Of a DNA stretch of 53,378 nucleotides, positions 1 through 53,378 are shown piece after piece. Under the pieces are notes generated by a model. That model did no database searches. It was not told the DNA's origin and saw only the letters and a list, made by a program, of their open reading frames with translations. Position 1 is the stretch's first letter. Each line of letters starts with the position of its first letter. The DNA lies in NCBI GenBank assembly GCA_018432765.1, contig JAHDSI010000031.1, positions 1 through 53,378 of the forward strand. The letters are read 5' to 3'. The position numbers and the translations under genes were made by a program. The stretch comes from Methanoregulaceae archaeon (lineage in GTDB: Archaea > Halobacteriota > Methanomicrobia > Methanomicrobiales > Methanospirillaceae).

Positions 1-1
1 C

Positions 2-742
2 CCGCTTATCCTGGCAACCCCGAGACTGGAAGGCCTGATCTCGGAGATCCGGAAGATTGATCACGTCCAGATAATCAGGATCGGAACCAAGATGCTCGCC
101 TTCAATCCCCACCGTATCTTACACGATCCTGATCTTCCCGATATGATACGCCGATACAGCAGTCCCGAGAAGCGGATCTACATCATGGCCCATTTCAACC
201 ATCCGCGCGAGATCACCCCGCAGGCAATCGAAGCCCTCGATCTCCTCCGTGACGCCGGCGCTATCATCGTGAACCAGACACCGCTGCTGCGTGGAATCAA
301 CAGTGATCCACAGGTTCTTGCCGAACTCTTCAGGAAACTCTCGTTCATCGGAGTGCCCCCGTACTACGTGTTCCAGTGCCGCCCGACCCTCGGGAACCGG
401 CTATTCGAGATGCCAGTCGAGGAGGCCTACGAGATATTTGAGAAGGCCAAGACAGGATGCTCGGGACTGGCGAAACGGGCGAGGTTTGTCATGTCGCATG
501 CGAGCGGAAAGATCGAGGTGGTCGGAAAGACGGAAGGATCAACATTTTTCAAGTACCACCAGGCAGCCGATCCCCTCGATGTGGGCAGGTTCATGGCATT
601 CAGGAGCAACCCTGACGCCTACTGGTTTGACGATTACACAGAGCAGATCGATGATTACCGCGTTTCCGGCGACGAAGACGAGGATATCCCGGTCTTTCCT
701 TCAGGCAGTACCGTAACAGACGACACCAGTGCAACCGGATAG
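2..742 (+). CDS. KamA-family radical SAM aminomutase-like protein (3' part only)
   Basis: The reading frame is open from the window edge, so the N-terminus, including the expected CxxxCxxC radical SAM cysteines, lies outside. The visible part resembles the C-terminal half of lysine 2,3-aminomutase/KamA proteins: an IRIGTK strand, HFNHPREITPQA, and NQTPLLRGINSDP, followed by a YYVFQCRP segment. Lysine 2,3-aminomutase uses SAM, PLP and an Fe-S cluster to move an amino group from C2 to C3. The tail (about residues 140-245) has FVMSHASGKIEVVG and FFKYHQAADP in place of the C-terminal part I know from lysine-specific KamA, so the substrate may differ. The last residues are acidic and Thr/Ser-rich. 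No ablB-like acetyltransferase follows. The next gene converges from the other strand 20 bp away. Family is fairly sure, substrate unknown. Confidence 0.8.
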   Translation, partial: PLILATPRLEGLISEIRKIDHVQIIRIGTKMLAFNPHRILHDPDLPDMIRRYSSPEKRIYIMAHFNHPREITPQAIEALDLLRDAGAIIVNQTPLLRGINSDPQVLAELFRKLSFIGVPPYYVFQCRPTLGNRLFEMPVEEAYEIFEKAKTGCSGLAKRARFVMSHASGKIEVVGKTEGSTFFKYHQAADPLDVGRFMAFRSNPDAYWFDDYTEQIDDYRVSGDEDEDIPVFPSGSTVTDDTSATG

Positions 743-762
743 GTCCCACAGGATTCGGGTCC

Positions 763-1362
763 CTACTTGCCCTTCCGGAAAAAACCCATCGGATCCCGCC
801 AGTTCACTGAAAAACCTGTCTTTTTTCCCGGGAAAACTCCTTCGGTAACAGACTTCACATCCTCGACCGAGTAGAATGCATGGGGATTGAACTGCGTTAT
901 CATCCCGACGACCTTCGGCAGGTTCTGTCGCTTTATGATCATGAGGAGGACTCGCACCTTCCCTGTCGATCCCTCGGCATCCATGACCGTGATCCCGTAC
1001 CCTTCCCCTCTCAGGTGCGATACCAGGGCGGATGCATCCCTCTTCGTGATCACCCGTACAACGACGGTGCCAAGCAGGAGACGCTCCTCTACTGCCATGC
1101 CGAGGAATGTCCCCGCGGCAAAACCACCGCCATAGGCAATGTACGAGTAGACATTGGTTATGTTGGTCATTACCTGGGAGATTGCGACAAGCCATATGAT
1201 CACCTCGAAGAACCCGACCACGGGAGCCACGTATTTTAAGCCTTTTGAGATAAAGATCACACGAAGCGTCCCAAGGCTCACGTCAGCCAGCCGTGCAAAA
1301 AAGATGAGGAGTGGGATAATAACCCACGTGAAGACTTCATATTCTGCAGGTATACCTACCAT
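763..1362 (-). CDS. UPF0316/DUF2179 family membrane protein
   Basis: The 199-residue product has an N-terminal membrane part with about three hydrophobic segments (roughly residues 10-30, 42-64 and 70-92). These include the LADVSLGTLRVIFISKG and GFFEVIIWLVAISQV stretches typical of DUF5698/UPF0316 proteins. A soluble C-terminal domain (about 100-180) of the DUF2179 type follows, with RVITKRDASALVSHLRGEGYG and LLMIIKRQNLPKVV. DUF2179 domains are small alpha-beta modules suspected to bind ligands, and the biochemical role of the family is unknown. The ATG at 1360-1362 is the only good start. It is followed downstream by a short convergent gap with the KamA-like gene. About 130 bp separate it from the oxidoreductase genes upstream on the same strand. 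Family assignment is confident; function is not known. Confidence 0.85.
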   Translation of the reverse strand: MVGIPAEYEVFTWVIIPLLIFFARLADVSLGTLRVIFISKGLKYVAPVVGFFEVIIWLVAISQVMTNITNVYSYIAYGGGFAAGTFLGMAVEERLLLGTVVVRVITKRDASALVSHLRGEGYGITVMDAEGSTGKVRVLLMIIKRQNLPKVVGMITQFNPHAFYSVEDVKSVTEGVFPGKKTGFSVNWRDPMGFFRKGK

Positions 1363-1491
1363 CTTCCACGCTCGCGGAAATACGCAGATATCTTGGCGAT
1401 TGAAATGAAAAAGCCTTCTCTCAAAAACTCCCCGCCATGCCGATCCCTCTGGAGAGATTCGGCCACCAGGGAACAGATCAGAATCCCGGCA

Positions 1492-2343
1492 CTATCTCCT
1501 CTCATCGAGTATCTTTCGTATCGCTGACTCCCTGTCAACCGCCACGGTCTTCCTTCCTGACAGTCTCCCGCCAAACGTATCCTTCTCCCTTCGGTAAAAG
1601 ATACCAAGCCCGATGGGTGCATCACCGTTGTAATCCCATTCCCGCATTCGATCGCACGCCTGGTCAAAATCGCTCTCGTCATGGTCTTTTAACCTGTACA
1701 TCCTCTCCCGGTAGTACGAGGTCATGTTGAAATACGTGGCGCATATCTGGAGAATGTCCACGTAGGAAAAGCCCCTGTGCCGAATCGCCTCCATAATGGT
1801 CTCCTGGAGTGAATCCATCTGCAGGCTGGACTCCCTTGCGATAAAAGTCCCTCCTGAAGCCAGCACCAGTTCAAGGGGGTTGAAGGGTTCTTCGATCGTT
1901 CCTCCAGGGGTCGATCTGCCCCGGAACCCAAGGGGGGAGGTGGGCGTGTACTGCCCGGTGGTGAGGCCGTACACCCTGTTGTTGTGCACGAGCAGCGTGA
2001 TATCGACATTTCTCTTGGCGGCAAAGACCAGGTGGTCCAGTCCCTCTGCATATGCATCGCCGTCACCTGCGCAGGCGATCACGGTCAGATCCGGATTTGC
2101 CAGCTGTATCCCCGTGGCCACGGGGATCGTCCTCCCGTGGATCGAGTAGAAGCTGTTGATGTTCATGTAGTCCGCGATCTTTGCATGGCACCCGATGCCG
2201 GAGACAAGTACGACCGAGTCGAGGCTCCTGCCCTCCTCCGACAGGGCTTCCAGGACATTTCTCAATGCAAACAGTATCATGAAATTTCCGCAGCCCGGGC
2301 ACCACGTGTTCTGTGCATCCGTGATCAGTGAACTCCGGGTCAT
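1492..2343 (-). CDS. 2-oxoacid:ferredoxin oxidoreductase, beta (TPP-binding) subunit
   Basis: This subunit binds thiamine diphosphate in an enzyme that oxidatively decarboxylates a 2-oxoacid to an acyl-CoA with reduction of ferredoxin, or runs in the CO2-fixing direction. The 283-residue protein has the CPGCG motif at 15-19, GIGC at 49-52 and HGR at 69-71. The Mg/TPP motif begins with GDGD at 93-96 and ends with a HNN about 25 residues on. Its start overlaps the stop of the alpha gene by 4 bp, so the two are translationally coupled. No gamma or ferredoxin-like delta gene is adjacent; gamma is fused to alpha. The substrate (2-oxoglutarate, pyruvate, indolepyruvate or a branched 2-oxoacid) cannot be decided from the sequence. 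Confidence 0.9.
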   Translation of the reverse strand: MTRSSLITDAQNTWCPGCGNFMILFALRNVLEALSEEGRSLDSVVLVSGIGCHAKIADYMNINSFYSIHGRTIPVATGIQLANPDLTVIACAGDGDAYAEGLDHLVFAAKRNVDITLLVHNNRVYGLTTGQYTPTSPLGFRGRSTPGGTIEEPFNPLELVLASGGTFIARESSLQMDSLQETIMEAIRHRGFSYVDILQICATYFNMTSYYRERMYRLKDHDESDFDQACDRMREWDYNGDAPIGLGIFYRREKDTFGGRLSGRKTVAVDRESAIRKILDERR

Positions 2344-3986
2344 GCCAGCACCTCCTGTATTCGGGCAACGAGTTCTTCTACCGAGTTCGGTCGTCCGTCG
2401 TAGCGGAGGACCAGGTCGTCTGTCGGGAACCCGTAACCCGAAATCAGCATGGAGAGCTGGCCGTACGCGCTATCCTCCACCAGGACCAGTCTTTCGACTC
2501 CGGAAAGGGCTTTCTGGAATGTCTCGACCGGGAACGGCCAGAGCACGACAGGCTGGATCAGTCTCAACCCGAGACTATCGGCCACCTCCGTGCATACGGA
2601 CAGGTTCGAACCCCAGCAGAGTATCGCGGTGGACGCGTCGGCCTTTCCCCTGACAATTACACTCCCGAGATCCTCCACTGCAGCCTTCAGCGATGCAGAC
2701 TTCTGTTTCCGCTTGTCGGTCATGATACGGATCGTATCCGCATCTTCGGTCGTGATACCCGCTTCATCGTGAGCGTACCCATTCACCTTGATCACCGCCC
2801 CGGGAGCTGGTGGGTGGAGCATCGGCGAGATGCCGTTGTCGGTCAGGGCATAGCGCCGGTATTCACCCGGATCCATCCTGCTATCGGCCTCGCCGATATC
2901 GGGGGGCGCACGCTGTTCGAAACTGTAGCTCCCTTCACAGAGCGTCTTGTCGGCAAGAATTATTGCCGGGACCTGGTACTTCCATGCCATCGACAGTGCC
3001 AGGGAGGACCAGGTGAAGGCCTGTGCGGCATCCCCGGGGGCGACGACAAGGCGTGGAAACTCGCCATGACCGGCATGAATCATGAAATGGAGATCGGTCT
3101 GGGCGGTGTACGTCGGAACCCCGGTGCTCGGTCCTGTCCTCTGGCCCATGACTACGACGATGGGGAGTTCCGCCATGCCGGCAAGCGAGAATCCCTCCGT
3201 CATCAGGCAAAAGCCACCGCCTGACGTGCAGACCGCGGCTTTCTTCCCGGCATACGCAAACCCAAGGGCCATTAAAAAGACCGCGATCTCGTTTTCGGGG
3301 TGGACCACATCCAGCGGGAGATCAACGGCCGATTCGGCAAGGAAATGGAGGATATTCGACGTAGGTGTCATCGGGTAGGCCACGAATGCATCGAGTCCGC
3401 CGTGGAGGAGGCCGATTCCGATCGCCTCGTTCCCGGTGAGGATCGGGAACGTTTCCCGGCCGATCGGCTCAATCTTTTGCGTGACATGGGCCGCATCATA
3501 GCCCCTTCGTGCCACCTGGAGATTCTTTTCAAGCCCTTTTGGAATTTTTTGGCGGAATACCGATTCAAGAACCGCCCACTCGATCCCGGCGGATCGGGCG
3601 AAAGCACCGATGATACAGGAATTCCCCATCACAGCAGGCGCATCCAGCTCTTTTAATATCTCAGAGACAGGTACCGGGATCCCGTCAGCGTCCACCCGCC
3701 CGGAATCGAATAGAATCGTTGTCTCATCCCTGATGAGATCACCATGGAGATCGATCGAATCCTGGTTCAAGGCAAGAATAAAATCTGCCCGATTCCGGTG
3801 CGCCCCAACCGGCGATCCCGATCCCCTGACCAGCGCAAAATTGTGCCCCCCCTTGATCAGGGAGGGGTAATCGAAATACATGTAGACACGGTACCCGATA
3901 TGGTTCAGGAGATGGGCAACGATGAGCCCCGCACTGTTGATCCCGTCTCCTGCCCTTCCTCCAACAAGGATCGATACGTCATTCAT
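2340..3986 (-). CDS. 2-oxoacid:ferredoxin oxidoreductase, fused gamma-alpha subunit
   Basis: A fusion of the gamma domain (about residues 1-175, starting with ILVGGRAGDGINSAG and the DYPSLIKGGHN loop) and the TPP-dependent alpha domain. The alpha domain begins near residue 185 with GNEAIGIG and VAYPMTPTSN, and contains CTSGGGF and MGQRTGPSTGVPT. This two-gene architecture is that of KorAB-like enzymes. I place the start at the ATG at 3984-3986, which has an AGGTAGAG element just upstream. An upstream in-frame ATG at 4040 has only A/T-rich sequence before it and would add 18 atypical residues. The product is 548 aa. It forms a two-gene operon with the beta subunit. Substrate is uncertain. Confidence 0.87.
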   Translation of the reverse strand: MNDVSILVGGRAGDGINSAGLIVAHLLNHIGYRVYMYFDYPSLIKGGHNFALVRGSGSPVGAHRNRADFILALNQDSIDLHGDLIRDETTILFDSGRVDADGIPVPVSEILKELDAPAVMGNSCIIGAFARSAGIEWAVLESVFRQKIPKGLEKNLQVARRGYDAAHVTQKIEPIGRETFPILTGNEAIGIGLLHGGLDAFVAYPMTPTSNILHFLAESAVDLPLDVVHPENEIAVFLMALGFAYAGKKAAVCTSGGGFCLMTEGFSLAGMAELPIVVVMGQRTGPSTGVPTYTAQTDLHFMIHAGHGEFPRLVVAPGDAAQAFTWSSLALSMAWKYQVPAIILADKTLCEGSYSFEQRAPPDIGEADSRMDPGEYRRYALTDNGISPMLHPPAPGAVIKVNGYAHDEAGITTEDADTIRIMTDKRKQKSASLKAAVEDLGSVIVRGKADASTAILCWGSNLSVCTEVADSLGLRLIQPVVLWPFPVETFQKALSGVERLVLVEDSAYGQLSMLISGYGFPTDDLVLRYDGRPNSVEELVARIQEVLA

Positions 3987-4077
3987 GATCTCTACCTGCA
4001 CACCTGTGATGGGAGAGACCGCTCTTATATGTTCCGACATGGAAAAAAGAAGGCAAAAAAGCCGGAGAATCCTTGAT

Positions 4078-4359
4078 CTATTTCCTCTTCTTCAGCGCAC
4101 GCACCTTCTCCGCTTCGCTCCGGTCTTCGATCTTTAAGAGATATGTCCCGTAACAGGGCTTTGTGAAGGGGAAGACGATAGTATCACCATCGAGGCCGAT
4201 GGAGATGGGAGGAACCCCGATCATGTGCATGTCGAACAACCGGTACCCGGGGGAGACGTCGACATATTCGGCACAATGCGATCGCACGTAATCCCTGCAC
4301 TCCCGGAATGATGCGTTCCGGAGCAGTATCTCGTAATTCATTGACTCGACACAAGCCAT
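4078..4359 (-). CDS. DUF1894 family protein (methanogen-specific)
   Basis: A 93-residue protein recognised as DUF1894, a small family known from methanogens with no established function. Visible features are two cysteines in RECRDYVRSHC near residues 19-30, a PGYRLFD stretch, and a C-terminal FTKPCYGTYLLKI followed by a very basic tail ending in KKRK. The ATG at 4357-4359 is preceded by a good GAGGTG ribosome site five bases upstream. A second ATG at 4341 would give an exact 4-bp overlap with the preceding stop but has no ribosome site. It is the last gene of the cutA-fdhD-DUF1890-DUF1894 unit. The constant pairing of DUF1890 with DUF1894 suggests that the two proteins act together. Confidence 0.82.
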   Translation of the reverse strand: MACVESMNYEILLRNASFRECRDYVRSHCAEYVDVSPGYRLFDMHMIGVPPISIGLDGDTIVFPFTKPCYGTYLLKIEDRSEAEKVRALKKRK

Positions 4360-4823
4360 GGCAACACCTCGTCCAGTTTTCTTCGAAGCGGCATGGGATT
4401 ATGGACCGCTTTTGCCGCAATCTTTTCACAGGGGAACTCTATCATGTCGGAGACTTCACGAAAATGTTCCCCATATACCAGCACAATGACCGGCGCAGGA
4501 GAAAGCGCCTGTATGGTGGCGGCGTAACTCACACCTGCGTCGTTGTGTATGAATACAAAATGGTAGTCAAAATCCTGCTTTTTCTCGGCCAGAAGCTCGA
4601 TATACAGGTCGAGATCAAGAAATTTCTCAACATAGTGGCGGGAGGGGTCGGATATGTCTATGAGTGCCCTGGCCGCCCTGTTGCCCGCGATGACGGGCTC
4701 TATCCCCTCCTTTTTCAGTGAGTACGAGAGATAAAGGGCGATCCCGGTCTGCACAGGCACCTGGGGACATCCGAGTACGAGCGCTGCCGTCTTCCCTTCA
4801 TCGCCTTTCGGGTTCGTCGTCAT
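4338..4823 (-). CDS. DUF1890 family protein (methanogen-specific)
   Basis: The 161-residue product matches DUF1890, a methanogen family with a Rossmann-like look. The N-terminal strand-loop ALVLGCPQVPVQTGIA is followed by a helix and VIAGNRAARALID. Later come FDYHFVFIHNDAGVSYAAT and PVIVLVYGEHFREV. The GCPQ cysteine and the HNDAG segment are candidates for ligand or metal binding. Its ATG overlaps the fdhD stop by 4 bp, and its end overlaps DUF1894 by 22 bp, so all these genes are translated from one message. Biochemical function is unknown. Linkage to fdhD suggests, without proof, a role in assembling a redox enzyme. Confidence 0.82.
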   Translation of the reverse strand: MTTNPKGDEGKTAALVLGCPQVPVQTGIALYLSYSLKKEGIEPVIAGNRAARALIDISDPSRHYVEKFLDLDLYIELLAEKKQDFDYHFVFIHNDAGVSYAATIQALSPAPVIVLVYGEHFREVSDMIEFPCEKIAAKAVHNPMPLRRKLDEVLPWLVSSQ

Positions 4824-5602
4824 TGCAGGTCATTCTCCTCGTTACCATAACCAGACTTTCTTTTTTGATCCATATAATTTCCAAGGTCAGCAATCCGGTG
4901 AGGATGGGTATACACGGTGAACCGCCCCTCCCTCGAGAAACAGATCAGGGTGATCCCGGCCTCCTGTGCCGCCATTATCCCTTTATCGGTGGATGCCGCC
5001 CGTGATATGATAACCGGAACGCCCGCCCGGGCATATTTGATCACCATGTCTCTTGGCTGCCTGCCCGTGCAGCCGATCACGCACCGCGAACGATCGACTC
5101 CCCGAAGCACGGCATCTCCCACCATCTTGTCGACGGTGTTGTGCCGGCCGACATCACTGCTCTTCGCAAGGATATCCCCCTGGAAAAAGAGGATAGAACA
5201 GTGGACCCCACCGGTCTCTCTCCACAGATCCGTCTCGATCTCGCCTGTTATCGAGAGGACATCCGCCACTGTCAGTGTGAGATCGGAAGTGACCTTCCCC
5301 GCGGGTGCCGTCGTCTGGAGCGCTCCTGCAGAGCTCATCTCCCGCCCGGAAAGTCCTGCCACCGGCGCCGAGACATGAATGGCATCTCCATCGACACGTA
5401 CGCTGTCAACGGTCTTTGCCAGGCCCTGGCAGACCACGAACCCCGCACCGAGCTCTTCGAGCTGGTCGTCGCTTGCCACCATCTCCGTATAGAGGGTGTC
5501 GTTTACGTAGAGCCCGAACCGTCCCTCCCTGATCACCCGGTCCTCGATCTCTCGTGCCCGGCCGTTCCTGACCTGGATCCCGGTATGGGTAACGATACTC
5601 AT
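4820..5602 (-). CDS. fdhD: FdhD-family protein lacking the sulfurtransferase cysteines
   Basis: FdhD passes sulfur from a cysteine desulfurase to the Mo/W-bis-pyranopterin cofactor of formate dehydrogenase. The 260-residue product keeps family landmarks: TGGVH at 130-134, DVGRHNTVDK at 150-159, a GRQPRDMV helix near 180, PVIISRAAST near 196-204, and GRFTVYTHPHRI near the end. The loop that carries the catalytic CxxC in the E. coli enzyme aligns here with LSGREMSSAGALQ (about 84-96), which has no cysteine. The start at 5600-5602 overlaps the cutA stop by 4 bp and has a GGGGAG element. An ATG at 5626 has none. The protein is a full-length FdhD, but the sulfur-relay chemistry may be absent or altered. 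Confidence 0.85.
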   Translation of the reverse strand: MSIVTHTGIQVRNGRAREIEDRVIREGRFGLYVNDTLYTEMVASDDQLEELGAGFVVCQGLAKTVDSVRVDGDAIHVSAPVAGLSGREMSSAGALQTTAPAGKVTSDLTLTVADVLSITGEIETDLWRETGGVHCSILFFQGDILAKSSDVGRHNTVDKMVGDAVLRGVDRSRCVIGCTGRQPRDMVIKYARAGVPVIISRAASTDKGIMAAQEAGITLICFSREGRFTVYTHPHRIADLGNYMDQKRKSGYGNEENDLQ

Positions 5603-5916
5603 TCTGTGGTCTCCCCGATCAGCCATTGCAGGTACGGCCCATAACCCGATGCCACCGGAAGCACCAGGATCTCGGGAAGTTCGTACCTGTGGATTGCCAG
5701 GATTGCGTCCGTCACCGCATCGGCCTTCCCTTCGACTGTCTTGATGATGAGAAGTACCTCTTCTTCATCGCAGAATTCGCCCTCCCACCGGTAACAGGAA
5801 CGAACACCGGACATGTTCACGCAGGCCGCAAGATGCCGCTCCACGAGCGTGCGTGCGATCTCGCCGGCGATCTCGGGGCTGGCCGTAGTAAGTACAACTA
5901 TCGGTTTTTCGTCCAT
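5599..5916 (-). CDS. cutA: CutA1-like divalent cation tolerance/trimeric small protein
   Basis: A 105-residue protein of the usual CutA1 length. Family motifs are the opening VVLTTASPEIAGEIARTLVE, the AACVNM strand, SCYRWEGE, LLIIKT near 56-61, HRYELPEILVLPV, and a C-terminal YLQWL. CutA1 forms very stable trimers of ferredoxin-like folds that bind metal ions; its physiological role is unsettled. A GGAGAGA ribosome site precedes the ATG. It is the first gene of the cutA-fdhD-DUF1890-DUF1894 operon and is divergent from dapL. Confidence 0.92.
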   Translation of the reverse strand: MDEKPIVVLTTASPEIAGEIARTLVERHLAACVNMSGVRSCYRWEGEFCDEEEVLLIIKTVEGKADAVTDAILAIHRYELPEILVLPVASGYGPYLQWLIGETTE

Positions 5917-6043
5917 GGATCAGATCTCTCCTGCAATATCCAATAGGAGACTGCTTAATATTGACGTGTGTTTGCGGGTGCGGTGGGCCCATTCGTTCCA
6001 TGACAGGTGACATTAATGTAGTCCCCACCCAATAATTCCCCGC
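5917..6043. promoter_or_regulatory. divergent promoter region of cutA and dapL
   Basis: A 127-bp gap between divergent start codons. On the minus strand a TATA-like CAATATTAAGC (5954-5964) lies about 45 bp before the cutA ATG, leaving room for a leader that holds the GGAGAGA site. On the plus strand ACATTAATGTA (6010-6020) lies about 25-35 bp before the dapL ATG, consistent with a very short leader. This is a motif reading only. Confidence 0.4.
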
Positions 6044-7192
6044 ATGTACGCAGAACGAATGGAACAGCTGCCTCCTTACCTGTTTGCGCGAATCGACGAT
6101 ATGAAGGCGCAAAAGATCAGGGAGGGCGTGGACGTCATCGACTTTGGAGTGGGGGATCCCGACCTCCCCACACCTCCCCACATCGTCGATTCACTCTGCA
6201 CGGCAGCCCGGGACCCCCGGAACCACCACTATCCATCATATGCAGGGATGCCGGAGTACCGTTCAGCGGTCGCAGACTGGTACAAAACCCGGTTCGGAGT
6301 CACGCTGGACCCGCAAAAGGAGGTCATCGCACTCATGGGATCAAAGGACGGCGTCGCTCACGTGCCCGAGGCGTTCGTCAACCCTGGCCAGTATGTCCTC
6401 GTACCGAGCCCCGGGTACCCGGTATACCGCACCGCAACGCTCTTCGCAGAAGGAAAGGTATTCGAGATGCCACTGTTGGAAGAGAACGGGTTTATTCCGG
6501 TACTTGACGACATTCCCGCAGATGTCGCGAGATCGACGGGACTGATGTACCTCAATTACCCCAACAATCCCACGTCTGCCGTTGTCAGGGAAGGCTTCTT
6601 TGAAGAAGCGGTGGAATTCGCCCAAAAATACGGCATCGTCATCGTCCACGACAATGCATACTCCGAGATAACCTTCGACGGATACAGGGCGCCGTCTTTT
6701 CTTTCAACGGATGGGGCGATGGAGGTCGGAATCGAGATGCATTCCCTCTCGAAGACATACAATATGACGGGCTGGCGTATCGCGATGGCGGTCGGCAATC
6801 CCGAGATCATAGCAGGCCTCGGACGGGTCAAGACCAACGTGGACTCGGGTGTCTTCGATGCGGTCCAGCACGCCGCCATCACGGCGCTTTCCGGGTCCCA
6901 GGACTGTATACGCGATGCATGTGCTGTCTACCAGGAGAGACGGGACCTGCTCGTGAGAGGTCTTTTGGACCTTGGCTTCTCCGTCAAACCACCAAAGGCG
7001 ACATTCTATGTCTGGATGGCCGTCGACGACTGCATGAAGTTCGCGACAAGGATGCTTGACGAGGCGGGAATCGTGGTTACCCCGGGCATAGGATTTGGAA
7101 CTGCCGGTGAAGGCTATGTCCGGTTCGCCCTTACGCGGTCCACCGAACGGATCCGCGAAGCACTCGACCGGATGAAGGTGATGACGGGATGA
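6044..7192 (+). CDS. dapL: LL-diaminopimelate aminotransferase
   Basis: This class I/II PLP aminotransferase converts tetrahydrodipicolinate plus glutamate directly to LL-diaminopimelate, the short lysine route of methanogens. The 382-residue product has DFGVGDPDLPTP near 32-43, a YPSYAGMPEYR substrate-side motif, YLNYPNNPT near 169-177, HDNAY near 206, and the Schiff-base lysine K237 in HSLSKTYNMTGWR. A C-terminal RFALTRS carries the carboxylate-binding arginine. The stop overlaps the start of lysA by 4 bp, and this coupling with diaminopimelate decarboxylase strongly supports the DapL assignment over other aminotransferases. Confidence 0.92.
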   Translation: MYAERMEQLPPYLFARIDDMKAQKIREGVDVIDFGVGDPDLPTPPHIVDSLCTAARDPRNHHYPSYAGMPEYRSAVADWYKTRFGVTLDPQKEVIALMGSKDGVAHVPEAFVNPGQYVLVPSPGYPVYRTATLFAEGKVFEMPLLEENGFIPVLDDIPADVARSTGLMYLNYPNNPTSAVVREGFFEEAVEFAQKYGIVIVHDNAYSEITFDGYRAPSFLSTDGAMEVGIEMHSLSKTYNMTGWRIAMAVGNPEIIAGLGRVKTNVDSGVFDAVQHAAITALSGSQDCIRDACAVYQERRDLLVRGLLDLGFSVKPPKATFYVWMAVDDCMKFATRMLDEAGIVVTPGIGFGTAGEGYVRFALTRSTERIREALDRMKVMTG

Positions 7193-8481
7193 ACCTCCCC
7201 CCCCACCTCTCGGTCAGGGACAGTCACCTGTATATCGGGGGCACAGACACGGTCGAGCTTGCGGAGAGATGGGGAACTCCGCTATACGTGACCGACGAGG
7301 CAAGGATAATCGAAAAATTCCGGCAATACCGCGAAGCACTGGAGAAGAGATATCCTGACGTCAGGGTCCTCTATGCTGCCAAGGCAAACGGAAACCTTGC
7401 AATCCTGCGTACACTTGCTGCACTCGGGGCCGGGGCGGATGTCTTCTCTTCCGGTGAACTCCTGCTCGGGATACGGGCCGGAATTCCACCGGAGAGGCTC
7501 CTCTTCAATGGAAGCTCGAAGAGCAGGGAAGACCTCTCCCTTGCCGTAGCGAACAATGTCCCGGTCTCTGTCGATTCGCTGGACGAACTGCACCAGCTCG
7601 ACGAGATCGCAGGGAACGCCGGAAAAACCGCACAGATAGCCTTTCGCGTAAACCCTGCCCTTGAAGTTCCCACCCATCCGAAGATTGCGACTGGGCTTGC
7701 CACGACCAAGTTCGGCATCGCACACGACCTGATCCCCGGCGTCTACCGGGAGGCGCTCGAGTGCAGGAATGTCGATCCGGTAGGGATACACTGCCATATC
7801 GGATCGCAGATACTCGAAATTGAGCCCTTTGCACGGGCTGCCGGCGTGATGATGAAGATCGTCTCCGACCTCACGGCCATGGGCGTGAATCTCCGCTTCG
7901 TCGATCTGGGAGGCGGTCTTGGTATACCCTACCACCATGACTCGGATCCGGTTCCGACGCCTGAAGACTATGCCGCGGCGGTGGTCCCCATATTCCTCGA
8001 GGGGATCCGGAAGGCAGGTATCTCTCCCGAACTCTGGGTGGAGCCGGGCCGGTCGCTCGTCTCCGATTCCACCGTGCTCCTGGCGCGGGTCAACTCGGTC
8101 AAGGATGCCCACAGCAAGTTCGTCAACGTGGATGCGGGATTCAACCTGCTGGTGCGACCGGCCATGTACGACTCGTACCACGAGGTGCTGGTGGCAAACA
8201 GGGCTGGCGGGAAGCCCGAAGAGATCTACACCATCGCCGGACCTATCTGCGAAACCGGCGACATTCTCGCATCGGACAGGATGCTCCCCCGGATAGCGAC
8301 AGGAGATCTCATCGCCGTGCTTGATACAGGAGCCTACGGGTTTGCCATGTCCTCCCAGTACAACAGCCGGCCCCGGTGCGCCGAGGTCATGGTCCGTGAC
8401 GGGCAGGCTGCACTGATGCGGAGAGCCGAGACGCTTGAGGATCTGACAGCGACGATGGTTACCCCTCCCTGGCAGCGGTAA
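7189..8481 (+). CDS. lysA: diaminopimelate decarboxylase
   Basis: Decarboxylates meso-diaminopimelate to lysine with PLP, the last step of lysine synthesis. The 430-residue protein has the alanine-racemase-like barrel with the PLP lysine K65 in VLYAAKANGN. It also has the SSGEL and NGSSKS segments, HCHIGSQI, DLGGGLGIPY, EPGRSLV, and the C-terminal GPICETGD that supplies the active-site cysteine from the partner subunit. TGAYGFAMSSQYNSRPR near 370-390 completes the signature. It is translationally coupled to dapL. A diaminopimelate epimerase gene is not seen in the window. Confidence 0.95.
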   Translation: MNLPPHLSVRDSHLYIGGTDTVELAERWGTPLYVTDEARIIEKFRQYREALEKRYPDVRVLYAAKANGNLAILRTLAALGAGADVFSSGELLLGIRAGIPPERLLFNGSSKSREDLSLAVANNVPVSVDSLDELHQLDEIAGNAGKTAQIAFRVNPALEVPTHPKIATGLATTKFGIAHDLIPGVYREALECRNVDPVGIHCHIGSQILEIEPFARAAGVMMKIVSDLTAMGVNLRFVDLGGGLGIPYHHDSDPVPTPEDYAAAVVPIFLEGIRKAGISPELWVEPGRSLVSDSTVLLARVNSVKDAHSKFVNVDAGFNLLVRPAMYDSYHEVLVANRAGGKPEEIYTIAGPICETGDILASDRMLPRIATGDLIAVLDTGAYGFAMSSQYNSRPRCAEVMVRDGQAALMRRAETLEDLTATMVTPPWQR

Positions 8482-8494
8482 CAGAGGGAATGCG

Positions 8495-9784
8495 GTGCAG
8501 TTTCACTACGCACTGGTCGACGATCTCCTGAGCAGGGAGGAGTTCGAGCGCCGTGTAGAGGAAAAAATGCAGGAATGCGGCGATATGGTCGACGAGACCA
8601 CCGCCGCGATGCTCGTCGTGAAAGACTGCGGGCGGCATCATGTGAAGATAGAGGCGCTGGATGGAAGATCCAGCCTCTTCTCCTTTTTCGGAAAAGTCAT
8701 CTCAAAATCGGAGGCAAAGGAGTTCCTCCGCCCTGAAGGGGAGAAGGGTCTTGTCACGAACATCATCCTCGGTGACGAGACGGGCCAGGTGCGGGCAGTG
8801 CTCTGGGACGAGAAGGCCATGGCGGCCGAGGAGATAGATCTCGGAGATGTTCTCGAGATCATCGGCCGCCGGACTGGCCGTTCGGGAGGTGATATCAATG
8901 TACTCGCCCTCCGGAAGGCCGTCTGCGACATCCAGTGCCAGACCTCTGTCGAGCCCCGTCTCTCCCCGCCGAAGAGACGGGACGTGGAGGTCTGCCTGAT
9001 TACACGTGAAGAGCCCCGCCAGGTCTCGAGAAGAGACGGCACCACGATGGATCTCTGCGAAGCCGTCGTGGGAATCGAGGAGGAACTCTGCCGGCTTGTC
9101 TGCTGGCAGCCCGAACTCATCGAAAACCTTCCTGAAGGCTCCTCCATCCGCATCACCGGTGCACTCGAGAAATACCGGCAGGCTGCACGGGAACTTGTTG
9201 TCGACGAGACAAGCACCATCAGCCCCGGTGAAGAGGCAATCGGGTACCGCCTGAACACTATTGATGAGATACGGGAGGAGGGCATCTATTCTGTTGGCGG
9301 GACGGTCAGGTCAGTCCAGCCGGCACGGACATTCACACGACGGGACGGGCAGATCTCCCACGTGAAAAATATCGTCATCGCCGGTGGAGACTGCGAGATC
9401 CGGGTGGTGATCTGGGGTGAACGGGCCCTCATGCCGGTCCTGCCCGGAGAGAGAACAGATATCTATCTTGGAAAGGCCAGGGAGGGACGGTTCGGTGACC
9501 TCGAGCTCCACGTGGGGCAGGGATCGTTTCTGCGAGTCATTCCCGGTGATCACCAGGAAGAGATCGAGATGACCGGGACAGTTATCGCAACACGCCATGG
9601 GCTTTTTATTGACGACGGAGACCACATATTCCTTATAGACGGGAATCTCCCGCACGGCAGTGAATTCCGTGTCAGGGGGATCGTGTCCGGCCAGAGGCTT
9701 GCGCTCCACCACGCAGAACCGGTCCGGCAGGAGGTGGAGAGCGTTCGGGACAGGGCATTGGCAATACGTGATGCTTCCACCTGA
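8495..9784 (+). CDS. OB-fold single-stranded DNA-binding protein (archaeal RPA)
   Basis: The 429-residue product looks like a methanogen replication protein A. After a short helical N-terminus (1-55) come repeated OB-fold units. These are recognisable by strand patterns such as [20 protein letters not shown] (about 87-106), [24 protein letters not shown], and [22 protein letters not shown]. The last is followed by [16 protein letters not shown] coats ssDNA in replication, repair and recombination. I do not see a C-terminal zinc finger of the CxxC type. The start is GTG at 8495 with an AGAGGGA site just upstream. It sits 13 bp after lysA and directly before radA, a logical recombination partner. 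Confidence 0.82.
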
Positions 9785-9864
9785 TCCGACACTTTCACAG
9801 TGCACGGCCCCCAAGATATATGGGAGCGCAGATTACGTATCTCTCTGACAGAGGTGATCAGATT

Positions 9865-10836
9865 ATGACCCAAGGACCCCTGGAACTGGAAGACCTCCCT
9901 GGCGTGGGACCGACCACGGCCGAAAAACTCCGCGAAGCAGGATTTCTCTCGGTGGAAAATATCGCCACCGCGACCTCCGCCGACCTGGCCGAGACTGCGG
10001 AGATCGGAGAATCGACGGCAAAGAAGATGATCCGCGCCGCGAGGGAGATGGTCGACTTAGCCGGATTCAAAACCGGAAAAGATGTATTTGAACAGAGAAA
10101 GGAGATCCGGAAACTCCGGACCCTGGTTCCCGAGCTCGATAGCCTCCTCGGGGGAGGTCTCGAGACGCAGGCAATAACGGAACTCTATGGCGAGTTCGGT
10201 TCCGGAAAGAGCCAGATCGTTCACCAGATGGCGGTGAACGTGCAGCTGGACGAAGATGCCGGTGGCCTGAACGGAAGTGCCATCTATATCGATACGGAGA
10301 ACACGTTCAGGCCCGAGCGTATCGAACAGATGGTGCTCGGCCTCGGAATCGACGCAGATCCTGCCGATTTCCTCGAGAACATTCATGTCGCACGTGCACA
10401 TACCTCGGACCACCAGATGCTCCTGGTCGATAGTGCAAAGGGACGTGCAGCCGAGATGAAGGAGTCCGGAAAACCGGTCAGACTCTTCATAATCGATTCA
10501 CTCACCTCGCACTTCAGGTCCGAGTACGCAGGAAGAGGGACACTCGCCACCAGGCAGCAGAAACTGAACAGACACCTCCACGAGTTGTTCAAGCTCGTTG
10601 ATGAGAACAATGCCGTGGGGCTCGTCACCAACCAGGTGATGTCGAACCCCGCAGTCTTCTTCGGCGACCCGACCAAGCCTATCGGGGGAAATATCGTCGG
10701 TCACACGGCGACGTTCCGTATCTACCTGCGGAAGAGCAAGGGTGGGAAACGTATCGCCCGTCTCGTGGACAGCCCCAATCTTCCCGAAGGCGAAGCGACA
10801 TTCATGGTCGAAGAAGCGGGACTGAAGCCCTGCTGA
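9865..10836 (+). CDS. radA: DNA repair and recombination protein RadA
   Basis: The archaeal RecA/Rad51 recombinase forms filaments on ssDNA for strand exchange. It is 323 residues long, the normal RadA size, and has no intein. An N-terminal helix-hairpin-helix domain ([19 protein letters not shown]) is followed by the polymerisation linker. The ATPase core has Walker A GEFGSGKS at 109-116, [12 protein letters not shown], Walker [13 protein letters not shown], and the L2 region with NQVMSNP. The ATG at 9865 is preceded by a strong GAGGTGAT. An upstream in-frame ATG at 9820 lacks a ribosome site. A T-rich stretch after the stop may terminate the message. Confidence 0.96.
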
Positions 10837-10953
10837 CAGGCATCGTTTTTCTGCGGTGGCCCGGCCTCCTGCATTTTTTAAAAAAATCCGTGGCTCCTCT
10901 TTCCAGCGACGGAATTATTTAGATTGGATACAGAGCTTGTGTGGATAGTTGAT

Positions 10954-12054
10954 ATGGCGGCAGATCCACAGGATAGCAACAGATTACCAGGAATAAACCC
11001 TGAATTACTGGTGAGAGAGTGTTTCACTGGTGAGGGTTACGTATTTGCCCGGAAAGCCGAGGAGATCGCCCGCGAACACGGACTGGAACGCGTTGCCAGG
11101 CTGGCAAGCAACGAAAACCCGGAGCCTCCGGAGAAGGAGGTGATCGAGGAGGGCTGCAGGGCACTGCAGGAGGCCAACCGGTACCCGGATGAGAATATGG
11201 GTGAACTGAAAGCCATGCTTGGCCGGTACCATGGCTGGAACCACTTCGTCACGGGCGCCGGGATGGATGGCGTAATCGAGACACTGCTCCGGCTCCTCGT
11301 GAATGCCGGCGATCCTGTTGTCATATCGGTGCCGACCTTCTCATTCTATGAGCTGGCTACCATCGCCCAGGGCGGGACGGTAATCCGGGTGCCGCGGGAT
11401 GGCAGTTTCAACGTGGATGTCGAAAGCTTCATACAAAAAGCCCGCCATGCCAGGCTCTCATTTCTCTGCACCCCGAACAATCCCACCGGAAACGAGACAT
11501 CGCCTGATGACATTGCCGGTATACTGGAAGAGATCGAGGGTATCCTCTTTCTCGACAATGCCTACGTGGAATTTTCCGACCAGGACTATCGGCCTCTCAT
11601 GGAACGGTTCGACAACCTCGTCATCGGGCGGACCATGTCCAAGGCATTCTCCATGGCCGGGCTCCGTGTGGGATATGCATTCGTCCCCGGCTGGATCCTG
11701 CCGTATTACAGGAGGGCAGCTACGCCGTTTTCTCTGAACAGTGTGTCTGCCGCAGCTGCCGTCTCCGCTCTCGGAGATCGCGGGCACGTCGAACGCATTG
11801 TCCGGAGAGTGAAAGGGTGGAGAGCCCGGTATATACGAGAGTGTTCCTTTCCGGTCCTCCCGTCAGGAGGAAACTTCGTGCTTGTTGACGTATCACCCTG
11901 CTCCGGTGACGTGATGACCGAAAAACTTGCGGCAAGGGGTGTCATCGTCAGGTCCTGCCGGAGTTTCAAGGGCCTGGAGGACCATTACATCAGGGTGAGT
12001 GTCGGGGATGACTGGGAATGCGAGCTCTTCCTGGACGTGATCAACAGCATATGA
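10954..12054 (+). CDS. hisC: histidinol-phosphate aminotransferase
   Basis: Transfers the amino group from glutamate to imidazole-acetol phosphate in histidine synthesis. The 366-residue PLP enzyme has LASNENPEPP, RYPDENMGELK, GAGMDGVIETLLR, CTPNNPTGN, DNAYVEFS, and the PLP lysine K230 in GRTMSKAFSMAGLRVGY. I prefer the ATG at 10954; an in-frame TTG at 10924 would add ten residues. A TATA-like GAATTATTTAGATT (10911-10924) lies about 35 bp upstream, implying a short leader. The stop is overlapped by the next start (ATGA). hisD is elsewhere in the window, so his genes are scattered. Confidence 0.93.
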   Translation: MAADPQDSNRLPGINPELLVRECFTGEGYVFARKAEEIAREHGLERVARLASNENPEPPEKEVIEEGCRALQEANRYPDENMGELKAMLGRYHGWNHFVTGAGMDGVIETLLRLLVNAGDPVVISVPTFSFYELATIAQGGTVIRVPRDGSFNVDVESFIQKARHARLSFLCTPNNPTGNETSPDDIAGILEEIEGILFLDNAYVEFSDQDYRPLMERFDNLVIGRTMSKAFSMAGLRVGYAFVPGWILPYYRRAATPFSLNSVSAAAAVSALGDRGHVERIVRRVKGWRARYIRECSFPVLPSGGNFVLVDVSPCSGDVMTEKLAARGVIVRSCRSFKGLEDHYIRVSVGDDWECELFLDVINSI

Positions 12055-12563
12055 TGTACGGTATTACCGGGACACCGGGGACAGGAAAATCATCGGTGGG
12101 AGAGGAACTCTCCTCGAGGGGCTACACCGTGGTCCGGCTCACAGAGACGACAGGGCCGTACCGGATTGAAAGAGACGAAGAACGTGACACGGTCATTATC
12201 GATGAAGAGAGCTGGGCCAGCGAATTTTCGCCGGTAGAGGGGTTTGTCGAGGGGCATCTTGCCCACCTCCTCCCATGCGACCTGATCGTGGTACTCCGGT
12301 GCCGCCCGGACGTGCTGGCGGACAGGCTCAGGAGACGTGGGTATCCCGGGGCGAAGGTGAGGGAGAACGCCGAGGCCGAGGCCATAGATCTCATCCTGAT
12401 CGAATGTCTCGAAGGCTTCGAGGCGAGACAGATTTATGAACTGGACACAACAGATAAGAGTGTCCTGGAATGCACCGATATGATTGAGATGTTTGTCAGG
12501 GGAGAGATCCCCCCGTCATTTGGCGAGATCGACTGGTCAGATTTCCTGGGAACCAGCCTATGA
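12051..12563 (+). CDS. AK6/Fap7-like adenylate kinase family protein
   Basis: A 170-residue P-loop kinase starting MMYGITGTPGTGKSS, with Walker A GTPGTGKS at about 7-14. The acidic-aromatic DEESWAS segment and the lid LRCRPDVLADRLRRRGYPGAKVRENAEAE are the hallmark of the AK6/hCINAP/Fap7 group. Eukaryotic Fap7 has weak adenylate kinase activity and acts in small-subunit ribosome maturation; archaeal homologues are thought to do the same. The start overlaps the hisC stop, and its end overlaps the phosphatidyltransferase start by 4 bp. A GTG or ATG further upstream would lie inside hisC. Confidence 0.9.
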   Translation: MMYGITGTPGTGKSSVGEELSSRGYTVVRLTETTGPYRIERDEERDTVIIDEESWASEFSPVEGFVEGHLAHLLPCDLIVVLRCRPDVLADRLRRRGYPGAKVRENAEAEAIDLILIECLEGFEARQIYELDTTDKSVLECTDMIEMFVRGEIPPSFGEIDWSDFLGTSL

Positions 12564-13180
12564 CTCTCGACCAGTTCAGACCGAAGGTGAAAGGGATCAT
12601 GGACCCGGCCGTCTCGGTCTGCATACGGCTTGGTATCACCCCCAACTCACTGACTGTAGCATCTTTTCTGGCGGCTATCGGTGCAGGCTTCTCCTACTAC
12701 TGTGGAAACATCCTGGCCGCAACATTCCTGGTGCTCTGCAACGCCGTCTTCGATGCGCTGGACGGTGCGATCGCCCGGGCGAAGAATACGCAGGGCCCGC
12801 TCGGGGACTTCTTCGACCATTCCGTGGACAGGTATGCGGACATCTTCATCATTGTCGGTATCTTCGCCGGAGGTTTTTCAACATGGCAGTATCCCCCTGA
12901 AATAGTGGCATACATCGGCGTCTTTGCTCTTACCGGCGTCCTGATGTCGTCCTACCTGGGCACCCAGGCGCAGGCGGTCGGAGTGGGGCGGTTTTACGGG
13001 GGTGTGCTCGGGAGAGCCGATCGACTCGTCCTCCTGCTCGTGGCAGGAATACTGGATATCGCGATCCCGGGGGGCGTATACGGACTTCCCTATCTTGGGT
13101 GGCTTCTCCTGATTTTTGGGATCCTCGGTCATTTTACCGCTATTCAACGGTTTATGCACGTCTGGAAGAAGATGAGATAG
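12560..13180 (+). CDS. CDP-alcohol phosphatidyltransferase (archaetidylinositol-phosphate synthase type)
   Basis: A 206-residue membrane enzyme with the CDP-alcohol transferase signature spread over DALDGAIARAKNTQGPLG and DFFDHSVDRYAD, giving the D-x2-D-G-x2-A-R...G-x3-D-x3-D metal and nucleotide site. About five to six hydrophobic segments follow, including FTAIQRF at the end. In archaea such enzymes join CDP-archaeol to inositol-1-phosphate or a related alcohol to make polar lipid headgroups. The gene is coupled to the AK6-like kinase and hisC. The family is clear. The archaetidylinositol-phosphate assignment rests on general resemblance to that archaeal subgroup. Confidence 0.85.
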   Translation: MTLDQFRPKVKGIMDPAVSVCIRLGITPNSLTVASFLAAIGAGFSYYCGNILAATFLVLCNAVFDALDGAIARAKNTQGPLGDFFDHSVDRYADIFIIVGIFAGGFSTWQYPPEIVAYIGVFALTGVLMSSYLGTQAQAVGVGRFYGGVLGRADRLVLLLVAGILDIAIPGGVYGLPYLGWLLLIFGILGHFTAIQRFMHVWKKMR

Positions 13181-13207
13181 GCCCTGTCCTGGTATGGCTG
13201 ATGGCAA

Positions 13208-14209
13208 TCAGAACCATGAATCAAGGGTCTTTTGCCTGCCGGTCACCTTCAGGCCTTCCAGGGATCTTCTCACCCTCTCCGGTGAAAAATCAAAATCGTC
13301 ACAGAGCATCCCGGTGATGGCGTCTTCGTCCGGCGGACCCCATTCAAGCGAATAATCGTTGGTTACAGGGGGATTTTCAAAGAAATCCAGGATCTTTTCG
13401 GTATCTGTTCCAGGCATCTTCTCTTCAGCCACCCTGTCGAATTCTCCCTGCCTGACAACCTTGAGCGCGGTCTTCGCACCGATCCCCCGGGCACCGGGGT
13501 TGAAGTCCGTTCCCACCAGGATGGCCAGCCGGATGAGATCCTGCCGGGAGATGGAGAGGCCATTGAGTATATCAGGCAACAGGAGCCTTTCAGGAGAGAC
13601 GGTCACCGTCCTCCCTCTCATGCGCCTTTTGCCACTCACGGCAAGGTTCCTGACGAGAACCGGCGCCCCGAAGAGCAGGGTATCATAGTCCTGGGAGACC
13701 ACGTACTGCGCTTCACCCTCCCTGACCATGTATGCCGCCTGGGCTTCGCCTTCGCTTGGAGCATCAACGAAAGGAAGACCCATGAGTTTGAGCAGGGCCT
13801 TTGATGTCTTTATCACCTCGTCATCGATTCTTGACGAAGATCGTGCCTGCCTGTATGCCTCCTCCACATCACCCTGTTCAAGTGCCTGGCGCCACCGTTC
13901 GCCTGCCTCCTTCCTGACCGCCCGCCTCTGTTCTATGGTCTCCTCCTTGAAATCGGGAGGTTTCCCGTCGAAGACGAATATCGGCCGGATCCCTTTTTCG
14001 ATGAAGTTCGCTGTCCTGAAGAGGATTCCCGACAGGTGCGACGTCACCCTTCCCCTGGAATCCATCAACGGAGTGCCATCGGGCTGGCGTATGATGCTCA
14101 GGAACTGGTAGAGGGCATTATGAGCATCGACGGCAGCAATTCCCCCGAGCGTCTCCCAGGTTACCGATACCTTGTAATCCACGAGGATTTCACGAAGTGC
14201 TACGCCCAT
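13208..14209 (-). CDS. fen: flap endonuclease-1
   Basis: FEN1 removes 5' flaps during Okazaki-fragment maturation and base excision repair. The 333-residue protein has the N-terminal nuclease part (IAAVDAHNALYQFLS, FVFDGKPPDFK), the arch, and the internal part with APSEGEAQAAYM. That part continues with SQDYDTLLFGAPVLVRNL, which supplies the metal-binding acidic residues, and a helix-hairpin-helix (LVGTDFNPGARGIGAKTALKVV). The last eight residues, QKTLDSWF, are a consensus PCNA-interacting box. It converges with the phosphatidyltransferase gene, 27 bp apart. Confidence 0.97.
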   Translation of the reverse strand: MGVALREILVDYKVSVTWETLGGIAAVDAHNALYQFLSIIRQPDGTPLMDSRGRVTSHLSGILFRTANFIEKGIRPIFVFDGKPPDFKEETIEQRRAVRKEAGERWRQALEQGDVEEAYRQARSSSRIDDEVIKTSKALLKLMGLPFVDAPSEGEAQAAYMVREGEAQYVVSQDYDTLLFGAPVLVRNLAVSGKRRMRGRTVTVSPERLLLPDILNGLSISRQDLIRLAILVGTDFNPGARGIGAKTALKVVRQGEFDRVAEEKMPGTDTEKILDFFENPPVTNDYSLEWGPPDEDAITGMLCDDFDFSPERVRRSLEGLKVTGRQKTLDSWF

Positions 14210-14232
14210 CCTTCCCCCAATACCCCTGGTCT

Positions 14233-14547
14233 TTAGCGATACACCCGCTTTGAGAATTCCTCGACAACCCCGTCGACGTGTGCTATGGTGCTGTCGTACC
14301 TCTGAGCCATCTTCAACGAGATCTCTTCGAGGTTGACCCTGATCATCCTCTCGCGATTTATCATCTCTCTCTCTATCCTCATGATCGAGTAATGAATGAT
14401 GACCATCAGCCCACCGAGCGAGAGCACGATCAGAAGAAGAGCGAGTGTGTTTTGAGGAGTAAAGTTCTGGTTTGTGGCGAGAAGGAGGGTTGAGACAACC
14501 AGTACCAGGAGGAGTATTATATCCCCGATATACTCACTTATATTCAT
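14233..14547 (-). CDS. small two-TM membrane protein with charged tail
   Basis: I do not recognise a family. Starting at the ATG at 14545-14547 the product is 104 residues. It has two hydrophobic segments (about 6-25 IGDIILLLVLVVSTLLLATN and 34-53) and a basic/acidic helical tail (IEREMINRERMIRVNLEEISLKM) that may form a coiled coil. An upstream ATG at 14589 would add 14 residues but would leave no room for a promoter. The TATA-like TTAATTAA sits 22-30 bp before 14547, fitting a leaderless message. It lies downstream of nothing obvious, between FEN1 and a divergent protease gene. Confidence 0.6.
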   Translation of the reverse strand: MNISEYIGDIILLLVLVVSTLLLATNQNFTPQNTLALLLIVLSLGGLMVIIHYSIMRIEREMINRERMIRVNLEEISLKMAQRYDSTIAHVDGVVEEFSKRVYR

Positions 14548-14567
14548 GTTTTTAGATGATGAGCACC

Positions 14568-14580
14568 CATTAATTAAACT
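14568..14580. promoter_or_regulatory. shared A/T-rich divergent promoter core
   Basis: The sequence CATTAATTAAACT is nearly symmetrical (TTAATTAA) and lies 21-33 bp before the ATG at 14547 on the minus strand and 28-40 bp before the ATG at 14608 on the plus strand. One A/T core could thus serve as the TATA region for both divergent genes. Confidence 0.4.
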
Positions 14581-14607
14581 ACCTATCATCTCTGGAGCCC
14601 GGATTTC

Positions 14608-15495
14608 ATGGAATTAGCCAAAAAACTGCCCCTCATCAGCATGCCTGCAATGCTCGTGCTGGTTGAACTGGGAGCGCTTCTCCTCTCCCTCCCGATGAAG
14701 GACGCGGGGATAGCAGCTTTTGAAGACCCGTCGTCAGTGGCAAACCCCCTGGTATTTATCGTGCTCCTGCTGATCTTTACCGCATTCCTCCTCCTCCTCA
14801 TAAAATACCGGTTGAAGAAACTGATCGGTATAATCATCGGAGTATCCATCTTCTTTACGTTCCTGTACATATTCAGTGCCATTTCCCTGTACGTCTTCTC
14901 CAACGCGGTGTATGCGACTGCAGCCACTCTCGTCTTCTCGATAGCAGCAACCGCCGTTTTATACCTCTACCCCGAGTGGTACGTCATTGACATTCTCGGA
15001 ATACTTATCGCAGCAGGAGCGGCTTCCATATTCGGCATATCGCTGGATATTCTGCCGGTGATATTACTGCTCACCATACTTGCAGTCTACGACGCCCTCT
15101 CGGTATACAAGACAAAGCACATGATCACGCTTGCGGAAGGAGTGGTGGATATCAAGGCACCGATCCTGTTCGTCGTCCCGAAACACCGGGACTACAGTTA
15201 CCGTCGGGACGGAGTGGGCAATATCGGTGAAGGTGAGCGTGCCGCCTATATCATCGGAATGGGAGATCTCATCATGCCCTCAATACTGGTCGTCTCGGCA
15301 AACATCTTCCTTGGAGGGCAGGTATGGGGATTCATCAATCTTCCCGCGATCGGTACAATAGCCGGATCGGTTGTTGGGCTTGCCATCCTTCTCGTATACG
15401 TTCAGAGAGGAAAGGCGCAGGCCGGGCTTCCACCAATAAACGGAGGCGCAATTACAGGTTTTTTAGCAGGGTTCGCCCTCACCCTTCTCATCTGA
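14608..15495 (+). CDS. presenilin/SPP-like intramembrane aspartyl protease (A22 family)
   Basis: A 295-residue polytopic membrane protein with about nine hydrophobic segments. The two catalytic aspartates are visible: D162 in the AVYDALSVY motif (YD) and D220 in GMGDLIMPS (GxGD). The third family motif, PAL, appears as LPPI around residues 274-277, so the alanine and leucine differ while the leading proline is kept. Archaeal presenilin homologues cleave transmembrane helices within the lipid bilayer; natural substrates are unknown. The last 33 bp overlap the 3' end of the convergent GTPase gene. Confidence 0.88.
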   Translation: MELAKKLPLISMPAMLVLVELGALLLSLPMKDAGIAAFEDPSSVANPLVFIVLLLIFTAFLLLLIKYRLKKLIGIIIGVSIFFTFLYIFSAISLYVFSNAVYATAATLVFSIAATAVLYLYPEWYVIDILGILIAAGAASIFGISLDILPVILLLTILAVYDALSVYKTKHMITLAEGVVDIKAPILFVVPKHRDYSYRRDGVGNIGEGERAAYIIGMGDLIMPSILVVSANIFLGGQVWGFINLPAIGTIAGSVVGLAILLVYVQRGKAQAGLPPINGGAITGFLAGFALTLLI

Positions 15496-16425
15496 GACCT
15501 TCTTTTCGCGGTATCCCATCAGCGTGTCGACGACCTCGCTGATCCCTTCACCGGTCTCAGTGGACATGTTGAGGTATCCATCAAAATAGACGAGATCCGA
15601 CTTGTTTGCCACCACCAAAACCGGAGCGTCAGTCAGCGATTCGATCTCGTGGATGAGCCGGACCTGCTCTTCGATCGGGTATCCGCAGTGCTCGGTCGCA
15701 TCGATGATGCAGAGGATGACATCTGCAAGGTTGACCACGGCAGTCAGTGCCTGGCGCTCGATTGCGTTCCTCTCCTCTGCGGGCCGATCAAGTACTCCAG
15801 GTGTGTCAATGAACTGCATCCGTTCCCTTCCGGTCATCCGGTGGCCCACGATGATCCCCTTTGTGGTGAAGGGGTATGAAGCCACTTCGGGTGTGGCTGA
15901 AGATACGAGCCGGATGAACGATGACTTGCCGACGTTTGGGTATCCGGCGATGACCACGGTGAACTCATCCTCGACATGCGGGAGTTTCCGCAGGACATTC
16001 CGGATATCGTTTAAGAACCGCAGGTCATCATCGATCTGGTGTACAACAGATGACAGCCGTGCGACAGCCCTCTTCCTGATCACCTGTGGAGTTTCAGATT
16101 TCCTGGTCTGGTATGCCAGGCCGGGACCATGTGTCCTGGCCCATCTCGCAGCCCACCCGACTCCTCCAAGCGCCTTTTTCACCCGGTCGATTCCCCACAG
16201 GATATCGACAGTGTCACGGTAAAAGGGTGCGAGTGTCTCAAATTCGGGAAATGAACGCATGACACGGACCAGACGATCGTGGATGGCCTGGCTGACAGCC
16301 CGTACAAACTCTTCATTTGCCCTGTCCTTGTTCTTCTTCTCTTTCATCTTGGCTGCCGCACGGCGGAAGCACCTGTCCAGAACCTCGTCGGCCGTGGGCA
16401 CCGTCGGAATCTTCTCAAACTCCAC
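15463..16425 (-). CDS. NOG1-like GTPase (OBG-HflX superfamily)
   Basis: A 320-residue GTP-binding protein of the archaeal/eukaryal NOG1 type. NOG1 acts in large-subunit ribosome assembly in eukaryotes. A helical N-terminal domain (1-160) contains VDILWGIDRVKKALGG and GLAYQTRKSETPQVIRKRA. The G domain shows G1 GYPNVGKSS, the Y-P-FTTKG switch region, G3 DTPG followed by RPAEERNAIERQA, and G4 NKSD. The C-terminus is short and charged. Its 3' end overlaps the protease gene by 33 bp on the opposite strand. The start is 47 bp from the divergent CBS regulator. Confidence 0.92.
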   Translation of the reverse strand: MEFEKIPTVPTADEVLDRCFRRAAAKMKEKKNKDRANEEFVRAVSQAIHDRLVRVMRSFPEFETLAPFYRDTVDILWGIDRVKKALGGVGWAARWARTHGPGLAYQTRKSETPQVIRKRAVARLSSVVHQIDDDLRFLNDIRNVLRKLPHVEDEFTVVIAGYPNVGKSSFIRLVSSATPEVASYPFTTKGIIVGHRMTGRERMQFIDTPGVLDRPAEERNAIERQALTAVVNLADVILCIIDATEHCGYPIEEQVRLIHEIESLTDAPVLVVANKSDLVYFDGYLNMSTETGEGISEVVDTLMGYREKKVSDEKGEGEPC

Positions 16426-16440
16426 TGGATTTCAACCTAA

Positions 16441-16450
16441 CATATATATG
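16441..16450 (+). promoter_or_regulatory. TATA box for the HTH-CBS gene
   Basis: The palindromic CATATATATG lies 23-32 bp before the ATG at 16473, the exact spacing for archaeal transcription starting at or next to the start codon. No ribosome site is present before the ATG, so a leaderless mRNA is likely. Confidence 0.6.
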
Positions 16451-16472
16451 CCAATGCATATGATAAACCATT

Positions 16473-17351
16473 ATGGATTTATCCCTTATCCAGAAGGACA
16501 TCCTTATCACCCTTATTACGCTTTATCACCAGCATTCGCATCCCATAAAAGGAGAGGAGATTGCAGAGGTGATAAAAAGAAATCCCGGTACAGTCCGCAA
16601 CCAGATGCAGGCTCTCAAGGCAATCGGCCTCGTTGATGGTATACCGGGTCCGAAAGGCGGATACAACCCGACGGAGCAGGCATACAGGGAACTGCACCTC
16701 AACATCACGGAGGGTGAGTATGATGTGCCGATTGCGAGGGACGGCGAGACATTACTAGGGATAAAAGTCGCTGAAATTGCATTTACCACACTCTGCCACC
16801 CCGATATCTGCCAGGCAAGCGTCAGGGTGATAGGAAGCATCAAGTCGTTCGGGATAGGGGACCAGATCACAATCGGTCCCACACCGGTCAACAAGCTGCT
16901 GATACGGGGCGAGGTATATGGAAAGGACGAGATATCGCAGACACTGCTCATCTCAACCTACGAGATGATCTCCCTTCCAAAAAAGCCTATCCGGTTCTAC
17001 ATGAGCAGTCCGCTTATCAGCCTCAAACAAAACGATTCGCTCATGGATGCCCTCTCACTCTTCAATACCCACCATATTCACGGGGCGCCGGTCATGGACG
17101 GGGAGAGGCTTGCAGGCATACTTACCATGAGTGATATCGCCCGCGTCCTGGAAGAGGGCAGGTCACTGGACGAAAAAGTATCGTCCACTATGACAGCCGA
17201 CGTGGTGAAAGCGCCATCGAGCATACAGCTCTTTGAAGTTATCACGAGGTTCAAGGAACGGGAGATCGGCAGGCTCCTGGTGATGGAGGACGATAAACCG
17301 GTTGGAATTTTGACCCAGTCAGACATTATCAGGGTCTTTCCGTCGCTCTGA
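16473..17351 (+). CDS. HTH-CBS domain transcriptional regulator
   Basis: A 292-residue protein in three parts. Residues 1-72 are a winged helix (IKGEEIAEVIKRNPGTVRNQMQALKAIGLVDGIPGPKGGYNPT). A middle domain follows (about 80-165; GIKVAEIAFTTLCHPDICQASVRVIGSIKSFGIG) with one cysteine. The C-terminal pair of CBS domains (about 170-292) ends in the typical VGILTQSDIIRVF. CBS pairs sense adenine nucleotides or SAM, so the protein probably couples DNA binding to energy or methyl status. This architecture is recurrent in methanogens; targets are not known. Expression is likely leaderless from the TATA box at 16441. Confidence 0.85.
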   Translation: MDLSLIQKDILITLITLYHQHSHPIKGEEIAEVIKRNPGTVRNQMQALKAIGLVDGIPGPKGGYNPTEQAYRELHLNITEGEYDVPIARDGETLLGIKVAEIAFTTLCHPDICQASVRVIGSIKSFGIGDQITIGPTPVNKLLIRGEVYGKDEISQTLLISTYEMISLPKKPIRFYMSSPLISLKQNDSLMDALSLFNTHHIHGAPVMDGERLAGILTMSDIARVLEEGRSLDEKVSSTMTADVVKAPSSIQLFEVITRFKEREIGRLLVMEDDKPVGILTQSDIIRVFPSL

Positions 17352-17763
17352 ATCTCTCCTGATATTTCGGGTGGATTGTACGGGCAGCCCCTGGTTTTGA
17401 CACGTCGCAGTCTTCACAGGGGAAGAGTCCAATTTTCATTATTCCATCCCTGGTACGCCCTGATGGGCACCAGACGAAAAGCCAGCACGATTGAATCTGG
17501 CAGAGTGTATCGAATTATCCAGAGACCCCCAACAACATATATCCTCATTCTCACTCATTTCCACACATGCTGGCGAAGTACCCGCGTTTTTTTCACTTCG
17601 CTGGATTTCCCCTGACAGGGAGTGCTGATAATCCGCTTATCGTTTTTGTATCGGATGGTGCCGCAGTCAGATATTCACTAATAACGGCTTTAATTCAACT
17701 AAAAAGCCAATTCACATGAATTTTTAAACATATTTAAATATTAAAAGCTCAACAACTCTTTTC
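17352..17763. other. 412-bp non-coding interval with two hairpins
   Basis: I find no convincing gene here; the 79-codon open frame on the plus strand has a composition unlike real proteins. Two inverted repeats stand out. One is CCCCTG (17388-17393) with CAGGGG (17417-17422). The other is GCGAAGT (17573-17579) with ACTTCGC (17595-17601) enclosing a T-run. A TATA-like ACATATATCC lies near 17536, so a small RNA ending around 17600 is possible but unproven. Confidence 0.4.
17732..17742 (+). promoter_or_regulatory. TATA box for the PRC-barrel gene
   Basis: ATTTAAATATT is centred 27 bp before the ATG at 17764, with no ribosome site in between. This is again the spacing of a leaderless archaeal transcript. 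Confidence 0.55.
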
Positions 17764-18015
17764 ATGTCCAGAGTAATGGCCCGCAGCCTCTCCCGGAAGA
17801 AGATTGTGACAAACGAGGGCAAGATGATCGGGACCCTCAAGAACATCGTGGTGGATTTTGAGACAGGCCAGGTTGTAGATTTGATCGTGTATCCGGATCC
17901 CTCTTTCGACACATCCGGCTATCGCGTCGAGGGTGATCGGCTCTTCATCAATTTCGAGGCAGTGAAGGATATAAAAGATTATATTATAGTGGATCGTTAT
18001 CTCTCGCGAAAATAA
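17764..18015 (+). CDS. PRC-barrel domain protein
   Basis: An 83-residue single-domain protein. KKIVTNEGKMIGTLKNIVVDFETGQVVDLIV (about 10-42) is the classic PRC-barrel core, a small beta barrel found in RimM and photosynthetic reaction-centre H subunits. Stand-alone archaeal copies are abundant and implicated in cell division (CdpB-type proteins) or RNA processing; which applies here cannot be read from the sequence. The last 19 bp overlap the end of the convergent phosphatase gene. Start choice is supported by the TATA box 27 bp upstream. Confidence 0.85.
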   Translation: MSRVMARSLSRKKIVTNEGKMIGTLKNIVVDFETGQVVDLIVYPDPSFDTSGYRVEGDRLFINFEAVKDIKDYIIVDRYLSRK

Positions 18016-18722
18016 GCAGAATATCTCTGGATAGCTTCCACAAACCCTTCTCCATACGAATTTTTTGAAACCCAGTCAGCAGCCCGTGCTGCATCCGGGT
18101 GAGCATTTCCGACTGCAACACCCACACCCGCAGATACGAGCAGATCGATATCATTCTGGGCATCACCTGTCGCCAGGAAACCTGCCGGTGAAAGCCCCAT
18201 CTCGGCCACCATATGGGTAAATGTTGTCCCTTTACTTATCCCGGGCGCCTGGAGGTGAATTGCAAACCCTGTATCAAGCACCTGGACAGGAATGTCCGCA
18301 AGCACCTCACGGACCTCAGGGACGCTGACCGTCTTTGCAAATGCCAGGTCCGCAAAACGGTATGTCGGGCTGTACAGATCGAGTTCTGTTCCACTTCTCC
18401 TGAAATGATCCACCAGTGTCTCCAGGGCAATCCTGCATACGGTCTGGTCCCCGAGGACCACGGGGACGTTTCCATATCCTATGCGGTAGATTCCCCCATT
18501 TTCTCCGATGAATGAGCCTGATGTTCCGATCATCCGGCACAAGGCATCCATGAAGCATGCGGTATTCCCGCTTGCAAGTATGACTTCGCTGCCATTGTCT
18601 ACACGATCACGTATCGCCTGGATGGCACCGGTGTGGATACGCCTCCACGAATCAGTGATTGTCCCGTCAATGTCAGTGACGATTCCCTTGAGTACAAGCC
18701 CTTCCTCGCTTTTTTTTCGCAT
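17997..18722 (-). CDS. pgp: archaeal phosphoglycolate phosphatase (HAD superfamily)
   Basis: A 241-residue HAD phosphatase of the archaeal type. Motif I is VTDIDGTITD with nucleophile D17 and general acid D19, motif II is ILASGNT, the cap is alpha/beta (C2 type), and motif III/IV is GISKGTTF with ATGDAQNDIDLL. The preserved order and length match the TIGR01487 group, which dephosphorylates 2-phosphoglycolate. Other HAD-C2 sugar phosphatases are hard to exclude. The 3' end overlaps the PRC-barrel gene by 19 bp. Confidence 0.88.
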   Translation of the reverse strand: MRKKSEEGLVLKGIVTDIDGTITDSWRRIHTGAIQAIRDRVDNGSEVILASGNTACFMDALCRMIGTSGSFIGENGGIYRIGYGNVPVVLGDQTVCRIALETLVDHFRRSGTELDLYSPTYRFADLAFAKTVSVPEVREVLADIPVQVLDTGFAIHLQAPGISKGTTFTHMVAEMGLSPAGFLATGDAQNDIDLLVSAGVGVAVGNAHPDAARAADWVSKNSYGEGFVEAIQRYSAYFRER

Positions 18723-18927
18723 GCAAAATACCGTAGCTTGTATATCGAATCCACCGGGCTTATGCTTTCGGTTTTTGAAAAAAACTAACCGGTCCGTAGC
18801 ACACAGGCGCAGAGAGGCAGGAGCCGGGATGATGCATTAACCGGGGCACATCCGGTACCTGGGACCTGGGTACTCTGAAAAATCCATCACGGCCCGATCC
18901 AGACCGACAGGGAAAAAAGGAATTGTT

Positions 18928-20055
18928 CTATCCTAGTGCATCGTTGACAACATCTGTCACGCGATCGATCTCTTCATCGGTGATCACAAGTGGAGGCACC
19001 AGGCGAAGGTTTCCATCAGCGGCACAATTCACAAGCACCCCGTTCCTGGCACACTCCTTCTGCACCTGGGGACACCTCTCTCCGACAGTCACCCCTACCA
19101 TCAACCCTCTCACCCTCGGGTCGTGAGATGCCAGGCCCTTCCTGAAGCGTTCACCCTTGCCGGCGATACCAGGCAGAATCTCCTCGATCACAGATATCGT
19201 GGCAAGGCTGGCCGCACAGGCCAGCGGACCGCCTGCAAAGGTGCTTCCATGCTCACTCTTCTTGAATTCAAGCCCATCGCGGGCCAGGAGTGCTCCGATT
19301 GGAAAACCGCTGGCCATGCCTTTTGCAAGAGTTACGATATCGGGCCTGACCCCCGAGTGGTGGATACCAAGCCATTTGCCGGTCCGCCCCATCCCTGTCT
19401 GCACCTCGTCGACGATGAGGAGTGCCCCGTGATCGTCGCAGCATTGGCGCACTCCTGCGATGAAGTCGTTGTCGGGAATGATGATGCCTGCTTCGCCCTG
19501 GATCGGCTCTAAAAAGACACCTGCAGTCTGATCGTCCACGGCACGGCACACTGCATCCAGATCTCCGTATTCTATGAATGTGCAGCCGGGCTCGAGCGGC
19601 TCGAAGGGCTCCCTGATCGCAGGCTTGTGCGTCACCGCAAGGGATCCCATCGTCCGTCCATGAAACCCGTGGGTGAATGCAACAAACTTCTTCTTTCCTG
19701 TGGCCAGCCGTGCGAGCTTGATAGCCCCTTCATTGGCCTCGGCTCCCGAATTTGAGAAGAATGCTTTCGACATGCCGGTAATCTCGACCATCTTTTCTGC
19801 AAGTTCTGCCTGGTGGGGCACATAATAGAGATTCGAGCAGTGAATCAGGCGACGAGCCTGGTCACAGATTGCCTCAACGACACGGGGATGGCAATGGCCG
19901 GTACTGCAGACTGCGATGCCTGCCACGCAGTCGATATATTCCATTCCGTCAGCATCCCAGACACGGGACCCCACTCCCCGGGAGATCATGATCTCCCTGG
20001 AAAATGCGGGCATATAGTATTTTGCATCCATTTCGCGGAAATTTTCATCTTTCAT
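18928..20055 (-). CDS. argD: acetylornithine aminotransferase
   Basis: Class III PLP aminotransferase of arginine synthesis, converting N-acetylglutamate semialdehyde to N-acetylornithine. At 375 residues it has the family landmarks: SNSGAEANEGAIKLAR, FHGRTMGSLAVT, EPIQGEAGI, DEVQTGMGRTG, the PLP lysine K245 in VTLAKGMASGFPIG, and the HGSTFAGGPLACAA motif. The ATG at 20053-20055 follows an AGGTGA ribosome site. It is 25 bp downstream of guaAb on the same strand, so pyrG-guaAb-argD probably form one operon. A role in lysine synthesis is less likely because dapL is present. Confidence 0.92.
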   Translation of the reverse strand: MKDENFREMDAKYYMPAFSREIMISRGVGSRVWDADGMEYIDCVAGIAVCSTGHCHPRVVEAICDQARRLIHCSNLYYVPHQAELAEKMVEITGMSKAFFSNSGAEANEGAIKLARLATGKKKFVAFTHGFHGRTMGSLAVTHKPAIREPFEPLEPGCTFIEYGDLDAVCRAVDDQTAGVFLEPIQGEAGIIIPDNDFIAGVRQCCDDHGALLIVDEVQTGMGRTGKWLGIHHSGVRPDIVTLAKGMASGFPIGALLARDGLEFKKSEHGSTFAGGPLACAASLATISVIEEILPGIAGKGERFRKGLASHDPRVRGLMVGVTVGERCPQVQKECARNGVLVNCAADGNLRLVPPLVITDEEIDRVTDVVNDALG

Positions 20056-20080
20056 CTGATCTTCACCTGGTTATATGTGT

Positions 20081-20995
20081 TTATTCATATTCGATCGTTG
20101 CCGGCGGTTTGGGCGTGACGTCATACACTACCCGGGCAACATTCGGAATCTCGGAGGTGATCCGTGACGCGAGCCGGTCAAGCGCCTCATACGGGATCTG
20201 CAGGGGATCTGCGGTCATGCCGTCACGGGAATTGACAGCCCGGACCGCCACTATCCATCCGTGAACCCGGTTGTCGCCCTTCACCCCTGTTCCAAGCCCA
20301 AGAAGTGCTGCAAAACATTGCCAGGGCTTGTACTGATCCACGATCTCATCCTCGACTATCCAGTTGGCCTCCCTGACAACCTCGATCTTTTCCGGGGTGA
20401 CCTCCCCGATAACCCTGACGGCAAGGCCGGGTCCGGGAAACGGCATCCGGTGGGCGATCTCGTCCGGCAGGCCAAGCGCCATCGCAACCTGGCGGACTTC
20501 ATCCTTGTACAGGTCACAAAGGGGCTCTATAAGGTGCGTAAATTCCATTTCGACCGGCATACCACCCACGTTATGGTGGCTCTTGATCCCTCCCTCGCTC
20601 TCGATACGGTCAGGATATATGGTCCCCTGCAGGAGACACGGGGCTCCGGTCTTCCTGGCTTCCCTCTCAAAGATACGGATAAATTTCTCGCCGATGACCT
20701 TTCGTTTCTCCTCCGGATCGATGACTCCGGCAAGAGCAGGAAAGAACTCGTCCGCTGCCCGGACGACATGCAGGTTCATGTGCCCGAAGAGCTGCATGAT
20801 ACGATCGGTCTCTCCTCTTCTCATCAGGCCGGTATCCACGTATATGGGGATCAGCCTCTCCCCGATCGCCCGCTCTGCAAGAACCGCGCAGACCGAACTG
20901 TCAACTCCACCGGAGAGGGCAATAACGACGTGACAGTCTCCTGCAGCAGCCCTGATCTTCGAGACTGCATCTTCGATAAATGACTCTGTGTTCAT
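20081..20995 (-). CDS. guaAb: GMP synthase ATP pyrophosphatase subunit
   Basis: Many archaea split GMP synthase into a glutaminase and an ATP-pyrophosphatase. This 304-residue protein is the latter, which adenylates XMP before amination. It has the PP-loop SGGVDSS at 28-34, [34 protein letters not shown], and the dimerisation domain with [13 protein letters not shown]. It ends in PPATIEYE, typical of GuaA. The glutaminase subunit gene is not in this window. The gene lies 12 bp downstream of pyrG. Confidence 0.95.
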
Positions 20996-21007
20996 CTTAA
21001 ACCAAAC

Positions 21008-22588
21008 CTATTTTGACTTTTTATTCGCTCCGCAGGCCCCGACAAACCCGAGATATGGAGGAGACGGCCTCGTGGGTCTCGACCTGAATTCCGGGTGGAA
21101 CTGTGTGGCCAGGAAGAACGGATGATCCGGGATCTCACATATCTCCATGCGGTTCTGGTTATATCCCGAGAAGACCAGGCCTGCCCGTGTGAGTTCCCCG
21201 ATATACTTGGGGTTGACCTCGTACCTGTGGCGGTGACGCTCGACTATCTCCCCGTTTCCATAGAGTTCCATTGCCAGTGTATCGTCTTTGATCTGAAGCG
21301 GATAATTTCCAAGCCTCATGGTGCCTCCCAGGTCCGTGACATCCTTCTGTTCGGGGAGAATGGCGATCACGTGCCTGCCTTCACCGAGTTCCGCGCTTGT
21401 CGCATCTTCCCATCCAAGCACGTTCCGTGCATATTCTACAACTGATAGCTGGAAACCGAGACAGAGACCGAGGAACGGTACATTTTTCGTTCGTGCAACA
21501 CGTATAGCGGTGATCTTGCCCTCGATACCTCTCTTTCCGAATCCTCCGGGCACAAGGATGCCGTCAAACTCCTCGAGCTGCTTCTCGTCGCACCGCTCGG
21601 CATCGATCCAGGAGATCCTCACCTCGGTCGAGAGGGCCCGCCCTGCATGCTTGAGCGCCTCCTTGATGCTCAGGTAGACATCCTCGATCCCGTACTTGCT
21701 AACGATGGCCACGTTCACCCGGCGGGTATATTCCCTGGTGACAACGTGATACCAGTCAGAATTCGCGGTTCTCTTCTCCAGGCCCATATGCTCGGCGAGA
21801 ATATCCGCAATGCCCTCTTTCTCAAGCTCCATCGGGACGAGATATATATCGGCGACGGTGGCCGCGCTGATAACCCCGTTCTGTTCAAGATCACAGAATG
21901 CGGAGATCTTTCGCTTGGTCTGCGACCCGATCGGCCGTTCGCACCTGCCGACTATGAAATCTGCAAGAAGCCCCAGTTCACGCAGGGTCTTTACCGAGTG
22001 CTGGGTGGGCTTGGTCTTGAGGTCGCCCATCGTATCGGAGGGGATAAGAGTGACATGAATTAAGACGGTGTCGTGCTCGGGGAGTTCCCCACGCATCTGG
22101 CGCACCGCCTCCAAAAACGGCATGCTCTCGATATCCCCGACCGTTCCGCCCACCTCGACAAGGCAGATTTCGGCTTTCTCCTGGCCGGGAATCTCTTCTT
22201 CTGCCGCATTCCTGATTGAAGTCTTTATCTCGTCCGTGATATGGGGAATGATCTGGACCGTCTCTCCGAGGTAATTGCCGCGGCGCTCTTTGTCGATGAC
22301 GCTCCGGTATACTTTCCCGGTGGTGATGTTGTGCGAGGATGTGAGATCGATGTCAAGGAACCTCTCGTAATTGCCAAGATCGAGATCGACCTCACTTCCG
22401 TCACTCAGGACGAACACTTCACCATGCTGGCCCGGATTCATGGTCCCGGCATCGATATTCAGGTATGGATCAATCTTGACCGCGGTGACATTGTAACCGC
22501 GGTTTTTGAGAATTCTGCCCACGGATGCGGCAGTAATTCCTTTCCCGAGGCCGCTCATCACCCCCCCAGTAATAAAAATGTACTTCAA
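21008..22588 (-). CDS. pyrG: CTP synthase
   Basis: Amination of UTP to CTP. The N-terminal synthetase starts [21 protein letters not shown] and has [13 protein letters not shown] and [15 protein letters not shown]. The C-terminal glutaminase has the nucleophile in [10 protein letters not shown] and the late HPEF motif. From the TTG at 22588 the protein is 526 residues, beginning exactly where the family begins, with an AGGGGAT element six bases before. An ATG at 22624 would add 12 non-conserved residues. A TATA-like element lies 23-31 bp before that ATG, so the leader may start there. First gene of pyrG-guaAb-argD. Confidence 0.94.
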
Positions 22589-22646
22589 TGAAATCCCCTG
22601 GCGCTCCTTCTCATAGGTATGCATCAGTTATTGTTCCTTGGAAAAG

Positions 22647-22655
22647 ATAGTTTTA
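22647..22655 (-). promoter_or_regulatory. TATA-like element upstream of pyrG
   Basis: On the minus strand the CATAAAACT sequence lies 23-31 bp before the ATG at 22624. Transcription would start near that ATG, giving a leader of roughly 36 bases before the preferred TTG start. Confidence 0.4.
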
Positions 22656-22712
22656 TGCCCCCATGCGCAATCGGCGCTGCAAGAGGGTTTTCGGGGGTCC
22701 AAAAAGAGGGAG

Positions 22713-23126
22713 TTATTCCCTGCCCACCGCGAAGGCTGCCGTTGTGCGGGAGAGAATTTTTCCCTCTCTGCCGCCCGACCTGACTTCACCTTCTGCAAAG
22801 ATTACCCGCCGCCCTCTCTTCACCACCCGTCCGGCGGCATACAGGATACCCTCCCGGGCGCCGCTGATAAAAGTCGTGTGTTCAGATATCGTGGCAAGAC
22901 GCTCATTCTTCTCGAGCAGCGGGTAGATGGCAAGCACCATCGCCTCATCGGCGAGGGCGGTAAAAATTCCCCCCTGGAGCCAGCCTTCGCCATTCTGCAT
23001 ATCGGGCCGAACCTCCATGGATATCACTGCATCCCCCCCCTCTATCTCCACCACATCTATCCCCATCAGGGAAAAGAACGGGTTTGCATCCCTTCCTTTC
23101 GCACGGATCTTCTCGATATAATTCAT
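22713..23126 (-). CDS. PaaI-type hotdog thioesterase
   Basis: A 137-residue hotdog-fold protein. NPFFSLMGIDVVEIEGGDAVISMEV is followed by MQNGEGWLQGGIFTALADEAMVLA, where G-G-x-x-x-x-L-x-D-E is the catalytic helix region of PaaI/YbgC-like acyl-CoA thioesterases. Later strands include TFISGAREGILYAAGRVVKRGRRVIFAEGEV. It should hydrolyse an acyl- or aryl-CoA, but the natural substrate is unknown. It stands alone, with its end 89 bp from the pyrG region and a divergent small gene upstream. Confidence 0.87.
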   Translation of the reverse strand: MNYIEKIRAKGRDANPFFSLMGIDVVEIEGGDAVISMEVRPDMQNGEGWLQGGIFTALADEAMVLAIYPLLEKNERLATISEHTTFISGAREGILYAAGRVVKRGRRVIFAEGEVRSGGREGKILSRTTAAFAVGRE

Positions 23127-23203
23127 GGTGTAACTATATTGGAAAACCTATTCAATAAGAATTGCTGGATCCCAACGCCGCAATTAAAGACTATTACATC
23201 CAA

Positions 23204-23440
23204 ATGTATCCTATGGAACCCGAACTGCAATCCATGCTCCGGGATCTCATCTGGTTGAATGCCCTGATAGCGACAGAACTGATACAGGTTACCGAAAACA
23301 CATCTGCGATTCTTCGAGAAAGCCCCCCGCCGGAGTCCTGCATACGGGAGCACCAGCAACTTCGAAAGGTGGCACTCGAGATTGCAGAGAGATACAGACC
23401 TGATACCGGCCTTTACACACATGTTGCCAGTCACCAGTAG
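23204..23440 (+). CDS. small hypothetical helical protein
   Basis: No family recognised. From the ATG at 23204 it is 78 residues, mostly predicted helix (LQSMLRDLIWLNALIATELIQVTENTSAIL), with a mid-protein PPPESCIREHQQLRKVALEIAERY segment. An in-frame TTG at 23162 would extend it by 14 residues. Coding is supported by ordinary amino-acid composition and by a hairpin right after the stop. A possible TATA (CAATTAAAG near 23176) lies about 25 bp before 23204. Confidence 0.5.
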   Translation: MYPMEPELQSMLRDLIWLNALIATELIQVTENTSAILRESPPPESCIREHQQLRKVALEIAERYRPDTGLYTHVASHQ

Positions 23441-23442
23441 TC

Positions 23443-23467
23443 TTATTGGACCCAGGATTCCCAATAA
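23443..23467 (+). terminator. hairpin after the small hypothetical gene
   Basis: TTATTGG (23443-23449) and CCAATAA (23461-23467) are perfect 7-bp complements around an 11-base loop, three bases after the stop codon. No T-run follows, so it may stabilise or process the 3' end rather than terminate. Confidence 0.45.
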
Positions 23468-23542
23468 CCAGGAACAGTAGCATACAGATATTCATACCCG
23501 AAAATTGCAGCGAAGAAGGAGAATCCCACGCCCGCGACAAAG

Positions 23543-24253
23543 ATGGATCAAAACGAGAGAGACGCACACATCCCGGATTACACCCTCGTGATCCCGGCAT
23601 ACAACGAGGAGGAGAGAATAGGTGCGGTACTGGAAGAACTGAAATCCTCTTCCGGGAATTCCATCTTCATCTGCGACGGCGATGACCGGACACCTGATAT
23701 GATCCTTGACTTTTCGAGGAGGAATCCGGGTATCCCCATTCACGTGGAGCGTCATGGCGAACGAAGAGGAAAGGGAAAGGCAATACTCGAAGGATTCAGG
23801 ATCGCGAATACACCCATCGTCGGCTTCATGGATGCAGACGGTTCCACCTCCATCAGGGAGATGGAACGGCTCGTATCAGAGATCAATACCCTTGACGGTG
23901 CGATTGGATCACGGTGGCTGCCAGGATCACGGCTACCGAGGAAGCAGGGGTTCTCGAGGCGCATCCAGAGCAGGATCTTCAACCTTCTCATCAGGGTACT
24001 CTTCGGCCTTTCATTCAAAGATACGCAGTGCGGGGCAAAGGTATTTAAAAAATCAGCTATTGATGCAGTTATCGGGGATATGGTATCATCCGGCTTCGAA
24101 TTTGATGTGGAACTCCTGTGGCGGCTCTCCAGAAAGGGATACACCATCAGGGAAATCCCGATTAAATGGACGAATATGAGTGATTCAAGGGTAACGAGAT
24201 CAGATGCGGGCGGGATGCTTGCCGGCCTCCTGAAACTCCGTATCCATGGGTGA
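23543..24253 (+). CDS. family 2 glycosyltransferase (dolichyl-phosphate sugar synthase type)
   Basis: A 236-residue GT-A enzyme. LVIPAYNEEERIGAVLEEL near 15-33 is the nucleotide-sugar binding start, GKGKAILEGFR follows, and MDADGSTSI carries the DxD-like metal motif. SKDTQCGAKVF-like FKDTQCGAKVFKK and SSGFEFDVELLWRLSRKGY are typical of dolichyl-phosphate glucose/mannose synthases such as ALG5 and archaeal AglJ/AglD. No membrane segments are obvious. It probably loads a sugar on dolichyl phosphate for protein N-glycosylation. The 3' end abuts the TPR gene, which begins four bases after its stop. Confidence 0.85.
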   Translation: MDQNERDAHIPDYTLVIPAYNEEERIGAVLEELKSSSGNSIFICDGDDRTPDMILDFSRRNPGIPIHVERHGERRGKGKAILEGFRIANTPIVGFMDADGSTSIREMERLVSEINTLDGAIGSRWLPGSRLPRKQGFSRRIQSRIFNLLIRVLFGLSFKDTQCGAKVFKKSAIDAVIGDMVSSGFEFDVELLWRLSRKGYTIREIPIKWTNMSDSRVTRSDAGGMLAGLLKLRIHG

Positions 24254-24257
24254 AGAG

Positions 24258-26075
24258 ATGACAGGGGATCTTGGACCTGGCAGGAAGCGGGAAGCGTTCA
24301 TGCTTTTCGAGGGAGGGAGTTACGAGAGATCATACGAGATTTGCAGGGATATCACTGCCACCGATGATGATCCCTCGATAGTGATCCTATCAGCGATGAA
24401 CCTCTTCCACATGGGCAGGCTGGACGAAGCCGAAGCATATTTTCAGGACCTCGTCTGCCGGATGCCGGAATCCTCCTACATTCACAGTTATCTTGGAAAG
24501 GTACTGGAGATGAAGGGGGAGGAGCAGGCCATCGCCCACTATGGCAGGGCAATCATACTTGACCCAAAAAACCAGGAAGCTCTCCGCAGTTATGCAGCAT
24601 ATCTCCTCTCCTCCGGCGATCCTAGATCTTCCGTCACGGTTTTACGAACACTGTTTGACCTGTCCGGAAAGGAAGAGGATTTCCGGACTCTCATCCAGGC
24701 ACTCCTGGCTTCGGGTGAGGCTGACGAGGCTCTCGAATACTACAAGGGAAGAAAGGGCAGCACGGTACCCGATACCCTGTATGTCAGGATACTGCTCTCC
24801 TGCGGCGAGATCGATACCGCACTGGATCTTGCCAGGGAGGGGATGGAAAAAACTGGTGATCCGCTGTTTGCCCGGTTGTACCTGTCAGCTCTCTCCAGGA
24901 GAGATCCGGATGCTGCACTCGCCGCCTATCCGCCGGTAATCAAAAAGACCAGTAACGATGACATTGCACAGGACCACATCCGGCTCCTGAAGGAGAAAGC
25001 CCGTTACAATGAGGCAATAGACGCATGTTCAACGATGACCACAGGGAAAAATGAAGACGATACCGCCGGGATTCACCTGATGACCGCGGAACTATACGCC
25101 CTTGCCGGTGACAGGGAAAGGGCCCTCGAAGAGTACCGGCGTTTGATACGATCCCAGATGATCCTCATGAGCGAACCCCAGCTCCTCGGCAGGGCGCTCT
25201 CTTCGTTCAAAACGTTTCTTCTCACGTTTTATCCCCTGAAGACTGCTGCCCCGATATATCTTGAGCTTGTATCCGGGCAGCCGGACGTGATCTGCCTCCT
25301 TGCGGCTGCACGGTTCTATGAAGAACTGGGAGATTTCACTGAGGCCAGGTCATGGTATTATCGCGCATACAGGAGTGATTACCTCGAGGGAGGCTGCGAA
25401 TATGCCCGGTTTCTTGCAAACCAGAAAGACTTTCGTGAATGTGAGAAAGTCATGCTGTATGTCGTGAATAATATCAAAAAGACCCAGGATCTCATACGGA
25501 TCTCCGGCCTTGTTGTCGGCGATTCCCGGTTCTACCGCTTGAAACGGTTGCTGGATCGGTTGATCCAGCGGCTTGAATCACGGATATCCATGCTGAATTC
25601 CCACGGCCTGGAATATCTTGCGCAGTCATTGCTCTTTTCCGCAGCACAGGCGCTCGAGGAGAACGATTTTCCGGGGTGCAAGGAGGCATGCCTCAGGGGA
25701 CTGGACATCATACCACCCCGCCCCCGCGATCTCTCCCCCGCAGATTTTCTTGCACTGCTCGAGGCATGCAAGGAGAGGACGCTGTATGATATCCCCCTCT
25801 TTCATGCCGATGAGCATGAGAGGCCAGGGGATGAAATTCCTGCCGAGACGCTTCACGCACTCCTGGAACTTGATGAGAATGAGAAGAAGATCGTTGATTT
25901 TCTGAAAGCACACGGACGGGCGAACGAGATGGACCTCCGCACCCTGCTTGGGACGCGGAGAGCCGCCGGATATGTCAACAGATTGCTGCAAAAATCGGCT
26001 TTGAAGGGAGTACAGATAATTGAGAAGAAAGGAGTTGGTCAATATGGAGAGATATACGAATATTGCGGGGCATGA
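24258..26075 (+). CDS. TPR-repeat protein with C-terminal winged helix
   Basis: A 605-residue soluble protein made largely of tetratricopeptide-like helical repeats (about residues 5-500). Repeat-like segments include LFHMGRLDEAEAYFQDLV, HYGRAIILDPKNQEALRSYA and AELYALAGDRERALEEYRRL. The last 70 residues look like a winged helix (DENEKKIVDFLKAHGRANEMDLRTLLGTRRAAGYVNRLLQ). No signal peptide. The ATG at 24258 follows GGTGAAGAG; an ATG at 24246 lies inside the glycosyltransferase gene without a ribosome site. It overlaps the BrxD-like ATPase gene by 32 bp, so the two proteins are made together and probably interact. Confidence 0.8.
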   Translation: MTGDLGPGRKREAFMLFEGGSYERSYEICRDITATDDDPSIVILSAMNLFHMGRLDEAEAYFQDLVCRMPESSYIHSYLGKVLEMKGEEQAIAHYGRAIILDPKNQEALRSYAAYLLSSGDPRSSVTVLRTLFDLSGKEEDFRTLIQALLASGEADEALEYYKGRKGSTVPDTLYVRILLSCGEIDTALDLAREGMEKTGDPLFARLYLSALSRRDPDAALAAYPPVIKKTSNDDIAQDHIRLLKEKARYNEAIDACSTMTTGKNEDDTAGIHLMTAELYALAGDRERALEEYRRLIRSQMILMSEPQLLGRALSSFKTFLLTFYPLKTAAPIYLELVSGQPDVICLLAAARFYEELGDFTEARSWYYRAYRSDYLEGGCEYARFLANQKDFRECEKVMLYVVNNIKKTQDLIRISGLVVGDSRFYRLKRLLDRLIQRLESRISMLNSHGLEYLAQSLLFSAAQALEENDFPGCKEACLRGLDIIPPRPRDLSPADFLALLEACKERTLYDIPLFHADEHERPGDEIPAETLHALLELDENEKKIVDFLKAHGRANEMDLRTLLGTRRAAGYVNRLLQKSALKGVQIIEKKGVGQYGEIYEYCGA

Positions 26076-27357
26076 ACAGACAAAAACCCGCGGACTGGAG
26101 AGTATGAATATCATCAACGCTCTCCGGCGGGGGACGGTCCCTGCCAGTGGACTCGAGCGGATCGCAGTCGGCCTTGATGTCGAGGAAGAGACGATCGCAA
26201 CACAACTTGATTTTGTCACGAGGGGTGGAGGCGATATAAAATTTATACGCGGTGAATACGGCAGCGGAAAGACATTCCTGGTGGCACGGGCACTTGAGAT
26301 CGCCCGTTCAAAGAATTTCGTGACCTCACACGTGGTGATATCCCAGACAGCACCGCTCCACAAGCTGAAAGGTATCTACCAGCAGATCTGCGCCACGATG
26401 CGGACCACGGAGGAGGAACATGCCCAGAAGGCGATAATCGACAGCTGGTTGTTTGGTATTGAGGAGAAGATCCTCAAGGTTGCCAGGGAAGACATGGATG
26501 AAGAGACGCTCGAGAAGGCGACGGTAAAAGAGATTGAGACCTCACTTGCCGGTATCAGCGAGATGAACACGTCCCTGGCTGCAGCGCTCCGCACGTATTA
26601 CAGGGCAAACAATGCAGGAGATTTCCAGACTGCACAGGCTGCGATCGGATGGATCTGTGCCGAACCCAATGTCGGGAGAGAGTTCAAGCAAAAAGCAGGC
26701 ATCAGGGGGGATATCGACGAGAGCGTGGCATTGATCTTCTTGAGAGGGCTTATCCGCATCATCGTCGCTGCAGGGTATGCAGGGCTTGCAGTTGCCGTGG
26801 ACGAGGTTGAGACGACCCAGTCGCAGGCCAGGAACCAGCGGGAGAAGGGATACAATGTCCTGCGCCAGGTCGTCGACATTCTCGATCGCGGGGAGATGCC
26901 GCATTGCTATTTCCTGTTTACCGGAACCCCTGCCTTCTTCGAGGGGCCCAGGGGCATCAGGTCTCTCCCCTCGCTTTTTGACAGGATCAACGTGATACAG
27001 GCTGACGATTTCCGGAATCCGCGGCAGCCGCAGATTGTCCTTTCAAAATTCAATTCCCGGAAACTGGAGCAGGTCGCCCTCAAGGTGATGGACATCTACT
27101 CGGAGGCATACACGGAGGTTGACCGGAGCAGGGTCACCCACAGGTTCATCCGGGCGATGATACAGAAGGTGACGGGGAAATTCGGTGGACGAATCGACGT
27201 TATTCCCAGGATTTTTTTGAAGGAATTTGTGGATGTACTCGATAAGTGCGAGCTGTACGAAGATTATGATCCATGGGAGAGCTACTCGTTTGATGCCGAT
27301 CATATCCGGGATGAGTTAAAAGAGGAGGAAGAAGCGGTCATGGTCGTGGAGTTCTGA
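26044..27357 (+). CDS. BREX BrxD-like P-loop ATPase (DUF2791)
   Basis: A 437-residue AAA-like ATPase of the DUF2791/BrxD group. Walker A is GEYGSGKT at 70-77, flanked by FIRG and FLVARALEIARS. Walker B is AVDEVE with D253-E254. Sensor-like FTGTPAFFE and a C-terminal RVTHRFIRAM helical region follow. In BREX phage defence BrxD works with a methylase, PglZ and helicase, none of which is here. The start at 26044 follows AAGGAG; a TTG at 26020 is not needed. It overlaps the TPR-winged-helix gene. A stand-alone chromosomal role (regulation, DNA maintenance or a reduced defence module) is possible; function unknown. Confidence 0.82.
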   Translation: MERYTNIAGHEQTKTRGLESMNIINALRRGTVPASGLERIAVGLDVEEETIATQLDFVTRGGGDIKFIRGEYGSGKTFLVARALEIARSKNFVTSHVVISQTAPLHKLKGIYQQICATMRTTEEEHAQKAIIDSWLFGIEEKILKVAREDMDEETLEKATVKEIETSLAGISEMNTSLAAALRTYYRANNAGDFQTAQAAIGWICAEPNVGREFKQKAGIRGDIDESVALIFLRGLIRIIVAAGYAGLAVAVDEVETTQSQARNQREKGYNVLRQVVDILDRGEMPHCYFLFTGTPAFFEGPRGIRSLPSLFDRINVIQADDFRNPRQPQIVLSKFNSRKLEQVALKVMDIYSEAYTEVDRSRVTHRFIRAMIQKVTGKFGGRIDVIPRIFLKEFVDVLDKCELYEDYDPWESYSFDADHIRDELKEEEEAVMVVEF

Positions 27358-27404
27358 CCGTTTTTTGTTTTTTCTGATCGAGTGGGGAAGATACAGGAAT
27401 TTGT

Positions 27405-27965
27405 ATGGTGCAACGGGTTGACAGAACACCGTGTAAGAGAAACGACGCTGTTTTAGGCAGATACCTGGGATTCCTGATTCTTCTCTTCATCTTGTGTACC
27501 GGAATACCTGCCTGCGAAGCCTCAGGGGTCACGATTGCCGTCTACCCACTGGTCTGCCAGGTCGGTGAACAGATTGTTCTTTCAGGCACGACCACGATGG
27601 AAAACACCATCGCAGTCTACCTGTTTCTCATTGGTCCGGAACTTGACCCACGAGGAGTCACCCTTGAGAACCTGAACCTCCCTGCAGGTCAGGGATATTT
27701 CACCTCGGCACGTGTTTCAGCTGATGGTTCGTGGGAATATGAATGGAACACCGGGCTTATCGCAGGACGCCTGATACCCGGTACGTACACCATCTACGTG
27801 ATAAACGTCCCTCTCGGCATGGACCGGATGCCTGCCGGCGATTCGTCATCGGTGAATGTCACGTTCATCGAGACGCAGAAAACCCCTCCCCTCGGCCCTC
27901 CCTGCGCCGCAATCGCCATGGTTGCGCTGGCGGCAGCAGCGTCTGTTGCACGGAAAAGAGAATAA
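27405..27965 (+). CDS. secreted surface protein with S-layer-like domain and C-terminal anchor
   Basis: A 186-residue exported protein. The signal peptide core (LGFLILLFILCTGIPACEA, about 18-36) is followed by one beta-rich domain. This reads VTIAVYPLVCQVGEQIVLSG, TIAVYLFLIGPELDPRGV, SADGSWEYEWNT and IPGTYTIYVIN. The domain resembles the tandem domains of methanomicrobial S-layer-type glycoproteins. The C-terminus, PPCAAIAMVALAAAAS followed by RKRE, is a hydrophobic segment and basic tail like archaeal sorting or anchor signals. It probably lies on the outer face of the membrane. It converges with hisD, 21 bp away. Confidence 0.7.
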   Translation: MVQRVDRTPCKRNDAVLGRYLGFLILLFILCTGIPACEASGVTIAVYPLVCQVGEQIVLSGTTTMENTIAVYLFLIGPELDPRGVTLENLNLPAGQGYFTSARVSADGSWEYEWNTGLIAGRLIPGTYTIYVINVPLGMDRMPAGDSSSVNVTFIETQKTPPLGPPCAAIAMVALAAAASVARKRE

Positions 27966-27986
27966 AAGCCTGTAATCCAGCCTTTT

Positions 27987-29243
27987 TCAGATGGTTTTTC
28001 TTCTTCGGATGCGGACCGAGTCCGCATGTGCATACAGCCCTTCCGCGCAGGCGATACGTTCGGCCACCTCGCCAACTCTCTCCAGTCCCTCCCTGCTGAT
28101 GATCTGTATGGTGGAGCTCTTGCAGAAATGCCGGACGTCAAGACCTGAATGGGTTTTTGCGTTCCCGGCAGTTGGCAGCACATGGTTGGTTCCCGAGGCA
28201 TAATCCCCGCATGCAACCGGGGAGTATCTTCCGACGAATATGGATCCTGCGTGACGGACCATCCGGATCACATCAAGCGGGTCATGTACCTGGATGGAGA
28301 GATGCTCTGGCGCGACCAGGTTCATGATCTCTGCACCCTCTTCCAGTGTATCTGCCAGGATATATCCCGTATTTCCGATCGATCTCGAGATGATATCCCT
28401 TCGTTTTGCCTCAAGGACCATGTCCTCCAGCGCCTTTCCGGTCTTTTCCGCCAGGCCGGCGTCCGTGGTGACCAGGAGACAGGCTGCGTCCGGGTCATGC
28501 TCCGCCTGGGCAAGAATGTCTGCAGCAATGTACTCGGGATCGCCCGATCCGTCAGCCAGTATGCCGATCTCGCTTGGTCCTGCAGGAAAGTCAATCTCTA
28601 CCTCCTCCCGGAGAAGCATCTTGGCCTGGGTCACGTAGACGTTTCCAGGCCCGACGATCTTGTCCACTGCGGCAATACTCCCGGTGCCCAGCGCCATGGC
28701 GGCAATCGCCTGGGCACCGCCGACGGAATAGACCTCGTCGACGCCTGCGATGTCCAGGGCGACCAGGGTTGCAGGATGCACGGGCGGCGGAGTGCAGCAG
28801 CAGATGGATCCAACCCCTGCTACCCGGGCGGGAACTGCGCACATCAGGGCCGTGGAGAGATATGCCGCTCTTCCGCCAGGGACATATGCGCCTATCCTAT
28901 CAAGAGGCGTGGTCTTTACCCCGAGGATAACACCCTGTTCAACCTCCTCGAGCCAGAGATCCCGGGGCTTCTGCATCTCGTGGAACCTTGAGATCCTGGA
29001 TTCCGCTTCGATGATCGCTTCAACGAGAGCGGGTTTTAGTTCATCGTAGGCAGACTCGCGCCTCTCCTCGTTAACAAGGATGTCGTCAAGTACGATCCTG
29101 TCGAAACGGGAGGTCAGTTCGCGGAGAGCCTCGTCGCCCCCGGACCTGACCTGCCCGATGATCTCGTTGACCGCGTCTTTTACTGACGTTATATCCGCTC
29201 TGCGTTTATTCAGCCACCACTCGATACTCACTGGCTTCCACAT
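27987..29243 (-). CDS. hisD: histidinol dehydrogenase
   Basis: Zn- and NAD-dependent four-electron oxidation of histidinol to histidine, the last step of the pathway. The 418-residue product has GVKTTPLDRIGAYVPGG, the YSVGGAQAIAAMALGTG motif, DKIVGPGNVYVTQAK, FPAGPSEIGILAD, and LAQAEHDP. It also has APEHLSIQ and the GRYSPVACGDYASGTNHVLPT segment that carries zinc ligands. Family length and motif order are normal. The ATG at 29241-29243 opens with MWKPVSIEW. Monocistronic; divergent from tupA. Confidence 0.96.
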   Translation of the reverse strand: MWKPVSIEWWLNKRRADITSVKDAVNEIIGQVRSGGDEALRELTSRFDRIVLDDILVNEERRESAYDELKPALVEAIIEAESRISRFHEMQKPRDLWLEEVEQGVILGVKTTPLDRIGAYVPGGRAAYLSTALMCAVPARVAGVGSICCCTPPPVHPATLVALDIAGVDEVYSVGGAQAIAAMALGTGSIAAVDKIVGPGNVYVTQAKMLLREEVEIDFPAGPSEIGILADGSGDPEYIAADILAQAEHDPDAACLLVTTDAGLAEKTGKALEDMVLEAKRRDIISRSIGNTGYILADTLEEGAEIMNLVAPEHLSIQVHDPLDVIRMVRHAGSIFVGRYSPVACGDYASGTNHVLPTAGNAKTHSGLDVRHFCKSSTIQIISREGLERVGEVAERIACAEGLYAHADSVRIRRRKTI

Positions 29244-29298
29244 GCTAATGAGCTTTTACGTTGACAGGAGAGAAAAAGATATTTTGAGGATCGGGAAA

Positions 29299-29345
29299 CA
29301 GTTGGTATATTCAGTTGGTAATGCAATTGATTTAATTTTCAATTG
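29299..29345. promoter_or_regulatory. tupA promoter with direct repeats and an inverted repeat
   Basis: Two elements precede the TupA gene. CAGTTGGTA occurs twice in the same direction (29299-29307 and 29312-29320, 13 bp apart). CAATTGA (29324-29330) and TCAATTG (29339-29345) form a perfect inverted repeat around TTTAATTT, which may itself be the TATA box. A repressor bound to the inverted repeat would block the promoter. The direct repeats resemble elements before the MoSto and TupB genes. Confidence 0.5.
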
Positions 29346-29399
29346 AAGATAAAAGGAAATTTTGATTACAGATGCCGTGAATGGGTATGTGTGGTACTG

Positions 29400-30374
29400 A
29401 TGAACAAAAATTCCCAGTCTATCCTTATTCTGGTCTTTGCTGCTATAATTGTAGGAGGAGTTCTCTTTGCAGGTTGTACAACGACACCTGAAACAGGCAC
29501 TCCGACAGCTCAGCCCACGACTTCGGTCGGTCCGAAAGAGAAGTTACTGCTTGCAACGACCACCAGCCTGTATGATACCGGGCTCCTGGATCACTTAAAG
29601 CCGATGTTTGAAGATAAATACAATGTTGAACTCCTGATCACCTCGCAGGGGACGGGAAAGGCGATAGAGATTGCCAGTCGCGGTGACGCCGACGTCCTGG
29701 CTGTCCATTCTCCAGCCCAGGAGCAGGTGTTCATGGACGCAGGGCATGGATTAAACAGACGATGTTTTGCCTATAATTATTTCATCATCGTCGGACCGGA
29801 TGATGACCCGGCAGGCATCAGGGGAATGGATCCGGAAGCTGCATTCCAGAAACTCTACGACATGGGCATGGCTGCGACTCCGGGCGTCCAGTTTGCATCC
29901 AGGGGTGACAATTCCGGAACACATTCCAAGGAGAAAGCCATCTGGGCAGCTGCCGGATACGATTATGCGACAGATATTCAGAAATCAGGCGACTGGTACA
30001 TCGAGGCAGGGAGGGGGATGGGCGAGACTCTGCAGCTCTCCAACGAGAAACAGGCATACACTCTCTCAGACGAAGGTACCTACCTGGCATACAAGGGCGA
30101 CCTCGACATTGTCCCCCTGATAGACCAGGGCGACATCCTGCTGAATGTGTACAGTGTGATAGCCGTGTATAACGAGGCATTCTCATCTGACGAGATCACC
30201 ATGGCGAACAACTTCGTCGACTTCCTCACCTCGCCGGAGATCCAGGACGAGATCGGGAGCTTCGGCGTAGATACGTACGGGAAGAACCTCTTCTCACCGA
30301 TGAGCGGTGATTGTGAGCAGTTCGACTGTGACTGCACGAGCCCGGCGACAGAGACCACTCCGGCGGTCGCCTGA
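29400..30374 (+). CDS. tupA: tungstate/molybdate ABC transporter substrate-binding lipoprotein (TupA type)
   Basis: Extracellular binding protein of the COG2998 TupA family that captures tungstate, with molybdate possible. From the ATG at 29400 it is 324 residues: a hydrophobic leader ending in the lipobox VLFAGC (C26), then a Thr/Pro-rich linker. The binding domain opens with LATTTSLYDTGLLDHLKPMFE, with TSQGTGKAIE and GDADVLAVHSPAQEQVFMD next, and SRGDNSGTHSKE later, the usual oxyanion-contacting segments. The C-terminal tail is Cys/Thr-rich. The matching permease and ATPase are 3.4 kb away (tupBC), separated by divergent genes. A T-rich run after the stop (about 30391-30402) probably terminates it. 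Confidence 0.9.
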   Translation: MNKNSQSILILVFAAIIVGGVLFAGCTTTPETGTPTAQPTTSVGPKEKLLLATTTSLYDTGLLDHLKPMFEDKYNVELLITSQGTGKAIEIASRGDADVLAVHSPAQEQVFMDAGHGLNRRCFAYNYFIIVGPDDDPAGIRGMDPEAAFQKLYDMGMAATPGVQFASRGDNSGTHSKEKAIWAAAGYDYATDIQKSGDWYIEAGRGMGETLQLSNEKQAYTLSDEGTYLAYKGDLDIVPLIDQGDILLNVYSVIAVYNEAFSSDEITMANNFVDFLTSPEIQDEIGSFGVDTYGKNLFSPMSGDCEQFDCDCTSPATETTPAVA

Positions 30375-30424
30375 AATTTTTAAAATTAACCTTTTTTATT
30401 TGACTCTTAAAACAAAAGGGCATC

Positions 30425-30437
30425 TTTTATTTAATAT
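30425..30437 (+). promoter_or_regulatory. TATA box of small RNA candidate 1
   Basis: TTTTATTTAATAT begins 35 bp before the conserved ACATGG. The second copy has TTTTATTTACTAT at almost the same distance, so the promoter is duplicated with the RNA. Confidence 0.55.
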
Positions 30438-30454
30438 GTAAGTCAAGACTATCC

Positions 30455-30590
30455 TGGCTACATGGGTTCCTTGCCTGTGTGGCGATCATGTATCGAATTC
30501 CATGTCTGATACCTCTGAAATGCTATCACCAGCAACAGACATCAGGGGGTGAATGAAGGAGAATATCAGGATCTAATCCTTTCTCCTTTT
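30455..30590 (+). ncRNA. candidate structured small RNA, copy 1
   Basis: About 135 nt from the presumed start 25 bp after the TATA centre to the end of the terminator hairpin. The outer stem is ACATGG (30460-30465) with CCATGT (30500-30505). Inside are GCC-TGTGT-GGC and CGAT-CATGT-ATCG, two short hairpins. A further possible stem is CCTCTG with CAGGGG (one G-U). The core through about 30513 is closely repeated at 30750-30802. No conserved reading frame. No match to a riboswitch class that I know. Confidence 0.6.
30556..30588 (+). terminator. terminator-like hairpin of small RNA candidate 1
   Basis: AAGGAGAA (30556-30563) pairs perfectly with TTCTCCTT (30581-30588), with inner AGGAT/ATCCT pairing, followed by more T residues. 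It closes the 3' side of the first element. Confidence 0.6.
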
Positions 30591-30713
30591 CATTTCTGCC
30601 AGTATTTTCTTCTGTCCCTGTCCTTTGCATTGCCGCCCGTGTCCGGATCTACCATTCACCGGTTTGGAGAGAGATAAATTTTTTTTGTTTAATAATTGAC
30701 TATAATCAATAAG

Positions 30714-30726
30714 TTTTATTTACTAT
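30714..30726 (+). promoter_or_regulatory. TATA box of small RNA candidate 2
   Basis: TTTTATTTACTAT begins 36 bp before the conserved ACATGG of copy 2, matching copy 1 in sequence (12 of 13) and in spacing. Confidence 0.55.
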
Positions 30727-30744
30727 TGTTATCCATATTATCTT

Positions 30745-30897
30745 TGCCCACATGGGTTTGGGGCCTGTGTGGTGATGCGTACTCGATTCCATGTCTGAAC
30801 CTCGGACCCCCCCGTGTACCGCATCAGATTCAGTGCTACCGGATATGGACAAAAGGAAGAGTGATCTGTGGGGAATGAGATTCACCTTTCCTTTTGT
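30745..30897 (+). ncRNA. candidate structured small RNA, copy 2
   Basis: About 150 nt. The core keeps the outer stem ACATGG (30750-30755) with CCATGT (30789-30794) and an almost equal enclosed length (33 against 34 nt). The inner hairpin becomes GCC-TGTGT-GGT, a G-U change that still pairs. The shared CATGGG, GCCTGTGTGG, TTCCATGTCTGA and ACCTC blocks are clear, while the 3' half diverges. It ends in its own long hairpin just against the permease stop codon. Confidence 0.6.
30849..30897. terminator. 10-bp hairpin between small RNA candidate 2 and the permease
   Basis: ACAAAAGGAA (30849-30858) and TTCCTTTTGT (30888-30897) are perfect complements and end directly at the permease stop codon on the other strand. 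With T-runs on both strands it could end transcripts from both directions. Confidence 0.6.
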
Positions 30898-32043
30898 TCA
30901 ATCCGGGTGGAAGGCCGATTGCTTTTTTTCGATATACAAAAGGAGATAGGCGAGTGCCATACCAATAAAAAATGCTACCGTCATCGAGAATACGAGCGAG
31001 AGTATTCCGATGGTGATGGTCACCGCGATTGATTCTGTTTTCCAGGCATGCTTCGCAAGCTCGAGCGCAACAAAGACAAGCAGGGCTCCATACACCCCGA
31101 CTGATATCAGGCTGACCATAGACGGTCCCGCAAAGAAAAGAGCCAGGATCACAAATATTCCCCCGGCGATGATATTCGCACCTCCTGTCCGTGCCCCGAA
31201 CCGGTACATCCCTGCCATTCCACCTGCACCGTGACACATTGGCATCCCCCCGAAAGGCACCGATACCAGGTTCATCAGGCCGATTGTGCGTGACAGGCGG
31301 GCAGGCATGAGCTTCACTGACATGAGATCGCGGGACAGGAGCGAGGTTGCCAGGATGGCGTTGGTCAGGGTGAGAAGGGCCTGCGGGATGACGAGCACTG
31401 AAAGAGCCGGGATAAAATCATCGGTTTTTGGGAGAACCAGCGCTGGAGGTGACAGAAAGACGAGCTGGGGCACCCCGTGAACGAGGATTCCCGCTCCCAG
31501 GGCAAGGAAAATCAGCACCAGGGAGGAAAGGTCAGGGATTTTTCGCCAGCGGGAAAAGAGGAAGATCCCGACGATTATCGCAACACCGAATACAAAATAG
31601 ATCGGATCCTCGAGCATGAAGCCTCCCGAGGTTTTGAGGAGAAGGAGGGCAAGCCCAAGCTGGATTCCCCGTATCACACTGTCCGGGATCCACTTCTCGA
31701 GCAGGTTCATCCAGTTGCCCGTTCCAAGCACCAGAAAGATCACGCCGAGCAGGATCCCCGCCGCCGCAATCTCGCCCGGTCCGATCGCTTCGGCGATTGC
31801 GATCACCGCGATCACCTTCATGGGTTCTACTGGAACCGGAACGCGATAGAGAAGACCGCTGATGACAAACCAGATGCCGAAAAATAAGAAGATATATCCG
31901 ATATCCAGCCCGGCTACCAGGGCGACTGCCAGAACCAGCGGGAGGATGGTTCCAAAATCCCCCATGCTGCCGGCCAGCTCGGAGAGATCGAACCGGATTT
32001 TTGGAATATTCTCATCCTCTGAACCGTTCACGATCTGATTCAA
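30898..32043 (-). CDS. MOT1-type molybdate transporter
   Basis: A 381-residue membrane protein with about eleven hydrophobic segments. Signature regions are ELAGSMGDFGTILPLVLA near 21-38, the VPVPVEPMKVIAVIAIAEA loop, and PMCHGAGGMAGMYRFGARTGG near 270-290. The last is the hallmark that separates MOT1 molybdate permeases (putative sulfate/molybdate family) from SulP proteins. MOT1 proteins take up molybdate with high affinity in algae and plants; prokaryotic members are mostly annotated as putative sulfate/molybdate transporters. An AAGGATTG site precedes the ATG. The gene lies 25 bp downstream of the MoSto-like gene, forming a storage-uptake operon. Confidence 0.88.
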   Translation of the reverse strand: MNQIVNGSEDENIPKIRFDLSELAGSMGDFGTILPLVLAVALVAGLDIGYIFLFFGIWFVISGLLYRVPVPVEPMKVIAVIAIAEAIGPGEIAAAGILLGVIFLVLGTGNWMNLLEKWIPDSVIRGIQLGLALLLLKTSGGFMLEDPIYFVFGVAIIVGIFLFSRWRKIPDLSSLVLIFLALGAGILVHGVPQLVFLSPPALVLPKTDDFIPALSVLVIPQALLTLTNAILATSLLSRDLMSVKLMPARLSRTIGLMNLVSVPFGGMPMCHGAGGMAGMYRFGARTGGANIIAGGIFVILALFFAGPSMVSLISVGVYGALLVFVALELAKHAWKTESIAVTITIGILSLVFSMTVAFFIGMALAYLLLYIEKKQSAFHPD

Positions 32044-32068
32044 TCCTTAATAATCCGGTTTCTGTTAG

Positions 32069-32881
32069 TCAGTGTGCATGAATGGTGGTCCCGATATCCT
32101 CCCCTTCGAGGACCCGCCGGATATTCCCCGGTTTATGGCCATTTACTATCCTGACCGATTTGAGGTTCTTTGCATAACGGAGTAATTCCACGACTTTCGG
32201 CTCGAGGACCATGTCATGCATCTCCATATCGAGAAGCTCGGATGCGGTGATATCGGGGATCAGCTCTGCTTCAGGATGCCTGAACGGATTTTTCGTGAAG
32301 AGGCCATCCACGTTCTTTACCAGCACGAGATTCCTGGCCCCAAGAACCTCTGCGGCAAGGAATGCTCCGGTATCAGTCCTGTTGGGGGGTATCGAGCCGA
32401 CTTCAGCCGGTTGTTCATACAGGCCGTATGGAGGGGTTCCATGGGTGACAGGGAGGACTCCAAGTCTCAAAAGCATGGGAAGCTCCAGCAGATCGGCAGT
32501 ATGTATCCTCATTCCACCATATGGAGAGAGGAGGATGGACATCATGATGGCGTTCTGTTCGCTGATCTTACCCGCCAGTTCGGCAAGCACACCGGTGGGC
32601 ATCCCAAGGTTCAACCCTATATCAAGGATGTGTCTCACCCTCACACCCCCTCCGGTCACCACGAGGATCTTGTATTCCTTTGAGAGCTCTCCGATCTCCT
32701 GCACCAATGGCAGGACCACATCCTTTCCGTAATCGATGATGCCGTGACCTCCGAGCTTCACCACGTTCAGATCAGGCATGAGCTTCAGCTGGGGGACATG
32801 TTCATATGCACGAAGAAGCCCGATTCTTGCCAGTGACTCTCCTTTCAGCTCACTTTCCATCTCAAACCGGTTCCGTTTCAT
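32069..32881 (-). CDS. molybdenum storage protein (MoSto) homologue
   Basis: An amino-acid-kinase-fold protein that aligns throughout with the MoSto subunits of Azotobacter, closest in feel to MosB. MoSto uses ATP to build and hold polyoxomolybdate or tungstate clusters in a hexameric cage. Landmarks are VVKLGG, LVVTGGGVRVRHILDIGLNLGMPTG, SEQNAIMM, the TPPYGLYEQPAEVGSIPPNRTDTGAFLAAE region matching the cluster- and nucleotide-contacting part, VLVKNVDGLFTKNP, and a final IVNGHKPGNIRRVLEGEDIGT. Residues 1-30 are less conserved. The ATG at 32881 is 17-31 bp after a TATA-like box; an ATG at 32893 is also possible. Only one subunit type is encoded here. Confidence 0.85.
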   Translation of the reverse strand: MKRNRFEMESELKGESLARIGLLRAYEHVPQLKLMPDLNVVKLGGHGIIDYGKDVVLPLVQEIGELSKEYKILVVTGGGVRVRHILDIGLNLGMPTGVLAELAGKISEQNAIMMSILLSPYGGMRIHTADLLELPMLLRLGVLPVTHGTPPYGLYEQPAEVGSIPPNRTDTGAFLAAEVLGARNLVLVKNVDGLFTKNPFRHPEAELIPDITASELLDMEMHDMVLEPKVVELLRYAKNLKSVRIVNGHKPGNIRRVLEGEDIGTTIHAH

Positions 32882-32897
32882 CTGCGTATACATAGAT

Positions 32898-32985
32898 TTA
32901 TATTTATTAAAAGCTAACAGAATTTATTGATATAACAACTGATATAACAGTTGTGAGATAAGGCTTATAACTGTTCAGGAGTTAT
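32898..32985. promoter_or_regulatory. MoSto/small-protein divergent operator region
   Basis: Contains a TATA-like run on the minus strand (32898-32912). It also has two direct copies of TGATATAACA 12 bp apart (32928-32937, 32940-32949); read on the other strand these are TGTTATATCA. A perfect inverted repeat ACAACTG/CAGTTGT (32935-32941, 32948-32954) overlaps them. A second inverted repeat ATAACT/AGTTAT lies at 32967-32972 and 32980-32985. This dense set of repeats is consistent with regulator binding. Confidence 0.5.
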
Positions 32986-33012
32986 ACGGAGCATGAAAGG
33001 AAGTGATTGGTG

Positions 33013-33219
33013 ATGGTAAAGATATACGTAAGAGAGAGATTGAAAGTCCGGGAGGGCGCAAAACAGCCGATGTTCCGGATTGTTGCGGTAACGGGAGGCC
33101 AGGTCCAGATCGAGCTCACTCATTTCAGGAAGTTCGAGATCGAGCAGATAGCAAAGGACATCGGGGCTGAAGTGGTATACCTGGAAGAGATCCCAGACGA
33201 GGAGAAGAAGAAACATTAA
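33013..33219 (+). CDS. conserved-looking small protein of unknown function
   Basis: 68 residues, MVKIYVRERLKVREGAKQP then FRIVAVTGGQVQIE and FEIEQIAKDIGAEVVYLEE, ending with a Glu/Lys tail. The alternation of strand, strand, helix, strand suggests a small alpha-beta fold. I do not know a named family with certainty, but similar proteins occur in methanogens. The ATG at 33013 is preceded by GGTG; TTG and GTG codons just before are alternatives. It is divergent from the MoSto gene and shares its repeat-rich promoter, which links it to Mo/W control or use. Confidence 0.65.
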   Translation: MVKIYVRERLKVREGAKQPMFRIVAVTGGQVQIELTHFRKFEIEQIAKDIGAEVVYLEEIPDEEKKKH

Positions 33220-33301
33220 TTAGGATAAATTCTTTTCTTACTTTTTTGATTCCACATCTTCAATTCTTTTATCAGCTTTCCCGCTGAACCTATCCCAGTC
33301 T

Positions 33302-33649
33302 ATGCCCGCTTTAAACATTGATCTCATCTTCGACGCTGCAATCCGGATTCACCTCCTGATCGATGGAGCGATCACTCTCAACATCTCCGGGGAGGACATA
33401 CGGATCAAGTTTCCCACGACACGCGCTCTCGCAGATTTTTTGGGAGTTCCCCATTACTATGTCCTCCCGTACTTTGCGATGATGGAAGAGAATCAGCTGG
33501 TTACCAGGGCAGAAAGAATTGGGATCTTTACAACAACGGCAGGGACGAAAAAATATCTGGACCTTCTCCTGGAAACGTATCACGACGAGGGAATCAGGGT
33601 TCTTGGGGCCGATATATTCAGGGAGATACAGAAGCGGGCTTCCGGATAG
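33302..33649 (+). CDS. winged-helix protein, candidate Mo/W-responsive regulator
   Basis: 115 residues. Residues 1-35 form a beta-rich start (IRIHLLIDGAITLNISGEDIRIKFP). The middle looks like a winged helix: TTRALADFLGVPHYYVLPYFAMMEENQLVTRAERIGIFTTTAGTKKYLDLLLE. No known Mo-binding MOP domain is present, and I cannot name a family. The gene lies in the Mo/W island between the MoSto promoter and tupB. Its position and DNA-binding look make it the best local candidate for a regulator of the repeated motif. Function is inferred, not shown. Confidence 0.6.
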   Translation: MPALNIDLIFDAAIRIHLLIDGAITLNISGEDIRIKFPTTRALADFLGVPHYYVLPYFAMMEENQLVTRAERIGIFTTTAGTKKYLDLLLETYHDEGIRVLGADIFREIQKRASG

Positions 33650-33658
33650 TGTGTACAC

Positions 33659-33684
33659 CACTTGTTATATCACCAGGTTAACCG
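33659..33684. promoter_or_regulatory. repeat element upstream of tupB
   Basis: TTGTTATATCA (33662-33672) is an exact match to the element in the MoSto promoter read on its minus strand, followed about 12 bp later by a degenerate GTTAACCGA. It lies about 130 bp before the tupB start, ahead of an A/T-rich run that could hold the TATA box. Confidence 0.45.
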
Positions 33685-33804
33685 ATTCATTTTAATTATT
33701 TTTTGAATAAGTATAATACTGGTTACACCACATCATGGAAGATCCAGCGTTCCACGGTATTATCATGGTGATCAGGTGCTCCGACTCCACCCAGGTCGCG
33801 TATC

Positions 33805-34491
33805 ATGAATGATATAATTGAAGGATTCACCCAGGCATTCCAGCTCATCGTTACCCTCAACCCTGAAGTCATGGGAATTACCATACGCTCGCTCTTCATC
33901 TCACTCTCTGCGACGTTTCTTGCTTCAATTATCGCAATACCTCTGGGAGGTTTGATTCATTTCAGGGAGTTTGGAGGCAAGAAAGGACTCATTACGATTA
34001 TCCAGGCTCTTTATGCACTGCCTACCGTGCTGGCAGGCCTCTTCGTCTTCCTTCTTATTTCACGTTCCGGCCCGTTTGGCTTCCTCGGGTTGATGTTCAC
34101 GCCCACAGGCATGATATTCGGCCAGATGGTGCTTATCATCCCCCTGATGATCGGGATGACCCTGATCGCCCTCTCCGGCGTGAGAAAGAACATCCAGGAT
34201 ACGATTGTCTCGCTTGGAGCGGACGAATTCCAAAGCATCCTCACAATAATCAAGGAGGCACGGTTTGCAATACTTGGCGGAGTCATTCTCGGTTTTGGAC
34301 GCGCCATATCCGAGGTCGGAGCGGCCATGATTATCGGCGGAAACATCAGGGGATATACCCGAATCCTCACCACGGCAATTGCACTCGAGACCTCGCAGGG
34401 GAACCTTCCTCTCTCTATTGCCCTGGGACTCATCCTGCTCTTCATCGCCCTGATTGTAACCACGATTCTCTTTCTCGTGCAGGAGCGCTGA
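33805..34491 (+). CDS. tupB: tungstate/molybdate ABC transporter permease (TupB type)
   Basis: A 228-residue permease with about five to six transmembrane segments. It resembles the TupB family: TIRSLFISLSATFLASIIAIPLG, then IIQALYALPTVLAGLFVF. The cytoplasmic EAA-type loop includes LGADEFQSILTIIKEARFAILGGVILGFGRAISEVGAAMIIGGNI, which docks on the ATPase. It is separated from tupC by only four bases, and the matching binding protein TupA is upstream in the island. Confidence 0.9.
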   Translation: MNDIIEGFTQAFQLIVTLNPEVMGITIRSLFISLSATFLASIIAIPLGGLIHFREFGGKKGLITIIQALYALPTVLAGLFVFLLISRSGPFGFLGLMFTPTGMIFGQMVLIIPLMIGMTLIALSGVRKNIQDTIVSLGADEFQSILTIIKEARFAILGGVILGFGRAISEVGAAMIIGGNIRGYTRILTTAIALETSQGNLPLSIALGLILLFIALIVTTILFLVQER

Positions 34492-34495
34492 CCAG

Positions 34496-35572
34496 ATGAT
34501 AGAACTTATCGGAGTATACAAGAATTTCGGTGAGAAGGAGGTACTTCGAAACGTCGGTATGACGATCAGGAAGGGTGAGATCTTTACCCTTATCGGGCCG
34601 AGTGGTACGGGAAAATCGACAATTCTCCGACTGATCAACCTGCTGGACGTTCCAACAGAAGGTGAGATATTCTTTGAAGGTATCGACACCTCGGGCCCTG
34701 AAAAGACCCGGCTCCAGCTCAGGCGGCGCATGTCCATGGTATTCCAGAAACCTGCTGCGTTGAGAGGTGATGTCTTCGATAATATTGCAGCCCCGCTCAG
34801 GTTCAGGAAGGTCCCGGTCGAGGATATTCGAAAGCGCGTACCGGAAGCGCTGGAACTGGTAGGGCTTTCCGGCTACGAAAGTCGCAAGGCTTCGACCCTT
34901 TCAGGCGGAGAGATGCAGAGAGTTGCCATCGCACGTGCTGTTGTCACCCGGCCCGAGGTCCTGTTGCTTGATGAACCGACGGCAAACCTCGACCCGGTCT
35001 CGACGGAGAAAGTCGAGAACCTCGTACATACCATAAATTCCAGGTTCGGGACCACAATAATTCTCTCGACGCACGATATGGACCAGGGGCAGCGGCTGGC
35101 CCACCGTATCGCGGTGGTATTGAGCAGGACGATAGGGCAGACAGGCACCGCTCACGAGATATTTTACCAACCACGAAACCGGGATGTCGCCCACATGGTG
35201 GGAGTCGAGAATATTCTTGAAGGAATGGTGAAGAACAACGAAGAAGGGCTTACGATTATCGATATCGAGGGGTACGACATCGCTGCGACCAGTGATTGTC
35301 CGACAGGGAGCAGGGTGACGGCATACATCCGCCCGGAGGACCTTGTTCTTTCGACGGCTGAGTTTCCCGGTTCCAGCCTGAGAAACCGGTTCCTGGGCCG
35401 GATAACAAAAGTAGTTGCAATGGGACCCATGGTCAAAGTCCGGATAGACTGCGGTATCCGGCTCATATCAGTCATCACGAAGCGCTCATTCGATGAACTT
35501 GAGATAGAGGAGGGAGGATCGGTACATGTATATTTCAAAGCCAGTGCCGTCCACGTTGTCAGGATTGACTGA
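34496..35572 (+). CDS. tupC: tungstate/molybdate ABC transporter ATP-binding protein
   Basis: A 358-residue ABC ATPase: Walker A GPSGTGKST at 34-42, Q-loop VFQKPAALRG, signature LSGGEMQRVAIARA, Walker B LLLDEP followed by TANLDP, and the switch histidine in LSTHDM. After about residue 235 a C-terminal extension with two beta-barrel-like parts (VTAYIRPEDLVLS and LGRITKVVAMGPMVKVRIDCGIRLISVIT) resembles the TOBE/MOP fold. That fold can bind oxyanions and give feedback inhibition of transport. The ATG follows tupB directly. Confidence 0.9.
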   Translation: MIELIGVYKNFGEKEVLRNVGMTIRKGEIFTLIGPSGTGKSTILRLINLLDVPTEGEIFFEGIDTSGPEKTRLQLRRRMSMVFQKPAALRGDVFDNIAAPLRFRKVPVEDIRKRVPEALELVGLSGYESRKASTLSGGEMQRVAIARAVVTRPEVLLLDEPTANLDPVSTEKVENLVHTINSRFGTTIILSTHDMDQGQRLAHRIAVVLSRTIGQTGTAHEIFYQPRNRDVAHMVGVENILEGMVKNNEEGLTIIDIEGYDIAATSDCPTGSRVTAYIRPEDLVLSTAEFPGSSLRNRFLGRITKVVAMGPMVKVRIDCGIRLISVITKRSFDELEIEEGGSVHVYFKASAVHVVRID

Positions 35573-35753
35573 TTTTTCGACACGAATCCCGTATTCATAT
35601 CGCACAGAGGGACAGAGTAACTGCATACCGGTAGTCCACCCCTGTTTGCCTGATTTAAGGGAGCGTATCAGGGCATTCTTCTGGCAGGTCTCACGCGTGC
35701 ACACTTTCGCAATCGACGCCTGTATATGCCATGAACACGTAAACTAGTTCACA

Positions 35754-36542
35754 ATGCGCTGTATTGCCCTGGCAAGCGGGAGCAAGGGAAATTGTTTGTA
35801 TATTGAAGCGGATAGCGGCGCTCTCCTTGTAGATGCCGGCCTTTCGCGAAAGGAATTTTTAAGGCGTCTTGGGGAGGCGGGAGGAGACAGGGATCTCATA
35901 TGCGGCATCCTGGTCACCCACGAGCATACTGATCACATATCTGGGGTGGATGCACTCGCCCGCCACCTCTCTGTCCCGGTCTATGCAACGGGCGGGACAC
36001 TCTGTGAATTTCTCGAACACAGAAAATGTACCCGGGCCCCGGTCAGGGCACAACGGCTCTGTTATGACGAGCAGTACCAGATCGGGGATTTCACCATACA
36101 GGCATTCGAGACGTCACACGATGCCCGCGAACCGGCCGGGTTCACAATCAGGGAAAACGGCATCAGGATCGGGTGCTGCACTGATACCGGTGTCATCAAC
36201 GCACGGATCCGTGAGAGATTAATGGGATGCGACGCCCTTGTCCTGGAGAGCAACCACTGCCCTGACATGCTCAGGGACGGGCCGTACCCCGAGATGCTGA
36301 AGCGAAGGATACGGTCTCGACGGGGGCATCTCTCCAATCGTGATGCAGCAGGATTTCTCCGGGACTGCTGCCCCGACATCCATGAAGTCATGCTGGCACA
36401 CCTGAGCGAGATAAACAACACCCCGGAAAAGGCAATGAATTCGGCCCAAAACGGCCTTGGCATCTACCTCGACAGCATCAACGTTACCATTGCACAGAAC
36501 CCCGGGCCTTCGAACGGGTGGCCGGGGCAGATTCGCATCTGA
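35754..36542 (+). CDS. metallo-beta-lactamase fold hydrolase (YycJ/WalJ-like)
   Basis: A 262-residue MBL-fold protein. SGSKGNCLYIEADSGALLVDAGLSRKE opens it, and HEHTDH supplies the metal ligands of the H-x-H-x-D-H motif. CTDTG and ESNHCPDML follow, and a late RRGHLSNRDAA and MLAHLSEINN complete the site. The group is related to bacterial YycJ/WalJ, thought to be DNA exonucleases or RNA-processing enzymes. No operon partner is visible. A 181-bp gap separates it from tupC, where I see no further gene. Confidence 0.87.
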   Translation: MRCIALASGSKGNCLYIEADSGALLVDAGLSRKEFLRRLGEAGGDRDLICGILVTHEHTDHISGVDALARHLSVPVYATGGTLCEFLEHRKCTRAPVRAQRLCYDEQYQIGDFTIQAFETSHDAREPAGFTIRENGIRIGCCTDTGVINARIRERLMGCDALVLESNHCPDMLRDGPYPEMLKRRIRSRRGHLSNRDAAGFLRDCCPDIHEVMLAHLSEINNTPEKAMNSAQNGLGIYLDSINVTIAQNPGPSNGWPGQIRI

Positions 36543-36559
36543 CCAGCGCCCCGGGGGAT

Positions 36560-37750
36560 TTAGTCCTTCATCTTGAGTAACCGCATGCAGTACTGGTCAA
36601 TAGAGTCGAGAAAAACCTTTTTTGCCGCCTTCGACCGTTTTTCGTCCTCTGAATAGATATCTCCTGCCACGTATTCCAGCAGGGTGACGAGATGATTCTT
36701 GCTCTGCAGTTTCTTCTTCATGTCTTCGAGGCATGCCACAGCATCACTCTGCTGCCCGCTCATGACTACAAACGCGAAATCGAGCAGAAGAATTGCCTGG
36801 CCCGGGATACCCTTCGAGATGGCAGTTTCCCGGAATTTCTGGTATGCAGAGTTCTGGGACGATATGATGGAGAGCTGAAGACCGTAATAGACGGGCTCGA
36901 GCTCATCGGGGTGCTGCTGCATCATCTGCCGCACCACCGCCGTCGCACCTCCCGCATCCCTCGCCTCGAGCTTGAAGTGGTAGAGATCGCGGAGGAAGAA
37001 CATATCGCTGTAATACCGTTCCGCAGCGATCTTCAAGAGTTCTCCCCTCATCTCCCTGTTTCCATCTTTTTTTGCCTTCTCAAGACCGATTTTAATAAAC
37101 TCGGACTCCTGCGGGAACCATTCCAATGCAAGCCTGAGCATGTACCAGAAGATCTTGTTGATCTTTAAATCCTGCACCACCTGCGGGAACTTCAGCCGGT
37201 TTATCGGGGGCCGGAGCCTTGCCAGCTCGATCATCTGTTCCCGCGCATTCAGGGCCATCTGGCTCGGTTTCGCTTTTAAGGTCCGCTGATCAGGGGTTAC
37301 TTCATCGGTCGAGAGAATATAGTAACTGTAGGCGATTGCGGTACAGACAATCGCATCGGTGGTCCGGTATTTTTTCAGGACTTCAATGGCTTCGGAGTAT
37401 TTGCCAAAATCGATCATCTTGATTCCAAGCACGATATCGAAGATTACCCGCCCACCCGGCCTTCGCTTGTTCCTGACGGCATGCTTGAAGAGTTTTTCGA
37501 TATATTCGACATCCGTTGACCGCCCGGAGACCTCAAGCACCTTTACGGTAGCATCGTCGATGAACCGGTCATGTGCGGCATCGGGCAGGTCGGGGAAGTT
37601 TTTCTCCAGGATATCGATGACGTGGCCGAAGAATATGGGAATATTGGAGTCTATCCTATCCGAGTTCTTCTCGATGTACTCGAAGAGATCCTTCTTCACC
37701 TCGCCAATCTTCCTGTCGATGATGGCATCGGGCTGCCAAGCCCCTTCCAT
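36560..37750 (-). CDS. helical-repeat (TPR-like) protein of unknown function
   Basis: 396 residues, almost entirely helical, without signal peptide or membrane segment. TPR-like units appear from about residue 85 on (VIFDIVLGIKMIDFGKYSEAIEVLKKYR, TAIAYSYYILS, ELLKIAAERYYSDMFFLRDLYHFKLEARDAGGATAVVRQMM). I recognise no named family. The start ATG at 37748-37750 has a TATA-like ATATATTTT about 26 bp upstream, suggesting a leaderless transcript. It converges with the MBL gene, 17 bp apart. Confidence 0.7.
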   Translation of the reverse strand: MEGAWQPDAIIDRKIGEVKKDLFEYIEKNSDRIDSNIPIFFGHVIDILEKNFPDLPDAAHDRFIDDATVKVLEVSGRSTDVEYIEKLFKHAVRNKRRPGGRVIFDIVLGIKMIDFGKYSEAIEVLKKYRTTDAIVCTAIAYSYYILSTDEVTPDQRTLKAKPSQMALNAREQMIELARLRPPINRLKFPQVVQDLKINKIFWYMLRLALEWFPQESEFIKIGLEKAKKDGNREMRGELLKIAAERYYSDMFFLRDLYHFKLEARDAGGATAVVRQMMQQHPDELEPVYYGLQLSIISSQNSAYQKFRETAISKGIPGQAILLLDFAFVVMSGQQSDAVACLEDMKKKLQSKNHLVTLLEYVAGDIYSEDEKRSKAAKKVFLDSIDQYCMRLLKMKD

Positions 37751-37961
37751 ACGGATATATTCTTCGTAAAAATATATGAAAGTATATTTTCCGTCCTGAA
37801 ATCAATTGGATTTCGCAGAATTACAATTTAATCCCGTATCCGGTTAATCGGGAGACACAATGGCCTTGTATTCTTTTATATTCCCCATGAATCTCCGCAC
37901 CTCACCCGATTATGAGAACTCTTATCCGATCGCCGGTCGAAATTCTGGACAAGAGGATATC

Positions 37962-39644
37962 ATGCTATTTTCCGAGTTTGCCGGCTATGCCGATCAGCTG
38001 GAACAGATCTCCGGACGGCTTGACATGATCGATCTGATCGCCAGGGTCCTGCCAACACTGGACGATGCTGAGCTGCCGATCTTCACCCGGTTCGTGATGG
38101 GACGGATCTTTCCGGACTGGAGCCCGCAAAAGATCGGTATCGGCCCCAACCTCCTGTACGATGCCATGACAGGGATGATCGATGCAACCCGGAATGACAT
38201 CATCGACGATATCAACGAGGCCGGTGACGTGGGAACAGCATTTGAGAAGATCCTCTTGACGAGAAAGAGCGAATCGTATTCGTCCCGCTCGGCACAGACT
38301 GCAACCATCCAGAAACAGCTCTTCGAGCAGACGGAACAGATGACCCTGACCAGCGTCTATCGTGACCTGGAAAGAATCGCCAGGGCGGGCGGAAGGTCTT
38401 CGCAACAGCAGAAACTGAATATCATCCGCTCCCTTCTCTCCATCGCAACTCCTAGAGAGGGCAAGTACCTGGCAAGGCTTCTTCTGGAGGATTTCCGTAT
38501 CGGTGTTGGTGAAGGGAATGCACGGGAGGCCATCGCAAAGGCCTTTTCCGTGGATTCCTCGCTCGTCGAGCATGCACACCAGGCCCTAAACGATCTTGGA
38601 GAGGTTGCCCTGCTTGCAAAGAGAGGAGAGAATGCCCTGTGTGATGTCCACATCCGGATCTTCCATCCCGTGAAGATGATGCTTGCACAGCAGGGGACAA
38701 TCTCCGGGGCGATCGCAGATAACGGGGAGATTGCCGCAGAGTACAAGTATGACGGAAGCAGGTTCCAGTTCCACAAATCAGGCGACCAGTGCAGGATGTA
38801 CTCGAGAAAACTCGAAGACGTGACCGATGCCCTTCCTGACATCATCGTGATGCTCGATTCTGCAACCGATCACGAAGTGATACTTGACGGAGAAGTCATT
38901 GCAATAAAGGATGAAAAACCCTTGCCCTTCCAGACGGTTCTCCGAAGATTCAGGAGGAAACACGGGATTGACGCAATTTCTAAAGAGATACTGTTGATCC
39001 CGAATATCTTTGACATACTGTACCTCGATGGAGACACGCTGATCGACAGACCCCTCTTCGAGAGAAGAAGACTGCTTGAGCGCGTCGTGACAGGGCATGT
39101 TGCACCGCAGATCGTGAGCGACGACTCCGGGGTCATCGAAAAGATATACGATGAGGCACTGGCTCTGGGTCATGAAGGCATAATGCTCAAGGTCCCGGGA
39201 TCGCCATATACGCCGGGGATCAGGGGGAAGAACTGGATTAAGATAAAACCTTCTGTTGATACTCTCGATCTGGCGGTGATCGGAGCAGACTGGGGCGAGG
39301 GGAAACGGGCACACCTGTTTGGTTCTTTTCTGCTGGCATGCAGGGACAACGGAGCACTCGTCCCGCTCTCAAAAGTTGCAACCGGGTTCTCTGACGAACA
39401 GCTGGCAGACGCCTATGAAATACTGAAAGACCACGTGATATCCCGCTCTGGAAAAGAGGTAAAATTCGAGCATTTCCTTGTATTCGAGGTGGGATATTCG
39501 GAGATCCAGAAGAGCCCCAACTACCCGAGCGGCTTTGCCCTTCGGTTCCCCCGCTTCATACGGATCCGGGACGACAAGGCAGTCGACGAAGTAGAAACCC
39601 TATCCGGCATCAGGGAGCGTTACCGCCAGCAGTCAGGGGAATAA
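37962..39644 (+). CDS. lig: ATP-dependent DNA ligase
   Basis: Joins DNA nicks by adenylation. The 560-residue protein has an N-terminal DNA-binding domain (1-210). The nucleotidyltransferase domain carries motif I EYKYDGSR with K262, [26 protein letters not shown], and [17 protein letters not shown]-terminal OB domain includes the [23 protein letters not shown] motif V region and ends near [17 protein letters not shown]. The start at 37962 has GAGGATATC just before it and matches where archaeal ligases normally begin. Upstream in-frame ATGs at 37860 and 37887 would add 25-34 unrelated residues. Confidence 0.95.
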
Positions 39645-39717
39645 TTCCCGCTTCCGGACCACCCATTTGGCCGATCGTCCAGGCTTCAAACTCACGTTTG
39701 CGTGTTTTTCAGGAGAA

Positions 39718-40767
39718 TCAATCGGGATGCCCGGGGATCTCGACGCGTACCCTGGGACCCAGGAAGGAGATGATATCCTTCACAAATTCCATCCATTTTA
39801 CCGGGGAATCGCTGATTTTATCCCTGATTTCAAGGCCGAGATCGTCATCCCTGCCCTCCAGCACATGGAGGATGACCGACCCTGGCGCAAAGCGCGGCCC
39901 GACCACGTCATCCCCGTCACCATCCACGACCCCGAGGACAGGAAGTCCCAGGTGGGCCCCAATGTGGCCGCACACTGCAGTGGTATCGTCACCGACGCTC
40001 ACGACACCGCAGGTGCGATCATCCACCCTTGAATAGAGCTCATGGCCACAGTGATCGATATAAACCACCAGGCCCTCATCACGCCGCTGTGTACTGGTCA
40101 CGGGATCTGCCCGCCTCACAGGACCACTTTTGCACCAGGCCTTCGTCACATCCAGGCAGCCCCGGCGGTGGATCTTTTCAAGGCCATGGATCTTTGGGAT
40201 AAGGCCCGACAGCGGAACGATCCTGCCATTTTCCTGGGTGAGCACGACTTTCGTGTCACGTGCTCTCCCGATCACGATTCCATCGACAAAGACCGCCTCT
40301 CCCGGGATGCAGCCCCGGATTTCGCGTACGTTGGTGTTTGTCACTTCCCCTGTCCGGACCTGGAGGACAGGATACCCGGTGGCAGAAGCGAGGTAATCCG
40401 AGAGGTCATCACTCGCCCTGTTCCAGCAATAGATACAACCGTTCGAGCATTCCACGTGTAACAGGCCCGGTTCACCGAGCCTCGAGGCTACGATTCCACC
40501 AAAAATCCTTCCTGATTCGGCTGTCTTGCCCCGGTTGAGCATGAATATCCTGCCTTCGATTCCAGGTATCACCCTGCTTGGCGGGAGTCCTGCATACTCA
40601 CACCTGATGCCGGACTCTTCTGCGGCAGTCCTTCCCATCACACCTGCAACAACCACTCTTTCGGGATGCACTGCCGCGATCATGCGGGCGGCATCCCCCG
40701 AATCAAAGGCTTCCGGGCCGTGTACAACCATAACAAGCTCTTCCGTCCCTGTCTGTGTCTCTCTCAT
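39718..40767 (-). CDS. DUF2117 family protein (methanogen-specific)
   Basis: A 349-residue protein of DUF2117, known from methanogens. The N-terminal half (VMVVHGPEAFDSGDAARMI, VVVAGVMGRTAAEESGI) looks Rossmann-like. In the middle, HVECSNGCIYCWNR contains a CxxxCxxC spacing that could hold a metal or Fe-S cluster, and VRTGEVTNTNVREIRGCIPGEAVFVDGIVIGRA follows. The C-terminal part has VVYIDHCGHELYSRVDDR and GVVDGDGDDVVGPRFAPGSVIL, a repeated-Asp loop suggesting nucleotide or metal binding. Biochemical role not known to me. It stands alone between ligase and a divergent phosphoribosyltransferase. Confidence 0.82.
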   Translation of the reverse strand: MRETQTGTEELVMVVHGPEAFDSGDAARMIAAVHPERVVVAGVMGRTAAEESGIRCEYAGLPPSRVIPGIEGRIFMLNRGKTAESGRIFGGIVASRLGEPGLLHVECSNGCIYCWNRASDDLSDYLASATGYPVLQVRTGEVTNTNVREIRGCIPGEAVFVDGIVIGRARDTKVVLTQENGRIVPLSGLIPKIHGLEKIHRRGCLDVTKAWCKSGPVRRADPVTSTQRRDEGLVVYIDHCGHELYSRVDDRTCGVVSVGDDTTAVCGHIGAHLGLPVLGVVDGDGDDVVGPRFAPGSVILHVLEGRDDDLGLEIRDKISDSPVKWMEFVKDIISFLGPRVRVEIPGHPD

Positions 40768-40902
40768 CGGTCGGTCCTGGTTCTTTCATCAAAGATTAGC
40801 TACATATTCACCCTCTATTCTCTTAATCCTGGTGACCCGGGCATTCTCCGGGAAGGGTAGCGAGGAAAATGATAACAGGACAGACCCCCATAGCGGGTTG
40901 AC

Positions 40903-41598
40903 ATGGGAAAGATATACGAGGAGAAAACGCTTCGTAATCGCACGATGGTCTTTGCCGATCGTGACGATGCCGGAGAGAGGCTTGCCCGGTTCATACGTGA
41001 AACCCTGAATCTCCAAAATCCGCTCGTCTGCGCCATACCTGCCGGGGGTGTCCCGGCAGGGGTCAGGATTGCCCGCTCGCTCGATGCCCGCATGATGCTT
41101 GGTATCGTCAGGAAAGTCAGGATTCCATGGAACCCCGAAGCCGGATTTGGTGCGGTGACGTGGGATGGAAGGGTCTTTCTGAATGAAGCGCTCGTCCGTG
41201 GAACCGGGCTCTCGCAAGATGCTGTCGAGAGAGCAATCAGGGAGAGCAGGGAGGAGATCAGGCAGAGACAGATCAAATTTCCCGGCAACGAGCCTTCGCC
41301 GGCCATAAAAGGAAGCACTGTCATCGTAACCGACGACGGCCTTGCGTCAGGTTATACCATGCGTGCAGCGATCGAGGCCGTCAGGTCTGATGCTCCAGAA
41401 GGAATAATTGCCGCTGTGCCAACCGGGTCAGCACGGGCGGTCTCCATGATCGGAAAGATTGTCGAATGCGTCGTGTGCCTGAATATCCGGGAAGGGCATT
41501 CCTTTGCCGTGGCCGACGCCTACCGTCACTGGCACGATTTAAGCGATGCTGAAGTGCTCCAGTATCTTGAAGCTGCTCAGGAGATGGGGCGTTTCTAG
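40903..41598 (+). CDS. phosphoribosyltransferase family protein (COG1926-like)
   Basis: 231 residues with a type I phosphoribosyltransferase fold. The PRPP-binding loop is VIVTDDGLASGYTMRAA near 145-161, where two Asp precede the G-x-A-S-G-x-T pattern. The N-terminal part has FADRDDAGERLARFI and VCAIPAGGVPAGVRIARSL, diagnostic of the COG1926 group. These proteins are poorly characterised; substrates are unknown, so it need not be a base-salvage enzyme. Its end overlaps the end of the convergent THEP1 NTPase gene by 4 bp. Confidence 0.85.
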   Translation: MGKIYEEKTLRNRTMVFADRDDAGERLARFIRETLNLQNPLVCAIPAGGVPAGVRIARSLDARMMLGIVRKVRIPWNPEAGFGAVTWDGRVFLNEALVRGTGLSQDAVERAIRESREEIRQRQIKFPGNEPSPAIKGSTVIVTDDGLASGYTMRAAIEAVRSDAPEGIIAAVPTGSARAVSMIGKIVECVVCLNIREGHSFAVADAYRHWHDLSDAEVLQYLEAAQEMGRF

Positions 41599-42125
41599 CC
41601 GGCCAGAAGCTCGCCGACCTTCCGGGAAAGGGCGTCTGCATCCGATTCCCGGGTCTCTCGTCTTATCTCCATCAGGACGACATCATCCCTTGCCTTTATC
41701 TCATCAAGGAGAGCCGGACCGCTGACGGAAATCGTTGCGAGGAACGGTATCGAAGAGTCCAGGACACGGTTGACCAGGGTACAAAACTTCCCTGACAGGC
41801 ATTCCATCTTTCCGATCTCGTCTATGACAATGAGTCCTGTTCCAGGTTCGAATAGTGATAATTCATCCAGAAACGCTTCAAAAGACTCCAGGTCAACACC
41901 GTATTTCCCTACCCGGTACCGGCTCCTGATACCAACGTGTGAAAGGATCCGTCTTCGGCCATCAAGACTCACGAGCTCAAAACCAGTGCGAATACCGCCT
42001 TTTTTTACCTCTTTCGTGAAAAACCCGCTGGGATTGTGTTCGCCGAGTGTTTCAAGCATCTTCTCGACAACCGTGGTCTTGCCGCTCCCGGGCGTTCCAG
42101 TTACAAGGAGGTTTTTTTCTCTCAT
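41595..42125 (-). CDS. THEP1-type nucleoside-triphosphatase
   Basis: A 176-residue P-loop NTPase of the THEP1 (NTPase_1) family, beginning KNLLVTGTPGSGKTTVVEKML with Walker A at about 8-16. VKKGGIRTGFELVSLDGRRRILSHVG follows, then Walker B LIVIDEIGKMECLS. These enzymes hydrolyse several NTPs; the human relative is cancer-related NTPase. Cellular role is unclear, perhaps nucleotide or RNA-linked. The ATG at 42123-42125 is unambiguous. Confidence 0.93.
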   Translation of the reverse strand: MREKNLLVTGTPGSGKTTVVEKMLETLGEHNPSGFFTKEVKKGGIRTGFELVSLDGRRRILSHVGIRSRYRVGKYGVDLESFEAFLDELSLFEPGTGLIVIDEIGKMECLSGKFCTLVNRVLDSSIPFLATISVSGPALLDEIKARDDVVLMEIRRETRESDADALSRKVGELLAG

Positions 42126-42170
42126 GAAAAAACACTCTTGAATAACTAATATGGAATGGAAAGATGGATA

Positions 42171-43067
42171 TTATCGCTTTTTCGTAGAAGTTATTGCCAG
42201 AAAGAGGAGGATACAGATCGCAAAAAGGACAGTATGTGGCATCAATCCGGCCGCCTGATGAGATCCCGTCCCGGTCCCTGTATCAGTCATCTCCGGCGTT
42301 TCAATACCTGCCGGCGTCTCCACCACCTGCTCTTCCCCTGTTTCATAGCCGTTACTGTCCAATGAAGGCTCTTTTTCTTCATCCCCACCCGGTGAGAGCC
42401 CTGCCAACGCTTCCAGGACACGCAATTTCTGTTCCCTGGCAGGATCAAATAGGGGATTTACTGCCAGTGCCCGGTCATACATCGTTACTGAATCCTCAAA
42501 GGCCCCCATGTGGTACAACGCCTCCCCTGTCAGGAAATATGCCTCGTACTCTGCAGGGTCAAGTTTTGTTACCTGCTGAAAGGCTTCCTGTGCAGCCTGG
42601 TAATAACCAAGTTCCAGGAGGAGTTCGCCCCTCCCCATCCAGACACGTTTATTGTAGGGATCACGTGTGACCGAGGCGTTATACGCTTCCAGCGACTCCT
42701 CGTAACGCCCCTCTTCATAATATTGCCTTGCGTGGAGATAGCTGGTGTATGCGTCGTCTGCGTGCCCGTCTGCCCCCGAAGCGCCCACGTTTCCGGAACC
42801 GCCGGTATAATCCGATGTATCTGATGAATCCTCCGAGCCCGGATCATCGCCGCCGCTGAAATCGGAGTACCACGAACTGTCGGTGACGTCCCAGCTGTCA
42901 GATGAACTGTCTTCATCACCTGATTCTCCATCCACACTCTCTCCAGCGTCCCCGCCAGAGTCGTCACCCGGGCCTGAATTGCATCCGCAGTCGTCTGCCG
43001 CAGCGGGGAGCCACAGAAATGCAAGGAAGAAGAGTAATGCACATATACTGATCCATGCCGGCCTCAT
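42171..43067 (-). CDS. surface-anchored TPR protein with acidic low-complexity linker
   Basis: 298 residues in four parts: a signal peptide (MRPAWISICALLFFLAFLWLPAAA); a 75-residue linker rich in Asp, Ser and Gly with CGC near the start; three to four TPR repeats (about 105-225; SYLHARQYYEEGRYEESLEAY, YYQAAQEAFQQVTKLDPAEYEAYFLTGEALYHMGAFEDSVTMYDRAL); and a C-terminal hydrophobic helix (TVLFAICILLFLAI) with a basic TKKR end. It should face the cell exterior, held by the last helix. I choose the ATG at 43067; upstream in-frame codons would place an unlikely repeat-encoded stretch before the signal peptide. Confidence 0.72.
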   Translation of the reverse strand: MRPAWISICALLFFLAFLWLPAAADDCGCNSGPGDDSGGDAGESVDGESGDEDSSSDSWDVTDSSWYSDFSGGDDPGSEDSSDTSDYTGGSGNVGASGADGHADDAYTSYLHARQYYEEGRYEESLEAYNASVTRDPYNKRVWMGRGELLLELGYYQAAQEAFQQVTKLDPAEYEAYFLTGEALYHMGAFEDSVTMYDRALAVNPLFDPAREQKLRVLEALAGLSPGGDEEKEPSLDSNGYETGEEQVVETPAGIETPEMTDTGTGTGSHQAAGLMPHTVLFAICILLFLAITSTKKR

Positions 43068-43121
43068 AACATTGGACCCGTATATGAGATATGGAATTTT
43101 AACCTTGCTGTTTGGACGGAT

Positions 43122-43151
43122 TTTTTCCTGCACCAGTTTTTCCTGCACCAG
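43122..43151. repeat. exact 15-bp tandem duplication
   Basis: TTTTTCCTGCACCAG occurs twice without interruption at 43122-43136 and 43137-43151, in the leader region of the surface TPR gene. It looks like a recent slippage duplication. Confidence 0.75.
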
Positions 43152-43342
43152 CAAAGAAGAACCGATTGCATGAGAGATCCTGAAGGATCATGAAAACAAA
43201 AAACCACAAGATTCTCATCGATAAACATGCATACACAATGATGCAGCCATTATCGCATTGACCACCAATGATCGCTGTGCGGTCATGTTCAAAGAATTAG
43301 AATACCACGGGCATTCTGCTTGAAAAAAGAGGACGGGTACTG

Positions 43343-43906
43343 GTGGAATATTACGCGCTTTTTCGTAAGAGCATGGCAATGAACCGCGTATCGGTGCTGC
43401 TCGCCATACTTTTTGGCCTTGCCTCCGCCGGCGTCTATTTCCTGGACCTTCATATCCCGGTGGGAGGCGGACTCCTCCTGGAGCCGAGCGAGATTTTTGT
43501 TACGCTGGGTTCGGCGCTTTGCGGGCCCACAGGCGGGCTCATCATCGGGTTTTTGCAGGGGATAGTCTATGCCCCTGATAGGAACATCCCCGCCCATATG
43601 TTTGCGGCCTTCCTCTGGGGTCTATGGTACGCGTTTTTCTGGAACTGGAGCCTGAAGATGCCGTACCCCAAGATCTCGCGGATCATTGTCTGGACACTCA
43701 CTGTTCCGCTCTATTATTACGTTCTGCTCCTGCCACTCCACGTCTTCATCTATGCGTCATATACCCTTGATGCCCCGTTTCTCTCTACCTATCTTGTTGT
43801 GGCATCCGAGGTAGTTCCTGAAATGATTGGGACCATAATCGCAACCGATATCATCCTGATCATTCTCCTCGAACGATATTCGGCGCCAGTGAACCTGCAT
43901 GACTGA
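43343..43906 (+). CDS. orphan membrane protein resembling ECF-type substrate-binding subunits
   Basis: 187 residues with about five to six hydrophobic segments and short loops. ILFGLASAGVYFLDLHIPVGGGLLLEPSEIFVTLGSALCGPTGGLIIGFLQGI is reminiscent of S-components of energy-coupling-factor vitamin transporters, where a P-S-E and a G-P-x-x-G-x-x-x-G pattern occur. No ATPase or T-component gene is adjacent, and I cannot assign a substrate. The likely start is GTG at 43343 with GAGG about ten bases before; an ATG at 43373 is possible. Confidence 0.65.
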   Translation: MEYYALFRKSMAMNRVSVLLAILFGLASAGVYFLDLHIPVGGGLLLEPSEIFVTLGSALCGPTGGLIIGFLQGIVYAPDRNIPAHMFAAFLWGLWYAFFWNWSLKMPYPKISRIIVWTLTVPLYYYVLLLPLHVFIYASYTLDAPFLSTYLVVASEVVPEMIGTIIATDIILIILLERYSAPVNLHD

Positions 43907-43920
43907 TCACTTCCCGGCGT

Positions 43921-44352
43921 CTACCGCATCACTATCTGAACGGCCTTTCTGTATTTAGCGATGATTGCAAAGACGATGGGTTTTCCAACCCAGACTTTTT
44001 CCCCGGTTGCCGAACGCAGCCTGCTGATCTCGCCCAGTTCCTGCAGGGCGCGAACAGCGGTCTCATCCGCGAGAAAACAGCTGTCGGCTACGGTCGAATC
44101 AAAATAGAAGAGAATGGGGATCTTCAGGCGGTCCCGGATATCCTTCGGGAGTGTCTCTCCCATCCTTACAAGAACGTCCCGGTCGAACAGGTACTCTTCA
44201 CCACCCTTTGTCAGTGAAGACGGTGACTCTTCAGAGAGCAGGGCCGAGAGTGTCTTCCTCCCGGCTACGACTGACTCGTTGATCTTCCGGATCTCAAGGC
44301 CCATCCATCTCTTCATGACCGATTCGTCGGATATATGTGGTCGATTATCCAC
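43921..44352 (-). CDS. UPF0216 (DUF61) family protein
   Basis: 143 residues matching the archaeal UPF0216/DUF61 family, with RMG-like WMGLEIRKINESVVAGRKTLSALLSEESPS at the N-terminus. GGEEYLFDRDVLVRMGETLPKDIRDRLKIPILFYFDSTVADSCFLADETAVRALQELGE follows. The family is conserved in many archaea and has no known activity. The start is the ATG at 44350-44352. It converges with the membrane protein gene, 14 bp away. Confidence 0.85.
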   Translation of the reverse strand: MDNRPHISDESVMKRWMGLEIRKINESVVAGRKTLSALLSEESPSSLTKGGEEYLFDRDVLVRMGETLPKDIRDRLKIPILFYFDSTVADSCFLADETAVRALQELGEISRLRSATGEKVWVGKPIVFAIIAKYRKAVQIVMR

Positions 44353-44428
44353 AGGTTCCCACCTCCTGCATTAAAAACATGCATCAACCGTATCTTCTGA
44401 TATGATACTGTGATCCCGAGTCCCATCC

Positions 44429-45280
44429 CTAATCTCTCCTCCAGAGTTCATTCTCAAGAATTTCTTTTCGGCAATGAGGGCACAGGTATACGGCAGACGG
44501 CCTGTCCGGCCCTGTCACTTCTCCCTCCGCCACCTGTCTCTTCAGCTCTGCTGTAAACCCTGAAGCGAGAAGACCTGCAGGAAGGGCAAAGATGCCGATA
44601 CCAATGAGCGTGATCGCGCCACCGAGAACCTTACCGGCAGGCGTGACGGGGACCATATCGCCATACCCAACTGTTGTGAGAGTGACAATTCCCCACCACA
44701 TGGTTGCGGGAATACTGGAGAAGAGATCCGGCTGGACAGGGTGTTCGATCTCGAACATGAGGGTGGATGATGCTATAAGTGCAATGAAGAGGACCGCGTA
44801 TGCAGTAAAAAGGGTATTTCGCTGTGATTTTATGACACGGATGATGAGGTTGATAGACTCAGAGTACCGGACCAGCTTGAACAGCCGAAAGACACGAAGC
44901 ACGACAAGCCCGGTCAGATTTATACCGACAATCACTTCCAGGTAGAATGGAAGCACTGCAAGGAGATCGATTATTGCGAATGGTGTGACGGCCCATTTCA
45001 GACGTCCGGCAACTGTTGAAGTATAGCGGGGGTCAGCGGTACACGACCATAACCGGAGGGGATATTCGATGGAGAAGACGGTCATGCTGAAGAAGAAGAG
45101 GATCGAAAAGAGGATATGATAATTATCCTGCAACTGCGGGACGGTTCCGAGGATCATCACGACAATCGAGATCAGAATTACGACAGTGATGAACGCATCA
45201 AAGAGATAACTGGCCGAATCTCCTGGCTTTGCCGGTTCCAGGATCTGGTACAGGCGCATCCTGAAGGCGGATGTATCCAT
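44429..45280 (-). CDS. voltage-gated-type potassium channel
   Basis: A 283-residue six-helix channel subunit. Helices S1-S4 lie in about residues 22-160, with an S4-like run of arginines (VVLRVFRLFKLVRYSESINLIIRVIKSQ). The pore helix and selectivity filter TLTTVGYGDMVPVTPAGK follow, then S6 (GIGIFALPAGLLASGF). The soluble tail carries two cysteines in YLCPHCRKEI, a small CxxC that may bind metal. The ATG at 45280 with TTAATTGG about 25 bp upstream suggests a leaderless start; a TTG at 45307 is the alternative. Likely a K+ channel; gating is not known. Confidence 0.92.
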   Translation of the reverse strand: MDTSAFRMRLYQILEPAKPGDSASYLFDAFITVVILISIVVMILGTVPQLQDNYHILFSILFFFSMTVFSIEYPLRLWSCTADPRYTSTVAGRLKWAVTPFAIIDLLAVLPFYLEVIVGINLTGLVVLRVFRLFKLVRYSESINLIIRVIKSQRNTLFTAYAVLFIALIASSTLMFEIEHPVQPDLFSSIPATMWWGIVTLTTVGYGDMVPVTPAGKVLGGAITLIGIGIFALPAGLLASGFTAELKRQVAEGEVTGPDRPSAVYLCPHCRKEILENELWRRD

Positions 45281-45445
45281 GTGATCTGAATGTGAGCGTA
45301 ACACCAATTAACCTGCGTAACTGATCTTCCATCTGCCACGTACTGAATGTTCTTTATTGTGAGTGATACAGACGGGATCGCCGGCAAAATGTTATTTACA
45401 GGGTGTAGGCAAACGGGAAATGTACAATGGACCCATATATCACTC

Positions 45446-45634
45446 ATGGGTTTTGCCGCCCTTGTCATCGTGGGGGTCGCACTTGTTGTATTTGTCGTGA
45501 AGGTTGTATGGGCGCTTCTCCCTGCCGCCATCGTTGCTGCCGTCGTCTTCATCTTCACGGCAAGCATGTGGTGGGCGGGAGTTGCGTTTCTCGCGGTCAT
45601 TGTCCTTTCGATGCTTGCCAAACTGGTACGGTAG
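45446..45634 (+). CDS. small two-TM membrane protein
   Basis: 62 residues from the ATG at 45446: MGFAALVIVGVALVVFVVKVVW and LLPAAIVAAVVFIFTAS are two membrane spans, and a third hydrophobic run ends in MLAKLVR. The frame is open back to an ATG at 45347, which would add 33 residues of ordinary composition, so the true start is uncertain. No family recognised. It sits between the K+ channel and tRNA-Val. Confidence 0.5.
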   Translation: MGFAALVIVGVALVVFVVKVVWALLPAAIVAAVVFIFTASMWWAGVAFLAVIVLSMLAKLVR

Positions 45635-45686
45635 CCTGCGCCGTACATGGCCGGAGAGTCAGGGGATAATCTGTTCAGAAGAGAGA

Positions 45687-45760
45687 TGGGCTCGCTGAGA
45701 TTCGAACTCAGGACCTCCGCCATGTCAAGGCGACGTCATAACCAGCTAGACCACGAGCCC
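45687..45760 (-). tRNA. tRNA-Val (anticodon GAC)
   Basis: On the minus strand a 74-nt cloverleaf is complete. The acceptor GGGCTCG pairs with CGAGCCC, followed by discriminator A. The D-arm loop is AGCTGGTTATG. The anticodon stem TCGCC/GGCGG holds loop TTGACAT with anticodon GAC. The T-stem CTGAG/CTCAG holds TTCGAAT. CCA is not encoded. A TATA-like TTATTTTATAC on the minus strand (45799-45811) lies about 45 bp upstream and could be its promoter. Confidence 0.95.
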
Positions 45761-46211
45761 CAATTCAAGGATTATGCGCTTACAAGGTGGGCTCACACAG
45801 TATAAAATAATTCTCTTTTTTGGGTTTTCCGCCTGATCCGCAGGTTCACGAACCAGGAGAGAGAAAGGACATGAATGGAGAGCCCTGATGCCACAAAACG
45901 AACCCATGGAAGATTACCGGGTACATGTACAACAGAGGGCAGGACATGCTTTCTGGTGCAGACCGCCTGCCCGGATCGCGATAAAATGGCCAGGGAAGTG
46001 ATGGACAGATCACCCTGGCATTCCACGCAGGGGATTGATTCTCCATATTCTTCACGTGGGGGCGAATCGGGAAATCTATGATTGTGTGAAGAGTTCCTTC
46101 GAACGCAACGTGGCCGGGTGAAGCGATATCACATTCCATGACCGGGAAGGCGTCAGGGGGATTTTTCGGGATATGGTTCGTTTATTCGAACAGGCTGAAT
46201 AAAAAAGGGTA
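45761..46211. other. 451-bp interval without recognised genes
   Basis: Several short open frames exist on both strands, but none has a ribosome site, a sensible composition or a family resemblance. The interval holds the likely tRNA promoter (near 45805). At the far end, GTTCG/CGAAC pairing near 46170-46195 and a T-run on the minus strand (46201-46206) probably belong to the serA terminator. Confidence 0.5.
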
Positions 46212-47813
46212 TCAGATCAGTTTGTCAGATATCTTTGCAAACTTCGCGGTATAGATCCCAGGCATCGAGCGTATCTCGTCCATCATCCCGGACGAGACCT
46301 CTGAATCGACGTTCAGGACCATTATGGCCTCTTCACCGGGATTGATGCGGCCGACCTGCATTCCGGCGATGTTGACGTCGCCTTTTCCAAGAATGGTGGA
46401 TGCACGACCGATAACCCCCGGTTTATCGAGATGGCGCGAGATTATGACGTATCCCTCGGGGATCATGTCCATCGTATACCCTCCGATAGCAACGATGCGG
46501 CTCCGGCCCTTCATGAATACGGTACCGCTCATCGTCTCCTCCATCCGGTCTGTCTTTATCTTCAGGGTAAGCAGGTTCTTGAATCCGCCGGACTCCCGGG
46601 TAGTGGTCTCCGAAAAAGCTATGCCCCTCTCTCCTGCAATGTACTCTGCATTGACAATGTTTACGGGGACCTGCAGGATGGGGTCCAGGAGACCTTTCAA
46701 TGCCATGCGGGTGATGAAACGGCTGTTATTCCCCAGGGTTGAGAGGTCTCCCCCAAAGACCAGTTCCACCTTCTCCGTTCTTCCTTCCACGAGCTGGGTG
46801 AGGAAACGCCCCATCTTTTCAGCAAGGATGGCATATGGCTCGACAGTCTCCTGCTGATCTGCGGGTACAATGGGTGCGTTCACGATGTACTTCGCAGAAC
46901 CACCCCTGAGGACCGCGATGCACTGCCTTGCGATTGAGACTGCGACATTCTTCTGTGCCTCTACGGTGCTCGCCCCGAGATGGGGTGTCGTGATTACCGT
47001 GTCAAGTTCCAGCAGGGGAGAGTTGAGAGGCGGTTCTTCCTCGAAGACGTCGAGAGCCGCCCCGGCAACTTTTCCTGATTTCACCGCTTCATAGAGGGCT
47101 TTTTCATCAATTATTCCGCCCCGTGCGCAATTGATGATTCGCACGTTGTCCTTCATGGTGGAGATGGTCTTTTCGTTGATGACATGCTTTGTCTCCTTGA
47201 TAAGCGGTGTATGGACGGTTATCACATCCGATACCCTGAAGAGTTCCTCGAGAGAGACCGCCTCGACACCGATCTGTGCGGCCTTGTCCCTGGTGATGAA
47301 CGGATCATATCCTACGATATGCATACCGAGCGCCGATGCACGTTTGGCAACCTCCCTGCCGATCCTGCCAAGGCCCACGATCCCGAGTGTCTTCTCATTC
47401 AGCTCCACACCCATGAACTTCGATCTCTTCCATTCCCTGCTCTTGAGCGAGGCGTTTGCCTGGGGGATATTTCTCGCCAGTGAGAGCATCATTGCCATGG
47501 TATGTTCCGTGGCGGCAAGCGTGTTTCCTTCCGGTGCATTGGCAACGATGATACCCCTGCGGGTGGCGGCATCCATATCTATGTTGTCCACTCCAGCTCC
47601 CGCCCTTCCGATGAACCGGAGCTTCTTTCCGGCTTCTATCACCTTTGCCGTCACTTCAGTACCGCTGCGGACGAGGAGTGCATCATAATCCCCGATCTTC
47701 CTTACCAGCTCATCCTCTTTGAGATCCGTCAGCACATCCACTTCGTACTCCCTGCGAAGGATCTCCAGGCCTTCTTCTGCCAGCGGATCACTGACAAGTA
47801 TTCTCGTGCTCAC
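46212..47813 (-). CDS. serA: D-3-phosphoglycerate dehydrogenase (long type)
   Basis: NAD-dependent oxidation of 3-phosphoglycerate, the first step of serine synthesis. The 533-residue protein opens ILVSDPLAEEGLEIL. It has the dinucleotide fold with TLGIVGLGRIGREVAKRASALGM and the catalytic RAGAGVDNID and NCARGGIIDEKALYEAVKSG motifs, with TTPHLGASTVEAQ supplying the histidine. The intervening ASB-type domain and a C-terminal ACT domain (VIISRHLDKPGVIGRASTILGKGDVNIAGMQVGR) bind serine in other organisms. The start is GTG at 47813; the open frame runs further upstream but lacks conserved sequence. Confidence 0.95.
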   Translation of the reverse strand: MSTRILVSDPLAEEGLEILRREYEVDVLTDLKEDELVRKIGDYDALLVRSGTEVTAKVIEAGKKLRFIGRAGAGVDNIDMDAATRRGIIVANAPEGNTLAATEHTMAMMLSLARNIPQANASLKSREWKRSKFMGVELNEKTLGIVGLGRIGREVAKRASALGMHIVGYDPFITRDKAAQIGVEAVSLEELFRVSDVITVHTPLIKETKHVINEKTISTMKDNVRIINCARGGIIDEKALYEAVKSGKVAGAALDVFEEEPPLNSPLLELDTVITTPHLGASTVEAQKNVAVSIARQCIAVLRGGSAKYIVNAPIVPADQQETVEPYAILAEKMGRFLTQLVEGRTEKVELVFGGDLSTLGNNSRFITRMALKGLLDPILQVPVNIVNAEYIAGERGIAFSETTTRESGGFKNLLTLKIKTDRMEETMSGTVFMKGRSRIVAIGGYTMDMIPEGYVIISRHLDKPGVIGRASTILGKGDVNIAGMQVGRINPGEEAIMVLNVDSEVSSGMMDEIRSMPGIYTAKFAKISDKLI

Positions 47814-47921
47814 AATAAAACCCACATATATTCGGCATCGTACGTATTGAGGGTTTTCTTCAGCCATTCCTGAAGTGCTCCGGAGACCACGGTGAAGAAG
47901 AGAAGAGACTCAAATGGATGA

Positions 47922-47933
47922 TAATTTATTAAG
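47922..47933 (+). promoter_or_regulatory. TATA-like element upstream of ppsA
   Basis: TAATTTATTAAG lies about 33-44 bp before the ATG at 47966. A start near 47953 would leave a leader of about 13 bases that contains the GGTG ribosome site. Confidence 0.4.
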
Positions 47934-47965
47934 CACATGAAGAGTGAGATATAAGTGGTGCGTGC

Positions 47966-50236
47966 ATGAAACAGATGCCGGATATTCTGTGGCTTGAGGA
48001 GATCAGGAAAGAGGATATTGCCGCTGTAGGCGGTAAAGGTGCATCTCTTGGAGAGATGTCTGCGATAGGGCTTCCCGTCCCGAAGGCATTCGTGGTCACG
48101 AGTCATGCATTCAGGCGGTTTCTGGTCGAGGAGAATCTTGAAGACGTCATATTCAACGACCTGGAAAAACTCGACGTCGATGACAGTGATGCGCTCGACG
48201 CGGCCTCAAATCGTGCGAAGAAAGCGATAATGGGTGCCAGGATGCCGGGTTCTATCACGGATGGTATCCGCAAGGCCTATAAAAAGATGGGGGGATCCAG
48301 GCTCATTGTCGCGGTTCGATCAAGTGCAACAGCCGAAGACCTCCCTGATGCCAGTTTTGCGGGTCAGCAGGAGACCTATCTCAATATAAAGGGAGAGAAA
48401 AACCTCCTTGAAGCGGTCCAGAAATGCTGGGCTTCGCTTTACGGCGCCAGGGCAATATACTACCGTTCAAAACAGGGATTCGACGACAGGAGTGTAAATA
48501 TCGCGGTTGTCGTGCAGGAACTCATTCACTCCGAGAAGGCAGGGGTTATGTTTACATCGCACCCCGTGACGGGAGAGCCCTTAAGCATCATCGAGGGATC
48601 CTGGGGCCTTGGCGAGGCGGTTGTATCGGGCTCTGTTTCACCTGACAAGTATGTCTTTGATAACAGGTCCGAAAAAGTGGTTGACCGGCTTATAGCCACG
48701 AAAAACATCGAGATCGTATCGGACGGTGAGAATGGGACCAAGGTCGTCGATGTCGGGGAAGACCGCAGGGATGCACCGGTTTTATCCGACGAAGAGGTGA
48801 GCCGCCTCGCATCATTCGGAAACATTGCAGAGACCCATTACGGGGTTCCCCAGGATGTCGAGTGGGCGATCGTCGCTCATGATATCTACATTCTCCAGTC
48901 AAGGCCGATAACCACGATTGGATCCGCGGTCTCTTCCAGGGATTCGTCTTCCGGTGATTCCGGAAAGATTATCGTGCAGGGGCAGGGCGCATCGCCGGGA
49001 ATCGCATCCGGAAAGGTGGTCATCGTCCGGGACATAAAAGACGCCGGAAAAGTGAAAGAAGGAGATATACTGGTCACGAAGATGACCAATCCCGACATGG
49101 TGCCGGCAATGCGCAGGGTCGCAGCCATCGTCACCGATGAGGGGGGGATGACCTGCCATGCAGCCATCGTCAGCAGGGAACTCGGCACTCCGGCTGTTGT
49201 GGGAACCAGGAACGCGACCACCGTCCTGAAACCGGGGCAGATGATCACGGTGGACGGGGAGAAGGGCCAGGTCTTTGAAGGTGCGATCAAGACTGCAGAA
49301 ACACGTGCTGAAGCCCCTGCCACAGCGGGAGCCACTACCGGTCTGATCACCGCGACAAGTGTGAAGGTCAACGTCTCCATACCCGAGGCCGCCGGACGTG
49401 CGGCAGCCACGGGGGCCGACGGTGTGGGGCTGCTCCGCATCGAACACCTGATCCTTGGACTCAACCGCACTCCGGGCTGGTTCATCGCGAACGGAAAAGA
49501 GGAAGAATTTGTCCAGGAACTGTATAACGGAATCAAGATTGTCCTCGACGCATTTTATGGAAAACCGGTCTGGGTGAGAACCCTTGATGCCCCAACCGAC
49601 GAATTCAGGAACATGGCAGGCGGGGAGAGCGAACCAGCAGAGCATAACCCGATGCTTGGCTGGAGGGGGATCCGGAGGGATCTCCAGACTCCTGAACAGT
49701 TCCGGCTCCAGGTCGAGGCATTCAAACGGCTCTGGAACCAGGGGTACGACAACCTGGGAATCATGTTCCCGATGGTCTCACATCCGCAGGAATTCATCAG
49801 GGCCAGGAATATGATGCAGGATTGGGGAGTTGATGTCGAGAAGGCGACACTGGGGATCATGATCGAGATCCCGAGCAGCGTCCTCATGATCGAAGACTTC
49901 ATCGGGGCCGGGATCAAATTCGCCTCATTCGGCACAAATGACCTGATCCAGTACACGCTCGCCATTGACAGGAACAACGAGAACGTGGCTTCCATGTACC
50001 AGCCGAAACACCCGGCGGTCCTTGCCCTCATCGACTCCGCAATCCGCGTATGCCGTGATCACGGGATTGAATGCTCGATCTGCGGGCAGGCGGGATCGGA
50101 ACCCCCGATGGTCAAGTGGCTTGTTGAACACGGAATAACAAGCGTATCGGCCAATATCGATGCAATAGCAAAGATCCGGGAGACCGTTGCCCGGACCGAA
50201 CAGGGGATTATTCTTGAAGCTGCCAGAAAAGCCTGA
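47966..50236 (+). CDS. ppsA: phosphoenolpyruvate synthase
   Basis: Makes PEP from pyruvate and ATP, the entry to gluconeogenesis in methanogens. The 756-residue protein has the ATP-grasp part (GGKGASLGEM, RSSATAEDLPDASFAGQQETYLNI) and the swivelling domain. The phosphohistidine is H398 in DEGGMTCHAAIVSRELG. The C-terminal TIM barrel includes GADGVGLLRIEHL, IMIEIPSS, FGTNDLIQYTLAIDRN, and the late CSICGQAGSEP with its catalytic cysteine. It is slightly shorter than bacterial enzymes. Divergent from serA. Confidence 0.97.
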   Translation: MKQMPDILWLEEIRKEDIAAVGGKGASLGEMSAIGLPVPKAFVVTSHAFRRFLVEENLEDVIFNDLEKLDVDDSDALDAASNRAKKAIMGARMPGSITDGIRKAYKKMGGSRLIVAVRSSATAEDLPDASFAGQQETYLNIKGEKNLLEAVQKCWASLYGARAIYYRSKQGFDDRSVNIAVVVQELIHSEKAGVMFTSHPVTGEPLSIIEGSWGLGEAVVSGSVSPDKYVFDNRSEKVVDRLIATKNIEIVSDGENGTKVVDVGEDRRDAPVLSDEEVSRLASFGNIAETHYGVPQDVEWAIVAHDIYILQSRPITTIGSAVSSRDSSSGDSGKIIVQGQGASPGIASGKVVIVRDIKDAGKVKEGDILVTKMTNPDMVPAMRRVAAIVTDEGGMTCHAAIVSRELGTPAVVGTRNATTVLKPGQMITVDGEKGQVFEGAIKTAETRAEAPATAGATTGLITATSVKVNVSIPEAAGRAAATGADGVGLLRIEHLILGLNRTPGWFIANGKEEEFVQELYNGIKIVLDAFYGKPVWVRTLDAPTDEFRNMAGGESEPAEHNPMLGWRGIRRDLQTPEQFRLQVEAFKRLWNQGYDNLGIMFPMVSHPQEFIRARNMMQDWGVDVEKATLGIMIEIPSSVLMIEDFIGAGIKFASFGTNDLIQYTLAIDRNNENVASMYQPKHPAVLALIDSAIRVCRDHGIECSICGQAGSEPPMVKWLVEHGITSVSANIDAIAKIRETVARTEQGIILEAARKA

Positions 50237-50311
50237 ACCGGTAGTTCTACAGGATAAAACCCCAATTTTTAACACGAGGACAAACACTTCCGGTTCACAT
50301 CGCGTGGGATC

Positions 50312-51409
50312 ATGAACGAGAAGGGCTGCAGCGAGGATACCCTTTTTGAATATCTCTCCGGGAAGAAGGGCGAGGATATGAACCCTTCGCGTATCCTCTC
50401 GTCCATGTGCACAATCCCCCACCCCGTTGCAGTCAGGGCGCATATCATGTTCATTGAGACAAACCTTGGCGATCCGGGACTCTTTCGGGGGACCTCGTCG
50501 CTCGAACAGATACTCATAGAGCGCCTGGGCAACCTCTATTCTCTTCCAAAGGCATCGGGTTATGCAACTTCCGGGGGGACAGAGTCGAACATTCAGGCCC
50601 TCCGCATGGCAAAGACCCTGGCGGATAAGAAGCGGCCGAATGTTGTATTGCCTGAATCTGCCCATTTCTCCTTCAAAAAGGCGTGCGATATCCTCTGCCT
50701 GGAGATGAGGTCAATCCCAGTCGATGATGATTTCAGGATCGACATTGAACGCACCAAGGAGGCAATCGACGACCAGACCTGCTGCCTGGTCGGTATCGCC
50801 GGCACCACGGAATACGGTGTTGTCGACCCTATACCCGCACTATCAGATATCGCTGTTGATTCGGGGATATTTCTCCATGTCGACGCGGCGTTCGGAGGGA
50901 TGGTCCTTCCGTTCATGGACGATCATACACCGTTCGATTTCGCGCTTCCTGGAGTATCGAGCCTGGCTGTCGACCCCCACAAGATGGGGATGAGTACCAT
51001 TCCGGCGGGCTGCCTCATCGTCAGGGAGAGTGAGTCCATCTCTTCGCTCTCCGTAGAAACCCCGTATCTCACGGTGAAGCAGGAGTTCACCCTGAGCGGA
51101 ACCCGGCCGGGCGCACCTGTCGCAGGGGCGCTCGCGGTACTCGAATACCTTGGAAGAGAGGGAATGAGGGCGGTTGTGCACGGCTGCATGAAGAATACCT
51201 GGCGGCTCATCGACGGAATGGGGACATTCGGGTTCAGACGAGTGGTGACCCCGGAGGTCAATGTTGCGACCTTCCTCCCCCGGGAGATCCCTGCACCCTG
51301 GCAGGTCTCGTGGACACGAAGGGGCCACCTGCGGATAGTATGCATGCCCCACGTGACCGCAGGGGTCATAGAATCATTTTTAGAAGATATCGGTGAGAAA
51401 TATGCTTGA
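50312..51409 (+). CDS. mfnA: L-tyrosine/L-aspartate decarboxylase MfnA
   Basis: Group II PLP decarboxylase. In methanogens MfnA makes tyramine for methanofuran, and related enzymes make beta-alanine for CoA. The 365-residue product has [46 protein letters not shown], and the PLP lysine K224 in [30 protein letters not shown] is family-typical. The 3' end overlaps hpt by 8 bp. Confidence 0.93.
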
Positions 51410-51950
51410 AAGACTGGTTAAATCACTTGAATCCTGTCCGATTGTAAAGAGAGGCGAATACCATTATTTTATTCATCCCATCACCGACGGAGTCCCTGAG
51501 GTGCAGCCCGGGCTGCTCCGGGAAGTCGCCGCGGCGATGATCAAGGTGCTTGACCTTGATGGAGTCAACCGGATCGTCGTCGCCGAGGCCATGGGGATCC
51601 ACATCGGGGCGGTCATATCCACGCTTACCGATATTCCCATGAACATCGTCAGGAAGAGGGAGTACCTTCTTCCGGGTGAGATTGCCATCCACCAGTCGAC
51701 AGGGTACTCGAAGGGAGAACTCTACCTGAATGGCATCAATCCGGGTGATCGGGTGGTCATCGTTGACGACGTGGTGAGCACCGGCGGGACGACCCGGGCA
51801 CTCCTCGAAGCTCTTGAAATCGCAGGAGCAGAAGTGGCCGATATCTGCTTTGCCATCCAGAGGGGAGAGGCCGATATCGGGCGTCCCTTCAAGTCCCTGG
51901 TCACCATCGAAGTCACGGACAGGGTGCAGGTCATTGACAGATATCTCTGA
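51402..51950 (+). CDS. hpt: hypoxanthine phosphoribosyltransferase
   Basis: Purine salvage: hypoxanthine or guanine plus PRPP to IMP or GMP. At 182 residues it matches the methanogen Hpt type. It contains [49 protein letters not shown] and the PRPP loop [21 protein letters not shown] near 120-140. The ATG at 51402 follows GGTGAG; a GTG at 51393 is the alternative. It overlaps mfnA by 8 bp and dph2 by 17 bp, so mfnA-hpt-dph2 share a message. Confidence 0.93.
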
Positions 51951-52875
51951 ACTGGCACGAAGACTTCATGAGCGGGGTGCAAGAAGAGTGGCCCTCCAGT
52001 TTCCTGAGGGCCTGAAAAGGAGAGGCCCTGCCATCGCCAGGGCATTAAGGGACGAGGGTTTCCAGGTTCTGGTCAGCGGAGATCCCTGCTACGGTGCCTG
52101 TGACCCTGCACTGCGCCTCCTTGAGTATGCCGATGTGCTGGTGCATTTCGGACATTCCGAGATGATCGCACACCCGGACATCATATTCGAACCCTTGTTC
52201 ATGGACATTGACCCCACTATCCTGGAGAAGGCGCTGCCCCTTCTCAGGGAGAGAAAGGTCGGTGTCGTAACCACAGTCCAGCATGTCCACATGGGCGAAG
52301 AGATCAGGGACTACCTGGAGTCACGGGGAATCGAGGCGGTTTTCCAGGAGGGAGGAAGCAGGGTGAGATATCCGGGACAGGTACTCGGCTGCTCTTTCTC
52401 TGCAGCCAGGATACCAGGGGTCTCCGAAGTACTCTATGTGGGAACAGGTGTATTCCACCCGCTGGGAGTGCAGCTGGCTACAGGGGCCAGGGTCATCGCC
52501 CTCGACCCCTATACCGGTGATGCAAGGGAGGTCGATGCCGGCAGATTCTTACGAATAAGGCATGCGCTCATAGAGAAGGCCAGGAAGGCAAAAAATTACG
52601 GGATTATCGTCAGTCTCAAGCAGGGCCAGAACAGGTATACCCTTGCTAAGAGACTCGAATCGCTCTCAGATACAGGCTTCCTGGTGATGACAGAAGAGGT
52701 GGATCCTGACGAGCTGCTCAACCTGGGATTCTCCTGCTACGTGAATACCGCCTGCCCGAGGCTTGCGTACGACGATCAGTCCAGGTTTCCGGTTCCGGTA
52801 ATCACACCAGCCGAATATGAGATAATATGCGGGGTCCGTTCCTGGGACGATTACCAGATCGACGAGATTGAGTAG
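51934..52875 (+). CDS. dph2: diphthamide biosynthesis radical enzyme Dph2
   Basis: Archaeal Dph2 uses a [4Fe-4S] cluster and SAM to put a 3-amino-3-carboxypropyl group on the elongation factor 2 histidine. The 313-residue product has the three conserved cysteines, in [22 protein letters not shown] and [13 protein letters not shown], plus [11 protein letters not shown] near the start. The best start is TTG at 51934, preceded by AGGGTG and AGGT elements, inside the hpt end. The frame is open further upstream, but that sequence only shadows hpt. Confidence 0.92.
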
Positions 52876-52876
52876 G

Positions 52877-53378
52877 ATGCGGCTGAAACAACTGGAGATG
52901 GTACTCCAGCAGGTGGAAGGGTTCGATTCTCCATCTGCCAGGCGTGAACAGTACGGGACGCCTGCGTCTCTTGCGGCGCGGCTCCTCTATCATGCACTGA
53001 TGAGAGACGATATCTCCGGAAAACGCGTCCATGACCTGGGATGTGGAACCGGCATCCTCTCGATAGGTGCGTGTATTCTCGGGGCATCTTCTGTAAAGGG
53101 TGTTGATATCGATGAACAGGCAGTTGCACGTGCACGAAAAAATGCAGAGAGTATCGGTGCGGAACCTGAGTTTGTTACCGGCGACGTCCGTGACCCGGAG
53201 ATACTGGCAAAAATCGGGTTCTGCGCCACCGTGATCATGAATCCCCCCTTTGGGGCACAGGTCGCACACGCGGACCGCCCGTTCATCGATGCGGCACTGG
53301 CACTCGGGACTGTCACCTACGCCATCTTCAACAGGGGCAGCAGGAAGTTTTTGGAAGAATATATCCGCGGCCGGGGAG
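52877..53378 (+). CDS. METTL5-like RNA/DNA methyltransferase (5' part)
   Basis: The first 167 residues of a SAM-dependent methyltransferase, cut by the window end. It has a helical start (MRLKQLEMVLQQVEGF), QYGTPASLAARLL, motif I HDLGCGTGILSIGACILGA, motif II VDIDEQAVARAR, and the N6-adenine signature NPPFG. This order is that of archaeal METTL5-type enzymes that methylate an adenine in small-subunit rRNA. The ATG begins one base after the dph2 stop codon, so it continues the operon. Confidence 0.88.
   Translation, partial: MRLKQLEMVLQQVEGFDSPSARREQYGTPASLAARLLYHALMRDDISGKRVHDLGCGTGILSIGACILGASSVKGVDIDEQAVARARKNAESIGAEPEFVTGDVRDPEILAKIGFCATVIMNPPFGAQVAHADRPFIDAALALGTVTYAIFNRGSRKFLEEYIRGRG

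Follow-up and report, generated by a model that had tools for sequence, protein, structure and literature searches.

Few archaeal sRNAs have known targets. Masking of a ribosome-binding site is documented for sRNA162 of the methanogen Methanosarcina mazei (PMC3510493), which is encoded intergenically and acts in trans through a single-stranded segment, and covering of ribosome-binding sites in metabolic mRNAs was proposed for the archaeal sRNA154 and sRNA41 of the same organism (reviewed in PMC5867862). The elements described here are likened to these RNAs by mechanism, not by sequence or homology: the target of sRNA162 was found by experiment whereas the present case concerns two tandem paralogs with a putative target, and sRNA154 and sRNA41 are nitrogen-regulated RNAs of Methanosarcina. 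The Moco/Tuco RNA motif (RF01055), described in bacteria upstream of the genes that it controls (PMC2408646), is a structured RNA found, like ours, near Mo/W transport genes, but the RNAs presented below precede no gene in the sense direction. No described sRNA was found for Methanoregulaceae in the literature searched, and the pair is classed as a new sRNA family of an already known kind.

A repeat search of the window (the whole stretch of 53,378 nucleotides analysed) identified two paralogous elements on the forward strand, at about 30455–30600 (sRNA1) and 30745–30900 (sRNA2), 290 bp apart as stated in the initial annotation of this DNA. They sit between the ends of two convergent genes, which code for a TupA-like tungstate-binding protein (29343–30374, forward strand; Pfam PF12849; a match to NCBIfam TupA at E=5.8e-53 stays under that family's cut-off) and for a MOT1-family molybdate transporter (30898–32043, reverse strand; PF16983, E=3.2e-50). 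The boundaries are approximate, sRNA1 being taken to start ~25 nt past the TATA box and to end with its 3′ hairpin. The two copies share a common plan: a TATA-like box is followed by a 5′ hairpin, then by the invariant block ATTCCATGTCTGA, and last by a 3′ hairpin of some length. Copy 1 used as BLAST query against its own 1.86-Mb assembly matched copy 2 (E=1.9e-6, 76% over 94 nt) and yielded no further credible copy. The copies are homologous only over the 5′ ~94 nt, a span that takes in the promoter plus some 65 nt of RNA. Their 3′ halves gave no BLAST alignment to each other, though a strong hairpin closes each of them.

The TATA-type element reported to precede each copy was found to be the same 9-mer, TTTTATTTA, at positions 30425–30433 for sRNA1 and 30714–30722 for sRNA2 (forward strand), followed by an AT-rich stretch in both cases. 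Within the 53-kb window it is present only in these two promoters, and it occurs three times in another 547 kb (both strands). By computation, each RNA is thus preceded at ~25–30 nt by a TATA-like motif that all three genomes retain and that is seldom met outside these promoters. The RNAs would end in the hairpins found at 30546–30598 (sRNA1; nearly invariant across the three genomes) and 30846–30900 (sRNA2). The arms of the latter (30846–30864 and 30882–30900) are 84% complementary and its end abuts the MOT1 stop codon (30898–30900), an arrangement in which the hairpin may act as terminator for both strands. The terminator-like hairpins of the initial annotation are real, but no T-run follows them: a terminator consensus scan found no combination of hairpin and T-run, so the term “terminator” is applied to them only putatively. 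No reading frame is shared between the copies, indels separate the paralogs as well as the species, and the antisense micro-ORFs (5, 28 or 2 codons) differ or are truncated among species. Both elements are non-coding by these observations.

The same ordered pair was found by blastn and alignment in both other genomes of the genus (G086 and G087), which a collection scan matched to Methanolinea sp. SDB (LKUF01000159.1) and UBA477 (DAWO01000103.1). Together with the genome under study (G000) they provide six sequences for comparison, two per genome. Identity to the sister genomes is 94–100% for the promoters (94–100% for the segment 30424–30454 of sRNA1 and 97% for the promoter of sRNA2) and 90–97% for the sRNAs (95–97% for sRNA1; 90% and 97% for sRNA2), versus 76% and 86%, with gaps, for the spacer between the two genes (30605–30713). 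The stretch from tupA to the first promoter is 66% and 98% identical in the two sister genomes, and the third codon positions of MOT1 are 84% and 94% identical. All six sequences carry the 13-mer ATTCCATGTCTGA and the segment CCTGTGTGG unchanged. Since promoters and RNAs are conserved while the spacer has diverged, conservation tracks two promoter-to-hairpin units and not a reading frame. This agrees with the earlier view that coding is unlikely and that the locus carries structured paralogous RNAs with the appearance of independent transcription. The position of the elements downstream of tupA and on the same strand, combined with the fact that sRNA transcription is a prediction, would also suit structured elements of the tupA 3′ UTR, or a decayed mobile element, devoid of an sRNA function of their own. 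This reading is rather improbable in view of the rare TATA-like motif owned by each copy, the T-rich stretch that follows the tupA stop codon, the promoter-to-hairpin conservation in three genomes amid diverged spacers, and the lack of other copies in the genome. The best reading of these data is that of two predicted sRNAs, independently transcribed, non-coding and restricted to one genus.

In the best or near-best fold of each RNA, ACATGGG pairs with CCTGTGT at the extreme 5′ end, forming a hairpin at 30457–30483 in sRNA1 (GCTACATGGG with CCTGTGTGGC; lowest-energy fold) and at 30748–30772 in sRNA2 (CCACATGGG with CCTGTGTGG; fold predictions and pair conservation). This competing hairpin (CACATGGG/CCTGTGTGG) folds better than the ACATGG/CCATGT outer stem proposed initially, which can form in all copies but at 1.3–8.7 kcal/mol above the best fold. 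Under each of the two models 93–97% of the pair cells are kept across the six sequences (93% for the sRNA1 hairpin) and neither displays a two-sided (compensatory) change, so these sequences do not decide between the two 5′ folds. The inner GGC to GGT replacement, described as leaving the pairing with GCC intact, alters one side only and creates a wobble; copy 1 of G087 reads TCC, which breaks the inner pair. The absence of covarying pairs, named in the initial annotation as an outcome that would refute it, is nearly reached: two-sided changes amount to none in the 5′ stem and to a single pair of the sRNA2 3′ hairpin that is changed on both sides yet kept. sRNA1 is more stable than its shuffles (z=-2.9; z=-3.2 for its 5′ part). 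sRNA2 as a whole is no better than shuffles (z=-0.5), a result that counts against the explanation preferred below.

The segment ACATGGGTT is common to both alternative helices, which makes a two-state RNA possible according to the fold models. Its ability to pair with either CCTGTGT or ATTCCATGT, these three segments being the most conserved parts of the elements, the modest energy gap between the two stems, and the flanking TupA-like, MOT1 and Mo-storage genes could all be accounted for if the conserved 5′ head were a ligand- or protein-binding switch (responding e.g. to molybdate, tungstate or a cofactor) with no mRNA target in trans. We consider such a switch unlikely. The head has no compensatory changes, and a classical riboswitch is excluded because no gene lies downstream in the sense direction; the elements are placed between convergent gene ends, whereas a Moco riboswitch would be located within a Mo/W gene's 5′ leader. 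In other genera the convergent Mo/W genes persist although the RNA is missing. Moreover, the covariance model of the Moco riboswitch RF01055 gave no match, either with the gathering threshold or with the limit relaxed to E<=10. More generally, Rfam 15 has no family at or above gathering for either element (the sole match in the window is a tRNA) and nothing meaningful for them at E<=10, in line with the earlier remark that no published RNA class was recognised.

The invariant block extends with TACCTC to positions 30497–30515 in sRNA1 and with ACCTC to 30786–30803 in sRNA2, its 13 nt being identical in the six sequences as found by repeat search and alignment. Its reverse complement, GAGGTATCAGACATGGAAT in copy 1 and GAGGTTCAGACATGGAAT in copy 2 (GAGGTA-TCAGAC-ATGGAAT and GAGGT-TCAGAC-ATGGAAT), has the layout of a translation initiation region: a Shine-Dalgarno (SD) sequence, 6–7 nt and ATG. 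The arrangement GAGGT-6/7 nt-ATGGAA suggests masking of ribosome-binding sites, a resemblance that was noticed post hoc and that partly reflects likeness to an anti-SD sequence. The two tandem intergenic genes would be transcribed from their own TATA promoters into non-coding RNAs of ~145–155 nt, each carrying a middle segment, AUUCCAUGUCUGA(UA)CCUC, set between a strong 5′ hairpin and a stable 3′ hairpin. The middle segment, of which 13 nt are invariant between paralogs and species, would pair in trans with mRNA start regions and cover the SD sequence and the AUG, repressing translation. Alternative pairing of ACAUGGGUU with CCUGUGU of the 5′ hairpin or with AUUCCAUGU might expose or hide it. 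We put the probability that the tandem pair masks mRNA start regions by trans pairing at about 45%. The RNAs are probably antisense regulators, and among the classes of mechanism start-site masking appears the likeliest. Between the two mechanisms put forward in the initial annotation, regulation by base pairing is the better one while metal sensing finds no direct evidence. The predicted internal pairing of CUGAU within the invariant block argues against masking.

The invariant 9 nt that precede CUGA could alternatively belong to C/D box guide RNAs, in which AUUCCAUGU-CUGA would represent a guide followed by box D and GUGAUG(A) of copy 2 a box C; copy 2 also has a weak SNORD98-like match (17.8 bits, E=1.2). 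Copy 1, however, reads GGCGAU(C/U) and lacks a box C (RUGAUGA), and a second box pair (C′/D′) is missing from both copies. ACATGGAAT is absent from the 16S and 23S rRNAs of three family members, the best candidate being one site with one mismatch in one genome; the organism's own 23S was not found in the assembly. Without box C in copy 1 and without rRNA complementarity, the guide RNA reading is largely refuted and has a very low probability.

Putative targets for start-site masking were searched in the start regions of 545 genes contained in ~600 kb, about a third of the genome. Mo/W-enzyme genes are possible targets, pointed to by the Mo/W neighbourhood and by the complementarity of fdhA (formate dehydrogenase alpha; TIGR01591, 878 bits), whose start region ranks second among the 545 for sRNA1 in G000. 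Shuffles retaining CCAT and ACCTC (anti-AUG and anti-SD) reach the fdhA score in 18 of 2000 cases in G000 and in 132 of 2000 in G086. The leader has diverged in G086 and G087, yet the pairing score is 33 in both. When intramolecular folding is counted, fdhA holds only rank 11 in G000, and its ddG values in the sister genomes are weak (-6.6 kcal/mol in G086 and -5.1 in G087, versus a best-of-starts gene mean of -9.9). Of the three FdhA genes of G000, the other two have no complementarity. We thus retain fdhA as a lead only, with the odds well against its being a true target. As a separate observation, the fdhA leader of G000 (L218, C38) is strongly diverged from those of the sister genomes (L215, L217), while SD sequence, spacer and start remain largely complementary to sRNA1. 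An extended version of the masking reading, in which a metal-responsive sRNA pair with a two-helix head hides or exposes the anti-initiation segment and co-regulates Mo/W enzymes such as formate dehydrogenase with the adjacent uptake and storage genes, appears a long shot.

Antisense sites for the 19 nt with up to three mismatches were found in the three genomes only in the RNA itself, and exact or near-exact sites for 13–19 nt gave nothing convincing. The candidate birA was attractive in G087 only and was rejected, as were the local genes, since nothing notable in complementarity was seen at their starts. An uncharacterised gene of 136 aa (L222, 1385–1792; contig C139 of G000) pairs with both copies over ~15 nt in G000; its start CAGACATGGGATCGA is complementary to sRNA2 over 15 nt with one G-U. 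This gene is kept only as a lead because its start is also conserved as coding sequence and no Pfam or NCBIfam match was found for it.

A homologue of the molybdenum storage protein, absent from the initial annotation of these RNAs, is encoded just upstream of MOT1 and in the same orientation (32069–32893, reverse strand; subunit beta of molybdenum storage protein is the best match in the PDB, E=4.2e-59), and probably forms with it a Mo storage and uptake operon. With the TupA-like protein and MOT1, it defines the locus as a Mo/W uptake and storage neighbourhood and strengthens the metal setting. Lying inside such a locus, the sRNA pair is a concrete candidate through which methanogens might control their Mo/W enzymes after transcription. 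The metal link suggested initially has this real neighbourhood in its favour, but complementarity to the neighbours' start regions is lacking and relatives keep tupA and MOT1 without the RNA. Read-through of the MOT1/Mo-storage mRNA would yield a transcript antisense to sRNA2 and sRNA1, and the sRNAs might then tune its 3′ end in cis, a proposal that is favoured by the MOT1 stop codon falling where the 3′ hairpin of sRNA2 ends. Its probability is nevertheless low: the best-conserved part is common to the paralogs instead of being tied to MOT1, and relatives retain the gene convergence without the RNA.

Full elements were found in the three genomes of the genus and nowhere else among 108 family genomes searched by blastn and 232 Methanomicrobiales genomes searched with a covariance model, the latter being the search recommended in the initial annotation; no other credible copy was identified among these 232 genomes. 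Weak covariance-model matches (best E=3.7e-4) were rejected as distant homologs: nearly all those inspected overlap long reading frames, none is a whole element, and the top one lies inside a long gene resembling a cation-transporting ATPase. Viral contigs gave two pattern matches and no full element, while a Leucobacter match in the collection scan looks like chance. The elements look real and new, with three genomes as their only known carriers. The RNAs thus appear to have been gained in, or retained only by, one genus; this restriction would make the pair an instance of an archaeal sRNA family that arose recently.

The convergence of a tupA-like gene with MOT1 recurs elsewhere in the family, in at least eight genomes from other genera (L106, L108, L109, L113, L115, L116, L117, L120), which indicates that the gene pairing is older than the RNAs. 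No RNA was found in the tupA/MOT1 intergenic regions of these other genera, nor any copy of it downstream of their MOT1 genes, so that location beside Mo/W genes alone is no proof of a Mo/W function. The corresponding intergenic place is occupied in other genera by G+C-rich hairpins built around AGCCCCG, close to which stand words resembling GCGTCA (L106, 880–1560; L120, 2540–3120; L108, 330–1560); these regions are mutually alike and possibly hold a repeated element.

Follow-up and report, generated by a model that had tools for sequence, protein, structure and literature searches.

The window analyzed here, a stretch of 53,378 nucleotides from a Methanoregulaceae archaeon, carries on its minus strand a gene (32069 to 32881) whose product resembles both subunits of the Azotobacter vinelandii molybdenum storage protein MoSto, namely, MosA (alpha) and MosB (beta). 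The reading frame is open to 32893 (274 amino acids), and the ATG at 32881, which the initial annotation had also taken as the start, is the one conserved among relatives and yields a protein of 270 amino acids. Twenty-five bp downstream on the same strand lies a gene for a MOT1-type molybdate permease (30898 to 32043; PF16983, E = 3e-50, in two stretches), the neighbor that the initial annotation had named. This pair is flanked by plus-strand genes for a TupA-like oxyanion-binding protein (29343 to 30374; start codon uncertain) and, on the other side, for a TupB-like permease (33805 to 34491) and a TupC/WtpC-like ATPase with a TOBE domain (PF03459; 34496 to 35572). The Tup transporter reported earlier is in place, but all three of its components score below the NCBIfam equivalog cutoffs (TupA, 180 bits against 400 for NF041772; TupB, 157 against 320 for NF041773, with a score above the cutoff for NF038017; TupC, 293 against 440 for NF040840), and the TupA and TupB genes are therefore called Tup-like.

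Divergently from the MoSto-like gene runs a gene for a 68-residue protein, here termed orf70 (33013 to 33219, plus strand), with a conserved RxR...G...P...H.RK..E pattern. The promoter shared by the two genes contains an operator-like palindrome, TATAACAACTGATATA, which a second copy shifted by 12 bp overlaps (32931 to 32958, no strand assigned; first copy, 32931 to 32946). A 115-residue protein with a winged-helix-like pattern is encoded at 33302 to 33649 (plus strand). Farther away, a 445-residue open reading frame for a large ATP-binding protein (26020 to 27357, plus strand) has relatives with 68 to 80% identity in several syntenic loci. The genome contains mcrA, cut by a contig end, which identifies the source as a methanogen.

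When PDB sequences were searched with phmmer, the MoSto-like protein matched MosB (2ogx_B) with an E value of 4.2e-59 over residues 9 to 273 and MosA (2ogx_A) with an E value of 1.8e-44 over residues 26 to 272, so the end-to-end alignment with MosA/MosB claimed in the initial annotation holds over nearly the full length; the best UMP kinase match had an E value of 6.7e-10. Given that the archaeal protein is 40% identical to MosB and 35% identical to MosA and that MosA and MosB are 42% identical, it is about equally distant from each of them as they are from one another. The motifs quoted previously, the TPPYxL...GSIPPxRTDTGAF region and the NGHKPGN tail, are present at residues 153 to 178 (TPPYGLYEQPAEVGSIPPNRTDTGAF) and 251 to 257, respectively; at the corresponding places, MosB reads MPPYKLW...GVIPPYRTDAGCF and NGLVPGN. 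The UMP kinase PyrH shares the amino-acid-kinase fold, the ATP-binding glycines, and the first active-site lysine, whereas it lacks both the ~40-residue N-terminal arm and the PPY...IPPxRxDxG insert, and it scores far lower in every comparison. The archaeal protein retains this insert whole.

None of the NCBIfam models was passed by the MoSto-like protein, which reached 66.7 bits against a cutoff of 158 for the archaeal UMP kinase model (TIGR02076) and 44.2 bits against a cutoff of 120 for the isopentenyl phosphate kinase model (NF040647). UMP kinase, isopentenyl phosphate kinase, and MfnE identities were ruled out by the curated cutoffs together with the phylogenetic tree. The genome also encodes a separate UMP kinase, with 27% identity to the MoSto-like protein. 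Annotation conceals the MosA/MosB family: MosB itself is labeled "uridine kinase" in eight plasmid records.

An AlphaFold2 monomer model, for which 39 sequences of the family were used (mean pLDDT, 81.7; pTM, 0.82; residues 1 to 22 unreliable), superimposed on both MoSto chains with a Z score of ~34 and a root mean square deviation of 1.5 to 2.1 over 236 to 247 residues (VIA-align), compared to a Z score of ~25 for UMP kinases. The N-terminal arm that precedes the kinase core was modeled at a pLDDT of <50, although its sequence is well conserved (R9, G18, E19, and R23). In a maximum-likelihood tree built quickly from 78 rows, three UMP kinases included, four separate groups were recovered: MosA (support, 100), MosB (97), the archaeal proteins (80), and UMP kinases (100). 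The archaeal proteins thus form a third MoSto clade beside MosA and MosB, with moderate support, and the UMP kinases stand apart from them, a placement in keeping with the MoSto homology originally proposed. The great length of the UMP kinase branch leaves the root of the tree unsure, and given this and the moderate support for the archaeal group, we make no claim as to whether one subunit or two is ancestral.

We compared active-site and cage residues in an alignment of 73 archaeal, 80 MosA, and 79 MosB rows. The GG, TGxGxRxRH, and RxD motifs and the PPY...IPP segment are common to all three groups. The active-site lysines of MosB, K42 (substituted in PDB entry 6RIS) and K189, correspond to K46 and K193 of the archaeal protein and are conserved in 100% of the archaeal rows; MosA, in contrast, has a glutamate (Glu190) at the second lysine position in all of its rows. 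Glu159 of the MosA PPYHHHE segment is kept as E160. Other cage residues differ. The position that we take to be the proposed gate of MosB, Met149, is threonine in every archaeal row, and His140 of MosA, 100% conserved in that subunit, is replaced by leucine in 89% of the archaeal rows. Glu129 and His156 of the alpha subunit have been reported as covalent octamolybdate ligands (PMC4504029); in the archaeal rows, the former is replaced by histidine (79%, a column placement that hinges on a one-residue gap and was itself a gap in a smaller alignment) and the latter by glycine (95%). MosB likewise lacks these ligands.

These residue comparisons describe a subunit that is beta-like in catalysis and neither alpha-like nor beta-like in its cluster-facing residues. 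The cage residues, on which the initial annotation had proposed that its reading could be checked, gave a mixed answer: the beta-type lysines are kept, but the alpha-type ligands and the methionine gate are not. With these residues absent, the protein may form clusters unlike those of MoSto, or its storage as such may be different; since MosB also lacks the alpha ligands, however, their loss weakens the idea of identical clusters more than it weakens the idea of a store. By family definition, the archaeal protein belongs to a new clade of MosA/MosB proteins, but if MoSto is defined by its two subunits and the alpha ligands, the protein falls outside that definition, since we looked for both and neither is present.

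A search of the window's genome assembly (86% complete) for a second MoSto-like gene, as the initial annotation had suggested, returned the UMP kinase as the next match, leaving a single gene. Strong homologues (53 to 96% identity, usually in single copy) occur in 132 of 199 sampled genomes of the window's order, a count from which six weaker matches near 1e-6, all other kinases, were excluded. Across the phylum, 67 of 392 genomes carry a homologue, including members of four families outside the order, again nearly all with one copy. The single subunit type originally described is therefore the rule among carriers. Methanogenesis does not require the gene, given that about one-third of the order is without it. 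Truncated or stop-containing copies (G113:C1:953988-954362 and G057:C50:567-1358) suggest recent loss.

The only two-gene case is a tandem pair in one genus (g18 of family f4), whose copies form two paralogue groups in the tree, keep the catalytic residues in both, and arose by a duplication separate from that of MosA and MosB. A two-subunit store may have evolved a second time here, independently. Tandem duplications were seen at loci L170, L171, L172, and L173 (also L041, L050, and L051), where each copy has its own 68-residue gene. In bacteria, mosB was followed directly by mosA in 80 of 80 named proteobacterial loci, a sample biased toward MosB-like sequences because it comprises the best 80 of 506 matches in a MosB-led scan. 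No bacterial single-gene form was seen in 398 genomes of the Azotobacter phylum, in which only Azotobacter itself matched.

The association with Mo/W uptake genes proposed in the initial annotation is conserved across the order and beyond. A relative (≥40% identity) of TupA, TupB, TupC, or MOT1 lies near the MoSto-like gene in 36 of 39 relatives' loci (TupB in 28, TupC in 29, and MOT1 in 27). MOT1 is a same-strand neighbor within 150 bp downstream in only 9 of the 39, and thus the two-gene arrangement in the window is local and the transporter island general. Further neighborhoods contain WtpA, WtpC, ModA, and MobB above curated cutoffs and a ModE-like domain below its cutoff. Since Tup, MOT1, Wtp, and Mod genes are all found among the neighbors, the metal may be Mo, W, or both. 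TupABC is regarded as tungstate specific, and its presence has been used to predict W storage (PMC11980592); by that rule, the frequency of Tup genes would tilt the odds toward W. The MOT1, Wtp, and Mod neighbors count against such a preference, since they point to Mo just as strongly as Tup points to W.

Several transporter arrangements were observed along the way. MOT1-type permeases such as that at 30898 to 32043 are frequent in these archaea; a 2018 survey tabulates MOT1 for eukaryotes only (PMC6147048). At locus L181 (2664 to 4778 and 11671 to 13857), a single 704-residue substrate-binding chain joins WtpA-type and ModA-type domains, and a second open reading frame of similar length opens with the same sequence as this fusion. 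At locus L162, the MoSto-like gene has Mod-type transporter genes on one side and the mcr operon on the other, and a MobB/molybdopterin synthase fusion adjoins it.

The closest companion of the MoSto-like gene is orf70. Among the 199 genomes of the order, 131 have both genes, 1 has the MoSto-like gene alone, 2 have orf70 alone (in assemblies that are 62% and 84% complete), and 65 have neither (Fisher value, 6e-49, which overstates independence because the species are related). Losses of the two genes coincide in several families. Of 39 loci, 32 have them divergently adjacent; in some genomes the two lie kilobases apart, with both retained. The orf70 product had no Pfam match and no match among PDB sequences, and its predicted fold (pLDDT, 78) had no convincing structural match (best Foldseek E value, 0.13; best VIA-align Z score, 4.0). 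Profiles of orf70 and of the 115-residue protein found no match in 80 bacterial mosAB loci, most of them with ~6 kb of flanking sequence.

The palindrome also accompanies orf70. With one mismatch or fewer, the pattern TATANCARYTGNTATA was found in the genome only in the promoter shared by the MoSto-like gene and orf70. With two mismatches allowed, it matched 62 times in the loci of 40 relatives, compared to 14 times for the reversed pattern; 48 of the 62 matches lie upstream of orf70 or the MoSto-like gene, a count that is not independent because the pattern was derived from these same promoters, and the 5 upstream of tupB are independent but few, with 2 more upstream of tupA. In the window, weaker copies precede tupB (33654 to 33669, plus strand; two mismatches) and tupA (29294 to 29309, plus strand; three mismatches), and the window-wide total of 5 copies, against 1.9 expected, was reached in 4 of 100 shuffles. 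Where orf70 is distant from the MoSto-like gene, the palindrome remains with orf70 (L177, L179, L180, L181, and L184). A palindrome with 12-bp periodicity, of the TATACCARYTGGTATA type, is conserved in orf70 promoters across several methanogen families. A candidate for the regulator that binds it is the 115-residue winged-helix-like protein, which is encoded near the MoSto-like gene in 31 of 39 relatives; a relative of this protein matched GntR with an E value of 0.024, below the cutoff. The co-occurrence of orf70 and the conserved palindrome in a usually common divergent promoter are the new observations of this work.

Our preferred reading, which we consider rather likely, is that a homomeric MoSto-family protein spends ATP to transfer molybdate and/or tungstate from the cytoplasm into a closed cage, thereby buffering the supply to the pterin-dependent enzymes with which methane is made from CO2 and formate. 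Computation shows the family assignment, the predicted fold, the beta-type active site, the presence of one gene only, the conserved Tup/Wtp/Mod/MOT1 neighborhood, and the lack of a general nifD link. Beyond these, the protein would assemble as a hexamer of six identical subunits, every one of them catalytic, and would be loaded through a molybdate/tungstate-kinase-like reaction such as a 2019 PNAS paper reportedly proposed for MosB pumping. Its main cargo may be tungstate, given how frequently genes like the W-specific TupABC are neighbors. Candidate enzymes to be served are the formylmethanofuran and formate dehydrogenases, and six molybdopterin-family oxidoreductase matches in the window's genome are possible clients. 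The orf70 product may act as a partner or regulator, and a common operator could coordinate the MoSto-like protein with the Tup genes. Bacterial MoSto stores W too, and its deletion lowers Mo accumulation (PMC6448029). The homomeric Mo/W store for methanogenesis enzymes envisaged in the initial annotation thus retains its MoSto-family membership, its single gene, and its association with Mo/W uptake, albeit without the alpha cage ligands. A bolder version, which is possible but which we hold only tentatively, would have an ATP-driven homomeric tungstate cage of six catalytic subunits that is controlled or unloaded by orf70 and a dedicated operator, serves methanogenesis and not nitrogen fixation, and in one genus is splitting into two subunits independently of MosA/MosB.

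It is unlikely, though worth serious attention, that the protein is instead a MoSto-derived ATPase for single oxyanions (a chaperone, a sensor, or an activating molybdate/tungstate kinase), perhaps working with orf70, and does not store metal in bulk. An intact beta-type active site combined with missing alpha-type cluster ligands would fit such an enzyme, as would the near-perfect pairing with orf70, which is absent from the flanks of the bacterial mosAB loci that were read. However, the whole MoSto-specific insert that UMP kinase lacks has been retained, MosB lines half of the bacterial cage without the alpha ligands, and in MoSto itself some clusters are kept in place largely by van der Waals contacts (PMC4504029). 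It appears improbable that the protein forms a hetero-oligomer whose cage is completed by another, so far unrecognized subunit such as orf70: the 131/1/2/65 co-occurrence and the duplication of orf70 along with the MoSto-like gene speak for it, but orf70 does not resemble MosA, and its adjacency is divergent rather than operonic and is lost in some genomes.

We give very little credence to a true Azotobacter-like molybdenum store for nitrogenase. Although nifD is present in 19 carriers, it is absent from 113 of 132, the MoSto-like gene is missing from 15 of 34 genomes with nifD, and nifD was not found in the window's assembly (86% complete); nitrogenase as a general client is ruled out by these counts. 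A role as an amino-acid-kinase-fold enzyme that phosphorylates nucleotides or small molecules, with no part in metal handling, is similarly far-fetched, since the common superfamily (PF00696) and the weak UMP kinase match are opposed by the TIGR02076 score, the UMP kinase already present in the genome, the separation of UMP kinases at 100 in the tree, and the Mo/W gene neighborhood.

Compared to MosB, the archaeal protein has no separate MosA partner, and its gene sits amid those for transporters and a 68-residue protein. Its likely role, that of a cytoplasmic store beside Tup-type uptake, recalls the TOBE-domain tungstate/molybdate stores Tub and Mop, but those are unrelated 70-residue proteins that bind single oxyanions without ATP. 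MoSto, an alpha3-beta3 hexamer with a cage that holds about 100 Mo or W atoms, is the model case of polyoxometalate formation by a protein and, to our knowledge, has been described only from nitrogen-fixing bacteria. No paper on MoSto in methanogens was found in the literature searched, and a 2019 study regarded MoSto as having no known homologues in databases (PMC6448029). Since many methanogens carry a one-gene relative amid W/Mo uptake genes and orf70, metal-storing cages are probably not confined to nitrogen fixation. A one-subunit clade in which the catalytic site is kept and the alpha ligands are not would be a simpler version of MoSto, one that allows pumping to be told apart from cluster templating, and orf70 becomes a concrete new candidate for the control or release of metal. 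Hydrogenotrophic methanogens depend on W or Mo in their formylmethanofuran and formate dehydrogenases, and the MoSto-like clade suggests a means by which they may buffer scarce tungsten.
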